NCBI GenBank assembly: GCA_015179125.1 | Contig: WHVA01000282.1 | Span: 62,001 to 126,000, forward strand | Reading direction: 5' to 3' | From: Gautieria morchelliformis | Lineage: Eukaryota > Basidiomycota > Agaricomycetes > Gomphales > Gomphaceae | Length of the DNA stretch: 64,000 nucleotides | Shown here: positions 1-64,000 of the stretch, one piece after another | How the letters are laid out: each line of letters opens with the position of its first letter | How positions within the stretch are numbered: the first letter of the stretch is position 1 | The notes under the pieces: model-generated | What the model was told of the DNA's origin: nothing | Seen by the model: the letters and a program-made list of their open reading frames with translations, nothing else | The model's database searches: none | Translations under genes and position numbers: made by a program

Positions 1-1732
1 GTAATGTGAGCGCTGACACTGCTGAGTCGTAATATTGAGTCAAGGTAGGTGTAGGTGATGGATTTTGTGATGAGGAGGAAGAAGACCTGGCAGTAGGTGA
101 CAGGTCAACAGAAGACAATTGCGCTGCAGCAGCCCGTGCACGGCGCCGGCCGCCTTCAGTTAGTAAACCGTTCTCGGCCTCAACTTCCCAGGCTTCCTTC
201 AAAGGTTCTGCCTGCTGAGAGTCAGGAATGGTTTGGGCTTTCCTTGACCGACCTTTTTCAGCAATGATCTCCCAGGGCTCTTTCTTGATCCGACTCCCTA
301 GGATGACACGCACGCCGTCTTCAATCTCTTCCCCTTCCCAAGAGATTGGGCGACCTGGAAAGATCTCACCAACCTTCTCAGTCACTTTTGTCTTCCCAAG
401 ATCCAAAAGTTCTAGAGTGGCGAATCCTTTCACGGCAGCGAATGAATCGTTTGTTAAATTAGTACCTTCAAGTATCACCTGCTTCAGCTTGCTTAACTGC
501 GACAGCGCATGCACCAGATTCTTTGCCATCCCAAGTGGATTATTCCCCAGGTCACATTTTGACAGATCTGGGGGAAGGTCTTTCACTGGAACATTGTTGG
601 CCACCAGTTTATTGCCCGAGGCTAAAAGCTGACGAAGACTGGGGAGCGGTTTAGAGGCGCGCTCAATGGTGGCAGGTGCGAAGAAGGAACTGGCTGAATT
701 TGAAGATGATGATGAAGATGCAACGACGCTTAGTGGTAAAGTGGTGAGCTGGTTTGAGGAGACATCTAGTGTTGTAAGCATGGGAAGCGTTGCAATGTCC
801 GTGGGGAGAGACGTCAGCTGGTTCGATGATAGATCTAAGACGACGAGGTTCACGAGGTCTCCCAATGTATCTGGGAGTATCGTCAATCGGTTGTTACGCA
901 GCTAAAGGGATGTAAGTGGGTAATCGGTTTAATCTCGGGCGAGCTACGTACGTCAAGGGTCTTCAAAGAACCAAACAGTGAAATTTCTGGCTGGATTTCG
1001 ACAATGACGTTGTCACGCAATTTGAGTGCTGTTAGATCTACAGCTTCGAACCATGCAGTTTGAGCACGTTCTTTCGTTTTCCCTGCACGTAGTTCGTCCT
1101 CTGTCTCTTTGGGAGCAAGATTTAGTGGTTTTGGTGTAACACCTAGATGTATCTCGAAGAGGGCGGTGGGGGGAGAAGAAAGAGAACGAGAAGAAAGATT
1201 TAGATTTCCTGTGAAAGGCATGAGACACGCGTGTTATGTTAAAGTGCATGCGCTGACCTGAAGACCGAGCACGTTCAATGCTATCACTTATACTCCACCG
1301 GCTCAGCTCCACCTCATCCACCTGCACTTCTCGGGGTATGTCCTCTGCTAAGGGTTCATGTTTTAGCGTCTTCGAACCTGACTGAGCCCTTTTCGCCTGC
1401 GCACGCTTGAGGGCAATGGCCTCACGAATGCTGAGAGGCGATTTTGGGTCTGGCTGAGGCGAAGGCGGACGAACTGGCACACGCCCGGGTGACTTCGATC
1501 GACTTGATGAACCTATAACTCTTGGAGGTGCTAGAGTGGCTGTCCCGCGTGTGGAGGTGGTCCGGGTTCTGGCAGTCGCAGGATTCACAGAAGAAGATCC
1601 GCGCGTTGAAGTGGTTCTCGTTCTGGGACCCTGAGCGGGTGTCTGGGACGCGCCTCCACGCGTGGAGGTGGTCTTGGTACGTGGCGTCGTCGGTGTCGAC
1701 GACGGTACAACTGGCTTGCGGGGCGTAGACAT
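1..1732 (-). CDS. Leucine-rich repeat protein, 3' part outside window
   Basis: The gene reads right to left and is cut by the left window edge. The N-terminal ~160 residues are basic, Ser/Thr/Pro-rich and disordered, with three copies of a nonapeptide of the form RT(K/R)TTSTRG. After an intron near 1200-1245 comes a segment with LTALKLRDN, and after a second intron (about 905-948) typical LRRs follow, such as LRNNRLTILPDTLGDL and LDLSSNQLTSLPTDI. This repeat type (LxxLxLSxNxLxxLP) is shared by SHOC-2 and LRRC40-like scaffold proteins; the exact orthologue is not clear. I chose the Met at 1732 (MSTPRKP); an in-frame Met lies five codons upstream. Function is inferred only as a protein-interaction scaffold. 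Confidence 0.75.
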
Positions 1733-2181
1733 GCCTGACAGGGTCAAGAGTTCGAAGCCGCTTTGTTTGAAAGGTGCGGAGTTCGAATTAACTTTGAAGC
1801 TGACCGGGAGAATGGCTCATGTCTTGGCGGAGACAATATATTTTCCAACCTCTCAATGTGAATTTTCCAGTACAGTTAGTCGCACGCTGACAAAAAAAAA
1901 GATATCCCCTTGCTCTGCAAGGGCTCTGCAACTGGTAAATCGTGGGAAGCTGCGGGCGCCAGCTCTGTGGGTACCGGCCCTGGGTCCTCCATTCCGGCAA
2001 CAGCGAGATTATGGAACTATGATGGCCGTATACCAGCCTACTGCCACCTCCCCGGACCTAAGTAAATAGGTGCACTTCCATGAAATAGGTATTCAAACAG
2101 CCGATCAGAGTCGTTAAGCAGAACAACTACATTTGAATGCATCCTGACTAACTGGGATAGAACATGCGACCGACCGCTATC
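1733..2181. other. Intergenic, no gene seen
   Basis: Lies between the start of the LRR gene and the 3' end of the first terpene synthase. It contains an A-run near 1891 but no recognisable coding exon or RNA gene; the short open frames here match nothing I know. Confidence 0.5.
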
Positions 2182-3359
2182 TCAGTCTACTAATGCGGCA
2201 TTCGGTGACTGCTTGGGCGGGAGAAGCTTCACCAATAGATGTGCCTTGACCTCTTGGCCTCTGTTGCCAAAATAGCGCTGTGTCAATAAAATCCATTCCA
2301 GGTTGCCAGAGATCCAGCTTTCCAGACCGCGCGTGTACGCCGCAACCTGGCTATCGATCTCCGGTCCATACGAGGGGAGCCTGGCTTTGTGCTCGCAATA
2401 GCTTTCAATGGCTTCAATGCACATGTTTCCAGCATGATCAACGGCGGCCTGAAGATCCATGTCGTAATGTTTCATTATGACGGTAACAAGGTTGTGAGTG
2501 ATACCACGAGATTGATCGACATTGTACGAATATATGTCCTGAAACACATATTAATCAGTTGCCTCAAAGGAACACAAGAATAGAAACTGACATTTAACCA
2601 GGAGGCAAAACTGTTAACGCAATCCTTCATTGACTCTAGGCTAGGATTCTCGATAACATAGTCGGGAAGCTCCATGTCGAAACAATATTCAATGAGGTCG
2701 AAACACTGCTTGCAAGCACTAGTGTCTTGACGACGTTTTATGAAGTCCGCCAGAGAGGGTATCTCTGGGCCCGAGATGCGATCCTTGACCTCTTGGTTAA
2801 GGGCAATAAAGCAAAGCTCAAAATTATGGACAAGTCGAGCCTGGACTCCAGGCCCTGCTTTTGAGATGAATCGAGTCCAGTAGCTATTTCGTTGCGAGTC
2901 AGCCTCATTTCTGACAGTCAAGAAGACACCTACTCTCGAGACAATCTACTAACATCGGGCTCTTCGTCTGGCTGCTCCTTTCCTCCTGCGTGAGTGGGTT
3001 TGTAGAACTGGGGAAAGGTATGAGCATTCATGATATGTAACATCGGCCAGGATCTCAGTCTCGCCAGCCCTTAGCTCCTCAGACAAGTCGTCGAGGAGCC
3101 ACCAGACATTGAACATATCGCAAACGACACGAAACCGGTCATCGCTGCTTGTAGCAGAACGCTGCCAACTGGCCAGCCTTCATCTCGTGTAGACGGCGAC
3201 GCATGTCCCCGGTAAACACACGACACCCTCCTTTGATCCAGTTTCTGAATCAGCGGCGAGCGCATCTCCATTTTTATGATAAGCAAGCTTGAATGGGCAG
3301 TGAGATGTGATATCGGGAATTCGCAAAATAGTTGGGTCCGAGGGAGGAGAGGGATCCAT
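2182..3359 (-). pseudogene. Sesquiterpene synthase, frame disrupted (copy 1)
   Basis: Family: class I fungal terpene cyclases that ionise farnesyl diphosphate with Mg2+. Visible landmarks are an N-terminal SHCPFKLAYHKNGD, the Mg-binding Asp motif WWLLDDLSEEL (~3070-3100) and the NSE triad region DIYSYNVDQSRG at the start of the last exon (~2535). The final exon ends at 2182. Compared base by base with the neighbouring copy at 5206-6406, the first exon has about three disruptions: a missing base near 3226, a shift near 3148 and a 4-base length difference near 3035. No GT-AG intron of realistic length rescues them. Middle and last exons look intact. It is either a recent pseudogene or carries assembly errors. 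Start Met at 3359 (MDPSPPSD) aligns with the start region of copy 2. Confidence 0.8.
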
Positions 3360-4378
3360 GAATAGGGAATGGACTAAAAGCACTGCTGGGTGGTACACTG
3401 CTCTTTTATAGTATTTCCTGAACTTCCTCAAAAAGCCGGCGTTCACATCGGACTCGGTAAAACAGACGTACTGGGGTGGCGCTCACACAATGGAAACGAA
3501 GAGCTTTATGCCAGCAAGACTGCTGTCCCAGAGGCGTTCCTGATGCAACAGAGTTCTCTCAAGGTTCTTTGGTCTCAGAGACGGTCTATGATCTTAGACT
3601 TTCGAATTGGCACACTGTGGACGAAATTAGTCAAACCCTGATTTACCTTTCCAGTGCCTGAGTCAGGTGATTGGGCCGTGTCAGGCGAACATTGCCCTTG
3701 TCAACGCTTGGCAATATGCGGACACTTGTCGATATATTACGTAAATGAACTTGGTTAGGGTCACCCTTCTGAACCATAGGCGCAATGTTTGGACCTTCGA
3801 AGTTCAATATATAGCAGTGCAGATGGAAGTCCATGTCACGAGGCAGCCCCTCCTGCCGATGGTATTCGAGCCTACGTTCTATGTGGCCGGCACTCAGCGG
3901 TAATAATTCCAAGCTAACTCTCACCTAACACCTACAGGCCTTGCAGTGCTTCAATCAAAGATTGGCCGAATAGGGAAAGGCAGATCGCCATAAGAGGCGT
4001 TTTACATAACGCCAATAATCAATTACATAATCGCCCATTCAGCGTATCAGTAGAACTTCATGCATCCCACCACTCTGGAGAGCGAAGACACCGCGTCATC
4101 TTCGCCGCAGGAACGTACTTGGAAGGCCGGCTCTACTAGGAGAGGTACATACCCAGCTGAAGCCTGAGGCCGAGGCTCTAAGCTTGGTGAATGAATGATG
4201 ATTGGAAACTCTTATTGTTTGCTACTAAGAAAAGGGGCGTCGAATTGAGACCTTGTGGACCGATACTGTAATTTCACTGATTCGATCGACACGCTGCATC
4301 ATGCAGGCCGGCCCTTCCCACTTCTCTTCATCCAATCCCAAAACTGAGGCCATCTCCATTACCAAGTTCATCAAAACC
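3360..4378. other. Intergenic, upstream of terpene synthase copy 1
   Basis: No convincing gene. A 93-codon open frame on the minus strand (3643-3924) has no family features I recognise. The right part runs into the duplicated block starting at 4379. Confidence 0.45.
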
Positions 4379-4716
4379 CGTACATCCAGAACCACCTTGC
4401 ATCGCTCACCAGAAAGACCTCCTACGCAATTCCTACGCAAGAATCCGATGAATCAAAAGGATTGATCTATCTAAAAAAGAATCGGCAGCATAAAAAAATA
4501 CCCAACTCAAATCAACCCCAAGACCATTACTGTAGCAATGTCACGTCCAGAACCACCTTACCAGCTGTCGATGCTCGCTGACCAGACTGACAGGCCTCCT
4601 ACGCAATTCTACACAAGCATCTGATGACTTAGAAAGAATGGCCGAATATCTGAAAGAATTGGCAGCAAAAAAAATCACTAAGCTCTAATCAAGGTCAAGA
4701 CAATTACTGTAACATG
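4379..4716. repeat. Diverged tandem duplication, two ~165-175 bp units
   Basis: Unit 1 (about 4379-4540) and unit 2 (about 4541-4716) share, in the same order, CCAGAACCACCTT, CCTCCTACGCAATTC, a GAATYGGCAGCA segment, an A-run, and AAGAC(C/A)ATTACTGTA. They differ by many substitutions and small indels. The block lies between the two terpene synthase copies and is not coding. Confidence 0.7.
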
Positions 4717-5205
4717 ACAAAGCCAAGAATTAAAATGAACCGGCCCGGAGCGCCAACTAAACAAAGATCGTTGAGAATCACTGATTCCAGTCCGAACCAA
4801 GGGTTTAATATGTATTGGCACCCAAGATCAGTGTGCGTTCATATCCAGCTATACCTGATGAGTGGACTCTGCTAAAAGGCAAACTCACCACAACCACGAC
4901 ACCGTTCCGGAATCATGAGATCACTCTCTCCATAACCCTCAATCTTCGTCAAATTACAAAACAGATCATAGAGCTCACGCCTCACGATCCACTAAGCAAT
5001 GCCGTCCTGTTTACCTAGAACACCCCGTCGCCCTCCACGGCTGCCTTGAAACTTGAAGCCTTGGTTGGGAAAAAAAAAATTTCTACTTTTCTCCGTTCAT
5101 AATCGGTCTAGGTACATCAGCGAGATATTATATGATGTAATAGTTGAAGATACTATCCGAATCAGCTACTTGCATTCGGGATCGATGACTGTCAACGGTG
5201 GTAAT
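4717..5205. other. Intergenic, 3' of terpene synthase copy 2
   Basis: AT-rich stretch with no recognisable gene. It contains an A-run near 5072-5080. Confidence 0.45.
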
Positions 5206-6406
5206 CTATGCCCGACTCGGAGGTGTATACATCCTGCCGGTGTGTGCTGGTAACTGGTTGGGCGAGAGGAGGCCCACCCGTAGATTTTTCTTGATCTCCT
5301 GGCCTCTGTTACCAAAGTAGCGGTGTGTCAGGAAGCTCCATTCCAGATTGCCGGATATCCAGCTTTCCAGGCCGCGCGTGTACGCCGCAACCTGGCTATC
5401 TATCTCCGGACCGTACGAGGGGAGCCTGGCCTTGTACTCGCAATAGCCTTTAATGGCTTCAATGCACATATTCCCAGCATGATCGAAGGCGCCCTGAACA
5501 TCCAAGTCGCGATTCCGCATGATGACGGTGATGATGTTGTGCGTATCGCCACGAGACTGTTCGACGTTGTATGAATATATGTCCTGAATATATATCAAGT
5601 AAGTTTCTGTCTATGCACAGTAGAATGGACACCAACGTTTGACCAGCCGACACAGTCATTGGCGCAATCTTTCATTGCCTCTAGGATGGGGTTCTCCATA
5701 ACACCGTCTGGAAGGTCTATGTCGAGAGAATATTCAATGAGGTCGAAGAAGGGCTTGCAACCGCTGCTCAGTCGACGGCATCTAACGTAGTTTTCCAGAG
5801 AGAGGTTCTCCCGGGAGGCGCGCTCCTTGGCCTGTTGGTTGATGGAAACAAGGTAGAGCTCTAAACTATTGGCAAATCGTGTTTGACATCCCGGCCCTGC
5901 CTTGGAAATGAAGCGAGTGCAAAAGCTATGTACAAGTTGCAGTGAGTCGCGTGCCCGATATGACCATAAAGATACTCACTCTCGCATCAGCCTACTAAGG
6001 TCGGGCTCTTCATCAGGCTGCTCTTTTCCTCCTGTGTGAGTAGGTCGATAGAACTTGGGGAATGATATGGCGTTCATGACGAGGTCGGCGAGAATTCAGT
6101 GTCCTTGGTCATCAGCGCGTCCGACAAATCGTCGAGGAGCCAGGTGACATTCATGAAATCCCAGATAACTCGGAAATGATGGTCGTCGCATTCATTGTAG
6201 CAGTATGCAGCCAACTTTCCGGCATTCAACTCTTGTAGGTGACGACGCATGTCCGCAGAAAACACACGACATCCGTCTTCGAACCACTTCTGTGAAGCAG
6301 CCGCGAGGCTATCTCCGTTTTTATGATGGACGGGTTTGAATGGGCAGTGAGATATGAGGTCGGGAAGCCGCACCATGGCTGCATCTGAGGGAGAATAGGA
6401 ACTCAT
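5206..6406 (-). CDS. Sesquiterpene synthase with one frameshift (copy 2)
   Basis: Three-exon terpene cyclase acting on farnesyl diphosphate. Exon 1 starts at 6406 (MSSYSPSDAAM), shows SHCPFKPVHHKNGD and the Asp-rich metal site WLLDDLSDAL. Exon 2 carries FISKAGPGCQTRF and a DLIEYSLDIDLPD segment. Exon 3 begins with the NSE motif DIYSYNVEQSRGDTHN and ends at 5206. Introns lie near 5980-5925 and 5645-5585. Near 6096 the frame shifts: the reading frame after TKDTE continues only one base out of phase, and copy 1 has one more base at the same place. With that base the conserved segment ILADLVMNA reads through. Everything else looks functional, so this may be a sequencing error or an early-stage pseudogene. 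The group resembles basidiomycete protoilludene-type synthases; the product cannot be read from sequence. Confidence 0.8.
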
Positions 6407-7649
6407 GGAGTGAGGGCGAAACTGACAACATTGGACCTGCCTGGTCACCTAACTTTTATACTTCGCTCCTAGATGAGTGACGCCTTCACGAGGGGGTGAA
6501 TGACACGATATTAGACCAGCAACACTATATTGAATGAGACTGTTTCGAACCATGTGGACTCACACTGCCACTCCAATGATGATACAAGTGACACATTGCC
6601 ATGTTGCGATAGTTTTTTGCCACGAATGAATGCCGTTATAAGGGTCTCAGCTGTCTTGATCAGTAGAGTTGTATTGTTCTTTCTGATGTGCCACCTGGTG
6701 TAAAGTCGAGAGCGGAAGTTACAAAAGTAGCTCTTGCCGAGTTTGGAAACTTAGGAAAGAAACCAGGTTGGTTGTGATCATAAGACTAAGGAGACGTCTA
6801 TTTGTGGTGGCTAAATTTCAGTTAGCGAAGATCAGTATACAGGAAAGCCACTTTCATACCAGATCTAGTGTAGTAGATATACGCGGGATCAAGTTTCATA
6901 TCTGTTAGCCCAGGGGCATGAGCATATTTCGCAGGGACTCTGTTAAACGCCTTGAAGATCTGGGATTGATTGCCATGCGAGAAAAATGCGTGACCGCCAG
7001 GTCAATCAAGGACAAGACAAGGGGCAGCGTCGTCTGTTCCACATGCTAACTTGCAGCAATTCGATGTGTAGAATCGAATGGCTACCTGAATGCTTGGCAT
7101 TCCTGCTAATATTTCTCACACGCTCCGACAAAAGTCTACCTTGATAACCGTAATAGGCGATGACTGGGGGAACAACGTCAGTACAGAAGCTTCTGATCAT
7201 TTCTCACCATCATTGGAGCAGCCACAGCAAGTAGTTAACGATCCGCAGCGAAAAGTACTTGGCGTTTCGACCAACTAGCTTGCAAAATAGATAAATAGAA
7301 GGTACTCATGGCAGAAAGTGCTAAACAAATAATAAAAATGAATAAAATTTCCGTCTCACCCAGGTCTAAAAACTGCTCACCATGGGTATGGACTCTCAGG
7401 CTAGTATTCTACATCCATCCAACTGGATGGATCCTACCTATTCGGAACCAAGTGCATCGCGTATGCTCAACCCATCCTCTCCGCCGTGGGCGGAATTTCA
7501 GGCTGGACTGGGAGGGTTGCACATCGGGGCACATACCGCAAAATTTGAACTTGATCTGGTCGCGTGTGGTGCTCGTGAAGAGCCACGATCATAGATGATG
7601 GATGTCACACAGCGCCATCTGCCAGTGGGGGATAGAATTGATGTAACAC
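6407..7649. other. Gene-poor interval
   Basis: Upstream region of terpene synthase copy 2. I find no recognisable gene on either strand; the longest open frames are under 130 codons and lack family features. Confidence 0.45.
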
Positions 7650-7717
7650 ATGCAGTGTCCGCTCACTGATGGTCATATAAAAACTTTTGTGTGACCATCA
7701 GTGAGCGGACACCGCAT
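7650..7717. repeat. Hairpin, 21-bp perfect arms in 26-bp near-perfect arms
   Basis: Arms 7655-7675 and 7692-7712 are exact reverse complements (TGTCCGCTCACTGATGGTCA core). With one mismatch they extend to 7650-7675 and 7692-7717. The loop is 16 bases and A/T-rich. It does not follow a gene, so it is unlikely to be a terminator. It may be a tiny palindromic element or the source of a small hairpin RNA. Confidence 0.85.
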
Positions 7718-8018
7718 AAAACTAGGGCAACTTATATGTGGAATATTTCCAAGACGACAGTCGCCCTGAGCCTTGAGATAACTATGTCCACCGGGTACGT
7801 CGGAAGCTGAAAATTTCCCTTTCACCCAGGGAGGTGAGGAAGATTGAAGAAGCTGATGCTTGGTCGTACGGTGTCACAGGCTCACGGCCCAAGGGTGAGT
7901 AGTTCTTATACTGGGATACCTTCCTCCCCTCCTTGTTCATCGGGGTAGCAATCACTTAGATAAACGCTGTGTGCAGAGCACTCGGGCGTCACTGGGAGTC
8001 TTACCATGAGCTGTTGTT

Positions 8019-8727
8019 AGAGCAAACTGTAAGCTGTATGGCCACATCGGTGATGTTTCCAAATTATAGTGCTGTTGTACGGTACCGGGCTTTCATTCCA
8101 TTCACCGCATGCCCGCTGAGTTATTATGTTCGGAACTTCGGGTCCATCTCCGGGTACCGCTTTTCAACGCTTCAACTTTCAAGCTTCAAGGCTTGCGTCC
8201 GGGACCTGTACGTAGTGTTCCTCGATCACCGCAGGATTTTAGCACCCCCGCCTCCCGATGCACGGGAGTGGGCACCAGATTTTCAGTGCCATTATATTGC
8301 CGTCCATATCCGCCGGTTACTATACCTTGTTTCTGACCGGTTATCGTTGGCTGGATCGAGTTGGGCTGGGAGTCGAGCGATGTTGTTCAACCTGGATAAA
8401 TCGCGGCGCGATTGCCAGATTTCGCACGGTATCCTGCCAATTTAGGCAAGTCTTTTATGTAGAGCAGACCGTAAGCTGTAGGCATAGCCACATCGGTGAT
8501 GTTTCCTAACTATTGGGCTGTTGTACGGTACCGGGCTTTCATTGCATTCACCCCATACCTGCTGTTATTATGTTCGGACCTTCGAGTCCATCTCCGACTC
8601 AAGTAGCAAACTCCGTGTACGAGAAGGTGCCTCAACTTTCAAGGCTTACGTAGTGACTAACTTCGATCACCGCGGGATTTTAGCACCCCTGCCTCCCGGT
8701 GCACGGGAGTGGGCACCAAATTTTCAG
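8019..8727. repeat. Direct duplication of a ~267 bp non-coding block
   Basis: Copy 1 (8019-8286) and copy 2 (8461-8727) are collinear. Shared stretches include CCACATCGGTGATGTTTCC, GTTGTACGGTACCGGGCTTT, TTATTATGTTCGGA and TGCACGGGAGTGGGCACCA. They are separated by 174 bases and differ by substitutions and small deletions. No common open frame survives in both copies, so this looks like an old tandem duplication or remains of a transposon. Confidence 0.8.
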
Positions 8728-9102
8728 ATCCGGTGGTCAATGTCATACACACACCGGGTCGATGTGGTTGCGCTACCGTTCCTGTAAGACTGTGAAATAA
8801 CAGTCGTGGTTATAAAATTAGTACCGTATGCACATGCAGCGAGTGACGAGAAAGACGCTTGGTCAAATATGTACGACCCGCTTCAAGGCTATAATGCTGT
8901 GAAATGAATTGGGTAACTCCTCACCATTGATTTATCGATCCACTGTTGCTTGCTGCTTCACAGAGGCAATGCCGTGGTTACAATCTCTGAGTTCGAGTGC
9001 ATAGATCCGGCTGGGTCAGGAGTATACGTACTAACTTTAGCATACCCTATACATATGTACGGGAATGAGCTTTACATACCTGTCTAGGACTCAAGCAATT
9101 TA
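8728..9102. other. Intergenic, no gene seen
   Basis: Stretch 3' of the JmjC gene with no recognisable coding exon or RNA gene. Confidence 0.45.
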
Positions 9103-10610
9103 TTAGAACCACATGGACACTGAGAAACTAACGTCCTCGCTTCGCATCGCATGCCACCATCCGGGTGGAATGTAAAGCAAGTCTCCAGGCTGAAGTACCG
9201 CACAAAAGGCGCTAGGGCGTACAAATTCTTCAAACAGAGGAAAAGGTGTGGCATCGAGTGTTGCTGGTGTGAAAACGTCGACGCGAGACGTGTTACTTAA
9301 TGACGGCGTTGTCTGCTGGATAACTTCCTTGTCAGAAGGAAGTGTAGGAGTACTGCGTGTCGTGTTTGGCGCGTTCGGGTGCGAAAAAGGATACATCTCA
9401 TGATCGAATTGAGGGGGGGCAAGCCACACAGTCTTGCGACCGACAACCTGTGCTACATAACAACAAATTTCAGTGCAATCAGATCACAATTGTTATAGAA
9501 TGCCTACCATAGCAATTGAAGTATGGGTCCTATCCGAACCAAAGTCGGTCTCTTAATAGGTTTTACATAGGAAAGGGTAAGGTAGAGGCATACTGTATGA
9601 GCAGGTGACAATGTACCCATAGGCCCCAACCATGCGTTGATAACCAACTTCCCGTCATTACCTGGAGGATGGTACATAGGGAACGTAGACGGTGGCAGTG
9701 GTGAAGAATATACGTAATCCGGGACTACTATGTCAGAGCGGAGAGCAGGAAACTGTGTGAGAAGGGTATGCTGAGCCAGATACAGAGCTTCCTTTCCAAT
9801 ACCCGCAACATCGAACTGGGAACCATATTCGCTCCCATTTTTCTTCTCGTTGTGTGGGTCAGTAGTCACTCCGATGCCCCGGAGGAAGACCTCCCAGGGG
9901 AGAATTTTCTGTTTCCAATCATCCGTTCGATAATCAGAGCCGACTTCGACAGGTACTACTCGTCCTCTCCCAGAAACGCGCAACAGGTATGCGGGAGAAT
10001 TCCATGGGTGGTTTGTCAGCGCAGGCCAGTCGTTGATGAAACCAGATAAAATGAAAGGCAGGGCGGAATTGCGCCGGAATGTTGAGACCGAGGGCGGAGG
10101 GATACGGGGGACAATATTGGATGCCAGACACCCAACATCAACGGAAGGTAGACTAACTTCGGGCGTTAAGGCAATATGTCGAGGACAATCCCTCATGGGA
10201 AGGTATTCAGCTTGGATAACTTCAATTGTGTCTAGAATGAGGTCCAGTAAACCTTCCCCTGGGGCGCCAACTATGATGATCGCCATGTCTAAGCGAGTAA
10301 CTGCGCGTTCCCATTTGTCTTCCGTGGCATCACTCACATCAGGATCTCGTAATTCGAGGAGGGAATGGAGAAGACGACATTCGGCATAAAGACGCCTTGA
10401 GTGCAATGACACGGACCGAACTGAGGTGGATTCTAACTTGACGATATCCTCAGAAATAGACTCCAGGTGTTCTAGCATGCGTTGGGCTTCGGATAGACCG
10501 ACAGAGGGATCCGACGCCTGACGCAGCTGATCCATAATTTCAGGGCCGCAAGCAATCAAGTCTATCAAAAACGGTACATTATGCCTCCTGGAAGCAAATA
10601 TGTAACTCAC
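9103..10610 (-). CDS. JmjC-domain (JMJD5/KDM8-like) 2-oxoglutarate dioxygenase
   Basis: Fe(II)/2-oxoglutarate dioxygenase. The large 5' exon (10610 to about 9595) has a helical N-terminal region followed by FILSGFINDWPAL, the usual entry to a JmjC/cupin-8 fold, and ends in SPAHT. A short exon reads DPYFNCYA and the last exon begins QVVGRKTVWLAPP, giving the HxD iron site (His-Thr-Asp) across an intron. The distal iron His is in GDLLYIPPGWWHAM, and the protein ends with SFSVSMWF at 9103. This arrangement matches JMJD5/KDM8 proteins, which hydroxylate arginine; histone demethylation is disputed for the family. The start is uncertain: Met 10610 is open, but an upstream exon beginning at 10767 could be spliced on by a 49-base intron. 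Confidence 0.8.
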
Positions 10611-12392
10611 CAGAAGTCGAAGCCTCTAGGTCATTATGAATACGCCCAGATGCTATTTCTGCCCACTGTCGACTGTCGGTACCCAAGTGAAAGGAATGGT
10701 TGCTCTGCATCCCGAATGAGAATATAGTGAACTTTACTGCAATACTGGAAGGACTTCGACGCCCCAATCAAGAACCCTTTCTGTTTTGATGGCTAAGATG
10801 GTCACCGAAATGCCTGCCACACCGGATGAGGCTGCGGCCCGAGGGAAAGACGAGTGTCAGATTACGCAGCAACTTTACGATGTTGCTTAGGGAGACTGGA
10901 AAAAAATTGGTGTTGGGAGGTGTGGTTAGACTGCACTAGTTCAGACGGAGATTCAGTCGGTCATCCAACTAGTGTGCTTTGATCTTGTCGACTTATCCTT
11001 CACACGTCTTGAATCGTACCAAACAAACCACATTCATTTATTCAGAATCAAGCCTAGCTGATTCCAAACGTAGCAGCTGGAATCTGGATTTCACGCCTAC
11101 TTTTAGCTCATCTGCTTCTCTCACTTCTAAGTTCTTGGATCACCCCGTGCCGCTTACAGTGGGACCAAACGTCCATATGTGAACTCCCACTTGTAAAGGT
11201 ACTTCAGAGGCTAACCACCTTCGCTATTGTCTAACTCTCGAGTCATTTGTGGAGTCCTCACCCAACCTGCCACTGGTGTTCACTGGCAAGTCCATTCATT
11301 TCCTTGGGTTTTCAATTCCCTGGGAGAATACGTAACAATTGGCAACTTATACTTATGCCAATATGTCGTGGAAATTCATGACCAAGATGTGCACGAACAC
11401 ATTCCTTGTGACCCACCTGCTGATTGATACTAGTGATTCGGTGTCGCGACGCCTCCACAGTGACAGTTTTCGAGCTCCCGCTCACATGCCTGGTGTTTAT
11501 TTCAAAACCGAGTCGGCTACTGCAGTGTGTCCTCGTGATCGTTCTAAGGGCAGTTGGAGGAGAGAGATTGCACCAAGATGGCTTATTACCGGCTGCGCCA
11601 CTTGTTCTTGCGAGTAGTACAAGTTTGGTGGAAATCCGAACAACTAGAGGCAGCCTGTTTCACACGACCGCAGTAGAGAGCATATATGGTACGTCCGGCT
11701 GCTGCAGCGCAGCAGGATCATCAATAAGCGCCAGGTAATGTTCAACTTGCTTCCGGAACAGAAATCCACAGGTCCAGTTCGATGAGGGTCACGAGCTAAG
11801 CGTGGGGTCGTAGGGCGGAAACTTAGCGTTGGCTATTATAATACGCGGCGTCGTGGTGGCGTGGCGACCGCCAGCTCCATCCTCACTGGCAGCGGCTGAG
11901 GCTCAGATGTCGAGAAGACCACTGGCAGGACACCCATTATATTGGCTAGGCCCCTTGGTCGCGGTGCCATAGGCCAACGTTTCAGAAGCACCGTGGAACC
12001 GTCAGAACTGGATTGAAAGTTTGAAAGATCCAATGTCCTACCTCTCCCTGTCTTCGTGTTCATCACCATCTTCTTGTGTAATTCACATGCGGATCGGGCC
12101 TTGGGTTACTTGCGTAGCTTCCTCGTGACCATGCTCTGCCTCTTCCCGCAGTTGCCGCTACTTTCTCATTGGGTTTCATCCGGTAAAACGCTGTTCAGCC
12201 ACTATTCCCGAACAGGCGACATGGGAAAATCCAGCCTTGCTTCCTAGGAAGCGAAGGAGCTCGTGCTCGGTATCTCGAATGAAATATATATAAGACTCAT
12301 GAGTTGAATGTATTATTCCGCTGCCTCTGTTACTGTGGGGTATCATCGCACAGCTTGCTTCTTTCTTGAACTACACCTACGAACACCTGCGA
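10611..12392. other. Long interval without a recognised gene
   Basis: Possible 5' exon of the JmjC gene at 10579-10767, then about 1.6 kb with short open frames only (for example 11424-11738 on plus). None shows a domain or a convincing exon series. The right end serves as the alcohol oxidase promoter. Confidence 0.4.
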
Positions 12393-15300
12393 ATGGGCCA
12401 ACCAACTGAAGTCGATGTTATCGTTGCTGGGTAGACACCCAACCACCTTTGACCTGTTCTTTTTGGCTGACGCGAATCGATTCATCTTCAGAGGTGGTCC
12501 AGCAGGTATGAAGTCGTCGTCACCTTTTCCATCTCGTATCACCTACCCTCTTCCCTAGGATGTGTTGTCGCGGGTAGACTGGCCTACGCCGACCCCAATC
12601 TACAAGTTATGCTCATTGAAGGTATTTGTCTGGAGGTCTCACAATCTCGTAACTTACCTGTCGTAGGTGGCGGTAACAACAAGGACGACCCTTGGGTCTA
12701 CAGACCAGGTATCTATGTTAAGAACATGCAGCGTGATGGAATGTTTGTTCTGTCTTTCACCTTGGTCGAGACGAGATTGATGACCCTCATCCAAAGCAAC
12801 GAAAAGGCGACGTTCTACACGGATACGGTGGCTTCTTCTCATTTACGTGGTAGAAAGTCTATTGTTCCGTGCGTTATAAATCATATCACACGTCGTTGTT
12901 CCACAATGATGCCTTTAAATCAAACAGGTGTGCCAACATTCTCGGTATGTATTCTTTTTTTTTTTTTTTTCTTTTGGGGGGGGGGATATGAACTACTGCT
13001 GATATATTTGACCTTTCTTAGGTGGCGGAAGTAGGTGCGTTGGCAAACAACACTACTTACCTGCATGGCAATGACCTTGGAACAATTTGCGTAGCATAAA
13101 TTTCCAAATGTATACGCGGGCCAGTGCATCCGACTGGGATGATTTCAAGATGGAGGGCTGGGAAGCGAAAGGTGAGCTCCTGGCAATTATATCGATTCAG
13201 GGGTAGCTTCTGATGTCACGACTTCTCACTGTAAGATCTCCTCCCCCTTATGAAGAGGGTCCGTGATGTTCAGTGATGAGTTAACGGCTCACTGAAATTA
13301 GAGTCACAGCTCGAGAACTATCAAAAGCCGGCCAATAACGACACGCACGGCTTCGACGGCCCAATCGCGATCTCGAACGGCGGAGCAGTGACAGCACTTG
13401 CTCAGGACTTTTTACGGGCAAGCGACTCCATTGGCATCCCTTACAGCGGTATGCTATGTCTGCGAAATTGATCAGGAAGATTGCTGACCATATATGCTCA
13501 GACGATATCCAGGGTGATTATAAAAGCGCTGTCTCTGTTGTTACAAAGTTCCTTAACGTGTTTAAATGATATTATTCAGATCTCGATACGGCTCACGCGT
13601 CAGAAATTTGGGCGAAATATATCAATAGGCATACCGGTAGGCGTAGCGACGCGGCAACTGGTGAATGAACTCCCCTTCTACGAGATCTGCGACTAACAGT
13701 GCCTATTTGAACTAGCATATGTACACAGCGTGATGGATACGCAGACGAACCTCCATTTACGTACCAACTCTCGGGTATCTCGTGTCATATTTGAGGGGAA
13801 CAAGGCAGTCGGCGTTGCCTATGTTCCGTCAAGGAACCGTGCTCACAAAGGCGCGCTCTTGGAGACAATCGTCAGGGTTCGTGATAACCCACCCTGTCAG
13901 TGGTAGTATGGCTACCTAACCGTGAGGCTGCAGGCTCGCAAGTGTGTCGTATTGTCTTCAGGGACGCTTGGAAGTCCTCAGGTAAGGTCTGAGCTGTAAT
14001 GTAGTTTCGCTTCTAATATATTTGATAGATCCTTGAGCGTTCTGGCGTGGGTGATGCGAAGATTTTGAAGAGCTTGGGGATCCCGGTTAGTAACCATGTT
14101 TTGGAACTTTCGTATAGTCTCTAACGTTGTTCATGAAGATCGTATCAGATCTCCCCGGCGTTGGGTATGTAATTCCCTATACACATCATTCATTAGTACA
14201 TATCTGACATCCTGGCTAAAGTGAGCAGTATCAAGACCACTACACCACGCTGTCGAGTATGTTTTGTTGACGTATAATACAAATTATGTGACCTCATGTC
14301 TATGCTGCTAGTCTTTCGCGTCTCCAACGAATCATTCACCCTCGACGACTTCCTTCGAGGAGACAAGGCTACTCAGGACAGGGTGCGTTCACTCTTCCCA
14401 GGAGAGTTGTCACATTTCATTAGTTCATTGCACTTTAGCTCTTCCAACAATGGGAGATTACCCCAGAGAAGGCCGCCCTTTCGTCCAATGCCATCGATGC
14501 TGGTTTCAAGGCGAGTGTCATGCAATGAGCCCTTTTCGCTCCTGCTGATATGTTTGTAGATTCGTCCTACCGAGGAAGAACTCAAAGAAATGGGCCCTGA
14601 ATTCAACGCATTGTGGAACACATACTTCAAGGACAAGCCCGACAAGCCCGTGATGGTACGTATAAGTATTTAGTAACATCCGTGATACTCACAGCGGTAC
14701 CCCACCTCTTGTAGTTCGGCAGCATCGTTTCTGGTGCATATGCCGACCACACGTTGCTGCCACCTGTAAGCACCTAAGGTTTGTTCGAAATCTAGCACAT
14801 CGCTAAAGCCCTGAATCAAGGGGAAATATATCACCATGTTCCAATACCTCGTGAGTTCATCATTCATCCAACGCCCGACCTGTGTCACCGAATAATTGTA
14901 GGAATATCCTGCGAGTCGTGGAAGGATACACATCTCGTCTCCTGACCCATACAAGGAGCCGAACTTCGACAGCGGTTTCATGAATAACAAAGCTGATTTT
15001 GCACCCATTCGCTGGAGTTATAAGGTCACTCGTGAAGTTGCCAGGCGCATGGATGGCATGTCAATAGTTTCTAATCTATGTGCCATAATCGCTGATTTAT
15101 TGATAGCGTTCCGAGGAGAACTTACCTCGCACCACCCTCACTTCCATCCGGCTTCACCTGCTGCGACCAAAGACATCGACATCAGGACAGCAAAAGGAAT
15201 CTACCCGGATGGCTTCACGGTCGGAATTCATATGGGAACATGGCATCGTCCGGGTGAACCTTATGACGCAGATAAGGTCCACGAGAACATCAAGTACGGA

Positions 15301-15846
15301 GGTCCTACTTGATGCCACATTTTTGAGCTCATTTCATTATAGATACTCCAAGGAAGACGATCAAGCGATCGACGACTGGGTCGCGGATCACGGTGAGACA
15401 GCCTCAGCGATGAGAATGCTTTCCCCATTTCATTGTGTTTACAGTTGAGACAACATGGCATTCACTGGGAACATGCGCAATGAAGCCTCGTGCTGAGGGT
15501 GGTGTCTTGGATGCTAGGCTCAACGTTTATGGTACTCAAAACCTTAAGGTGGTGGATCTATCCCTGTGCCCCGATAACTTGGGAACAGTATGTTGTCTCC
15601 CAGAGGCGTCCTTTCGGAGTGCTAAAGATCGCATACAGAACACGTACTCGTCTGCCCTCCTCTGTGGTGAGAAGGGTGCTGATCTTCTGGCTGAAGAACT
15701 TGGTAACTTATTATTCGATGTTAATTCATGACGGTGCTCACCTTGACCCAGGCCTGAAGATCAGAACGCCCCATGCGCCGGTGCCACATGCACCCACACC
15801 CACCGGAAAGCGTGCTGGAGCATTGCCTCGCGGATATGCCTCTTAA
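12393..15846 (+). CDS. GMC oxidoreductase, alcohol (methanol) oxidase type
   Basis: FAD-dependent alcohol oxidase family (primary alcohol + O2 to aldehyde + H2O2). The start ATG at 12393 (MGQPTEVDVIVAGG) gives the ADP-binding motif VAGGGPAG across an intron (12431-12491). Very many short introns interrupt the gene. Successive exons carry LAYADPNLQVMLIEGG, LGGGSSINFQMYTRA, SGTLGSPQILERSGVG, SDLPGVG, TTWHSLGTCAM (catalytic His) and CPDNLGTNTYSS (active-site Asn). The ending HAPTPTGKRAGALPRGYAS has no SKL-type peroxisomal signal, as in some wood-decay methanol oxidases. I followed most splice junctions and found no frameshift. One intron (~12951-13020) has a T-run and G-run, and another holds a small TTCAGTGA/TCACTGAA hairpin at 13269-13296. 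Confidence 0.9.
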
Positions 15847-16069
15847 GATGGTTTGAGTACAAGTATCGTCCCGAAGCAAGGTTGTACGTGTCCTGTAAAT
15901 CAAATTGTGTCCAGTAGCGGTCTTTGTCCATGTCCTGTTAAATTGTACCCATCGCTCAAAGCGTGCCAGTTACATATTTCTGGTGGCACCAATATTATGA
16001 TTATCAGCAGACTGCGTGAGGGGTGTATGAGTTGGTATAGTGCCAATCCACGATAAATCTTAGCTCACC

Positions 16070-17007
16070 TTAACGTTGTCTCTTTGACGGTCTCGCAGCA
16101 TTGTCATGGTTGACATCAGCGGCATCATCCGAGTCGATTTCGTTCTCTTGACTCTCCATATTTGAAAGACTGAGCTAATATTTCTCATGATTTTGATTAC
16201 GTCTAACGTCTGGCGACTTGATACGCACTTTCAGAAGAATCTCAGAGGGTACTGGGTGTTCAGGATCGAGCTCGGCCGCACGGCGAAGATGGGTTTCACA
16301 GTCGCGGACATAGGCCTGGTTCATCGGTAAGGCTGAAATGGATAGTGCTGCCCCACAGGAGCGATCAATGAAAGCTGCAATATGGACACTGAACAGACTG
16401 ACACATTGCATGCTCGTCTACATTAGATTCTTCTCCAAGGTGTTTAGGGTGGGCGAGGAACAGACACAGGAGTCCCGCATAGATATGCAGAACAGCATTC
16501 TCCTGGTATGGAAATGAGGGAAGATATCTAATAATGGATCAAGCTAAAGCAAATGCAGGAACATAAAGGACGCGATAATCACAACTCAAGTTCTTCCAAG
16601 GCATCTCGATGGCGATCACTCTTTATGAGCCATAGAATAATTTCTTGCAGGATCGACACTCTCTAGGCGACTCGTCAGTATTTCTCAAAAATGTGCGACG
16701 AATGACTCACGTTCTCCGGCGACTGTAACATCATCACACGGAGATATTCAAGAGTTTTTCCGCCCCTCAGCTCCGCTGCATTGTCCGTGCACTGGATGAG
16801 TAGCAACCCTGTCTGCCACAAGTTCTTCCATTCAAATTCGGGACACCGTGAAAGAATAGACCAAGCTCTCTTTGCTCGAGGCCAGTCACGTTGATGGATG
16901 CTCAACTGGAGGATGTCAACAAGGCGTCGGATATGAACTTTCCGCGAAGTCCTGGGGACTTTGGACTCCAGGGAGTCGAAAAGGTACATCGCTTTCGTCG
17001 GTGCCAT
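16070..17007 (-). CDS. Probable RNA polymerase I initiation factor Rrn11
   Basis: Start Met 17007 (MAPTKAMYLFDSLES). Exon 1 contains HIRRLVDILQLSIHQRDW and RAKRAWSILSRCPEFEW, helical repeats like those of Rrn11/TAF1B-core-factor proteins. Following exons read VSILQEIILWLIKS, YLPSFPYQENAVLHIYAG and AYVRDCETHLRRAAELDPEHP, the last resembling a TPR-like helix pair. The C-terminus is acidic then basic (SQENEIDSDDAAD to SKRQR) and stops at 16070. In yeasts Rrn11 is part of the core factor that recruits Pol I to the rDNA promoter. The family call rests on remembered consensus, so it is less certain than the exon structure. Confidence 0.6.
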
Positions 17008-17919
17008 GACAGGTTTATTACGTGATAATGCGTCACAGTGACATATCGTGTCCCGCAACCCACAACGCGTCCACACATTTAACATACACGTCCTACGATA
17101 CTTGAAGCGGACACGATAAAAACCAAAAAAAATGATGATACGCATGTTATATCATTCTACGAACAATAATTTGACGTTACTTGTGGAATAAGTATGGTTC
17201 TGCATGCATGCACTAGCTCCAACATGATGTACAGAACCACATTGCAAAACATGCTGCGTCGAATGGGCTAGAACGTCTTGGTGCGATAATAATCGAGCCA
17301 AGTTGTAGGTAAGCAGAAACTCCAAATCGATGTAGCTTATCGATCGCCAACCCGTTCTATAATTATGCGAGTTCTTGGCTGGATATCCTTCACCCCACAG
17401 CTGCTTGTTCTATTCTCATGGACTTCAACTATATCCAGTCCACGTTTAAGCTCAACTCATAACTTTGCACCCATGTCGCCGGAGGAAACCTTTCAAGTGG
17501 TGGCTTGCATTGCTATTCACTTGTAGCGTCTTCGGCAAAGATCGCCAGGGTGAGGCTTGCACCGAGATGCTGCAAAACAGGGCTGTCTTAGCCCAGCTGC
17601 CTCTACCGCTACCCACAGGCATCCTCTTCGCTGCTTGTGATATTGTACTTCTCAACATATCTCTTGATCTTTCTAGCTATAGAAAGCAATTAATGTCAAT
17701 TCATACTTAGACTTCATTACGATATCAATCTTGCCAACTTGAAGACAAACCCATTACTATGCTGATGAATGAACAATTGACATGAGTCACGCCTCTGATA
17801 TTTTGATGAAGAGCCGAGACCTTATACCATCCCCAAAAGTTTCTCTTGATCAGTGTCACGGACCCGCTAGTATAGTTCATCTGAGCTACAATAAGCATAA
17901 GTACCTTTCAATGTTTTGG
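17008..17919. other. Intergenic, no gene seen
   Basis: Separates the start of the Rrn11-like gene from the 3' end of the hydrolase. Two overlapping open frames at about 17450-17710 on opposite strands show no domain. Confidence 0.4.
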
Positions 17920-19311
17920 TTACAATTTTGGCTTGTCAGGTTCCGTCCACACGGCATTAACGAACTTGGCAACACTATCAGCTACCACGTCCGCGCTATC
18001 CGCCATTAGCCAGTGTCCTTTTCCTGGGATTCGAACAACTCGCAACGAAGGGACATGTTGGTGCATTCGTTCCACCTGAGACGGGGAGCAGGTGCCATCC
18101 CTGTCACCCCATAAGAAGAGGACAGGGAGTGATGCTGGAAGGCGAGTAGGAAGTTCTCCAGCTAACATTGGGTCAACGGGAGAAATAACGTGATAGAAAA
18201 ACAATAGTCGTGCATACCTGCTTCTTCATCAAACCTATACTTCGTAGTCCGATAATAGTTTAGAGGACCATTCATGCCTCCCTCTCTGAAACTATCCAAG
18301 TAATAATGAAACTCCTACGACCTATATCAGTATGGAAAGTCTTGACACACTAAATCATCCAACCTTAGTGTTTAAGAGAGGAGGTATTCTTTTCCGAGAA
18401 TAACCATTCACGACAAGCGATCGCACCCTTCCTACCGGTGTGATACTTCCATCAGAAGCATTCCCTGGATGACTATGAAGAAGCGAGATGAAAGTAGGCA
18501 GCTGATGGTGAGTCAGCACGTTGTAATAATATACGAGGTGATCGAGATGCGTTCTGACGTTGTTTTCTATCTCTTTGGTTGAGGAGGGATCATTAAAGTA
18601 AAGCTGATAACCAAAAATCGGCAGACGCTCAACAATTTGCTCGAGCGTAAGATAATCCGGTCGTGGGGGAGTAAACGGAATGGAGAGCCTGACGTTGATG
18701 GATTCAGTATATTATGGCAATATCATTATAGCCGTCTATCCTTACGCTACGAGCGCATGTATCCTGTCTGGGTACCAAAGGGCAAACCGCCATACAGTGG
18801 CAGCGCCCCAGTCATGCCCAAGGACGACCTCCACCCACACGCGATCTGAATGATGAACAAATAGACATGTGGTCGACTCACTGCTTTGTGAGCCCCAATG
18901 AGGTCTAGCAGAGCGGCCAGATCTGCGCTAAGAGATTTTGGGGTGTAATGCTCTGGGCTGATTGGTTTATCCTAAGTAATTCAAAATCAACCAAGCAAAA
19001 CGGTAGTCCTTATGAATCCTCACTGTTCCACCGTATCCAAGCATGCTCGGTACTACGACACGCCAGCCACACTGTTTGACCCACGGAGAGACGACATACC
19101 GCCAACCATACCTGCTCGAAGATCACGACAAAAAGTAAACGCTGTTGTCCAACAATACTGACCATAAATCCGGAAAACCATGTACACAGAGTAAGGTGGG
19201 CGTTGTCGCGGGATTATAATCTTCAGGAACTTGATCCACGAAGTGATATGTATGCCCAGTCGCCAGACGCTCAGTCCGGTGATTAAAGGACGTAGGATCC
19301 AAGGGATCCAT
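17920..19311 (-). CDS. Alpha/beta hydrolase, epoxide hydrolase type
   Basis: Start Met 19311 (MDPLDPTSFNHRTERLA). Exon 1 carries the oxyanion motif LLCVHGFPDLW. Later exons carry the nucleophile elbow LGHDWGAATVWR, a cap region beginning LVTLSIPF-like and continuing LEQIVERLPIFGYQLYF, then VLFLWGDRDGTC (acid) and IPGKGHWLM (catalytic His). The triad is therefore Asp-Asp-His, as in soluble epoxide hydrolases and haloalkane dehalogenases. The protein ends WTEPDKPKL at 17920. No signal peptide is seen, so a cytosolic enzyme is likely. Several introns; the substrate cannot be predicted. Confidence 0.85.
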
Positions 19312-19710
19312 GGTTCAGAAAGAAAAGTCAAGGGGGAGAGTTTCAGAGCTGCGTTGTTTTTGTACTACCAGGCCCCGAAGCAATATTTGACGCCAAAATT
19401 ACACCAGGCCCTGCGTTTGGCGTGACGAACCAAAATATATTGTAACCCCGGTGGGAAAGTTTTTTCCAGTTCTGGTTGGCCCAAAACGCGTGACATACCC
19501 CAAAATAGCTAGGCCGGCGAAGGGTCGAAACGACGCGTCATTTATGGTCGAAATATGCAGTGCAGTAGTGACAAGTGGAGTATTGCCAATGATAATGTGA
19601 CTAGGCGTGGGTGAAGTGCAAGGCTCGCATGGTCATTTACAATACATTAAAGTGGGACACGTCGAATCGTAGATCACAAGGAGTAGACTGAGTATGGTCC
19701 GTGGCATGGC
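19312..19710. other. Intergenic, no gene seen
   Basis: About 400 bases between the hydrolase start and the 3' end of the phosphatase-inhibitor gene. It must contain the promoter of the hydrolase gene. Confidence 0.45.
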
Positions 19711-20789
19711 TCACAAGGATCGATGAACCACGCCATTCACCTTTGCCGGTTGTGGCTGATCTGGTAGCGGGGGGACGCCGTCGAGACCAGGCACACGTAT
19801 AACGACTTCGTCTTCGTCCATTGCTTCATCTTCATCTTCATTTGTGTCCTCAGTGGTAGCCTCTCCTTCGTTCTCATCATCCTCTTCTTCCATCAGTTGT
19901 TGAGCACGCTTTAACAAGAGTTTATTAAAGGCGGGGGGAAAGCCCAAGGAAATAAGATATACCTTCATTGCTTCCGCTTCGTTTGAGTAGTGCCGTCCTC
20001 GTGCGCGGACGAAAGCAGCATGACGTGCAGCGGCTGAGAAGAGAGAGAGAGAGAGGAAGAGAGGGTAAATTACCGTATTCAGAGAATGAGAGTGATGAAA
20101 GCTACCCACTTTCTTCGTCCATCTCCTCTTCAAATTCAACCTCTTCACCTTGTTCTCCGTATCCCTGGCTCCGCACTGCCCTAACAGCCTCTGAGAAGTT
20201 TGGAAGATTAAAGCTCGTGCTCCGGCTTGAGTTAGTGCTGCTGCTACTTGTGGGTCGTGCAGCCGTATTGAAGGAGGTACGACGCGAGTCTGTGGGTTGC
20301 TCAGGCTCGAGAGCTGGCGAAGGGAGTGTTGGTGAGACCGGATTGGAGTATGACGCATTAGAGGGAGAGCGCGATCGTGTATCTAAACTAAAAGGCGGGA
20401 TGTCTGCGAGAGTTAGATGCATGTACCGGGCACGTAAAAGGAAACCTACCACTCATGCCTTCTACTTCGTCTGTCTCCGCATTATACCTAACAAACGGTG
20501 TCTTGGGCTCGGTAATCTTCATCAGGCTGTCTTTCTGAACCTCGGTTTCTAGCAGATTGGCCTCATCCCAGGTCAAGCTTGATTGCATCGGAAGGGATCA
20601 CGTTCCATCAGACAATCAAGACCTAATGTATAAGGTGACTTACTGCGCCTGACCCGCTCCCGGGGTGCCAGTGCCGCTTGTCAGGGATCCATGGGGTGCG
20701 TTTTTGAGGATGCCCCGAGGCCTGGGCTGCGTACTAGACGGCGGAAGGGGATGAATGGTGGACGGCTCGGGTATTATGGATGTGGACAT
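19711..20789 (-). CDS. Protein phosphatase inhibitor 2 (IPP-2/Glc8 family)
   Basis: Start Met 20789 (MSTSIIPEPSTIHPLPP). The three family landmarks appear in order: RPRGILKNAP (the KGILKN PP1-binding motif), HWDEANLLETE and KITEPKTPFVRY. A Ser-rich linker follows, then an acidic stretch (EEVEFEEEMDEESG) and after an intron ARHAAFVRARGRHYSNEAEAMK-type helix residues, which bind the PP1 active site in this family. The C-terminus is acidic and ends NGVVHRSL at 19711. It modulates protein phosphatase 1; the TP in EPKTP is the family's regulatory kinase site. Confidence 0.9.
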
Positions 20790-21192
20790 TGCGCTTCGTT
20801 TACTGTGAAAACGAAGAAGGGCTAGTAGTAAATTATTGAATACGACGCCGCAGGGAGCTATAGCTAGACTTGACCCTGGTCAGTTGAAGTTCTGGCACGC
20901 TGTGTGTGTGCGGAGCAAATACGCCATAGACGCTCAACGAAAGCTCCTCTCTGGCTGGCTGGCCCCTAGGCTGACATCACGCCCTTCAGGACACTTGCAC
21001 GCCAGATTCCCCATGTTAGGCATCGAGAAGCCTTCGAGGGCTTGGTTTTATTTCATCAAGCTGCGGCTGCCATGCATACCCCGAACTTGAAACTGTAGCT
21101 TTCTTGCGCGCAACCTTGTGGACAATTACAATACAAGCCATTAGGCAAAGCATGACCGTCCAGAAAGGAATGTCTTCTAGTACGTACATCCC

Positions 21193-21865
21193 TTAAACGG
21201 GCGGTAGTTCTGGTCGTATTAGGTCCCAGAATTGATCCAGTCCAAACTCAGGAACAGCTGCTCCATGGTATCCGAACGGCCTTCTCTCAACTGGAGCGCC
21301 AGCTCTATCGGAAGTCTCAATCTGTTCCGTGCCCGCTGAGGATTTTGAATCGCGAAACACAGCCAGATTGAAAACTGTGATTATGGACCAGTTGCATGCA
21401 GGAAGCGTATTCGAGTGCGAGTATATCTCAAGGTTAAACGTTAAACGTGGAATTGATATGTATTCGGTGTCTATGCCAAGTGGTGAGTGCAATCTCGAGA
21501 GATGAAAGAACTTCTGCCCCATGACAGCCCTCCAATCCCCTATCCCCCCGTAGGACATGCGAGTAAGTGCAGGATATCCATTACGAATTGCCCAGGTGTG
21601 TCTATGTACAGCAATGTAGGTTTACAAGGAGAATAGTCGTCGGTGGTTTCGACCTTGGGTGGTATATGGGGCTTGAGATATAGCATTCAGGCGCTCCAGC
21701 AAGTACAATCTTCATCCCTGTTTCCACTCTAAGTCTTGCTATCTCACTAGCCTCGACTTGGCATGACTCGTGGGTCCAGCGTGCCAAATCCCAAACGCGG
21801 TCTCCATGCGGATAGCAGGTGTATCGCCCTCCCCACTGGGCACAGAAAAAAAGACAGATAAACAT
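21193..21865 (-). CDS. Hypothetical protein, uncertain
   Basis: Two minus-strand open segments (21602-21865 and 21193-21558) may be exons of one gene: the first reads IARLRVETGMKIVLAG, the second DWRAVMGQKFFHLSRLHS and ends at 21193. I recognise no family. The surrounding 20790-22694 region otherwise shows no gene, so this is reported mainly to mark what is there. Confidence 0.25.
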
Positions 21866-22694
21866 TGCCTATCGTTGCGTCATCTCTATGATTATGAATA
21901 CTATACGGATTCCCTTATAAACACCACCCTCCAATCGTGTAAGAGTGAAATCTTGGGGGGATACCACACGTTGAGATCTCGGATATATCGTGTATAGGCC
22001 GGGGAATATCTTTAACGCTCTCGGTGACCAAGTTCCTCGCTTTCATGTGTTAGAACTATCCCCTTACGACTTGCGCCAATCTGTCATGTTCTTCTTGACA
22101 CCATCAGTGTCCAGTCCTTGTCTTGGTGAAGAGTTTGTAGGAGTGCAGCTCTTAACGGCAAGAGACGAGACGACCACCATAGCGTCTAGTGCACTTCAGG
22201 CGGAATTCGTGGGAAGTCCGAGTAACGGCGAGCAGAAGCAGAGGTCCGACCGCCGGTCATCCACACCGGTATAAAGCGCCTCTTTAGTGACCACGGAAAG
22301 CGATAAAGCAAGAATGTTTGAGATATGCATGAACGTGCAGGAAGAGTCGAGGAACGTGCTTGTCCGCACGTGTGGAGGTTTAGACTCTCACTGGCAGCCA
22401 TGTAGCACTATACGCGTGCGACCGATATTTGTGAGAGACATGGCCGTAGTAAACGTGGCAAGACATGCCATATCCTGGCGGTGATTCGGAAGTGCGCAAG
22501 ACTTGGTAGGGTCCTTCTATCGGCGAACGAGCTATTGTTCCTTTGGATAGGCGTTTTGTACTGAGTGCCTGTTTAAGCACACGTCCGGATCGATTGAATG
22601 CAGATCATTGGGGTCAAGTTCGTGAGCGCTGACGCGAGATGATATAAGAGCTCCAAACTTAGCATCACATGTTACCTCCGACCTTCAAGTCCAA

Positions 22695-25600
22695 ATGAAC
22701 TACCTGCGGGGCGCCTTGAGTGCTGCCTCGCAATATTACAAGGATTTGCCACCCATAAATCCTTCCACGCTCACAGGCGCCATCGATGTCATCGTCATTG
22801 AGAGACCAACCGAGAGCGGTGGCACAGAGCTTGTTTGCAGTCCTTTTCACGTCAGATTTGGCAAGTGGCAGGTCCTCAGGCCAGGAGAGAAGAAGGTGCG
22901 CATGCCCTTTCGAGAGCGCCAGGACCAGCCTGTTCAGCTCGCGAATCTAGGTTAATGTCTTGGTGAATGGTCATCCCATTCCATTCAACATGAAGATTGG
23001 TGACGCCGGCGAGGCGTTCTTTGTCTTCGAAACCGACGAGGATGTCCCAGACGAGCTCATTACCAGCCCTTTACTCCAACCCACTGTTGTCAGACAGTCT
23101 GACAATCGTGACGAAACATCCACCGCTGGAAAGTTCGGTATGGAAGAAGGCAGCGAGGGATTTATGGCTCCACCAGAAGAATCGGAATTGGACATAGACG
23201 GAGATGTGAGTTACCTCGGGCAGTCATTCGCTACTTAAACACTAATGCAAGCCACAGCGCCAGGAACCCGAGTTTTTAGACCTCAATGCTACCCAGTCAG
23301 GAGGCAGCTCGACTCCCGACTACCCACAGCTCATTACAGGTAAAGGCTCTCCGACTGATCCACTACATGCCGACATGGTCGCAAAACCCGAGGGTCTGAC
23401 GGCTACTAGGCCTAATGCATCTGAAAACCTTATGTCACCGAACCATGAGAATAATAGTTTGGGCACACGAGGTCAAGATGGACTGGAATTCGAGGCCGAT
23501 GTAGGTGATAACAAATTACCACGTGTAGACGTGCTCGAGGCCCAGCCGCCAAAAGTTACATATCATCATGGTAAGCCTTGCTCAGATGCGGGATCTGTTC
23601 ATGCTTACCCTGTCCAGATGTTGTGCTCGACGTTTCTGGATATCACTCGAAAGGCGCATCAGAGCGTACAATAGACGCAGATAAATGGTGGGAACGAAAG
23701 CAGTCAGTTCTTGCAGTTTACCTGCTTCTCCGGTCTGACCTCTTAAGTAGTGAATCACGGAGTGGTTTGTTCTAATTAAACTCTTCCCTTTTCATCATGT
23801 CTGCTTAACTTTGATTACAGCCACATCCTTGGATATCACTACCAGACCTGATGGATCTCGTATGTCGTCTGATGTTCGCTCACATGCTTCGTGAGTGCTA
23901 ACCAGTTCCAGGATCACCGAGCCCAGAGTCCCACCGCTATCCGTATGTTGGTATACTTGCATTGAAGAATAACCCGACTCACCGTTGTCCAGATCAGCTT
24001 TACATGTGCCCCGCGCCATATCTGAGCCACCTGAATATGGCGCCACGTCTTCACCGCCACCTGAGTACTCATGGGAATGGGGCGCCTTCCCTCAGCGGTC
24101 TCCGATCCGAAGTAATTACTCTAGCGAGGACACCGACGTGCTTGACAGTATAAGGTTTCCGCCAGCGATGCCCGACGTTGTAACCCAACGCCATACGCCA
24201 TCTCCCCCCCGGAGTCGATCCCCAATTCCTGAAGCTGATGGCGGGAGATTAGAAGCGGACGAGGAGGACCCATATAGAGTTTGGCTGGATTTTGAGGGAC
24301 AACGGCTCGGATTCGAGTTGAGTTTGTGTGGAGATTGTATGCGTGAGGAGGGGGCTGCAGTTGCGGCTGCAGGCGCGGCTGAACGTTTCGAGAGAAATAA
24401 AGTTACTTATAAACAGTTGATGGACGACCCGGACACAGTTCACAGTCGTGACCTAGTAGTACGGTGGGACGATGAGTGAGTGGTCCACCATTCTATAGCC
24501 GGTTGTCTGACCCCTTGGTTAGGTACATATACCAGAGTGATTGTTCGCCACTAATGCCTGCCCTGGTGGGCTGGCGTAGACGCACACTTTCGCCGCGTGC
24601 TTCGCCTGTATCGAATGCCGAGGCTGGACCTCGCAAACCCATCGCGGCCCCGCGACCCTCAACGTGGTCTCGCTGGTGGAGTCGTAATCGGACCATCCCC
24701 GACGTCACCGAGTCCTCTTTAGATAGACCTATGACGCTTTCCGAAACAGGCAAGACGCACGTCCAGCAGCCATCTTTAGATCATCCAGAGTCTGCTCCTG
24801 CCAACACCGTGAGTGGCTCGCCTCGAACTTATGGATCTATTCTGATCTTGTCAGAATATACCTGGCTTGCAGCAGACTACTCCCCTAAAGGCAGGTATTC
24901 CTTTCCCTTCTGCCCAGCCAGACGGCGCAGATAAAAAGTACGCCAAAACTTTAAGGCTTACTTCAGATCAATTGGTACGCATGATGTGGATTCCATAAGC
25001 TCGTGAGCTCACACACGCTATTATTACAGAAAGCTCTTGGTCTCAAGAAGGGTGCAAACGGCATCACATTCTCTTTATCCGCCTCTGGCCAGGTAGCATG
25101 CACGGCCCGAATATTTTTGTGGGATGCGACAGACCACGTAGTCGTGTCTGATATTGATGGCACCATCACGAAGTATGTCGTCATTCCTGGATTTATATGA
25201 CTCACACCCGACCTTGACAGATCGGACGCACTGGGCCATGTCTTCACCCTGATAGGACGCGATTGGACACATCTCGGTGTGGCGAAGCTATATACTGACA
25301 TCTGCCGGAATGGGTACAAAATAATGTATCTCACCTCGCGTGCCATAGGCCAAGCCGACTCGACGCGGGACTATCTCAAGGGAATCAAACAGAACAATTA
25401 CCAACTTCCCGAGGGCCCTGTCATCATGAGCCCGGATCGCCTGCTGACTAGCTTACATCGGTAAGTGTGGCCACTCTCACCTCGTAAGCTTTGCATTGAT
25501 GTGCGATGTTAAGCGAGGTCATTATGCGCAAACCGGAGACATTTAAAATGGCCTGTCTAAGAGACATACAACGTCTATTTGGGACATCGTCGCATCATGC

Positions 25601-26514
25601 CTTCTACGCGGGATTCGGGAATAGGATCACTGACGCCCTCTCCTATCGAAGTGTTAATATCCCGAGTGCGCGAATATTCACGATCGATTCTACTGGTGAG
25701 GTAAAGATGGAGTTACTAGAGCTAGCAGGGTACAAATCTTCGTGAGTTATTTTTAAAACGTCTGCAGCCGCTTTTCAAATTTATTATTAACATTTTATTT
25801 CGCATAAGCTATATCCATATGACGGACATTGTTGACCAGATGTTTCCTCCGATAAACCGCAAATGGGCACCCGAGTATACTGACTTCAACTATTGGCGGA
25901 CACCAGTCGTAGAGTACGAGCTTCCTGAGGCTTTGACTGCGCCACCAAGCCCCTCGTTGAGTGCCAGTGCGCGCAGCGACACCTCAACCCAGACAACGTT
26001 GAGTCGTTTGAGACATTTTAGTCTAGGGAGGTCAAGCAGTAGGGTTACATCGCCTGAGAGTAGCCTCAGCTCCAGCCCTGCCCGTAACAGTAATGGCAAT
26101 GGCCATCATGGAGGACGTATCCGGACGGCAGCCTCTCTCGACCGTTTAGGCTCATTCTTACCTGTTGGGGAGGGCATTGAATACGTCACCACAGGAGGGA
26201 CACGAAGCGACGTGAGCAAGAGCGATGTTGATCTGATCCATAACGAGTTCCTTGGGAACGAGGTCAGGCAGGGGCGTTTGAGGAACAGACCAGAGAGTAT
26301 GCCTGGCTCCCTGGATCATTCTGTAGGGATGCAAGATCCTCGATGGTTTAACGATCAGGAAATTAAGGAAGGGGAGTTCATCGATGGCGCTGATGGCGAC
26401 GAAGAATATGATTCCGATGAGAACGAGGAGGAATATGTGGAAGAGGCCGCAGAGGAAGCTTTCGATGATGATTTATTGGCGACCGGCGAGATGGAAACTG
26501 TACCATTCCTCTAG
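22695..26514 (+). CDS. PAH1: Phosphatidate phosphatase, lipin family
   Basis: Converts phosphatidic acid to diacylglycerol, controlling triacylglycerol versus phospholipid synthesis at the ER/nuclear membrane. Start 22695 gives the amphipathic N-terminal helix MNYLRGALSAASQYY and the N-lipin domain (SPFHVRFGKWQVLRPGEKK). A 55-base intron (22896-22950) joins it to VNVLVNGHPIPFNMKIGD and GEAFFVFETDEDVPDEL. A disordered middle follows. The C-lipin domain has ALGLKKGANGITFSLS, the catalytic DxDxT motif SDIDGTITKSDALGH split by an intron, and MYLTSRAIGQADSTRDYL. The C-terminus is Ser-rich then strongly acidic (EEYDSDENEEEYVEE) and stops at 26514. The disordered regions are the usual place for regulatory phosphorylation. 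Confidence 0.93.
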
Positions 26515-26666
26515 GTATTTCTAGACTACTGTATCATTTTCGTATTTCTAGCTAGTTGGTACTGTTACTGTATACACATCAATGCATCATAGATCTCTTT
26601 TCTTGGTTGGGGACGTACATACCGCTTTGTCGCACTATATTATATAATAATATCACTATCCATTAA

Positions 26667-26749
26667 GGCGCGATAGCTCAGCTGGGAGAGCGACAGACTG
26701 AAGTTAAACCGTCATCTGCAGGTCCCCGGTTCAATCCCGGGTCGTGCCA
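26667..26749 (+). tRNA. tRNA-Phe (GAA) with a 10-base intron
   Basis: Acceptor GGCGCGA pairs with TCGTGCC (one G-T). The D arm is TAGCTCAGCTGGGAGAGC. The anticodon stem CAGA/TCTG closes a loop CTGAAGA with anticodon GAA, interrupted after position 37 by TTAAACCGTC. The T arm CCCGGTTCAATCCCGGG is canonical and the discriminator is A. Mature length is 73 without CCA. Confidence 0.93.
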
Positions 26750-26823
26750 CATTCTTTTGGGTAACGATACCGTTGGTACAGTTTTTGGTTCTCTCTCTCT
26801 TGTCGGAGTTTCGGTTGGTCTCC

Positions 26824-28279
26824 ATGTCTTCAGCTACCACACGTCCTAAAACACCTCCGTATCATACTACCTTTGTAGCTCGAGGAGTAATTGTGCGTTG
26901 GTAGTTGGTATGGTTTTCCGTTTTCTCAGGCGTCACTATTCTAGGCTCCCAACTTTTCTGCTTTTCGACCGAGAGACGTACGTGTGTCTATCCCAAGTAC
27001 CACTGGAAAGGATCGTGCAAGCCTTAGCCATGTCGCGTGGAGCTGTGATGGTCGACGGCTGTCATCCGCTGGATACGAGAAGGCAGTTCGACTTTGGCAG
27101 CCCGAGAAAAGCGTGGGGGAACCCGTGTTCAAGAGTGAGACCCGCATTGACGCAGATATATTGCACGAATACGACAGCTCGATCCTCGGAACACAACTAC
27201 AATATCTGGTGCTCACACTGAGGCTGTGGAATTCGTAGCTTGGAACCCCACGCACCCAGAACTATTTTGCTCGTCTAGCTCGAAAGACAAACGAGTTGCT
27301 TTCTACGATGCGCGTCGTGAGTCCCCATCGCCCACCGTATCCGCGCCATGTCTTCTCCTGGTCTTACCATCTGTGCCTTCGTCGTCAGAAAGTCGACCCA
27401 CGCAAGTTATAAACACCTCCCGTCATCCGATCAATCTTCAGTATTCTCCAGACGGCAAGACGATAATGGTCCTCGACGATGACGACCGTCTTTCTTTCAT
27501 CAAACATGGCAACACCGGATCAGATGGCCAGCTGGAATGGAAGACAGGAGAGACGGCGAGAGTGCCGGGTTATGGTTCAGTCAGTAGTTATACCCTTATT
27601 CCCGCAGTTCCCTCCTCAGCTTGTGCTAGGTTTTGAGTGCCATTGCTTTGTGGAACCATGTGGGAGACGCCATCTTTACGTCCACTACAGATGGCATGGT
27701 GCGGATTCTTAGCTATCCTAGCATGGATCTTCAAGAAAGAACTGGTGCTCATTGCCGGGCAATATATGCTCTTGGTCTGGACCCACGTGGGAAGTATGTA
27801 GAACATTGAAGAAGCCTCACATTATGCTCATTCTTCTGGGACAGATATCTTGTAACAGGCGGCTCGGATTCAATCATCAACTTTTTTGATCTGCAAGAAT
27901 GGCTTTGTGTGAAAAGCATATCAACTGGAGAGTAAGACTACCGTTTTATTTGAATGATATATCATAACTTGAATTGGGATCCACCCTCTAGCACATCGAT
28001 CAACTCACTTTCGTTTTCATACGATGGTGAATATCTCGCATGCGCCACGGAAACTCCGTACATTGATATCGTACGTACCTCTGAGTCCCTGTTGAGATCC
28101 TCCTGGGTTACAACAACCTTATCCAGATTGCAACGGAGACTGGTCAAGTCCTGCACCGTGTGCCTTCCATGACAGTACCTGGTTTAGTAACATGGCATCC
28201 GTCTAAGCATATTGTTGCATCCTGTGCAGAGCCTACTGCCAGACCCGACAAAGCGTGGCTCAGCGTTTTCGGCCTGTAA
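26824..28279 (+). CDS. THOC3: THO complex subunit 3 (Tex1-like WD40 protein)
   Basis: Seven-bladed WD40 protein of the THO/TREX complex, which couples transcription to mRNA export in the nucleus. Start 26824 (MSSATTRPKTPPYHTTF) splices to APNFSAFRPRDVRVSIPST. WD-type blades follow: LSHVAWSCDGRRL, TEAVEFVAWNPTHPELFCSS, NLQYSPDGKTIMVLDDDD, GLDPRGKYLVTGGSDSII, SINSLSFSYDGEYLACATE and TWHPSKHIVASC. Several introns interrupt them; I verified the splice at DARQ/SRPTQ. It ends WLSVFGL at 28279, 179 bases from the end of the convergent neighbour. The order and ending match THOC3 rather than other WD40 proteins. Confidence 0.82.
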
Positions 28280-28457
28280 GGTTTTGGATTACTGTCGATA
28301 TATCAATGCTATGTGTGCTGAGAGCGTGGGATGTATGGTACATATGGGGGGACAAGTACGAGGGAATCATGCAACAAATGTCTGGGTAAGTAGAAACAGC
28401 AAGGAATAGTCCATCCACGAAGGTAAAGCTTATAAAAGTGGCTCCGCTCCACATAGC

Positions 28458-31446
28458 TTAATCAGCAGCAACGTTGTGTCGCCATTGATCCACACTTTGG
28501 TATTTTGCCGGATCGTGAAGGGGAGGGCCTGGAGCTGCGCTGAAGGTCGGTGGGGGTACCATAAAAGGAGGAAAGCCGTTAAGCATCGAAGGGGCGCCAA
28601 ATGCCATAGAACTGTGAAGTTGCGCTTGCATCATCATCTGTTGTTGAGCCATTATGTTAAGCTGCTTCTGCTGCTGAGCCTGCTTGAGGCCCAACGGCTT
28701 CTCGTCGTCGTCGTCGTCATCGCCATGGGTGACCGAGCGCGCAATGATAGAATGAGCACGGGGATGACGGACAGCGAGTGGCACGTCATCTTCTTCAGCA
28801 TCTTCTTGGGTTGCATGAGGTACATTATCGAATGAAAAGTCAGGCAGCATGCTCTTCCGCTCCAAAACTTTTGCTAAAGGTTTCTCGTCCTCCGAATCGG
28901 GTGACGGAGCTCGTACGGCACGTATGGTTGGCATCTGTAGCTTGCGGACTAAGGGGACATCGTCCTCACTATCCGAACTACCAAAGTTCTGGTTTGGTTG
29001 GCGCCCACCCTCGTCATCTGGCGATCCCCAACCTCCAGCTTCAGACCCTCGTCTAGCCGCATTCGCTTTTGCCGCGTTTTCTGAAGCCTGGCTGTCAGTG
29101 TCGCTATTAGAATCTGGGATAACCGGTGGGAGAGTTCGTCTAGCCGTAGCCTTTGGTATAGCAGGCAAGGTCGGGGGGCGTTCTGATACTTTATAGGGGG
29201 GTGGAACAGCCTCTAGAGCGACCGGCGAGGGAGGGGGCAACTTATTGTTTCCTTTACCTCTATTCTTTGCTTTCTTCGCCGCCTTCGCCGCCTTCTCCTC
29301 GTCTTTCCGTTTGCGTGCCTCTTCCTCCGCCTTTTCAGCAGCCTCAATGTCTTTGAGTTTGGCCAGTTCGCGTACCCACAGCTGATCCACCCCAAAGACA
29401 GATTTACCATTAAGTATCCTTCCATTTGCAGCTCCAGGACTGACATGTTCTTCACCTGAAAAGTCAAGCAGAGGTTTGGGACCAGAAGAATTTCTGCGCT
29501 GCAAGGGCGGCCGATCACCAAAGGCCTGTGATACAGGACGATCCTGCAGCGTGGCAGGATCTATCAGAGTGCTTGAACGACGAATCTGACCGCGCGACAT
29601 CATTGTTGGTCGCTGGTCACCTGTGAATACCCTAAGGCCCGACATAAGACAAAAGACGGTTATTGCAAGCGTGGTTGCGGAGAACACACCTTTGTTTTGA
29701 TTTCATCTTCTGCTTCCGTGCTTCTAGCTCATCCATTAAGCTCCTGCCATACAGTTTTCCAGGAGCTTTCCCCTGTGCCTGCTTCTGCTCTTCTGCAATC
29801 TCCTCCTCGATGTCTTCTTCTTGGATTATCTGCTCTCCATCTTCCCTCGCTCGATGAAGACCACTTTCAATATCCTCGTAGGCCACGTCGCGTTGACCCC
29901 CAAGCATGAGAGAATTACGAAATGTGAGCTGAGAGAGAGACATGCTAACCCGGGGATTGGGTGTGAATGAATCTGACCCCGCGGGGGGCATTAAATGAGA
30001 AAAGGGTCGTCCTGTGGATTTGGCCCCGGGAGGCAGAGGCGGTCCAACTGTAGACATCTGGAAGCCCTGGGGAAGTTGTGCTGGAGCACCATTGTTCTCA
30101 CTATCTTGCAGCGGGCTAGGCATAATAAGTATCTTGGGCCTCATTAGTTCCATGCGTGAGTAACGCCGGGGCTGTCGTTGGTCTTGGTCGGGAAGGTGAT
30201 TACTTGCTACAGACATGTGATCGGCATCAGGCGGCAACCGTGACCCAAGTGAAGCATTAGACATGGTGCGCGTGTGAGCCGCTGCCTTGGGATCAAAGCG
30301 GGACGTCCGAATGGGAGAGGGAGCAGGAAGAGAGAATGGGTTGTTTTCATCAAGAAGGCCTTGAGATCCTATTGACACAAAAGATGTTACACGTTCTCGC
30401 TGGTCGAGGATCGACTGTCCTCCCAGGGACACTACCGAAATCGGGCGAGCGTTAGAAGGGGCCCTAGGATCGAAGCGTGACGTAGTAGTGGGAGGAGGGA
30501 GCGCAAAGGGATTGTCCTCTGCAGCACGAGAACCACTCGACATCGTGCGCTCCCGTCCATGTTCAAGCAGAGGATGGGAGCCAACAGATGCATTGGATAT
30601 CGCCCGGGTATGTAGACCAGCTTTGGGGTCAAAGCGGGAGGTAGAAGAAGAGAGGGGCAAAGCAAAAGAATTCAATCTTTCTGCCTCATCTTGCAAATCG
30701 GGTGATGCACTGGGGAAAGGGATGGTATGTGGAGACGAATTCAGTGGGTGGCTTCGCAACGGCACACGATTGGGGAAGGGTTGCTTGAATCCTGTTGCAG
30801 ACAAGGGCCTTTCAAAGTCCGGCGTTTTGCGACCCGTCGGGTCTAAAGGCGCGGCGATGGATCTACGACGGAAATCTGCTTCTGAGGCAATTGGCCCTCC
30901 TCGCATTGCCTCCAGGAGCTCATGTCCTGAACCAAGACCTCCCATACTCTGAGACCTGCCGCCTTGATGACGATGCCTGGGTGGTTCGAGTGGCCCAAGG
31001 TCGTCGGCATCATATGCCTGAGAATAGGCATTAGGCAAGATCTCGGATTGCGCTTTTGAAAGTTTGCGCTCTCTTGGACCAGTCCTCCTATTCTTAGAAC
31101 TTTGCTTCCCTTTGTTTCCAAGAAAATCTGCCATACCCCAAGCCTCCAAGTCTACCTCGAGATCGTCTTCCTCGTATTCTTCTTCCTCAGCGCCTCCTCC
31201 ATCCGACTCAGGTATATCATCACCAAATGGGTTGCGAAGAACGTCGATAGATCCCCTAGAATTCCGAGTCCCAGCTAGCGAGCGACGAGCATCCATAGAA
31301 CCTCGTGCACTAGCCGTCTCGCTACCAGGAAGCTCTACACCCAGCAAGTTGGGAGTCTCACGTAAATGCTCAAACCCTGATAAGGTACGTGCGCGAGGGC
31401 CCTCGCGGGTGCGAATATGAGAGAATATCGCACTGTTCTCTGCCAA
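28458..31446 (-). CDS. Large disordered conserved protein, function unknown
   Basis: Two big exons joined at an intron near 29633-29691. The protein (about 1,000 residues) is almost wholly low-complexity and Ser/Pro/Asp-rich. An acidic patch EEEEYEEDDLEVDLEAWGM precedes ADFLGNKGKQSSKNRR. The middle holds three degenerate ~50-residue repeats, each starting SRFDP(K/R)A and ending with a Leu-rich LxxxxRE/D stretch. The second exon has a charged Lys/Ala/Glu helix (a likely coiled coil) and four acidic motifs of the type DDVPLxxR or DEKPLxxL, then a Gln/Met-rich tail. An upstream in-frame stretch (EYDNDPDDPNPERLAE) shows that the true start lies beyond 31446 in another exon. I recognise no catalytic domain. 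Confidence 0.75.
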
Positions 31447-31832
31447 ACGCTCGGGATTGGGGTCGTCCGGGTCATTGTCATACTCTATTGTGTTCCATCA
31501 TCAATGATCGAACTGAGGTGAAAGGAACAACTTGCCAAGAAGGGCAGCCGCGAGCTGCAGTCTTGAGAAAGCTGACATTCGTAAGAGTCGGTTTCGAGAT
31601 GTCAAGCCAGTCAAAACTCAAACAGCAAGGCGTGTCACGCTACCAAAGGAAACGTCACGATCAGTGTCACACCTGGGTCACACACGAAATGTCCTACGCA
31701 AAAATGACATTATGCTTTGTGGCTCCAATTGTTAGTGGTGATTAACAAGTTGTAGCAAACATGCTTCAAAAATGCGATACGGTATAGCACTTAGCCACCC
31801 TTGACACAGCCATGTGAGACCCAGCGGAAACT

Positions 31833-33815
31833 CTACTTAGGTATGAAAACTCTGGCTCCTTTTGTCTCCTCCTCGAATTTCTTCTCCATTCGGCGTATTC
31901 GGCTCTGTGCAAGGCCTCTCATCCAACTCTTGCCGCCCAAAGCGAAGAAGGCCAACACGCCCCCGACCATCCACAGTCCGTACCACTCCATTCGCCGCCA
32001 TGCCTCCAAAGAGTCGAAGAAACCACCGATCACGAATGGAGCAACGGTGAAATTCAGGAGCATCAAAGCTGCAAGTGATCCCACGAAATCGTATAGCCGC
32101 TTGATCACTGATGACGGCAAGTGGTCTGTCTCCGGACGGTGAGGTTCTGGTTGTGAACTGCCTGGAGGAAGGACGGGAGGCAACACTAGAGGTCGGAAAT
32201 TTGCACGGCACATGCGACCGGCGGTAGTGACGAAGCCACCCAGCAGGAATGTTATGTAATAGCCACCGGCAATCCCATGCTTGGAAACCAATTTCAAACT
32301 GCATCATACCTTGTAGCTGGAGCATAGACTCTTACCCAAAATGCCGATGTGATGAAGGTGACCATGCTGCTTTTAAATCCAGGCTTCCTCCCCTTCCGCG
32401 CGACTCGTTTGTACATTGTCTCGCGGAGCCATACATTAGTCTTCATGTTCCAGGAGTCCAACAAGACTTTGAAGTTCGATGGCCACTCTATCAATAAGAT
32501 GTTCACATTAGCAGCTCCACCCCAAAGACTACCTCCTGAAGCTGTGTATCCTGTAAACCCAAGACCTGTAAGGATGCAAGCACCCTGGTTTACTTAGTAA
32601 CCATCATGGCTCATACCGGTAACGGAATCACTACCTCACTGAGCAACCAAACTGAATAGTATTTTATCCTTGCCACGAACCCAATGAGTTGGACAGTGAG
32701 CAATCTTCAGAAATGAAGAATGTTACGACAGTATATCACGGGTTGTGTATTCTTCTTACCGGTTGAGCAGGCCCTTCTGCAACCACGCATCCGTCAATAC
32801 ACTTTGATAAGGAAATCTTCCACCGAGCACGACAAAAAGCCCCAGGCATAGAAAGCCGGTCCCCATGCGAGTGTATGCTACTCGTTTTCGTCCACGCGGA
32901 ACATGCTTGACTCGCGTACGACCATCTTCCCCTGCGGACTCGAACAATGATCCATCTATGAGTGAGGCGTATGTCGTGTACTCAGTATATGGCCCGACCA
33001 GGATTCCCGGGAAATAGAAACTGGACATGCGGTCGTGGTAAGTAGTCTGGGGTGTGTTGACAGCGCGTCACTGACGCGTATCCGAGAAATTCCAGTAGTG
33101 AGGGCATGGTGGCAACCCGGTGTTTCAGCTGCCATTTATCTAATTCCTATACGCTCAGTCAGGTGTGAGGGGTTATGTTCTTACCCGACAGCAAACAATT
33201 CCTTGCCTCTGCCGGGCGACGCCCATCCCACACATTCCATGCAAAAGTGGTGAGCTTCATGGTCAAAACCATTTGAGAGCTTGTGATGTCAAATGTTTCG
33301 TAAGGTATCTCGTATATAGCGCGGTAAGCATGGCTGGGTATGAAATTAAGGGAATCTTTAACAGAGCGCGGCGAGCGCCAGCATCAAGCTCACTTGAAAG
33401 TCAAGAGACTCATATCAGCGCTGAATGAACGTTAGCAAAGGGACACGGGTGGTGAATAAATTCTTATGCTCACGCAAACACGGCCCACGGCATGCTTGGA
33501 CCACGCAGTGTGGCGGCCAGGATATATGTCACCAGAACGCTACAGAGGAGGTGCAGTATTTCCGGCCACAGATGCATGACAGGCAACAGAAATACAGTGG
33601 ACACGACTACGCTGAAAATGTGCTTCATAGCCGGTTGCGAGCGAGGTAGCCGTACAAAGACATTGCCCAAGGGATAGCTTACGACCAGGCAAGTAATGAG
33701 CTAAACAGCATGCAGATAAGCCATGAAAATATGCATAAAACTCCATAGAACAAGCCTTTATTTGATCAAGCGATGCGCCTGTAGCGTCTGCCAGAGGCTT
33801 GAATAGGTCGTCCAT
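31833..33815 (-). CDS. MBOAT lysophospholipid acyltransferase (Ale1/Lpt1-like)
   Basis: ER multi-pass acyltransferase that reacylates lysophospholipids in the Lands cycle. Start 33815 (MDDLFKPLADATGASLDQIK). Hydrophobic segments follow, then a cytosolic segment SFYFPGILVGPYTEYTTY characteristic of this MBOAT branch and GRKRVAYTRMGTGF. The conserved Asn is in SWNMKTNVWLRETMYKR (family motif WN..TNxWLR), and the catalytic His is in TSAFWHGIAGGYYITF, split by an intron at TSAFW/HG. The C-terminal half has further membrane segments (ALMLLNFTVAPFVIGG) and a Lys/Arg/Glu tail ending ARVFIPK at 31833. Numerous short introns; no disruption found. Confidence 0.88.
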
Positions 33816-34056
33816 AACAGGCTCCTGAGGCTACCGCACTGTCACGACCTGTCACGTTTTTACATCACGTGAATCCGTTAGCTGATTAGACTCGAACCGG
33901 TCTCTATAATCGTTTCACTTTCTGGTAACCTTTAGAACGATGTAGGGATTAGGGGGTTGTGGCCGGTAAGCGGAGAACGCAGGGTCGCGTCCGACGCACG
34001 GACGCGTAGTTAGGTAGCCACGGTCGGCAGTATATTATTCGGACGATTAGCTAGTT
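33816..34056. other. Promoter-side interval of the acyltransferase gene
   Basis: No gene seen. It forms the left part of a 900-base divergent region between the acyltransferase and Psf2. Confidence 0.4.
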
Positions 34057-34212
34057 GTACCTCAGTGAATTGTCCATTCACTGAGGTACGTACCGTTTCT
34101 GTATACCGAGACGTGCGGTAGCTTATACTATGTCTATAGCACCTTCGTCTCTAGGTATAGTAATAATACATGCTCAGTGAATTGTCCATTCACTGAGCAC
34201 CTTCGTCTCTAG
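34057..34212. repeat. Two near-identical hairpins plus a 16-base direct repeat
   Basis: Hairpin 1: 34057-34070 with 34076-34089 (14-bp arms). Hairpin 2: 34171-34182 with 34188-34199 (12-bp arms). Both share the stem CTCAGTGAAT and loop TGTCC. The outer pairs differ between the two but remain complementary. The sequence GCACCTTCGTCTCTAG occurs at 34139-34154 and again at 34197-34212, directly after hairpin 2. None of it is coding. Confidence 0.85.
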
Positions 34213-34716
34213 TCTACTGCGCTCATACCAACAAACGACTATCTTCTGATCGTTACCACAGCGAGCCTGGGTTCGAGTCTATGAACGTTTGAACCTCAGG
34301 CCTCAACGTCTCGACCACTAACCGGGACCGTCCATGCTCATGGCCATTATAACTGATGAGTACAGTAAGTATTTATGTAAAATTTTCCGCTTACCTCCCT
34401 GCCAGGGTCCACACCTGATAGATACATTAACCTTGTACATATGTACAGGTAGAAAAAATAGTTCCCAGACATAACATACTCACAACTAGCTGACGTTGAG
34501 CCTCGGACTCGCCCAAATCCTCTCCATCGAACTCTAGTAATTATATAATAGCGACATCAATCCAAGACGTACATAAACACAATAGTCCCAGGTGCGACGC
34601 GTCCACAAGTGTCAACAGCAAGTACTGTCCATTCAAAATACTCTATCGCAAGTTCCCGGTGCTTGGCCCGCGACGAAGTGCGTACCCGTACTTACATTTA
34701 GTCTGAGGATTTCAAG
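34213..34716. other. Intergenic, upstream of Psf2
   Basis: No gene accepted. A stretch at about 34255-34330 looks vaguely tRNA-like but does not fold into a full tRNA. The rest is the presumed Psf2 promoter. Confidence 0.4.
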
Positions 34717-35517
34717 ATGTCCTTGCCCATGGCGCTCGGTATCTCGATGACTCCAGCTGAACTGGAGCTCGTGGCTATGGAAGAACTAGTCGATATCGTC
34801 CCACTATTCAGATCCGATAGAATCAGGCTGATCTCTGTAATCCCTTGTCTACTCGACCGCGTGATGCAGGTCTGACGAACAGATCGTTTACGTACTAGGG
34901 AACATATGGTCCATTCCGACCACCTACTAAAACGAAGGTGCCTCTTTGGCTAGCAGCGAACTTGAAACTCAAAAAAAAGTGTCGCCTGGTTGCCCCGGCA
35001 TGGCTTTCTGTTGGTGTGTTGACCTTTACCAAATCGCCAAAGGATGCCTGATGTCCTCTAGAATTTCTCCATGAAAGACTTTCTCAAGAGACTTCCGCTG
35101 AAGGATTCAGCTCGCTTCCCTTCCGATTTGCAGAAATCAGTAAGGTCATGCTTGACGTGTAAGTACAATTTTCTCATTGCTGAACAACCGTTTCTAAATA
35201 ATATGGCAGCGCATCAGATGACTTGCAGAATGCCGATAAAATTCGTGGCCTGCTCAAAGACTTGCGAGAAGCCCGGCAAGCCAAAAGTCGGGAAGGTCTC
35301 AGAAAATTAGACCACTTGACGCTTGGAGTATGTGATCACATGTTCGCGCCATTAGTTATTTGGCTAAGGGTCTCAGTTACCACATCTATGCTCGATGGAA
35401 ATAAACGAGATTCGACCTTTCTTTGTCAAAGCCATGGATGTCATGGGAAAAATCAAGTCTGAGGCTGTTCCCCAGCACTTATCAAGACAGGAGATACAAC
35501 AAGATGAAGGATTTTGA
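34717..35517 (+). CDS. PSF2: GINS complex subunit Psf2
   Basis: GINS (Sld5-Psf1-Psf2-Psf3) joins Cdc45 and Mcm2-7 in the replicative helicase. ATG 34717 gives MSLPMALGISMTPAELELVA and EELVDIVPLFRSDRIRLIS. The intron 34837-34898 leads to GTYGPFRPPTKTKVPLWLA and NLKLKKKCRLVAPAWLSV. Later exons read EFLHERLSQETSAE, SLPFRFAEISKVMLDVASDD, NADKIRGLLKDLREARQAK and LPHLCSMEINEIRPFFVKAM. It stops at 35517. All splice junctions I tried are GT-AG and keep frame, and length (about 200 residues) fits the family. The exons are short enough to be hidden among small open frames. It converges with the channel gene 260 bases away. Confidence 0.93.
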
Positions 35518-35777
35518 TGCTAAACTCTGGAGCGAAAGTTAGTGATTTTAATCAATTCCTGAACCAAGAAATACGTCTTCTGACGTGAAATACTACAAAG
35601 AAGTTGTATGTAAAGCTAAACCCCGGAATCAATGGCCGTGAATTTATTTATAGTAATCCCAAGAAATGTATCTTCCGACGCCCGTATATACCATGAACGA
35701 CGCAAACACGGAGTGAATGTCAGTGAGTTTAACCTTTCCGTTAACCAAGGAAGTTCGTCTTCTGACGTGCGTATATG

Positions 35778-38700
35778 TTATATCTCTTTTTTGGTCGTTA
35801 TCTTGGCAGCCAACTCCTCGATGCGGCGTTGCAAGGACTGGATTTCGTGCAAAATAGTTGTGTCGGATGACTGGGTCAAAGATTCTGTTTCAGTGGTTGA
35901 TAAACACTTAGGTGGTTAAGACACACGTCAAGAGTGTTGGGAAAGTCTTTGATAAGATCTTTGAATTTGTACTTTGAGATCTTCAATCCATCTTCGTGGT
36001 CGACTTCAGGGTCTTGTGCCTCGGGCGTATCTTCATCCCCCAGACCCGAATCGCCAAACCAATTCCGTATGTATGTGCTCTTCGTGCCCATGAGTGCCTC
36101 GCAGATAGAAAGAACGGTCAGCGGCGCAGAAAACAGTACGAGCATAATGTATCCATTGAGCTGAATTTACGGATCAATCTAAGTCAATGAAAGCCTATAA
36201 ACCCATAGGAGAGCCGAGAAACTCCACCTTAGCATAATTTTTTCTCGACAAAATAAATCTGCAGTTCCATCAGTCTCACTCATGCGATGACAGCGAGAGG
36301 GAGGACTAACTCGAACGGTGCGACAAAGAAGATTTCGATGAGGTTGAAGGGAGGGGGATAAACATACTGATCTGGTGCCCTGATCATAGCAATTGTTTTG
36401 CCGGCAAAAAAGGCAAGGTACTGCGCCTCAGCATCATCCACCACCTATGTTGGAATGGTGAGCATACAAATCACAGGGGGTTCTGCACACATGTGACTTA
36501 CATCCTGGTAAGCAGACGCGAAAAGGGACACTAGGATGTTGAGCAGAATCACTGTGTTGGAGAAATTCCAGCTGAAATACTGTATCAATATTTGGGTACT
36601 ACACGAACAGAAAAATCTTACAAGTAATATAAAATCAGTCCGAAGGTGCTTGATGACCGTATATCAGTATTTAGGCAAGCAAGTCTCTGGTGTCACAGAC
36701 TTAGTTCCAGATTTTTCAAAATCGGGTGACCTGAGAATTTGGTGAGGTCCTCACGTACGGCAACATAACTTGTCACCTACTGTAACATTGCTTGCACCAG
36801 CGTATTGAGGATCTGTAGCAATCGTAAGACCAATCTCGGAAAGCTACAGGAAAAAACTGACCAAGCTGCCACGCTCCGTTTCGCCGTCGCTAATGTAAAG
36901 TAGGTGCCTGAGCATCGTGAACTAACCACTTATGACTGACCTAGCATCGAGTGCCACCATTGCTTGGAAAAAACCAGCAAAGAGGAGGGCTAGGAGCTAC
37001 GCAGCAATTAAAATTTAAAGAAGTGCTACGAATGGTGACGTACGGCAAAGAAAATGGTACTCTCTTGGAGCATACGTCCGACACATATTTGCATTGTACC
37101 AATATATCTGGCGCAATGAATGTCAGTATCATCTAACATGATATAGTGTCCTCACTTAGCGCCGTCGAAGACAGTAATCAATCCTATCATTTTATCAATG
37201 AAGTTACTACGGCAGGACCAGCAATGGTACTTACGCATCCTGTCAAAATATAGTTACTTCTTTAGTACTAAAGGTTGTGATGAATCCTTCATGGATCCAT
37301 ACCAGATTAGCGGCGCAACACAGCTGAGAACCTGAAAACTTCTCAAGTGTTGGAGACCATTTTCGTCGTCAGTGACTATTCCGATGACCCGCAGCACAAA
37401 GGCAGTGACTAATAATGCGAGAGTGGCGACAGATATCACGGTCCAGAAATTCATGAACCCAGCACGCCACGAAAAGAGCCGGGTTGCGGTGTACAACTAC
37501 AAGAAAGAGAAGTAGGTTATGTTTAAAATTACCAGGTAAATTTCTAAATAATAATACATGCCTTGTGAAGTTCTAACAGATGATGGGGTATTCAATATGA
37601 GCATATACATGAAGACGAAGGGTACGTACCATCAAATGTGAAAGCCAAAGTCATAATGTACAGAATATATTCCCAAACTTCCAGGGACTGATGATGCGGA
37701 TCTTCCAGAGGCTGTCGCACTGCGCTTAGCAAGGTCAAATTATAAATTAAAACAAGACAGGAAGGTAATTAACCTGCTTGTGAGTAAGTAAGCAAAAAGA
37801 ACAACCAGATGACGATACGGAAGATGTTTTGATAGCTGAAGATGAGTAGATACATGAGTGACGCGAGTGTACTCAGCAAAGAAAGCCGGCCATACCGGGG
37901 GACGGAAAGGCGAGAGGGTTCGAAATGACCGAAAAATCCGGGCTTCCTGACGTCTGTGAATGGGACATCTAGTGCGACGTCACTCAAGAACGACCACCAT
38001 GGCATATTAGCTGGAAGGCGCACAATCAATGTCTTCGTGTTCGTTGTATTTTTGTACCCAACGTCCTGCCCAGAGAGAGTTGATAACTGAGATATAGTCA
38101 GTACTATGCTGAGGCAGTGTGTGATCAGTATGCGGACCCAGCTGTGATTCACTGGAAGACAGGAAAATAGCACTTGAGGAGTAGAGTCAGAACACCCGGG
38201 TCATGTTCCGACTTGGTCACTTGCCAATGATCATCAATGGCGAATTCCAATGCGCTAGAGGGGTTGCTGATACTTCCATCGAGTTGACGGTATCTGTACC
38301 GAGTACTCATGATGGAGTTCAGGCGCTCGGGGCCAAGGTTGTGCACAATCCTGCGGGCGAGGACCTCGCAAGCAATTGCTGCAGGTGGAGAGTAGAGTGT
38401 CAAGAAATAGAAACAGAATGGTGCGCGGAATTAAAAATCTATACCTCTCCCCATGTTCTCATCCCAGTCGGCAATATTGTTTGAGGCGTCTCTGTTAAAC
38501 AAAAGTTTGTCCAGCCGCGTCACAATGTCAAAGAGTCAGCCACAGAGCATCATGTTTACCTCATAAACGTCTGACGTGCGCGAAGGAGTGAAAATGGGAG
38601 TGCTTCAACAAAGTCTCCAGCGGAATGAACATAAGCTTCAACGACTTTTAACGTCGCAGTGACCATACCGCAAGTCAAACCAAAGAAAACAATGTGTGGA

Positions 38701-38937
38701 GAATCAAGACGAACCATGAGGAGTAATTATTCTGCTGGTGGGTTCCTTCAGAGACTCAATAGAGACCTCAACTGGCAAAAGCTGGAGTGTGAGAGCGCGG
38801 ACACGATGAACCAGTTCTAGATGCGGGTAAGTACATCAAAGTATCTTGGGAGTTTCAAGCTGTTCACTATTTATAATATCTGGCTCCGTCTTAACTGACT
38901 TCACGGAGAGTAAAGAATTATTGTCCTCGGCGTCCAT
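35778..38937 (-). CDS. YVC1: Yvc1-like TRP-family cation channel
   Basis: Predicted vacuolar/endomembrane calcium-release channel. First exon at 38937 (MDAEDNNSLLSVKSVK) splices through IINKLVHRVRALTLQLLPVEV to TPHVVEAYVHSAGDFVEALP. Then AIACEVLARRIVHNLGPERL and IMSTRYRYRQLDGS follow, an N-terminal helical region typical of fungal Yvc1. Hydrophobic segments follow over about 38150-36100, for example SLLSTLASLMYLLIFSYQNI, FWTVISVATLALLVTAFVL and YAMLVLFSAPLTVLSICEAL. The C-terminal tail is acidic (DEDTPEAQDPEVDHEDG) and ends in a coiled coil, EIQSLQRRIEELAAKI, stopping at 35778. The middle exons are short and I did not resolve all of them. It shares a 120-base divergent promoter with ARPC3. 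Confidence 0.82.
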
Positions 38938-39057
38938 GAGGCTGGCTTGATTTCGATACTTACAGCAAACACTGAACAGGCGAAATTGGCAGTGCCGCGT
39001 GACGAGTCACCTGTCACACAGACATAAAGATCGCAGTGAAGTCACCGAGTAACCGCC

Positions 39058-39765
39058 ATGCCAGTGAGGATTAAGTTTCGTTGTTATGAGACTTATCCCA
39101 TTTCTTGTTGTTGAAGGCGTATCATTCTTCACTGAACGAGGTGACGGACGTCCGTCTGGTTGGGAACACCCCAATCATGCCCATAAAGAGCCGAGTTCGT
39201 GGGCCAGCCCCTCTAGGTAATTCTTCTCCAAGCGGCAATGTTGTAGGTCAACTAACCCATTGCTCGTTATTAGCAGACCCCAACACAGCAGATATCATCG
39301 ATGAAACGCTTGATTTATTTCGCGCCAACTCTTTGTTCCGTAATTTCGAGATCAAAGGACCCGCAGATCGCTTGTTGATCATTCTTATTCTGTTCATCTC
39401 CGACTGTTTGACAAAGATATCCACATCAAGAACACCTCCGAACCAGCTGGAAGCAACCAAGTCGCTAAACACTCTAGCAGTGGACAGTTTCCCATTACCC
39501 GGGGATGCAAACTTTGCTTTAAATGCACATTATGCTCCACCAGGAAGTCGCTCTGATGCAGGTTCGATCCCATTAGTCCAATTTGTAACGTAATATATCT
39601 GACGTTGCCTGTTCAGATTATCTACGCCAATATCTTATACAAGCTCGACAGGAGCTCGCCGCACGACTCGTTGAACGGCTCTATGCAGACGGGACTGGGA
39701 AGCCTAGTAAATGGTGGATGTCTTTCACTAAAAGGCGATTCATGAACAGAAGTCTGGGCAACTAG
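39058..39765 (+). CDS. ARPC3: Arp2/3 complex subunit 3 (p21-Arc)
   Basis: Subunit of the actin-nucleating Arp2/3 complex. Exon 1 is only two codons (39058-39063, MP). The intron 39064-39116 leads to AYHSSLNEVTDVRLVGNTPI and MPIKSRVRGPAPL. Next comes ADPNTADIIDETLDLFRAN with FRNFEIKGPADRLLIILILF, then SFPLPGDANFALNAHYAPPG. The last exon has DYLRQYLIQARQELAARLVE and KPSKWWMSFTKRRFMNRSL, ending 39765. Motifs and length (about 180 residues) match ARPC3 throughout. It is divergent from the Yvc1-like channel and convergent with NOB1 (212 bases). Confidence 0.95.
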
Positions 39766-39977
39766 AGTTGGAGCGCTCGACCTGTGACTAGAACACAAGC
39801 ATGTGGTTTCATTGTCTATATTAGCGACAAAGAAACTTGTAATCATTTTGAGCTCAAAATGCTCGTTTTGATGAGGTTGTGTGGGCGACATGCAATAACC
39901 CTCATGTTAGGACAGCCGCGCAGTGACCGGTGGAAAGGACCAAGTATGTAGATTAGAACTAGCACGCGAAAGCTCGA

Positions 39978-41513
39978 CTATCGTTTCCGTCTTTTTCTTT
40001 CGTTTGGATTTTTTCGCCCATATCCAACTGGCGGCATATCGCCCTTCCCGTGAGATCTTCCTTTTCCACCAGCACCTACCACCAGCATCTCTGGCAGCCA
40101 GTCAGGATCCATCCAGTCAAGTTTAACGCCACCAGTTCCACTGCTGGAGCTAATGGCTTTGACTAATTTTTTTTCATCTTTCAACCTCTGCCCCTCCGCT
40201 CGTTTTTCCGCGCGAAGCCAATCAGTCTGATCTTCACGTAAAATGAGGCCCTCCCCCGCGCCAGTTTTTGATGATCCTGGTTTAGGTGCTGGGATAGGGT
40301 ACTTTGTTCCACGCGTCCTCCATTGAAAGTTTCTCTTAAGGTGGACTTGTAATTTGGGTTCTGCATTCGTTGAGGCGGAAGGGGAAGATATCGTAACGGA
40401 GGTCCTGAGTAAGGTGGGGTTGCCACAAGTAGGACAGAATCTTTTCGTTGGGTCTTTGCAGATTCTGTGACGGGGAACGGTCAGTGAATATAGCAATCGC
40501 GGGAGCAAGATTACTTCACGTACTTGAAACAAGCATGACATCTCAACACCCATGTCTTCACTCGGCTGATACGTTTGCCTTCTACACCTATTAGATTGAG
40601 ACCCATCTGAAGTAAGACGTTCTGCATTGCGAAATCAGCTGTCATGCAGCCCGCGGCGAGAGAGCCGGGTTCATTAGCGCTACCCCTTAAACGACCGTTA
40701 CCGCGCTGAACCCTGTTTGGCACTTCCTCAGCTGGTAACAGCTCTAGAGCACGTGATTTGTGTAGCTCAACATTGGAAGGAGTGATCCATTCTCCTGCGC
40801 CGTCGTCTTCCGACGAGGGGTCGTCGAACAAAGCAGCCGGTTCGCTGTCAGCATCGGAAGAGGTCTCTGAGAGAGGGGCTGCAGGAAGCTCCCCACCAGC
40901 TTCTCCGGTATTTGGTAGAGAGGGGCATTTACTTGCTGTATCGATGCGAATGGAATCGATGGTATCAGTAAGACCTTGAATCTCATCTGGGGAGTTATGA
41001 CTGTGGGGTGCATCAGGCATACCGGCCTGGGTAGCTTGTGATAGACCACTGTGACGCTGTGGTTGATACTGAGGGCCTAGTTTAGCTGACAGATAACATA
41101 TAAATGCACCGCTAGGTCTGCCCGATGTTGCTCATGAGCTTCGGCCTCTTTGTGCACAGCGTACGTCAAAGCCAGCACACACAAATCGGCGTGCGATAGA
41201 ACAGCATAGTCGCCAGTCTTCTTCGCGAACTCCGTTACTGAAACAAACCATGAGAATACGATTGTACACATAGATGAATATCCAAAACTTGCTGACCTTC
41301 CACTAAAGAAACTGCATCCGGGCTTCGAATTTCAATCCGGACACCTGCTGTCAAGGCAAGCCTCTCAAAGTGTTCCCGCGCCCGCCTGTCTTTGAGTTCG
41401 TCCAAGACCTGAGGAACTGTAAGGTAAAGTTCTGCCAAATCCTTTAAAGGTGTCAATGAAAGAAGCGGCCCTGCATCGAGGACCAAGTTCTTGACCCGCG
41501 TCGTGGTTTGCAT
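39978..41513 (-). CDS. NOB1: 20S pre-rRNA endonuclease Nob1
   Basis: PIN-domain nuclease that makes the 3' end of 18S rRNA from 20S pre-rRNA in late 40S particles. Start 41513 (MQTTTRVKNLVLDAGPLL). PIN acidic residues are visible in NLVLDAGPLL, VPQVLDELKD and SHADLCVLALTY. A low-complexity acidic linker (SSDADSEPAALFDDPSSEDD) follows. The zinc ribbon is split by an intron: TWVLRCHACFK then KDPTKRFCPTCGNPTLLR. The basic C-terminus has GTKYPIPAPKPG and ends NPNERKRRKR at 39978. Its start lies only about 85 bases from the LEU2 start on the other strand. Confidence 0.95.
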
Positions 41514-41596
41514 TCCAGCTCGTGACGGAATGTATGTGACTGTCCTTGTGACATATTTACCTCAAACTTGAAATTTTACCATACCCATTTGCCGGT

Positions 41597-42948
<1,352 letters not shown>

Positions 42949-43131
42949 ACCCAAGATCTAGATATCACGTGTGTCCAATCACGTGACTGGTTTCGAGACG
43001 CGTCGACTCGCACATATACATAGTCTGACATCCTGGAGTTGGTGTACCAGACTGCCCTCTTGTTCTCATCTGATCGTCAATATCTCCCATTACATCTCAT
43101 TGCTTCAGTCTTATTGCTCTCCATATTCTTT

Positions 43132-45648
43132 ATGCTCCAAACCAAGCGAGTCGTTTCCTATGGCAAGCGGTCGACAAGGATCGTCTGCGTGTCTAATGAC
43201 ATCCGTATATCCCACTCTCCAGACCCAAAACCTCGCATCGGTCGCGAGAATACGAACTCTACATCTCCCACCTCAACTCGGAAGGTGCTGAGTCGAGGCA
43301 GGAAAGTGCATGGCCTTTCCACGTCTCCTCGCGGCTCCCCTAAGTCAGGAAATCTATTTGGGCTCGCATCAAAGAAACCATCCGATCATCTTAAAGGGCT
43401 TACCCCCAAGCGAAGGCCTTTTGGTGTCAAAAACGCCGTACCCACTTCTCCATCCATAGCATATGTTGCTCGGAGGACAACCCAAACCCCCAACGCTACA
43501 TTGAACACCTTCGCACCATTTGTGGACTCAGACGTAATCGTGATTGATGAATCAGGAGGGGAGGATACACGACGCTCCACAAAGGTTGATAAAGGTCGAA
43601 GATATTTGTTGCAAGTAGTGGACGAGGGAGAAGTCGACATCATACGTCCTTCACGCCGACGAGCTGTGAAGAAACCTATCGTTATCTCAGATGACGACGA
43701 AGATGACGACGGACTCACACCCACACAGTCGAAACGAGGTGTCAGGCTGAACCCAATCGTGATCTCAGACGATGATTGCGAAGATCCCCATGAGAATGAC
43801 CATTTCAGGGGTGACTCTAATGCTGCAGTCTCTCTTCCACCCCGGACACAACCTGACGCAACGCTTCAACAACCCCGACCTCTGCCGAAAGTTAATTCAC
43901 GACGCCTACAAGCAGTAGTATCCATCCCAGCGACAAAACCACCCTCGCTATCAAGGCCGTCTCGGGGTAAGGACATTTCCCTTCCTACGCCGGACCCCCC
44001 AAAGTCTGCACGATCTCCCAGGCGTAGTCATCGAAACGCCCGACTGGTTGAACGTAAACAACCGGATAACCCCTCGCCTTCTGCATTGGACTTGGAAAGT
44101 TCCCTTGCCGCTCTAAGCATCACCGATGTTCCTCAACGTCCTCAGCTACCACAAGCACTTCCCGAACCTTCTCTCAAGGCATCACCCCAAGCTCCGCAGT
44201 ACCTTGCCCCATTGTTAGCAGAATGCGCACAGACGGTGCCTCACTGCTTCAGCTCATTTGTGGAGACATTTCCATTCGATGACCTTCATGTTGACGATCC
44301 TTCAGCTGTACTCACATGGCGCAAGATTGGGGACGCGAGCTTCTCAGAAGTTTTCGCTATTGGGAATGTTGTGTTAAAGATAATCCCATTAAGAGACGAG
44401 GCATGTGCAGCTTCACAACACAATGACGACGTTGATATGCCACAGGAATCGGACGCCAAGGATGTCCTCCAAGAGGTGATCGTGACACGGGCAATGGGCC
44501 AAATTTGTTCAGGCTTTATAAAACTTCTCAGGCGCGTATGACATATACCAAGTGCGTGGATCTTTGCTTACTGGTCTGCAGAACCTATGTGGTTGTCGGT
44601 AAATATCCGCCATCATTGCTTTCGTTGTGGGATCAGTTTAACGAAGTTAAGAGCTCTGAAAACGTTCGACCTGGTAAGTTATATATCCCTCTTGAATCAC
44701 CAGCTTACATTGTATATATTCAGACAACTTCCCTTCAACACAGGCGTATGCTTTGTTGGTGCTCCCACACGGTGGTCCTGACTTGGAAGCATACAATTTC
44801 CCAATAAAGACAGGTTGGCGACAGGCCTGTTCAATTTTTTGGCAAACAGCCAAGACTCTGACAACGGCAGAAGATATGGTTCTGTTTGAGGTAAGAATGT
44901 ACCGTTGGTATTTTGAGTAAACTAATGATGAGCATCAGCATCGCGATCTTCATTGGGGTCAAATCTTAGTAAAGGGTGCAAGTCCGGTTCGCAAAAAAAA
45001 TCTACGAAACCCTGGGCGGTGTACGACATTGAACGCTGATGGGGCCAACGGTGTTGTCGGCATCTCCATGGATCATCCATCTCATGGTGTTACTGCGACC
45101 ATCATCGATCTCGGATTGGCACGCATGGAAGCTAGGGATGGCAGTGCCAGCGTTGTGCATTGGACACCATTTGACGAACTCATATTCGAAGGCGAAGGTA
45201 AGGGCAACCTTTAAAATACAATAGAAACGTCATGGAGACGCCAATCTGCAGGCGAATACCAGTTCGATGTGTATCGAATGATGCGACATGTTCTTGGCCA
45301 TGATGCATGGGATCAATACCGTCCCCTCACAAACGTCATGGTATGGTCGGTTACATGGTGGGCAGACTCCTGGTTGATGTGTATTTTTTCTAGTGGCTGC
45401 ATTATCTCGCGTTGAAACTTCTTCGGTCGAAACGGCTACGGCCTCCAGGATCGCGCAACACAGCCGGTGTTAATGCTGGCGAATTCAATGAGAAGCAATG
45501 TTACGACTGTTTAATAGAGATGGAGCAGTTGCTGGCGAATTGCGTTCCGCAACTGAAAGGTAAGAAGTACCGGGGAGTTTCGAAGGGGATATTTTCCAGT
45601 GCTGGGGATGTGGTTTATTTTGCAAAAGGCAGAGGCTGGTTGAAATAG
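43132..45648 (+). CDS. Haspin-family protein kinase
   Basis: Haspin phosphorylates histone H3 Thr3 at mitotic centromeres. Start 43132 (MLQTKRVVSYGKRST) is preferred because the upstream in-frame extension is a hydrophobic, UTR-like stretch. About 400 residues are disordered, with repeated acidic motifs (VISDDDEDDDG, VISDDDCED). The kinase starts at AVLTWRKIGDASFSEVFAIG (Gly-rich loop) and VVLKIIPL. Later exons give ALLVLPHGGPDLEAY, LFEHRDLHWGQILVK (catalytic loop), ATIIDLGLARMEARDG (haspin has IDxx instead of DFG) and FEGEGEYQFDVYRMMR, a haspin signature. It ends FAKGRGWLK at 45648. Introns in the kinase half are short; I saw no break. Confidence 0.92.
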
Positions 45649-45976
45649 TTGTAGGAATCGTACTGTACCATTAACACCGCGTTTTAAGGGAATCGTGGCG
45701 GGAATTCTCGGGTGAGATCTAGCGGGGGTGGGTACATGAGCCAGTACCAATATGGCGTGACTTGCGTTCATTTCATAGATAGTCCTCTTAAGAGTCTGGG
45801 AGCGTTGCAGAACACGATCCATAATCGAGATGGAAATATTTGTCGTCGAAATTGAGCGCAAGTATGTTAACATCTTTTTAAAAATCAGAGTCCAATTAAT
45901 CTTGTTGACATGATGTTGTAACGACTAAGGTATCCCAAACCCTGCGTGCTGTGCTAAGAGCCCAAACAATATTCAT
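45649..45976. other. Short convergent intergenic interval
   Basis: Holds the 3' ends of haspin and the kinase-like gene. No gene seen. Confidence 0.5.
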
Positions 45977-47167
45977 CTAGAAGGGCTCAGGATCGACAAC
46001 ATATCCTTTGGCCAAATTATTAATTATGTTACGAAGCCAGGAGTTCGAAGCGAATTCGATCTGGTCAAGTGGAATGTTTGATTTTCTCGAACGATCAAAG
46101 TCAACCATCCGCCACTGGTGCTTGTGGCCGTGATAAGGGCAGACAATACTCTCCTGGGTCGCGGGTGCCGCCACAATATTTCTCCATGCGATGTCCATAT
46201 GTTCGACACTGAATCGACCCATGTCGCTGTATATTGCAAGGACATCCGGCCTATAGAATAAGGTTCTTTCAGAAGTCCGTAATGGTCCTTGCAAAGTATC
46301 AGACGAACTTGATCGTATCCATTGAGACACCTATAGGCAGATGGTCCCCGAGTCGTTCTAGAACTAAAACCGAAAGAATGGTCTTCTCTGGAACTGGAGA
46401 CTGGACGGTACGAGTCGACTTGGGGATCGAGATCCGCTTATCTTCAGGTGGATGCCTTAGCCGTGTTCTCTCATTAAAATCTTCCCAGCCGACTATTTTA
46501 TCCACCAGGTCACCAGGAGAGCATTCGGCGAATGGGTTGGGGTCCCATCTATGGTTCCAGCTATCATTAGAGTCGCCGTCATCCTGGATTTGACTGTTCT
46601 CGTCTAGATCCTCTTCCTCCTCGTAATCAGCGTCAGACTCTGCCCAGCCCAAAACCTCGCTATTCGGATCAATTTCCGCTGTGAAAAGGCCATAACAGCG
46701 CGCGATGGCTACTCCCTGGATATGCTCCAGTTCTTCGTAAAACCAGGCTTCACGAGCCAAGTCCCCAGAGCGACGTCGACCAGCGACTTTTATTACAAGG
46801 GGTGGAAGAGCGTACTGATCAGCGCCATCCACTCTCAGGGGTAAACCGACCCCACTCTGCCATAGCCGAGGCGGTCCGAGTCTAAGGAAACGCAGAGACA
46901 GAGGTTGCCTGGAGGCGCAAGTTTGGAGGGTGGACGAACAGGTGGCAAGGCGCCGACTACACCAAGCTCTTCTTCTCTGACTATAAGGGTTTCTGCATGT
47001 TTTGAAATGCCTTTGGATAGCGTTGATGGGACATGGACACCGTTAACTTTGACGAGGTCGCCGATGACAAGAGACGAGAAAGAATTCTGTGGCTGTGAAA
47101 CGGGTTTAGGGCACTTAATTGTCTCCCCAAATTAAGAAATGCTTACGACGAACAGTCCTGCCTGCAT
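45977..47167 (-). CDS. Protein kinase-like protein with probable frameshift
   Basis: Candidate start at 47167 (MQAGLF) splices to CPKPVSQPQNSFSSLVIGD and then a Gly-rich loop DRLGYGRVGSVYP. The next conserved part, PPLVIKVAGRRRS with AREAWFYEELEHIQGVAIAR, lies one base out of frame. The switch occurs at a run of four C residues (46838-46841, minus sense), so one lost C would explain it. An acidic insert (YEEEEDLDENSQ) follows, then TILSVLVLERLGDHLPIG, and after an intron VEHMDIAWRNIV (an HxD..xxN catalytic-loop equivalent) and WRMVDFDRSRK (DFD in place of DFG). It ends VVDPEPF at 45977. The pattern resembles the expanded kinase-like proteins of Agaricomycetes; activity is doubtful. Confidence 0.65.
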
Positions 47168-48896
47168 ACGGTGTAGAGATTATCGGGGCTGGTTAAGTGG
47201 AATTCTCTGGGGTCCTAGGGAGCGCGATGTGGCTCAATCAACACCATTGAACTAAGACCACAGACAACCAACCGTACCTGTTATTTTCATCGACGTACAC
47301 CGCAGCTCACAGCATCTCGATGCACAACCAGATGTGACACACGACTCACAAGCGCAGTCCCCAGGAGACACCGTTGCGAGCGGATATCTTCTCCCAGCAG
47401 CCACTAGCAGAGACCAGCAGCCACTAGCAGAGAAGAAGATGGTAAAGCGCAGGAAAAGGAAACAGGTGCCGCGGTAGGTGGTGGGCCCGTGCACAATACT
47501 CCAAGCGCCCACAAAAGTATATACAGCAAGCGGCGCTGAAATGGGATTTTCTTTACCACTCTGGCCTTTTGGTACGCGCCCCATAACCTATAACTGCACA
47601 GCAACTAACAGACTCTACAGGCTTAGATCAAGTGTAGTATCTGTTCTTTTTAGTTTAACCACTAAAATGACCGCACAGCGGTCATCATTGGTTAGCCAAT
47701 TTTTGCCGCCCTCGTCCTTCGACCTCTGCTTGCACGTTGGGGGGCACGATGACCTTGCTATTGCAGTACCGGCTTGTGTCGTCGGGGGATCTTCTGTTCG
47801 CTTACTCTTACAACCTTGTCATTGTGGCCCTTATTGAAGGGACAGGAGCATGGCTGTAACGGGACGTGAATAGAACTTCCTTGTGTCCCTGAATGTGATC
47901 TGGGGGTTTTCACTTTTTACAGCTTGTCCATGATCTGGGTCTTGTGCTCGGTCGATATTGGGTCCACTGGTGGCGGAGGCTCAACGTTCAACGTTTAACT
48001 TGATGAGCTTCAATATGGCTTCTCGCTTGACGCTGTAGGTCTGGGCATTGAACGCGCGAGAGCACAGCCGGGTGTTCTGAAGAGCAGCCTGCGTGGAATG
48101 CGTTGTTCCCCGTCTGTTCACGAAAACCACTTTGCGTATGCTTGTCTGCGTTGGCACAACCCTTCGGTCTCGAAATATGGTGGTTATTCCCGTGTGCATA
48201 GCGGGGCTTCGCATTCAAAAAATCCTTGGAAGGATGTACGGGACAGTCTGCATCTCACGCCGAGGGAGAGTGGTTGTGACTATTAAGTACCAGTTTTTTG
48301 AATGTTAGACGGGAGCCTGCTTCTATTGGCATTCGACTGGTACTCTTCTGTCACCTCGTTACTTTGTGGTCTCGGTACTTGTGAAACGGTTGGATAGGAA
48401 TGCCACAAGTGGAACTTCGGTACAGCACTCGGTTTCCCGCCCTTCCACACTCACAAAGCACCATCGAACGCTTAGTTTGAAGCTTTCTAGCCTCTCGTTG
48501 TGCTCGCTTGGATATAGCTTCAGTGCCACGCCGATTGTCCACCACATCGTTCGTCCTGATGATAATTGATTGTGTAACCTGCCCACACCTACATGCTCTC
48601 TACTATGTTTTCTCGGCTACGCAGTCAACTCTCAGCTCAACATGTCGTATCAGCACCCCAACTTCCCGCTTACCTATGGATCGTTTGATCTATGGGTGAC
48701 CAAGCACAGCGCTACGTTGAGATTTTGATATTTTCCCGCCCCACGTCCGATGTGTAGTACGTACGTGTGCGTCGTCTCTCTTTTGCTCTTGACGGGCTGC
48801 ACCCATAACCACTCAAGGGATTCGCATATATAGTACAAATAGCTGTAGTGTACAGGTGAGCCGCAAGGAATACATAAGTAACTAATTTTGTCTTAC
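47168..48896. other. Gene-poor interval with small repeats
   Basis: No gene recognised. It contains two perfect tandem 20-base units at 47394-47433 (CCAGCAGCCACTAGCAGAGA) and a small palindrome ATGACCGC-ACA-GCGGTCAT at 47667-47685. Open frames near 47980-48310 on both strands have no domain. Confidence 0.45.
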
Positions 48897-49025
48897 CTCA
48901 GTGTTTGGGCGCGAGAGTGCGGTCAAATGACTGAAGACAGCACATATCACAAATACTTATAGTTTGTTTGTCAATGGACAACAAGAAAAGGGGAACAAAA
49001 GAAATGTCTTGCACTAAGGCAAGAC
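48897..49025. repeat. Dispersed repeat, copy A
   Basis: Shares with 55892-56018, in the same order, CTCAGTGTTTG, a GGTCAAA/TGTCAAA segment, A(G)GGGAAYAAAAGAAATGTCTTGC-like sequence and a following GCAAGAC, which together form a small ATGTCTTGC/GCAAGAC hairpin. The two copies are diverged. Copy B lies inside the hAT-like element at 55542-56377, so copy A is probably a remnant of a relative of that element. Confidence 0.55.
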
Positions 49026-49148
49026 GTGTACTTTACCCGAAACGGGTAACAAACGACGTGACGTCACGTGAGGGTTATCACGCGTTTGCTCTTCCTCAGC
49101 GCTACAGCCTGAAAGTACTTAGTTGAACGTTGGACGTTCGAAACGTTT

Positions 49149-51265
49149 ATGGCCAACTACGTGCGTAGGTGCCTATGAGCTCAGCCATGGCGCCTGACAT
49201 CACTCATGTTACTCATAGGTCAGAAACCTAGTCTCTGGGAGCAAAGCCCGGTTCAAAGATGAAGAGCTTGACTTGGACTTGGACCTCGTCTATGTCACCG
49301 ACCAGCTCATTGTTATGGGGTTTCCAGCCGAAGGTTTGGAAGGCTTCTACCGGAACAAACGAGGCCATGCAAAGAGGTTTCTCGATCACCGACACCGCGA
49401 TAAATACTGGATCTTCAACTTGTACGGGTGTGAGAATCACATCAACCCTCGCATTTCTGACGTTCATCGGTCAGCTGCCCTCTTACTGAGAACTCATACG
49501 ATGCAGCCATATTTTATGGGCGTGTTTCTCGCTACCCTTTCCCTGATCACCAGTACGTGGCTGGTTGTATGCAGCTATATAGCGCTCAAGCGCGATTTTT
49601 ACCAGCGCGCCGCCGTTGGCGATTCTGGCTCTGGCTTCCAGAGAAATGCGAACATGGTTATCCGGCTCAGACGACAGGGTGGCTGTACTTCACTGCAAAG
49701 GTCAGCATTCACGCTTCCTGCGGTATATACTATCTCACCTTCTACCTATTCTCCCTAGCCGGGAAGGGCAGATCCGGAACTCTCGCGTGTGCGTTTCTCT
49801 TATCACTTGACGTCTCTCCGGAACCCCCTCGTCTTGAGCGGAGTTATACTCCCAAACAGTGGGCTAAGTTACGTGCTGAAGAATGGATGGATGTCGTCGA
49901 GACGTTTGATATGCCAAAAAACGAAAGTCCACCGGATCACGAAGCTAACGACACGAGCCCTACGCCAAATGCACCTATATATTTCGACTCGTCTCCAGTG
50001 TCTAACGTATCTGATATCTCTTCTATTGTCGGCCCCCCAGCATCCGATACTTCGTTGTCAGATCCCACGACATCCAACAGTCCACTAAGGGCTGCATCCA
50101 CCTTGGAGAAAGTGCTCGCCCTCCATACAGCTCGTCGTATGAAACAGCTTTCATCGTCCTCCTCGGGCTTATCCAACTCAGCGCCCGCGCCCAAAAAGCC
50201 TAAGCAGGGCGTTAGTATCCCATCACAACGACGTTTCCTCCTCTACTGGTCCCTACTTCTTTCTAATACCGCTCCCGCTTATCTATGGCCGCTCACCCCA
50301 CAGCCTGTTTCTGCTCGTCCCAAAGTGAAGCTCCTCCAGATCACAGTAAGGCTGCGCGAGGGCGGCCCGACAAAGATGACCTTTTTCAAGGTCGTTAATA
50401 AAGTATTAGAAAAAACTGTGACTACAAAGGGGCCGAAACATGCATACGGTGAGGGAATGGGTAACTTGTGGGTATCATTGGCGCGTTATGATGATCAATT
50501 TGTGGAGGAACTCGAGAATTGGGAGAGGTGGACGAGAGACGAACAAGGGCACCTAGGCAAAAGACATAAAGCTGATGGCACCCATGAAGGTAGGAGTGTA
50601 ACGCAGATCTTTGAAGATGGAAGATGGGACAAGAGCAAAATGATTCGAAGCTTCGCCAAGCTTGGACATGTTAAGAGGAAGATCGATGTACAGGATCATG
50701 ATAAGGTAGGTCCATCTGGCCTATGGGTGCTCCTTAATTTCGAATTTTACACAGAAGGAGCGTATATACACTCACGTGCTGACACCACTAAACGAGAGGC
50801 GGTGGACAATGGTTCAAAATTCGATCAGGGAGGACCCTATAACTGCGACTTCGTATATGCCTCCTGCCATGGAAAGTGAGATAGATGATATATGTGTTGA
50901 AGACACGGCACAAGTTTCAACACTGGATGACAGCATTATATTGGAAGCGGGGCGGGAAGTACGGGCTAAGCTCTACATGGGACAGGTATACCTGAATACC
51001 CACAGCTGTGCACACGGTGAATATTGACTTCTATTAGGTCTTCATGGGCTGGCTATGGTTTGTCCCCGCCTTCTACATGCCACAACCTCTACCACGCGCC
51101 GACGACGTTCCCCAGTCAACACATATTCGTTTGAGCCGCAAAGACGTTGATTTCCCGCTTGGAATAGGATCATGGATTGTTGACATTGATATCGAGATAG
51201 AATGGGTTCCAGTGGGCAGTGAGGGTGAAGCATCATTCCACTCTTCGCCCACTTCCGACCCGTAG
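49149..51265 (+). CDS. PTEN-type phosphoinositide 3-phosphatase
   Basis: ATG 49149 (MANY) splices to VRNLVSGSKARFKDEELDLD and LVYVTDQLIVMGFPAEGLEG. A 47-base intron gives NLYG/CPLTENSYDAAIFYGRVS, then RYPFPDH spliced to HAPPLAILALASREMRTWLS. The P-loop HCKAGKGRSGT is formed across an intron at HCK/AGKGRSG and matches the CX5R signature with the two Lys that PTEN uses for PIP3. A long Ser/Pro linker of about 130 residues (about 49900-50250) separates the phosphatase from a C2-like region (KVKLLQITVRLREGG, FVPAFYMPQPLPRADDVP). It ends SFHSSPTSDP at 51265. PIP3 dephosphorylation at the plasma membrane is inferred from the family. I found no break. Confidence 0.9.
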
Positions 51266-51552
51266 ACTAGGGCAGGCGGCTAGATAGCCGGGAAAGGGCA
51301 AGGGCTCGCGGGTTGGATAAACAGACGTGGGTGTCCAAACACATAGGCTTCAAGCTGCAGAACGGCTGACCAGCGTTATTTCAAGGCTTGTTATATAAAA
51401 AACTTACAATTATGTCTTATGTGACTAAACATAATGAAACCTTGAAGCTTGACTACTTAAGTATCCGTGACCTATATGTTGCCAGACTGCATAAAAAGCC
51501 AGATGGTGTTGCACGTGACCGGGAAAAAATCTTACATAACCGAAGCAATCTC

Positions 51553-52812
51553 ATGGACCTTACACTTGAAACGCTGCCAGTAGAGCTTTTGGCAGATATC
51601 TTAAGCGGGCTCGACTTGGCGTCTCTGCTTGTTGTCTCCGGACTCTCGAGAAGGCTCCGCGCTGTTGTGAGCGACGTGAGTGGCTATTTTCCGTCAAGCT
51701 GACACCTAGAAATTGGCTTCACAAGCCATCCTTGAATCCATGGCGACGCGCTATGTTTGAGAGTCTTCAAGCGGATGATCTTGATCCACGCTTGACAAAC
51801 CTTAGCGTACGAAATATTGTACCACGCCAGAATTGGATAGAAGTGTTTGCGATAGCTAGGCCAGAATGGGTTCTGTATGAGGCGACTCTGCCTAATTTGA
51901 CGGACGCGGAGTGGGAGGAGTGTTTTTCGAGGAGGTTCTTACCCGGATGGAGGAAGTGGAAGAAAGACGGTAGATGGAAGCCGGCGTTTCTGACGTGCGT
52001 ACGCCGAATGGTATGGTTTCGTGGATGTTTTTTGAATATCTTGACCCTAGGACTCTATCACTGGTGATTCACCGTCGAAGGACACGCTGCACTGCCGATG
52101 AAGCTTGGACAAGGCGAGAGCAGGCTTCTTTTGGAGATAAGTGGCCAGTGGCACTTACGATGGCACAGGTACATAGTGCTCAACAGAAACGGGTCTGCAA
52201 ACCAACTAGAGGCGTCATCAAGGCATTTCAGCCCGGCAGCTCTATTCCACGAAATAAAGTAAGCGACAGTATGGATCTGAGATGTCGATCTCATGCCCAA
52301 TCTTGTTACTGAAGGGTTCAGAGTGATCTGCTCCATCTTGATACTCGGATCCGAGTGCGCCGATCCGGTTTAATCGCACCCGAGGTGTTAAATTAACATT
52401 GACAACCGCGATGTACAGGTAGTAGCCCAGTTTGCAGATGCGCGGATTCTTGCGCTGGGTGTACTGCACAAACCTCGCAAATCTTTCCGGGTTAATGCCA
52501 ACGCGTGTTTGTTACTGCACCCGCCGGATATCTCACGTGCAAAACTGCCTCACCTCATATAGAATATTCCAAGTACACACCCGGCGGACACGACAAGCGT
52601 CGGGTAACGACGACAGGGTTGGAGGAAGACGGGGGTATATGGGTGGAGAGCCTGATGTCTGTGCCTATTTTGACACTCAGCTCGTTGGGCTCACCGAATA
52701 ATACTGCAGGCTTGTCGCGCAGTTGATTAACCCAGCTCTGGGGAGGGCCGAAGAAGAAGACTTTGAGCTTGTGGTAGGAGCGGGCCATTCCCAGTACTGC
52801 TCTTTCATTTGA
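51553..52812 (+). CDS. F-box domain protein, exon structure uncertain
   Basis: ATG 51553 gives MDLTLETLPVELLADILSGL and SLLVVSGLSRRLRAVVSD, a clear F-box that would bind Skp1 in an SCF ubiquitin ligase. Downstream exons include NPWRRAMFESLQADDLDPRL, a W-rich stretch, TADEAWTRREQASFGDKW and LEEDGGIWVESLMSVPILTL. A last open segment, LVAQLINPALGRAEEEDFEL, ends at 52812 but is out of phase with the preceding one, so an intron or a frameshift lies near 52690-52710. No substrate-binding repeat is recognised. Confidence 0.6.
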
Positions 52813-53570
52813 CCCGACCTGTGGGCTATTGCTCTGTGGATGATGGACAAGGTGACGAAACGTATTGAAGGGGCAGGCCTCGGGCTTGATTGATAGCCAA
52901 TGATGGATACATTGTCGTTAACACACAGCCACCGTTGCTGCTCACACGCGTGTTGACATTGCAATTGCTGACAGCAAGGAAATATGGGGTTGCACTTAAC
53001 CCCCTTCTGGTTAGGAGCGGACCCGAATATTTGATAATGTTTTTTGTCCTTACAGCAGGCGAATTGCGCGCCGGCCCCTAACCCGTCTCTGTTCTGTTGT
53101 ATGGTTCCTGTCCACCCTCCTGCTGTACTCTATTTTCACCAGGTGCGTACACTTCAACCTCCCTGTGCCCACGTCTCCTGCTGAAGCTTCACCCGAGCGC
53201 CACAGTTGTACACGTGCGCATGTGGCATTAGAAGCAGCGCGTTTGTTCTGTTTGCCCGATTCTATTCACTAGCCCAATCCTCCTCACCCTGTCGTCATTG
53301 CATCGCCCCCACCCTGAAAAGCTCTAAGATATGTAGTGCATTCGGACGCCGCGTGGCTCGGCATCACCGTATCGCCTCTAATTTTCAGACGAAAAGAGAC
53401 TGGTCTCAGATTACTGTAATACACGCGATCGAGATCTGTGAGGTATGTCTTCTACGTCCACCTTTCGGCCGCGCCTCCCTCCTAGTTCCTTTCCCACCGC
53501 CTCCGCTGGGGACCAGCATATAAGTTGAGGAATGTGTGTTGACCGTCCCCCTCACCCATCATGCCATCGC
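52813..53570. other. Intergenic, upstream of the zinc-finger gene
   Basis: C/T-rich sequence that looks like promoter and 5' leader. An open frame at 53206-53523 has no domain. Confidence 0.4.
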
Positions 53571-54364
53571 AGCGCGAGCAGAAGCCTGGCAAGCTGGTAA
53601 AGAAGTAGGCATCGTCATTCTAACTCTTCGTCTTCATGAATCCACCTCATTCCTATAGCAAGACCCGAAGCGGTACACATGCGAACACGTCGGTTGTCTC
53701 AAAGACTTCACACGAAAGGCCGGCCTAAGGAAACACCAGCTCTCTCATACTGGGCTTAGGTCAGTGGCTGCGACCAAAGATGGCATAGTCCATTTTTCAC
53801 ATCTCACTGTCTGTCCAGCGTATCCACCGGAACACTCAGTACGTCACCGGTGTCCTACGCTCACAGATGATCTAACCTTCCGCTTCAAGTACGGGGGCGA
53901 AACCATACCAATGTGGCTTTTGTCCGCAAAGGTTAGGTGACCCTGCGAATCGTAGCCGCCACCGAAAAAACTGGCATGGTGACATAGTCGCCTACATTTG
54001 CCACCCTTGCAGGGACACGTCAGTCCATATGATGCCCCTGCTACTAAATTTTTGGCATAGATTCGAAAGAGCAGATAGTTTTTTTGACGACTATTTACCA
54101 AACAGGCACGGTATAGACTGGTGGAGCATCCCTTCTGAGCAGCGCCTCACTATGATACTTTATAGCAAGACCTCACCTCTACCAGGATCCTATTCGTTCC
54201 CCAGAGCAGGGGATGATATTCCTGATCAGACTGCCCCTCGGTACACCCCCTCCCTCAACGCCTCGGACTCGGCTTGGAACACCTCATCGCTTGGCGACTC
54301 GATGTTGAATTCTGCATCGAGCAGAACCACTCACGTTGAATGGCACTTCGGTGTGCTAACGTAA
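53571..54364 (+). CDS. Small C2H2 zinc-finger protein
   Basis: ATG 53571 gives MPSQREQKPGKL; an intron then leads to QDPKRYTCEHVGCLKDFTRK and AGLRKHQLSHTG, a complete C2H2 finger (CX4C, HX4H). After a second intron comes a degenerate finger, PYQCGFCPQRLGD with SRHRKNWH. The C-terminus (NFWHRFERADSFFDDYLPNR through HVEWHFGVLT) is Ser/Pro-rich and has no domain I know. A nuclear DNA-binding role is inferred. The second splice acceptor is uncertain. Confidence 0.65.
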
Positions 54365-54425
54365 GCCGGTGACGCATACGCACAAAGGTAGACAAAGGAG
54401 AGAATTCTAGACAAGGCGGCGCGCA

Positions 54426-54520
54426 GCAAAGTACAAGGCATTCCTTGTACTTTGCAAGATAAGGACTTTAGTACAATTAGGATATCCTATGTATTTAAGA
54501 CAGCGACTCATGTCGCTGTC
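54426..54520. repeat. Two small perfect hairpins
   Basis: Hairpin a: GCAAAGTACAAGG (54426-54438), 4-base loop, CCTTGTACTTTGC (54443-54455). Hairpin b: GACAGCGAC (54499-54507), loop TCAT, GTCGCTGTC (54512-54520). They lie just downstream of the zinc-finger gene and just before the large inverted duplication; the first could act in 3'-end processing. Confidence 0.8.
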
Positions 54521-54738
54521 GGATCCAACGAATACCAGATCTACTTCGATCTACACGGGTGTTTCACAGAATTCCGCATAGCGTGATGCTTGCTGTGGCC
54601 CTCCTTCCCGATCGCGCTCACGGCCCTCTCTAACTTCCTCACTCCACGGACGCAGACGGTACCCCACAACCCTCACGAGGCTCGGGCTTGGATGCCATAT
54701 TAAGCGACAAAATAGAGTTTGCTGAGGGCTCGTCCACA

Positions 54739-55301
54739 GGCGCATTGGCCTAGGGAGAGGCCAAGTATCCGTATATCAATGTGCCCAGCGATGAGGTCAG
54801 TGGGTCAAACTTCCCTCACGCTCTGGCTGACTCTACTCGTCCCAGAGCGCACCCACTTCTCCGTTCACGCCGGATCATTCAATCATAGTCGCCCCATCAT
54901 CACCACCTGGATGGTGAAACATCAGACGAGCCCCGGATTCATCAATACTGGCAACACCTGCTTCCTGAACGTACCGAATTCTGGCGAGCAAAAGTTGTTT
55001 GCTCGCCAGAATTTGGTACGTTCAAGAAGCAGGTGTTGCCAGTATTGCTGAATCCGGGGCTCGTCTGATGCTTCATCATCCAGGTGGTGATGATGGGGCG
55101 ACTATGATTGAATGATCCGGCGTGAACGGAGGAGGGGGCACAGCGCCATTTGTGAGTGGCTTAGCAGGTGAAGGGTTTGAGCATTGTGTGCGCTCTGGGA
55201 CGAGTAGAGTCAGCCAGAGCGTGAGGGAAGTTTGACACACTGACCTCATCGCTGGACACATTGATATACGGATACTTGGCCTCTCCCTGGGCCAATGCGC
55301 C
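54739..55301. repeat. Large inverted duplication with ubiquitin-protease fragment
   Basis: Left arm 54739-54992 and right arm 54998-55301 are reverse complements over almost their whole length, with only about 5 bases between them. Differences are scattered substitutions plus about 50 extra bases in the right arm (about 55132-55190). Read outward-in on the left arm, one frame gives SPGFINTGNTCFLN, which is the Cys box of ubiquitin-specific proteases (GLxNxGNTCFxN). The right arm carries the same fragment on the minus strand. No other protease domain is present, so this is a gene fragment captured in a palindrome. A transcript through it would fold into long double-stranded RNA. Confidence 0.85.
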
Positions 55302-55533
55302 AACATTCCTTAAATTGTAGTTGAATGGCAATTTTTAGCTATTATTTTCGGGGGTTGACCAAATTTTGAGCAATGAAAAATATAACTAAGGCATTTATCG
55401 AAAATCGGCTCGTGCAATTCGACTCAATTAATCTAGAGCAGTGTATTTCCGTTGAAAACGGCTGGTTTGGACGGTTCCTGGAGCGTGGAAAATTCAGTCA
55501 CGAAAATTGTCAATTTTGTATGTCCACAACTGT
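55302..55533. other. Spacer before the hAT-like element
   Basis: AT-rich sequence without recognisable features. Confidence 0.4.
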
Positions 55534-55541
55534 AGAAGGGG

Positions 55542-56377
55542 TAGTGATGGGCACGGCCTGGCTTGGCCTGAAAGCTGTGGCTTTGGCCTGGTTAGCGCTG
55601 GCTTTGGCTTGCAAAATCCTGAGCCAGGCCGTTGGCACTTGGCCTGGCTCGGCTCCAGCTTGGCCTTGGCTTGGGCCATGGCCTGTTGGTGGGGGAATGG
55701 ATTGTAGACACAGATATCATTTTTTTGTATGTAGTGCAAAAGAGATTACATAAAATTCTTCCTTAAAATTCTTCCTCATCGTCGATGATGTCGTCGCAAT
55801 CACTACCTGCCCCGGAATCATCGGAATCATCGATACGATGATGACACATGGCAAGTGGTAATAATAACAAGACTATACGATGACAAATCAACTCAGTGTT
55901 TGCACGGTGTCAAACCACTGAGGGAGACTTTACATGACAGTAGCTACTTATAATTTTATGAGAACAATAAGACTCGCAATAAAGGGGAATAAAAGAATGT
56001 CTTGCGACTGCGCAAGACCTAAAACGGTCAATAATGACCTGCTGACTAATCAGGGGCTTCGGGCGCTGCGGTTTGCAACTCCAACAGATGGCAAGTGGGT
56101 AGAGAGTAAGGTTTAAGACCACTGTAACTACACTACATATCATGAAAAACTGTTTATGTACGTGCCAGTATCAGAGCACAGATGTCCTTTTTGGCGACCG
56201 AAGATCCTGGATTTAAGCACCCGCAGGCCCTGGCTTCCTGGCTCGGCTCTGGCCTGTCAAAACCTGAGCCAGGCCCTGGAGCCGGATGTGCCAACGGCTT
56301 GGGCCTGGTTTGGCTCGGCCTATCGGCGGCTTGGCCTGGCTCGGCAGACGGCCTGGGCCGAGCTGTGCCCATCACTA
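55542..56377. mobile_element. hAT-like non-autonomous element, 836 bp
   Basis: The ends are perfect 13-base terminal inverted repeats TAGTGATGGGCAC / GTGCCCATCACTA. They are flanked by the 8-base direct repeat AGAAGGGG at 55534-55541 and 56378-56385, the target-duplication size of hAT transposons. Both subterminal regions are dense in GGCCTGGC-like repeats. The inside has a minus-strand acidic stretch (DDSDDSGAGSDCDDIIDDEE), possibly the tail of a lost transposase, and copy B of the dispersed repeat at 55892-56018. No transposase domain remains. Confidence 0.88.
55892..56018. repeat. Dispersed repeat, copy B
   Basis: Internal part of the hAT-like element. Matches 48897-49025 in order and orientation, including the CTCAGTGTTTG start and the ATGTCTTGC...GCAAGAC hairpin. 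Its beginning also folds on itself (CTCAGTG...CACTGAG). Confidence 0.55.
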
Positions 56378-56385
56378 AGAAGGGG

Positions 56386-58187
56386 TGTACTGTCATGATT
56401 CATTTATTTTAGCATGGTCACCCCCACTCAAACACATCACCCTTTGAACATGCCTGTTCATTGTTCAATTGGTTTGCTGAGCTGGGCCTTCGTCGTTCAC
56501 ACCATTGCCTTTGCTCCCACCATCAGCCATGACCAACCTCACCTGACCAATACTATATCACTATCACCATCATCTGTTGGTCCTGGGTCTACATGCAGTG
56601 TTTAAATGGTTAGGAAGCATTTGTGCAGCACCCTGCCTGCCTTTCATGCAGGATTGAGCCCATGGGCAAGGAGTCAGTGGGATAAGAGTCATGCAGGTCC
56701 CAAGGTGTGTTGTCTTTATGCTCTTTGCTAGCTCACCTACCCATTGTTTCATGTTCATATCAGCAGTTTTTTCTATTCTATGTGTATCTTGTTGTGAGTT
56801 TGTGTGATCTTAGGGCCTTGTGGTTCACAAGGGCAAACTTGACCAATGTGTGAGATTCTGGTGCTATGTAGTGAGACTAAGGTAGATGCAGCTAGGAACT
56901 GGCACCTTTATGTAATACTGGCACCTAGATCACATGAGTACAAAATCTCTGGGTCAAGAAACTTGATTTTTTATTTAGCAATGTAAATGAGGGTTATAAA
57001 ACATCTATATCTTCCCAGCCTTTTCTAGTTCCTCTAGGATAGTGCCTGGAAGGACGAGGTGCCCATGATAGTGCTGGTTAGCCCATACAGCTTGAGAACT
57101 GGTTAACCCTTTTTGGTAGGCATCAATAAATCACGCGGAATGATTTGTGTACCTGTGGCCAAGTCATAATGAAGACAAGAAAGATAGAAACTGAGACTTA
57201 CTGTTATGTATTGGAAATCCCGGAGATCAGAGCTGAAAGGACAGCAACTTCAACTTATGTGTTGCGCCCCCAATGAACTATCGTCCTAGGTATTTCACAA
57301 CTGAGTACCAGAGACTGGAAGAGGTGGAGGTAGGGAGGATCTGGGAATCAAGCTTTAGTTGAAAGGTCAGAGATTGGTGGTTGGAAGAATGGAAGACAGA
57401 GTGTCGTAAGGCAGAGAGACGGAGGACTTGCAACACTTGCTGTACTAAGAACAGGAGACAATGGAAGGGGATTCACATATTGAAGTTGATTATCTGAGTG
57501 CAGAAACAGAGAGCATACATGAGTGGGTTTTATACAAAGAGCTGGATCAACAAGTAATGGGGTGGGACTAAGCAATTCTGGTGAAAGCGGAAGTAACTAT
57601 GACAAACGGAGTAAGTAACTAATATGGAACAAGGGAACTACAAGGGGGTGCAGGATAGAGTCAAGAACAATGGGCAAAAGAACAAGGGGTACACAAGTCT
57701 AATGGACAGTGGAGCAAACAGAATTCCTGATGGACCAGAACTGTGCTAAGGGTTGAGTACAGAGGGCCGATGAATAGAGTTGAACAGATGTGTCAAAGAA
57801 CAAGAGGTCAGGGTGGAGGGTTGCGGAGGTTGTGGAAATAGAGTTGGAGGTGATATGGAAGTGTTGTGGAGGTGGCAGAGATGGTTAGGCAGTATGGTCA
57901 TAACACTTACCAGAGAATCTGTGTTGCTGGAACATCATCTAGGCAAGCAAGCATATTTTTCTCCATCTCATCAATGTCAGCCATCTGAGGGGAAGACCAG
58001 TAGTGAAGTTTTGCAGCTCCCCAATACTGCTCTATGAAATTCAACTCAACAATGAAACTTAGGATAAAAATCACAGATGTGGCCTCAAGAAGTGATATTA
58101 AATCCTTAGAGTAAATTTTGAATAAAGATCCTCAAATTGTGACTTCTGAGACTGGAAGTGTGGCTGTGTGAAAAGAAGCTGCCGGCA
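56386..58187. other. Long interval without a recognised gene
   Basis: About 1.8 kb with lower coding potential than the left half. No domain, RNA gene or complete element is recognised. A segment near 57552-57590 resembles one near 63790-63820 (GTGGGACTAAGCAAT versus GTTGGACTAAGCAAT), suggesting degraded repeat sequence. Confidence 0.4.
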
Positions 58188-58192
58188 ACAAC

Positions 58193-58618
58193 TGTAAGGG
58201 AAACCCTAGCTGGCTGTGGAAATCCGAAGTATATATATAAATGAACAGAATACACAAGGGAGGGGATTCTCACCTGACAAGGGGAAATCCGAAGGGAAAA
58301 GTCTAAGGACCCCCAATGTCAGCAAGCCTGTATCATGCTACACTAGTCTGCAGCCAGGGACAACACTTGGCACTTGCCATCAACCCTGCATTGCCTGACC
58401 CCTGACCCTTGACCAACCCTTGATGCCACATACTACGCGAGTCACTTGACTCACAAAACTGCTCCGAAGGCGGAAGTCGGAGAGTGGAGTGGAATTGGCA
58501 AAGCAGATGGAACTGGTGGGAGTTCCCCCAGAAGCGGAACCATCTCTGAAAGTGGAGTTGTAGATGGAAGCAGCACTCAGGGTGTTGTCAGAGCTGGAAA
58601 ACAGGGTGTCCCCTGACA
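58193..58618 (+). mobile_element. Solo LTR, 426 bp
   Basis: Begins TGTAAGGG and ends CCCCTGACA, the TG...CA termini of an LTR. It is flanked on both sides by the 5-base duplication ACAAC (58188-58192 and 58619-58623). A second, inverted relative is at 63349-63727. Shared blocks include TCTAAGGACCCCCAATGTCA and CAGGGACAACACTTGGCAC-like sequence. No internal retroelement sequence lies next to it, so it is a solo LTR left by recombination. The TATATATATAA at about 58230 may be its promoter. Confidence 0.9.
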
Positions 58619-58623
58619 ACAAC

Positions 58624-59127
58624 AGGCTGTATGACCGTTCTCGCACTTGAACCCCTCACACTGTGCTCAGAGACCTGCTGCTGGCCACAGACCACCTTCT
58701 TCAATTATCTGCTGCACTCCTTTGAACCAACCAGGCATTTCTGGGTGATTGTCTGGGTAATACAGGTCTTGTGGTGTTCCATCGGTGAAAATCCCAGGAC
58801 ACATTTTTGGACTGTCTTTATAGTGTGTCTATTTAGCACATGGTTCTTTGACCATCTTCCGAGCAGATAATGCATCTGCAGCCCACTTCTTGTTATGACC
58901 ATGCATTTCCGACTTCCGACACTCAGTTCTGCATACATTCCGACCCTCTGATAATTCTGATATTCCGCCCCTTGTTTTATTCCTTGTTCTTTCAACTCTA
59001 TTTCTCGGACACACCGGACTTGCCTTGTAGCACAGCAACACCATATGTCCGGTCCCCTTTGGAGTCTCATTGTTTCTTTATGTCAGATATATTTTCGGAC
59101 CCCTTGTTCTTTTGCCATTGTTCTACC
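58624..59127. other. Spacer between solo LTR and gypsy element
   Basis: No gene recognised. T/C-rich sequence with short open frames on both strands. Confidence 0.4.
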
Positions 59128-59362
59128 TGTAAGGACCCGGCCAAAGGCCGGTTACTTACCAGTACAACCCTTTTTCTGAGCCCAAGCCTTGTAATACTCG
59201 TGCCTGAGTACTTGTGATTCTAAGCCTGAGCCCGAGCTTGAGCTCATATCCAACCTTGATCCCATGCCCGAATCCACTTAGTTACTGATCACGCATCACT
59301 TGTATACTGACCTCGCCCTGATTCCCCCGAATATGCTCACCCCTGACCCTTACCCTCGCCCG

Positions 59363-59370
59363 TATATAAA
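59363..59370 (+). promoter_or_regulatory. TATA box in the gypsy 5' LTR
   Basis: TATATAAA preceded by C-rich sequence, about 235 bases into the putative LTR, where an LTR core promoter would be expected. Confidence 0.5.
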
Positions 59371-59688
59371 CCCCCTGTATGCATTCCTATTCTTCAGTCT
59401 GAAAATCAACTATCGTACCCTTTGATCCTTAGTTAGTGTCTAAGCCTTCGCCTCTTGAGCCAAGCCTCACCTCTTATTCATTTACCTCCGAAGTTGGGAC
59501 TTGTGCGTAGGGTCGGCGCAGCACATAAGCTGAAGCCAAGTCCCTCTCCGACCTCCCTATCAGACCCTCGCTCCGTAACCTCGGACCTTACCTCGGGTTT
59601 CGCTCCCGAGCTTGGTCAACCTTACGAAGGATCGTATTGTAACAGTATTTTCAGACTGCTTACACCCTACATATCCCTTTTCTTCACT

Positions 59689-60918
59689 ATGTCCATGATG
59701 ACTTGTTCCTGCACCCTTCGGGGTATCTCAGAACAACGATGTTTCTTGGAGGCCCCCGACGGTTCACCACTGTCCCCGGGTATACCCCTCGCAGACCCCA
59801 CTGAGCCTAGTAACAAAGGCAAAGGTAGGGCTAACCCTGGTGACCCTTCAGGTAATCCAGGTGATGGCTCTGGAGGTTCTGATGATGATCGGGATCTCCC
59901 CAACCTGCCACCCGAAGACCTTGGTGACCTCAAGGACAACGAGCTAATGTGTCGAGTTTTCATCAAGCTTGCTAAACCTCGCGAGTCTGAAGCCCAAGCC
60001 AAGGTCAAGGAACCAGATACTTATGACGGTACTGACCAGGCCAAGCTTCGCACCTTCTTCCTCCAATGCATACTCAACTTCAGAGATCGCCCCTCAGCCT
60101 TCAAAACTGGGGCATTGAAGGTATAGTATGCTATCTTTTACCTGTCAGGTTCGGCTCTCCAGTACTTCGAACTGGCGATCCTCGGCGAGGTCCGACCCGA
60201 GCCAGATTGGCTCGAGGACTGGGACAGTTTCAAAGCCGAGCTTGAGCTCAACTTCGGCCCCTACGACAACGCTGCCCAAGCTGAGATTGACCTCAAGAAG
60301 ATCGTTATGAAAGAGCACCACAAGGCCGCACGATTCTTTATTGACTTCGCCTGAGCTTCAACTCAGACTCAGTGGAACAATGTGGCCCTCTGACACTTCA
60401 TGTATAAGGGCCTGGCCAAATTAATCAAGGACGATCTACTTCATTTCCCTCGATTCTGCAGCCTCGCTGAGCTTAGGAACTTCACGCTGGAATGCGACAG
60501 CCGTTACTGGGAGCGTAAGGAATATGATGCTATGATCAATGGTCGTAGCTCCCAGCCTGCATACGCCGCTAATCAGTCCAGCAGCAATGCCACTAACAAC
60601 AATCAGTCTTCCAGTGGTTCTAACAACAACAAGAACTGCAACAAGACCAACAACAATGGCAAAGGTTCCAATAGCAACTCCTCGAACAACAAAAGCCAGC
60701 CCGACATCTCGAGCAAGCTCGGGAAAGACGGTAAACTGCTTCCCGAAGAATGCCAACGTCGGGTCGACCAAGGCCTTTGCCTGCTTTGCGGCACCAAGGG
60801 CCACATTGTCAAGGACTGCCCGAAGAACAAGTCTACCAACAGTAGCGGTTCTAAAAGTCGGGCAACGAAGACTTCTAACAAGGGAACTTCGGCCTCCATT
60901 ATGGAGGTGAAAAAATAG
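59689..60918 (+). pseudogene. Ty3/gypsy Gag with three premature stops
   Basis: From ATG 59689 (MSMMTCSCTLRG) one frame runs to the stop at 60916-60918, interrupted by TAG at 60124, TGA at 60352 and TGA at 60391. Capsid-like segments: AKLRTFFLQCILNFRDRP, SGSALQYFELAIL and ELNFGPYDNAAQAEIDLKKI. An Asn/Ser-rich linker leads to the zinc knuckle CLLCGTKGHIVKDC (CX2CX4HX4C), which packages RNA in this family. Each stop is one C-to-T change from a plausible codon (CAG, CGA, CGA). Confidence 0.85.
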
Positions 60919-60968
60919 GTAGCAACCTCGGAACCACACGGTCTGAGGATTGCGGTAACCTCACCTGT

Positions 60969-62843
60969 GTGCTCAGACTCAGTGCTGCTTCTCATTCATT
61001 GTCCAAAGATTCCCTTAATGTAGATGTAACCTCACCTTCGCTCCCCAATGTCTCTTTTGTTGCATTAGTTGACTGCGGGTCTTCCGATTGTTTTATTGAA
61101 TCCAGATTTGTCCAGAAGTACTCTATGCCTGCTTATCCCGTCTCTCCTATATCCTTGAAACTATTTGACGGTAGTACTAACTAGGGATGCACACCGTCCG
61201 TATTACGGCCACGGCCGTATAATGTACGGCGGGTTTACGGATATGGCAGACCGTATGCCGTCCATATGATCAAGACCTCTCCCCTCTGACGGTACGGTAC
61301 GGCACCGTACCGGCCGTATTACGGTTGACGGCAATATTATACGGTGGGGCTATTGGAAGGTCGGTTAGTGACCGATCCGTGTAGACTATGACGTTGCATT
61401 ATATTAGTATGCTCGCCTATGCGGCCTACACAGGTAGCTGCGCTTTATGTCAGCCTATGCAGACTAATTAGGCATGCCCGATGTGTACGTGCCAGCAGTA
61501 GCGCCCGTCAGGCGCTGTGTTTTTGGCTCGGCTAACACGTTTTCGGCGTTTACCGATGCATGCTGTAGATGCATGCTGTATACATACTGTACATACCGTA
61601 CACGGCCGTATTTGTATGGTATATACGGTGTCAAACCGTACCGTATACCATACCGTCGGCACAGCAGACCGAGCCTTGACGGTACGGGTGCCATGGCCGT
61701 AATACGGCACCGTACAGCCGTGGATGTACGGCACGGTGTGCATCCCTAGTACTAACACTACCATTACCCAAGCTCTAGACCTCTGTATCTGTTTTCTGAC
61801 CGGCGAGCAACAATGGGTTACCTTCTACGTAACCTCGCTCCACTTGAGTTGCTCGGTGGTACTTGGCCACAACTGGCTCACCCGCTACAATCCGTCGATT
61901 GACTGGGTATTGGGCAGTATTACTTTCAAGACCATTGATTTGACTACGACTCCAGCGACCATGGCGACTTCAGCCTGCTCAGCTTCGGCTACGACCTTGA
62001 CTTCGCCTACGGCATCTTCGCCCCCACCTTTGACCTCGCCTCAGAACTCGCCTCCGAAGTTGCAAGCACCGCTCGTTTCCCTAATCAATGTGCCCGCTTT
62101 TATGGGCACATCCAGGTTAGAAGGATCCGAAGTGTTTCAACTCACCCTGGCTTCGCCTGAGCTCCTCGCCTGAGGAACAACATCGGGAGAAGGCTGGCCC
62201 AAGCTTTCTGAGAACATTAAAAAACATGTTCCTGAAGTATATCATGAATTTGCAGATGTGTTCAGCAAAGCACATGCTGACACTCTAGCCCCCCACCGAC
62301 CCCACAATATCAAGATCAACCTCGAAGAAGGGACCTCGCCACCTATTGGTCCCATCTACTCCCTTTCCGCTTCCGAACTCAAGGCACTTCGCGAGTTCAT
62401 CGACGAGCATTTGAACATCGGTCTCATCCGACCTTCACGCTCACCTCATGGTGCACTGGTATTGTTTGTCTGCAAAAAAGATGGCTCACTTCGGTTGTGT
62501 GTTGACTTCCGAGGTTTAAACAAGATCTCGAAAAAAGATCGGTATCCATTGCCATTGATTGCTGACTTACTTGATGCTCCAAAGAACGCTCGCACTATAT
62601 GAAGATTGACCTTTGTCACGCTTACCACCTCGTACGAGTGGCTGAGGGTGACGAATGGAAAACCACCTTCAGGACTCGCTATGGGTCCTTTGAATGGTTG
62701 GTTATGCCATTTGGTCTCACTAACAGCCCTGCTGCTTTCCAGAGATTCATGAATGAGATCTTCGCCAACCTTTTGGATGTTTGTGTGGTGGTATACTTGG
62801 ATGACATTCTAATCTATTCCAGTGACCCCTCCAAACATGTTTT
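60969..62843 (+). pseudogene. Ty3/gypsy Pol fragment (protease and reverse transcriptase)
   Basis: Protease active-site region FVALVDCGSSDCFIES has Cys where most retropepsins have Ser or Thr after the catalytic Asp. After LKLFDGSTN the frame is broken by the element at 61182-61748 and resumes with GHNWLTRYNPSIDW. Reverse transcriptase shows [28 protein letters not shown] and the catalytic [12 protein letters not shown]. There is an in-frame TGA at 62171 and a one-base shift near 62600. Coding ends at about 62843 where unrelated T-rich sequence begins. Confidence 0.87.
61182..61748. mobile_element. hAT-like non-autonomous element nested in gypsy Pol, 567 bp
   Basis: Perfect 16-base terminal inverted repeats TAGGGATGCACACCGT / ACGGTGTGCATCCCTA, flanked by the 8-base direct repeat GTACTAAC at 61174-61181 and 61749-61756. 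The ends are rich in palindromic TACGGCCGTA-like motifs, typical of subterminal repeats. No transposase is encoded. Its TIRs differ from those of the element at 55542-56377, so it belongs to another family. Confidence 0.92.
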
Positions 62844-63348
62844 ATTTTTATTTATTTTTTAAATCCATTTTTATCCATTGAGACGCATGCTCATGTAGGA
62901 TGCTACAGGTCATGTAATTAGCGAGTGCCCCTGGTCAAGAATCATAAGCATGAGCCCGAAGGCAGGGGGGTCCCAACCTGGACTACCACCCCTAGAGAAA
63001 TTAAGCACTGTATTGTAAGTATATGTTTCGAAAAGTGTGCAGGGATGTATCCCTAGGCACATGTGAAAGTGACCGTATTGTGTCCTTTCTACCTACTTAA
63101 GAGACCATTTGTTCAAGAAAGATTGAGGAAAAGTTTTGGGCTGGACCGGGAGCAGGGCATGGGAGGGCGTGCGGGCGTGGGGTCAGGAGCGAGCGGACGC
63201 GGAACGTACGACTGGGCAGGGCAAACGACGGGGCAGGGTCTGACGAGTGAGCGGGTGCATGCGGGTGAGCGGGAATGCAAGTTGGTGGTTGTGAGGGTTG
63301 TGGGGTAATAGCGTATGTCTGTGCTGGGGGTGCGTGGGGCCCGGGGGC
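62844..63348 (-). mobile_element. Possible 3' end of a minus-strand retroposon
   Basis: At 62840-62866 the gypsy sequence gives way to T-rich sequence (TTTTATTTTTATTTATTTT), which is an A-rich tail on the minus strand. About 200 bases of unrelated non-coding sequence follow. This is how the 3' end of an inserted LINE or SINE would look; no reverse transcriptase or target duplication was found, so the right boundary is unknown. The remainder up to 63348 shows no gene. Confidence 0.4.
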
Positions 63349-63727
63349 TGTCAGGGGACACCCTGTTTTCCATTCCCAGTTCCAACTCCATTTCTGACTC
63401 CGCTTTTGGAAATGATTCCACTTCTGGGAGAACTTCCACCAGCTCTGTTCACTTTTCCAGTTCCACTCCAATTTCCAATGTCCGCTCTCGGAACAGTGTT
63501 GGAAATCAAGCGACTCGCGTGATAGGTGGAATCGAGGGTCGATCAAGGGTCAGGGAGGTCAGGGGGATGCAGGGTTGATGGCGGGTGCCAAGTGTTGTCC
63601 CTGGCTGCGCAGTGTAGTATAATACGGGCTCGCTGACATTGGGGGTCCTTAGACTTTTCTCTTTGGATTTCCCCTTGTCAGTTGTGTGGTAGTGTGATCT
63701 CCACAACCAGCCAGGGTTGCCCTTACA
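63349..63727 (-). mobile_element. Solo LTR, 379 bp, inverted relative of 58193-58618
   Basis: On the minus strand it begins TGTAAGGG at 63727 and ends CCCCTGACA at 63349. It is flanked by the 5-base duplication GGGGC on both sides (63344-63348 and 63728-63732). It aligns with the plus-strand solo LTR through most of its length but lacks some internal bases, so the two insertions are independent and not recent. Confidence 0.9.
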
Positions 63728-64000
63728 GGGGCAGGGAGCGGGGACGGGTCAACCTGTGTGAGAAGGGGTTATGGTTAGTATTGTGCTCGAATGGGTTGGA
63801 CTAAGCAATGGTGGGAGCAGGGGGGTTGGGAAGTGGGGAAGGGGGAGCGGAAGGGGCAGGGGTTGAGGGAGGTGAGGGGGGAGCGGGGGGTGGGGGAGGG
63901 GTGGGGTGGGGAGAAATGGGAGGGTGTGGGAGAGGGGGGAGGGAAGGAGTGGGTGCAGGAGGTGATCTGGGGTGGAAGCATTTCGTTGCGTTCACGTAGT
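63728..64000 (+). repeat. G-rich low-complexity tract
   Basis: From about 63795 to 63960 the plus strand is almost pure purine with many runs of three or more G (for example GGGGGGAGCGGGGGGTGGGG). The open frames through it are compositional artefacts. No gene. Confidence 0.75.

Follow-up and report, generated by a model that had tools for sequence, protein, structure and literature searches.

A near-spacerless palindrome within a truncated copy of a USP36-like gene is probably a scar of fold-back repair

Two copies of a ubiquitin-protease (USP) gene fragment face each other, with almost nothing between them, in the 64,000-nt stretch of fungal DNA analyzed here (the window, C318:62001-126000 of the assembly). 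How did this palindrome arise, and does it serve a purpose? A sequence-only reading of the window had suggested that a transcript from the locus would fold into a very long hairpin and might act against a full-length USP gene elsewhere. The evidence presented below favors another answer, wherein the palindrome is probably a rearrangement scar produced by fold-back repair in a dead gene copy. The features of the locus are collected in Table 1.

A repeat search confirms that the two arms, as originally described, are 254 bp (left) and 304 bp (right) long and are separated by 5 bases. The search recovers an inner ungapped inverted pair (54852-54992/54998-55138; 141 nt, 95% complementary, 5 nt between) and an outer one (54739-54861/55179-55301; 123 nt, 95% complementary), which are a single inverted repeat interrupted by an indel. 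When the arms are aligned with each other, 244 of 254 columns are alike and 10 carry substitutions, and there are 50 gap columns. Thus, the scattered differences and the indel of about 50 bases, on which the sequence-only reading had based its view that this is no simple assembly fold-back, are genuine features of the alignment. The reported USP Cys-box motif is also present, as GFINTGNTCFLN in the left arm and GFSNTGNTCFLN in the right arm. The description of the arms as USP fragments holds for most of their length and fails for the innermost 23 bp of each (54970-54992 and 54998-55020), which are common to both arms and are not USP sequence. A genome search with a pattern containing these central 23 bp, allowing up to three mismatches, found matches nowhere outside the two arms.

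Table 1. Features of the palindrome and its surroundings, in window coordinates.
Feature	Position	Strand	Evidence and remarks
Segmental duplicate of C167:35881-31536 (reverse strand)	51513..54969	+	blastn pieces at 91%, 86%, 80% and 79% identity
Dispersed repeat, edges approximate	54339..54555	+	45 match rows including itself, with 40 of 94 candidates scored; aligned to 3 copies
5' part of USP pseudogene	54558..54738	+	Single copy in the window; runs unbroken into the left arm; in-frame stop within
Left arm of inverted repeat	54739..54992	+	End of USP exon 1, intron 1, and the Cys-box exon 2, from which 50 bp are missing; in-frame TAG
Innermost 23 bp of left arm	54970..54992	+	Non-parental; elsewhere in the genome, with 3 mismatches allowed, matched in the right arm alone
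Loop, AGTTG, 5 nt	54993..54997	.	Read from the sequence and repeat search
Right arm of inverted repeat	54998..55301	-	Inverted copy of the left arm with the 50 bp retained; 86% identity to parent
Filler, 8 bp, between right arm and next repeat	55302..55309	.	Sequence and repeat alignment
Truncated copy of a dispersed repeat	55310..55535	+	7 other matches, 3 near full length

The RNA structure predicted for positions 54730-55310 has a folding energy of -529.5 kcal/mol, compared with a mean of -201.6 kcal/mol (sd 6.9) for 100 shuffled versions, none of which was equally stable. The fact that no shuffled sequence matches this stability excludes a chance origin for the inverted repeat. As the sequence-only reading proposed, the RNA, if made, would be predicted to form a very long hairpin.

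We searched the genome (a 122-Mb assembly of 1113 contigs) with positions 54700-55340 and obtained four match rows at two places, namely the window itself and C167:31536-31858. A parent USP gene therefore exists elsewhere in the same genome, as had been supposed. On C167 the arm sequence begins a USP gene that looks full length and lies on the minus strand, with its start codon at 31972 and a 54-bp intron 1 spanning 31765-31712. Frames further downstream match the Pfam UCH profile at positions 2-188 and 197-254, and for one frame from the mid-domain region the best solved relative is human USP36 (3.3e-29), followed by USP46 (3.4e-14). Judged from these frames and Pfam matches and not from a complete gene model, the parent looks like a full-length, USP36-like gene. 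A genome search with C167:30399-31535, the part of the parent that is missing from the window, found no second place.

The inverted duplication is real but does not stand alone, because its arms belong to a larger segmental duplicate that starts at 51513 and had been overlooked. This segment (51513-54969) includes the beginning of an F-box gene, a C2H2 zinc-finger gene and the first exons of the USP36-like gene. Its Pfam matches are F-box-like (4.1e-7) and zf-C2H2 (7.9e-4), the latter falling under the curated cut-off at C167 as well as in the window. A genome search with 51500-54340, in which very common words were skipped, found no third place. Identity to C167 is 91% over 51513-53320, versus 79-86% further right in the same duplicate, an unevenness that could reflect gene conversion or different constraint. 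About 97 bp of the C2H2 gene on C167 are without a counterpart in the window. In addition, some 800 bp of C167, comprising the end of the C2H2 gene and the region upstream of USP, correspond to only about 220 bp in the window, and these are mostly the dispersed repeat at 54339-54555, for which blastn homology to C167 is absent.

The USP copy, when read in the frame of the parent, meets its first stop after 15 codons and another, TAG, in the left arm. Homology to the parent ends at window position 54969, equivalent to C167:31536, within the exon just past the Cys box. The locus thus lacks the open frame with Cys and His boxes of a functional USP protease: it has in-frame stops, nothing in the window matches C167 beyond the Cys-box exon, and the window frame at 54716-55051 has no Pfam match. 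Homology between the two places is evident from these alignments, and the segment appears to have been copied between the C167 locus and the window. The parent gene being full length, we infer that the direction of copying was from C167 to the window.

The order of events can be approached by comparing the left arm, the right arm and the parent over 231 three-way columns, which also gives the arm-to-parent comparison that the sequence-only reading had recommended. The parent differs from the left arm at 25 columns and from the right arm at 24, and the arms differ from each other at 9. Both arms agree against the parent at 20 columns, and the changes confined to one arm are divided into 5 on the left and 4 on the right. 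Intron 1 is present in both arms. The 20 shared differences, the shared intron and the shared non-parental 23-bp center indicate that the template for one arm was the other arm, not the parent. Since the left arm is the only one contiguous with the rest of the duplicate, the right arm is the copy. The presence of the non-parental 23-bp junction in both arms further indicates that this copying came after the duplication junction had formed. By the distances, the fold-back is later than the duplication, or else gene conversion has since evened out the arms. When the 50-bp indel is polarized against the parent, it is a loss on the left-arm side.

Several other sources of the arms or their differences were considered and rejected. 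A retrocopy is ruled out by the retention of intron 1 in both arms, and an independent second insertion from the parent is ruled out by the non-parental center and the 20 differences that the arms share. Likewise, C-to-T hypermutation of the RIP type does not explain the differences between the arms, as only 2 of 9 polarized changes are from C:G to T:A.

On the other side, the right arm ends at 55301 and is followed, after 8 bp, by the interior of an unrelated dispersed repeat. In the three copies of this repeat that we inspected (L008, L009 and L010), the shared sequence extends leftward past this point, into what is arm in the window. The same repeat has at its right end an 836-bp stretch (55542-56377) that carries terminal inverted repeats (TAGTGATGGGC...) and is flanked by 8-bp direct repeats AGAAGGGG, a layout that we take to be hAT-like. 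Elsewhere, the window carries a U2 spliceosomal RNA gene at 47608-47791 (99 bits versus a cut-off of 46), which together with the 54-bp intron shows that the DNA is from a eukaryote; the short introns and the genes present point to a filamentous and probably basidiomycete fungus. A tRNA search found none.

A broken end that folds back on itself is predicted to leave a short loop, a few hundred bases re-copied in inverted orientation and a filler-joined stretch of unrelated DNA. The locus has two inverted arms with a loop, one of which is contiguous with its source segment, while the inverted arm is attached to unrelated DNA through the 8-bp filler and the truncated repeat. We propose that a segment with an F-box gene, a C2H2 gene and the first exons of the USP36-like gene was copied initially, with the copy ending inside the Cys-box exon and becoming joined to non-parental DNA. 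A broken end would then have folded back through the 5-nt loop, and DNA synthesis would have copied about 300 bp as an inverted second arm, either after the duplication or with later arm-to-arm gene conversion. The architecture of this step is plainly visible, and fold-back is the mechanism that it suggests. The new end would subsequently have been attached, through 8 bp, inside an old repeat, a junction that is present in the window. The copy has decayed, acquiring stops, losing 50 bp from one arm and having its upstream region replaced by a repeat.

This is a historical event read from architecture, and the 23-bp center, which has no other match, gives no evidence of inverted microhomology before the fold. 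The same pattern could also arise from sister-chromatid fusion or from template switching at a fork. Both the differences between the arms and the loss of 50 bp resemble neutral decay, and on the strength of that decay the palindrome most likely has no present function. Its value lies in what it records on a small scale and in readable form, a case of break repair in a genome rich in repeats, in which the source, the first junction, the loop, the second junction and the order of events can all be traced. Our verdict is that the type of scar is ordinary and its history unusually readable.

We gauged how uncommon such a structure is from a background sample of 283,801 bp, consisting of the window plus 19.8 kb of C167 and, from contigs known to be long and not picked at random, four blocks of 50 kb. 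This sample yielded 13 rows of near-spacerless palindromes above 50 bits, some of them mutually overlapping, and only two palindromes that span at least 300 bp. One is the USP palindrome; the other (L027:3321-3717, equivalent to C604:133321-133717) is a high-copy element with 760 candidate places genome-wide. Each of the 40 candidates scored matched on both strands (80 rows), and the 39 other copies among them are 92-94% identical to this one. The aligned arms of the C604 element are 82% alike, versus 244 of 254 columns for the USP palindrome, which was found once and is gene-derived. The sample also contains inverted repeats with 1.1-1.5 kb between their arms, such as one of 214 bp at 98% on C670, indicating that inverted duplication per se is not rare in this genome. 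A short near-spacerless palindrome, with 33-nt arms and 2 nt between them, lies at 7650-7717 of the window. Among the titles listed by literature searches that used neither species nor USP terms, none describes a USP palindrome of this kind.

Spacerless inverted repeats are a familiar chimera pattern, and this counts in favor of an artefactual fold-back created in the library or the assembly. The arms, however, are separated by 10 substitutions and a 50-bp indel, and they do not diverge from the parent in one direction. Rather, parental bases stand in the right arm at the 5 columns where the left arm is variant and in the left arm at the 4 columns where the right arm is variant, and the 50 bp missing from the left arm are found in both the right arm and the parent. 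With the differences divided between both arms in this manner, an assembly fold-back is rejected, and we hold an artefact of either kind to be extremely improbable. Equally improbable is a palindromic transposable element carrying a captured piece of USP. The C604 element demonstrates that the genome harbors palindromic elements in high copy, but the USP palindrome occupies a single place in the genome search, its left arm continues into the segmental duplicate where an element end is absent, and no target-site duplication was seen by eye at the arm ends. A palindromic MITE or foldback element is rejected on copy number, with one place versus 760 candidates.

We also consider it unlikely that the locus is a natural long-hairpin RNA gene, wherein Dicer would cut siRNAs from a stem of about 250 bp to silence the parent USP36-like gene. 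The near-perfect stem of the predicted fold means that a long self-complementary transcript is possible, its would-be target is present in the same genome, and the host has candidate Argonaute and Dicer proteins at the domain level only, with Piwi-domain matches on three contigs (C948, C147 and C449) and RNase III domains on C948 and, as an adjacent pair like that of Dicer, on C14. Exact runs shared with the unspliced parent reach 28 nt (7 exact 21-mers on the left and 15 on the right), and the 21-mers that match the exonic parent with one mismatch number 9 on the left and 48 of 284 on the right. Exact exonic 21-mers, in contrast, amount to just 1 of 234 (left) and 2 of 284 (right), and each arm departs from the parental sequence in 24-25 of the 231 columns. 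Furthermore, 6 of the 10 arm differences would disrupt pairs in plus-strand RNA, the stem bears no sign of selection, and the upstream sequence of the parent is absent from the copy, where a dispersed repeat stands in its place. Precedents make the proposal not absurd: a rice study describes an inverted pseudogene pair with many small RNAs on its stem and none detected from the parent gene (PMC2708354), and in plants miRNA genes have been proposed to originate by inverted duplication (PMC3237417). Hairpin RNAs of fungi were re-analyzed in a 2022 paper, which states that exploration is still needed to establish clearly whether organisms naturally use long-hairpin RNAi (PMC9757828), and this palindrome, if transcribed, would be a concrete candidate for such silencing. 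By analogy, it might even be a nascent hairpin-RNA gene of a filamentous fungus that arose when fold-back duplicated part of its target, the USP36-like deubiquitinase gene, and that uses the upstream dispersed repeat as a promoter, a version that we judge to be less likely still. If true, it would represent an early stage, in fungi, of the plant-type inverted-duplication route to small-RNA genes.

Among known systems, the siRNA-yielding hairpins of rice (PMC2708354) and the pseudogene siRNAs reported from mouse oocytes (Tam 2008 and Watanabe 2008) resemble this locus in having inverted pseudogene arms derived from a parent and a stem of more than 100 bp. The rice pair has small RNAs on its stem and a loop of 1,283 nt, compared with 5 nt here. 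The model for the birth of plant MIRNA genes (PMC3237417) shares the inverted duplicate of part of a possible target and the overlap with a pseudogene; it differs in concerning plants and not a fungal genome, and in involving a defined mature species.

The fold-back scar that we favor has its counterparts in yeast and human rearrangements. In yeast, loops at fold-backs have a median of 4 nt in mre11-defective and 3 nt in sae2-defective cells, compared with 36 nt where MRE11 and SAE2 are intact (PMC7467729). Since wild-type loops there are larger, a 5-nt loop would not be the usual wild-type outcome in yeast and, by analogy, fits the kind that wild-type cells suppress. The sequenced human inverted duplications have spacers of at least 766 bp (PMC3907307) and are a looser parallel to the 5-nt loop. 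The yeast and human cases are gross rearrangements, whereas the palindrome here is an old one of only about 300 bp that lies within a contig, with 9 of 231 columns differing between its arms. The fold-back inversions and inverted duplications of yeast and human (PMC7467729, PMC3907307) share with it an inverted copy beside a broken end, a loop at the turn and a junction to other DNA, at times with inserted bases.
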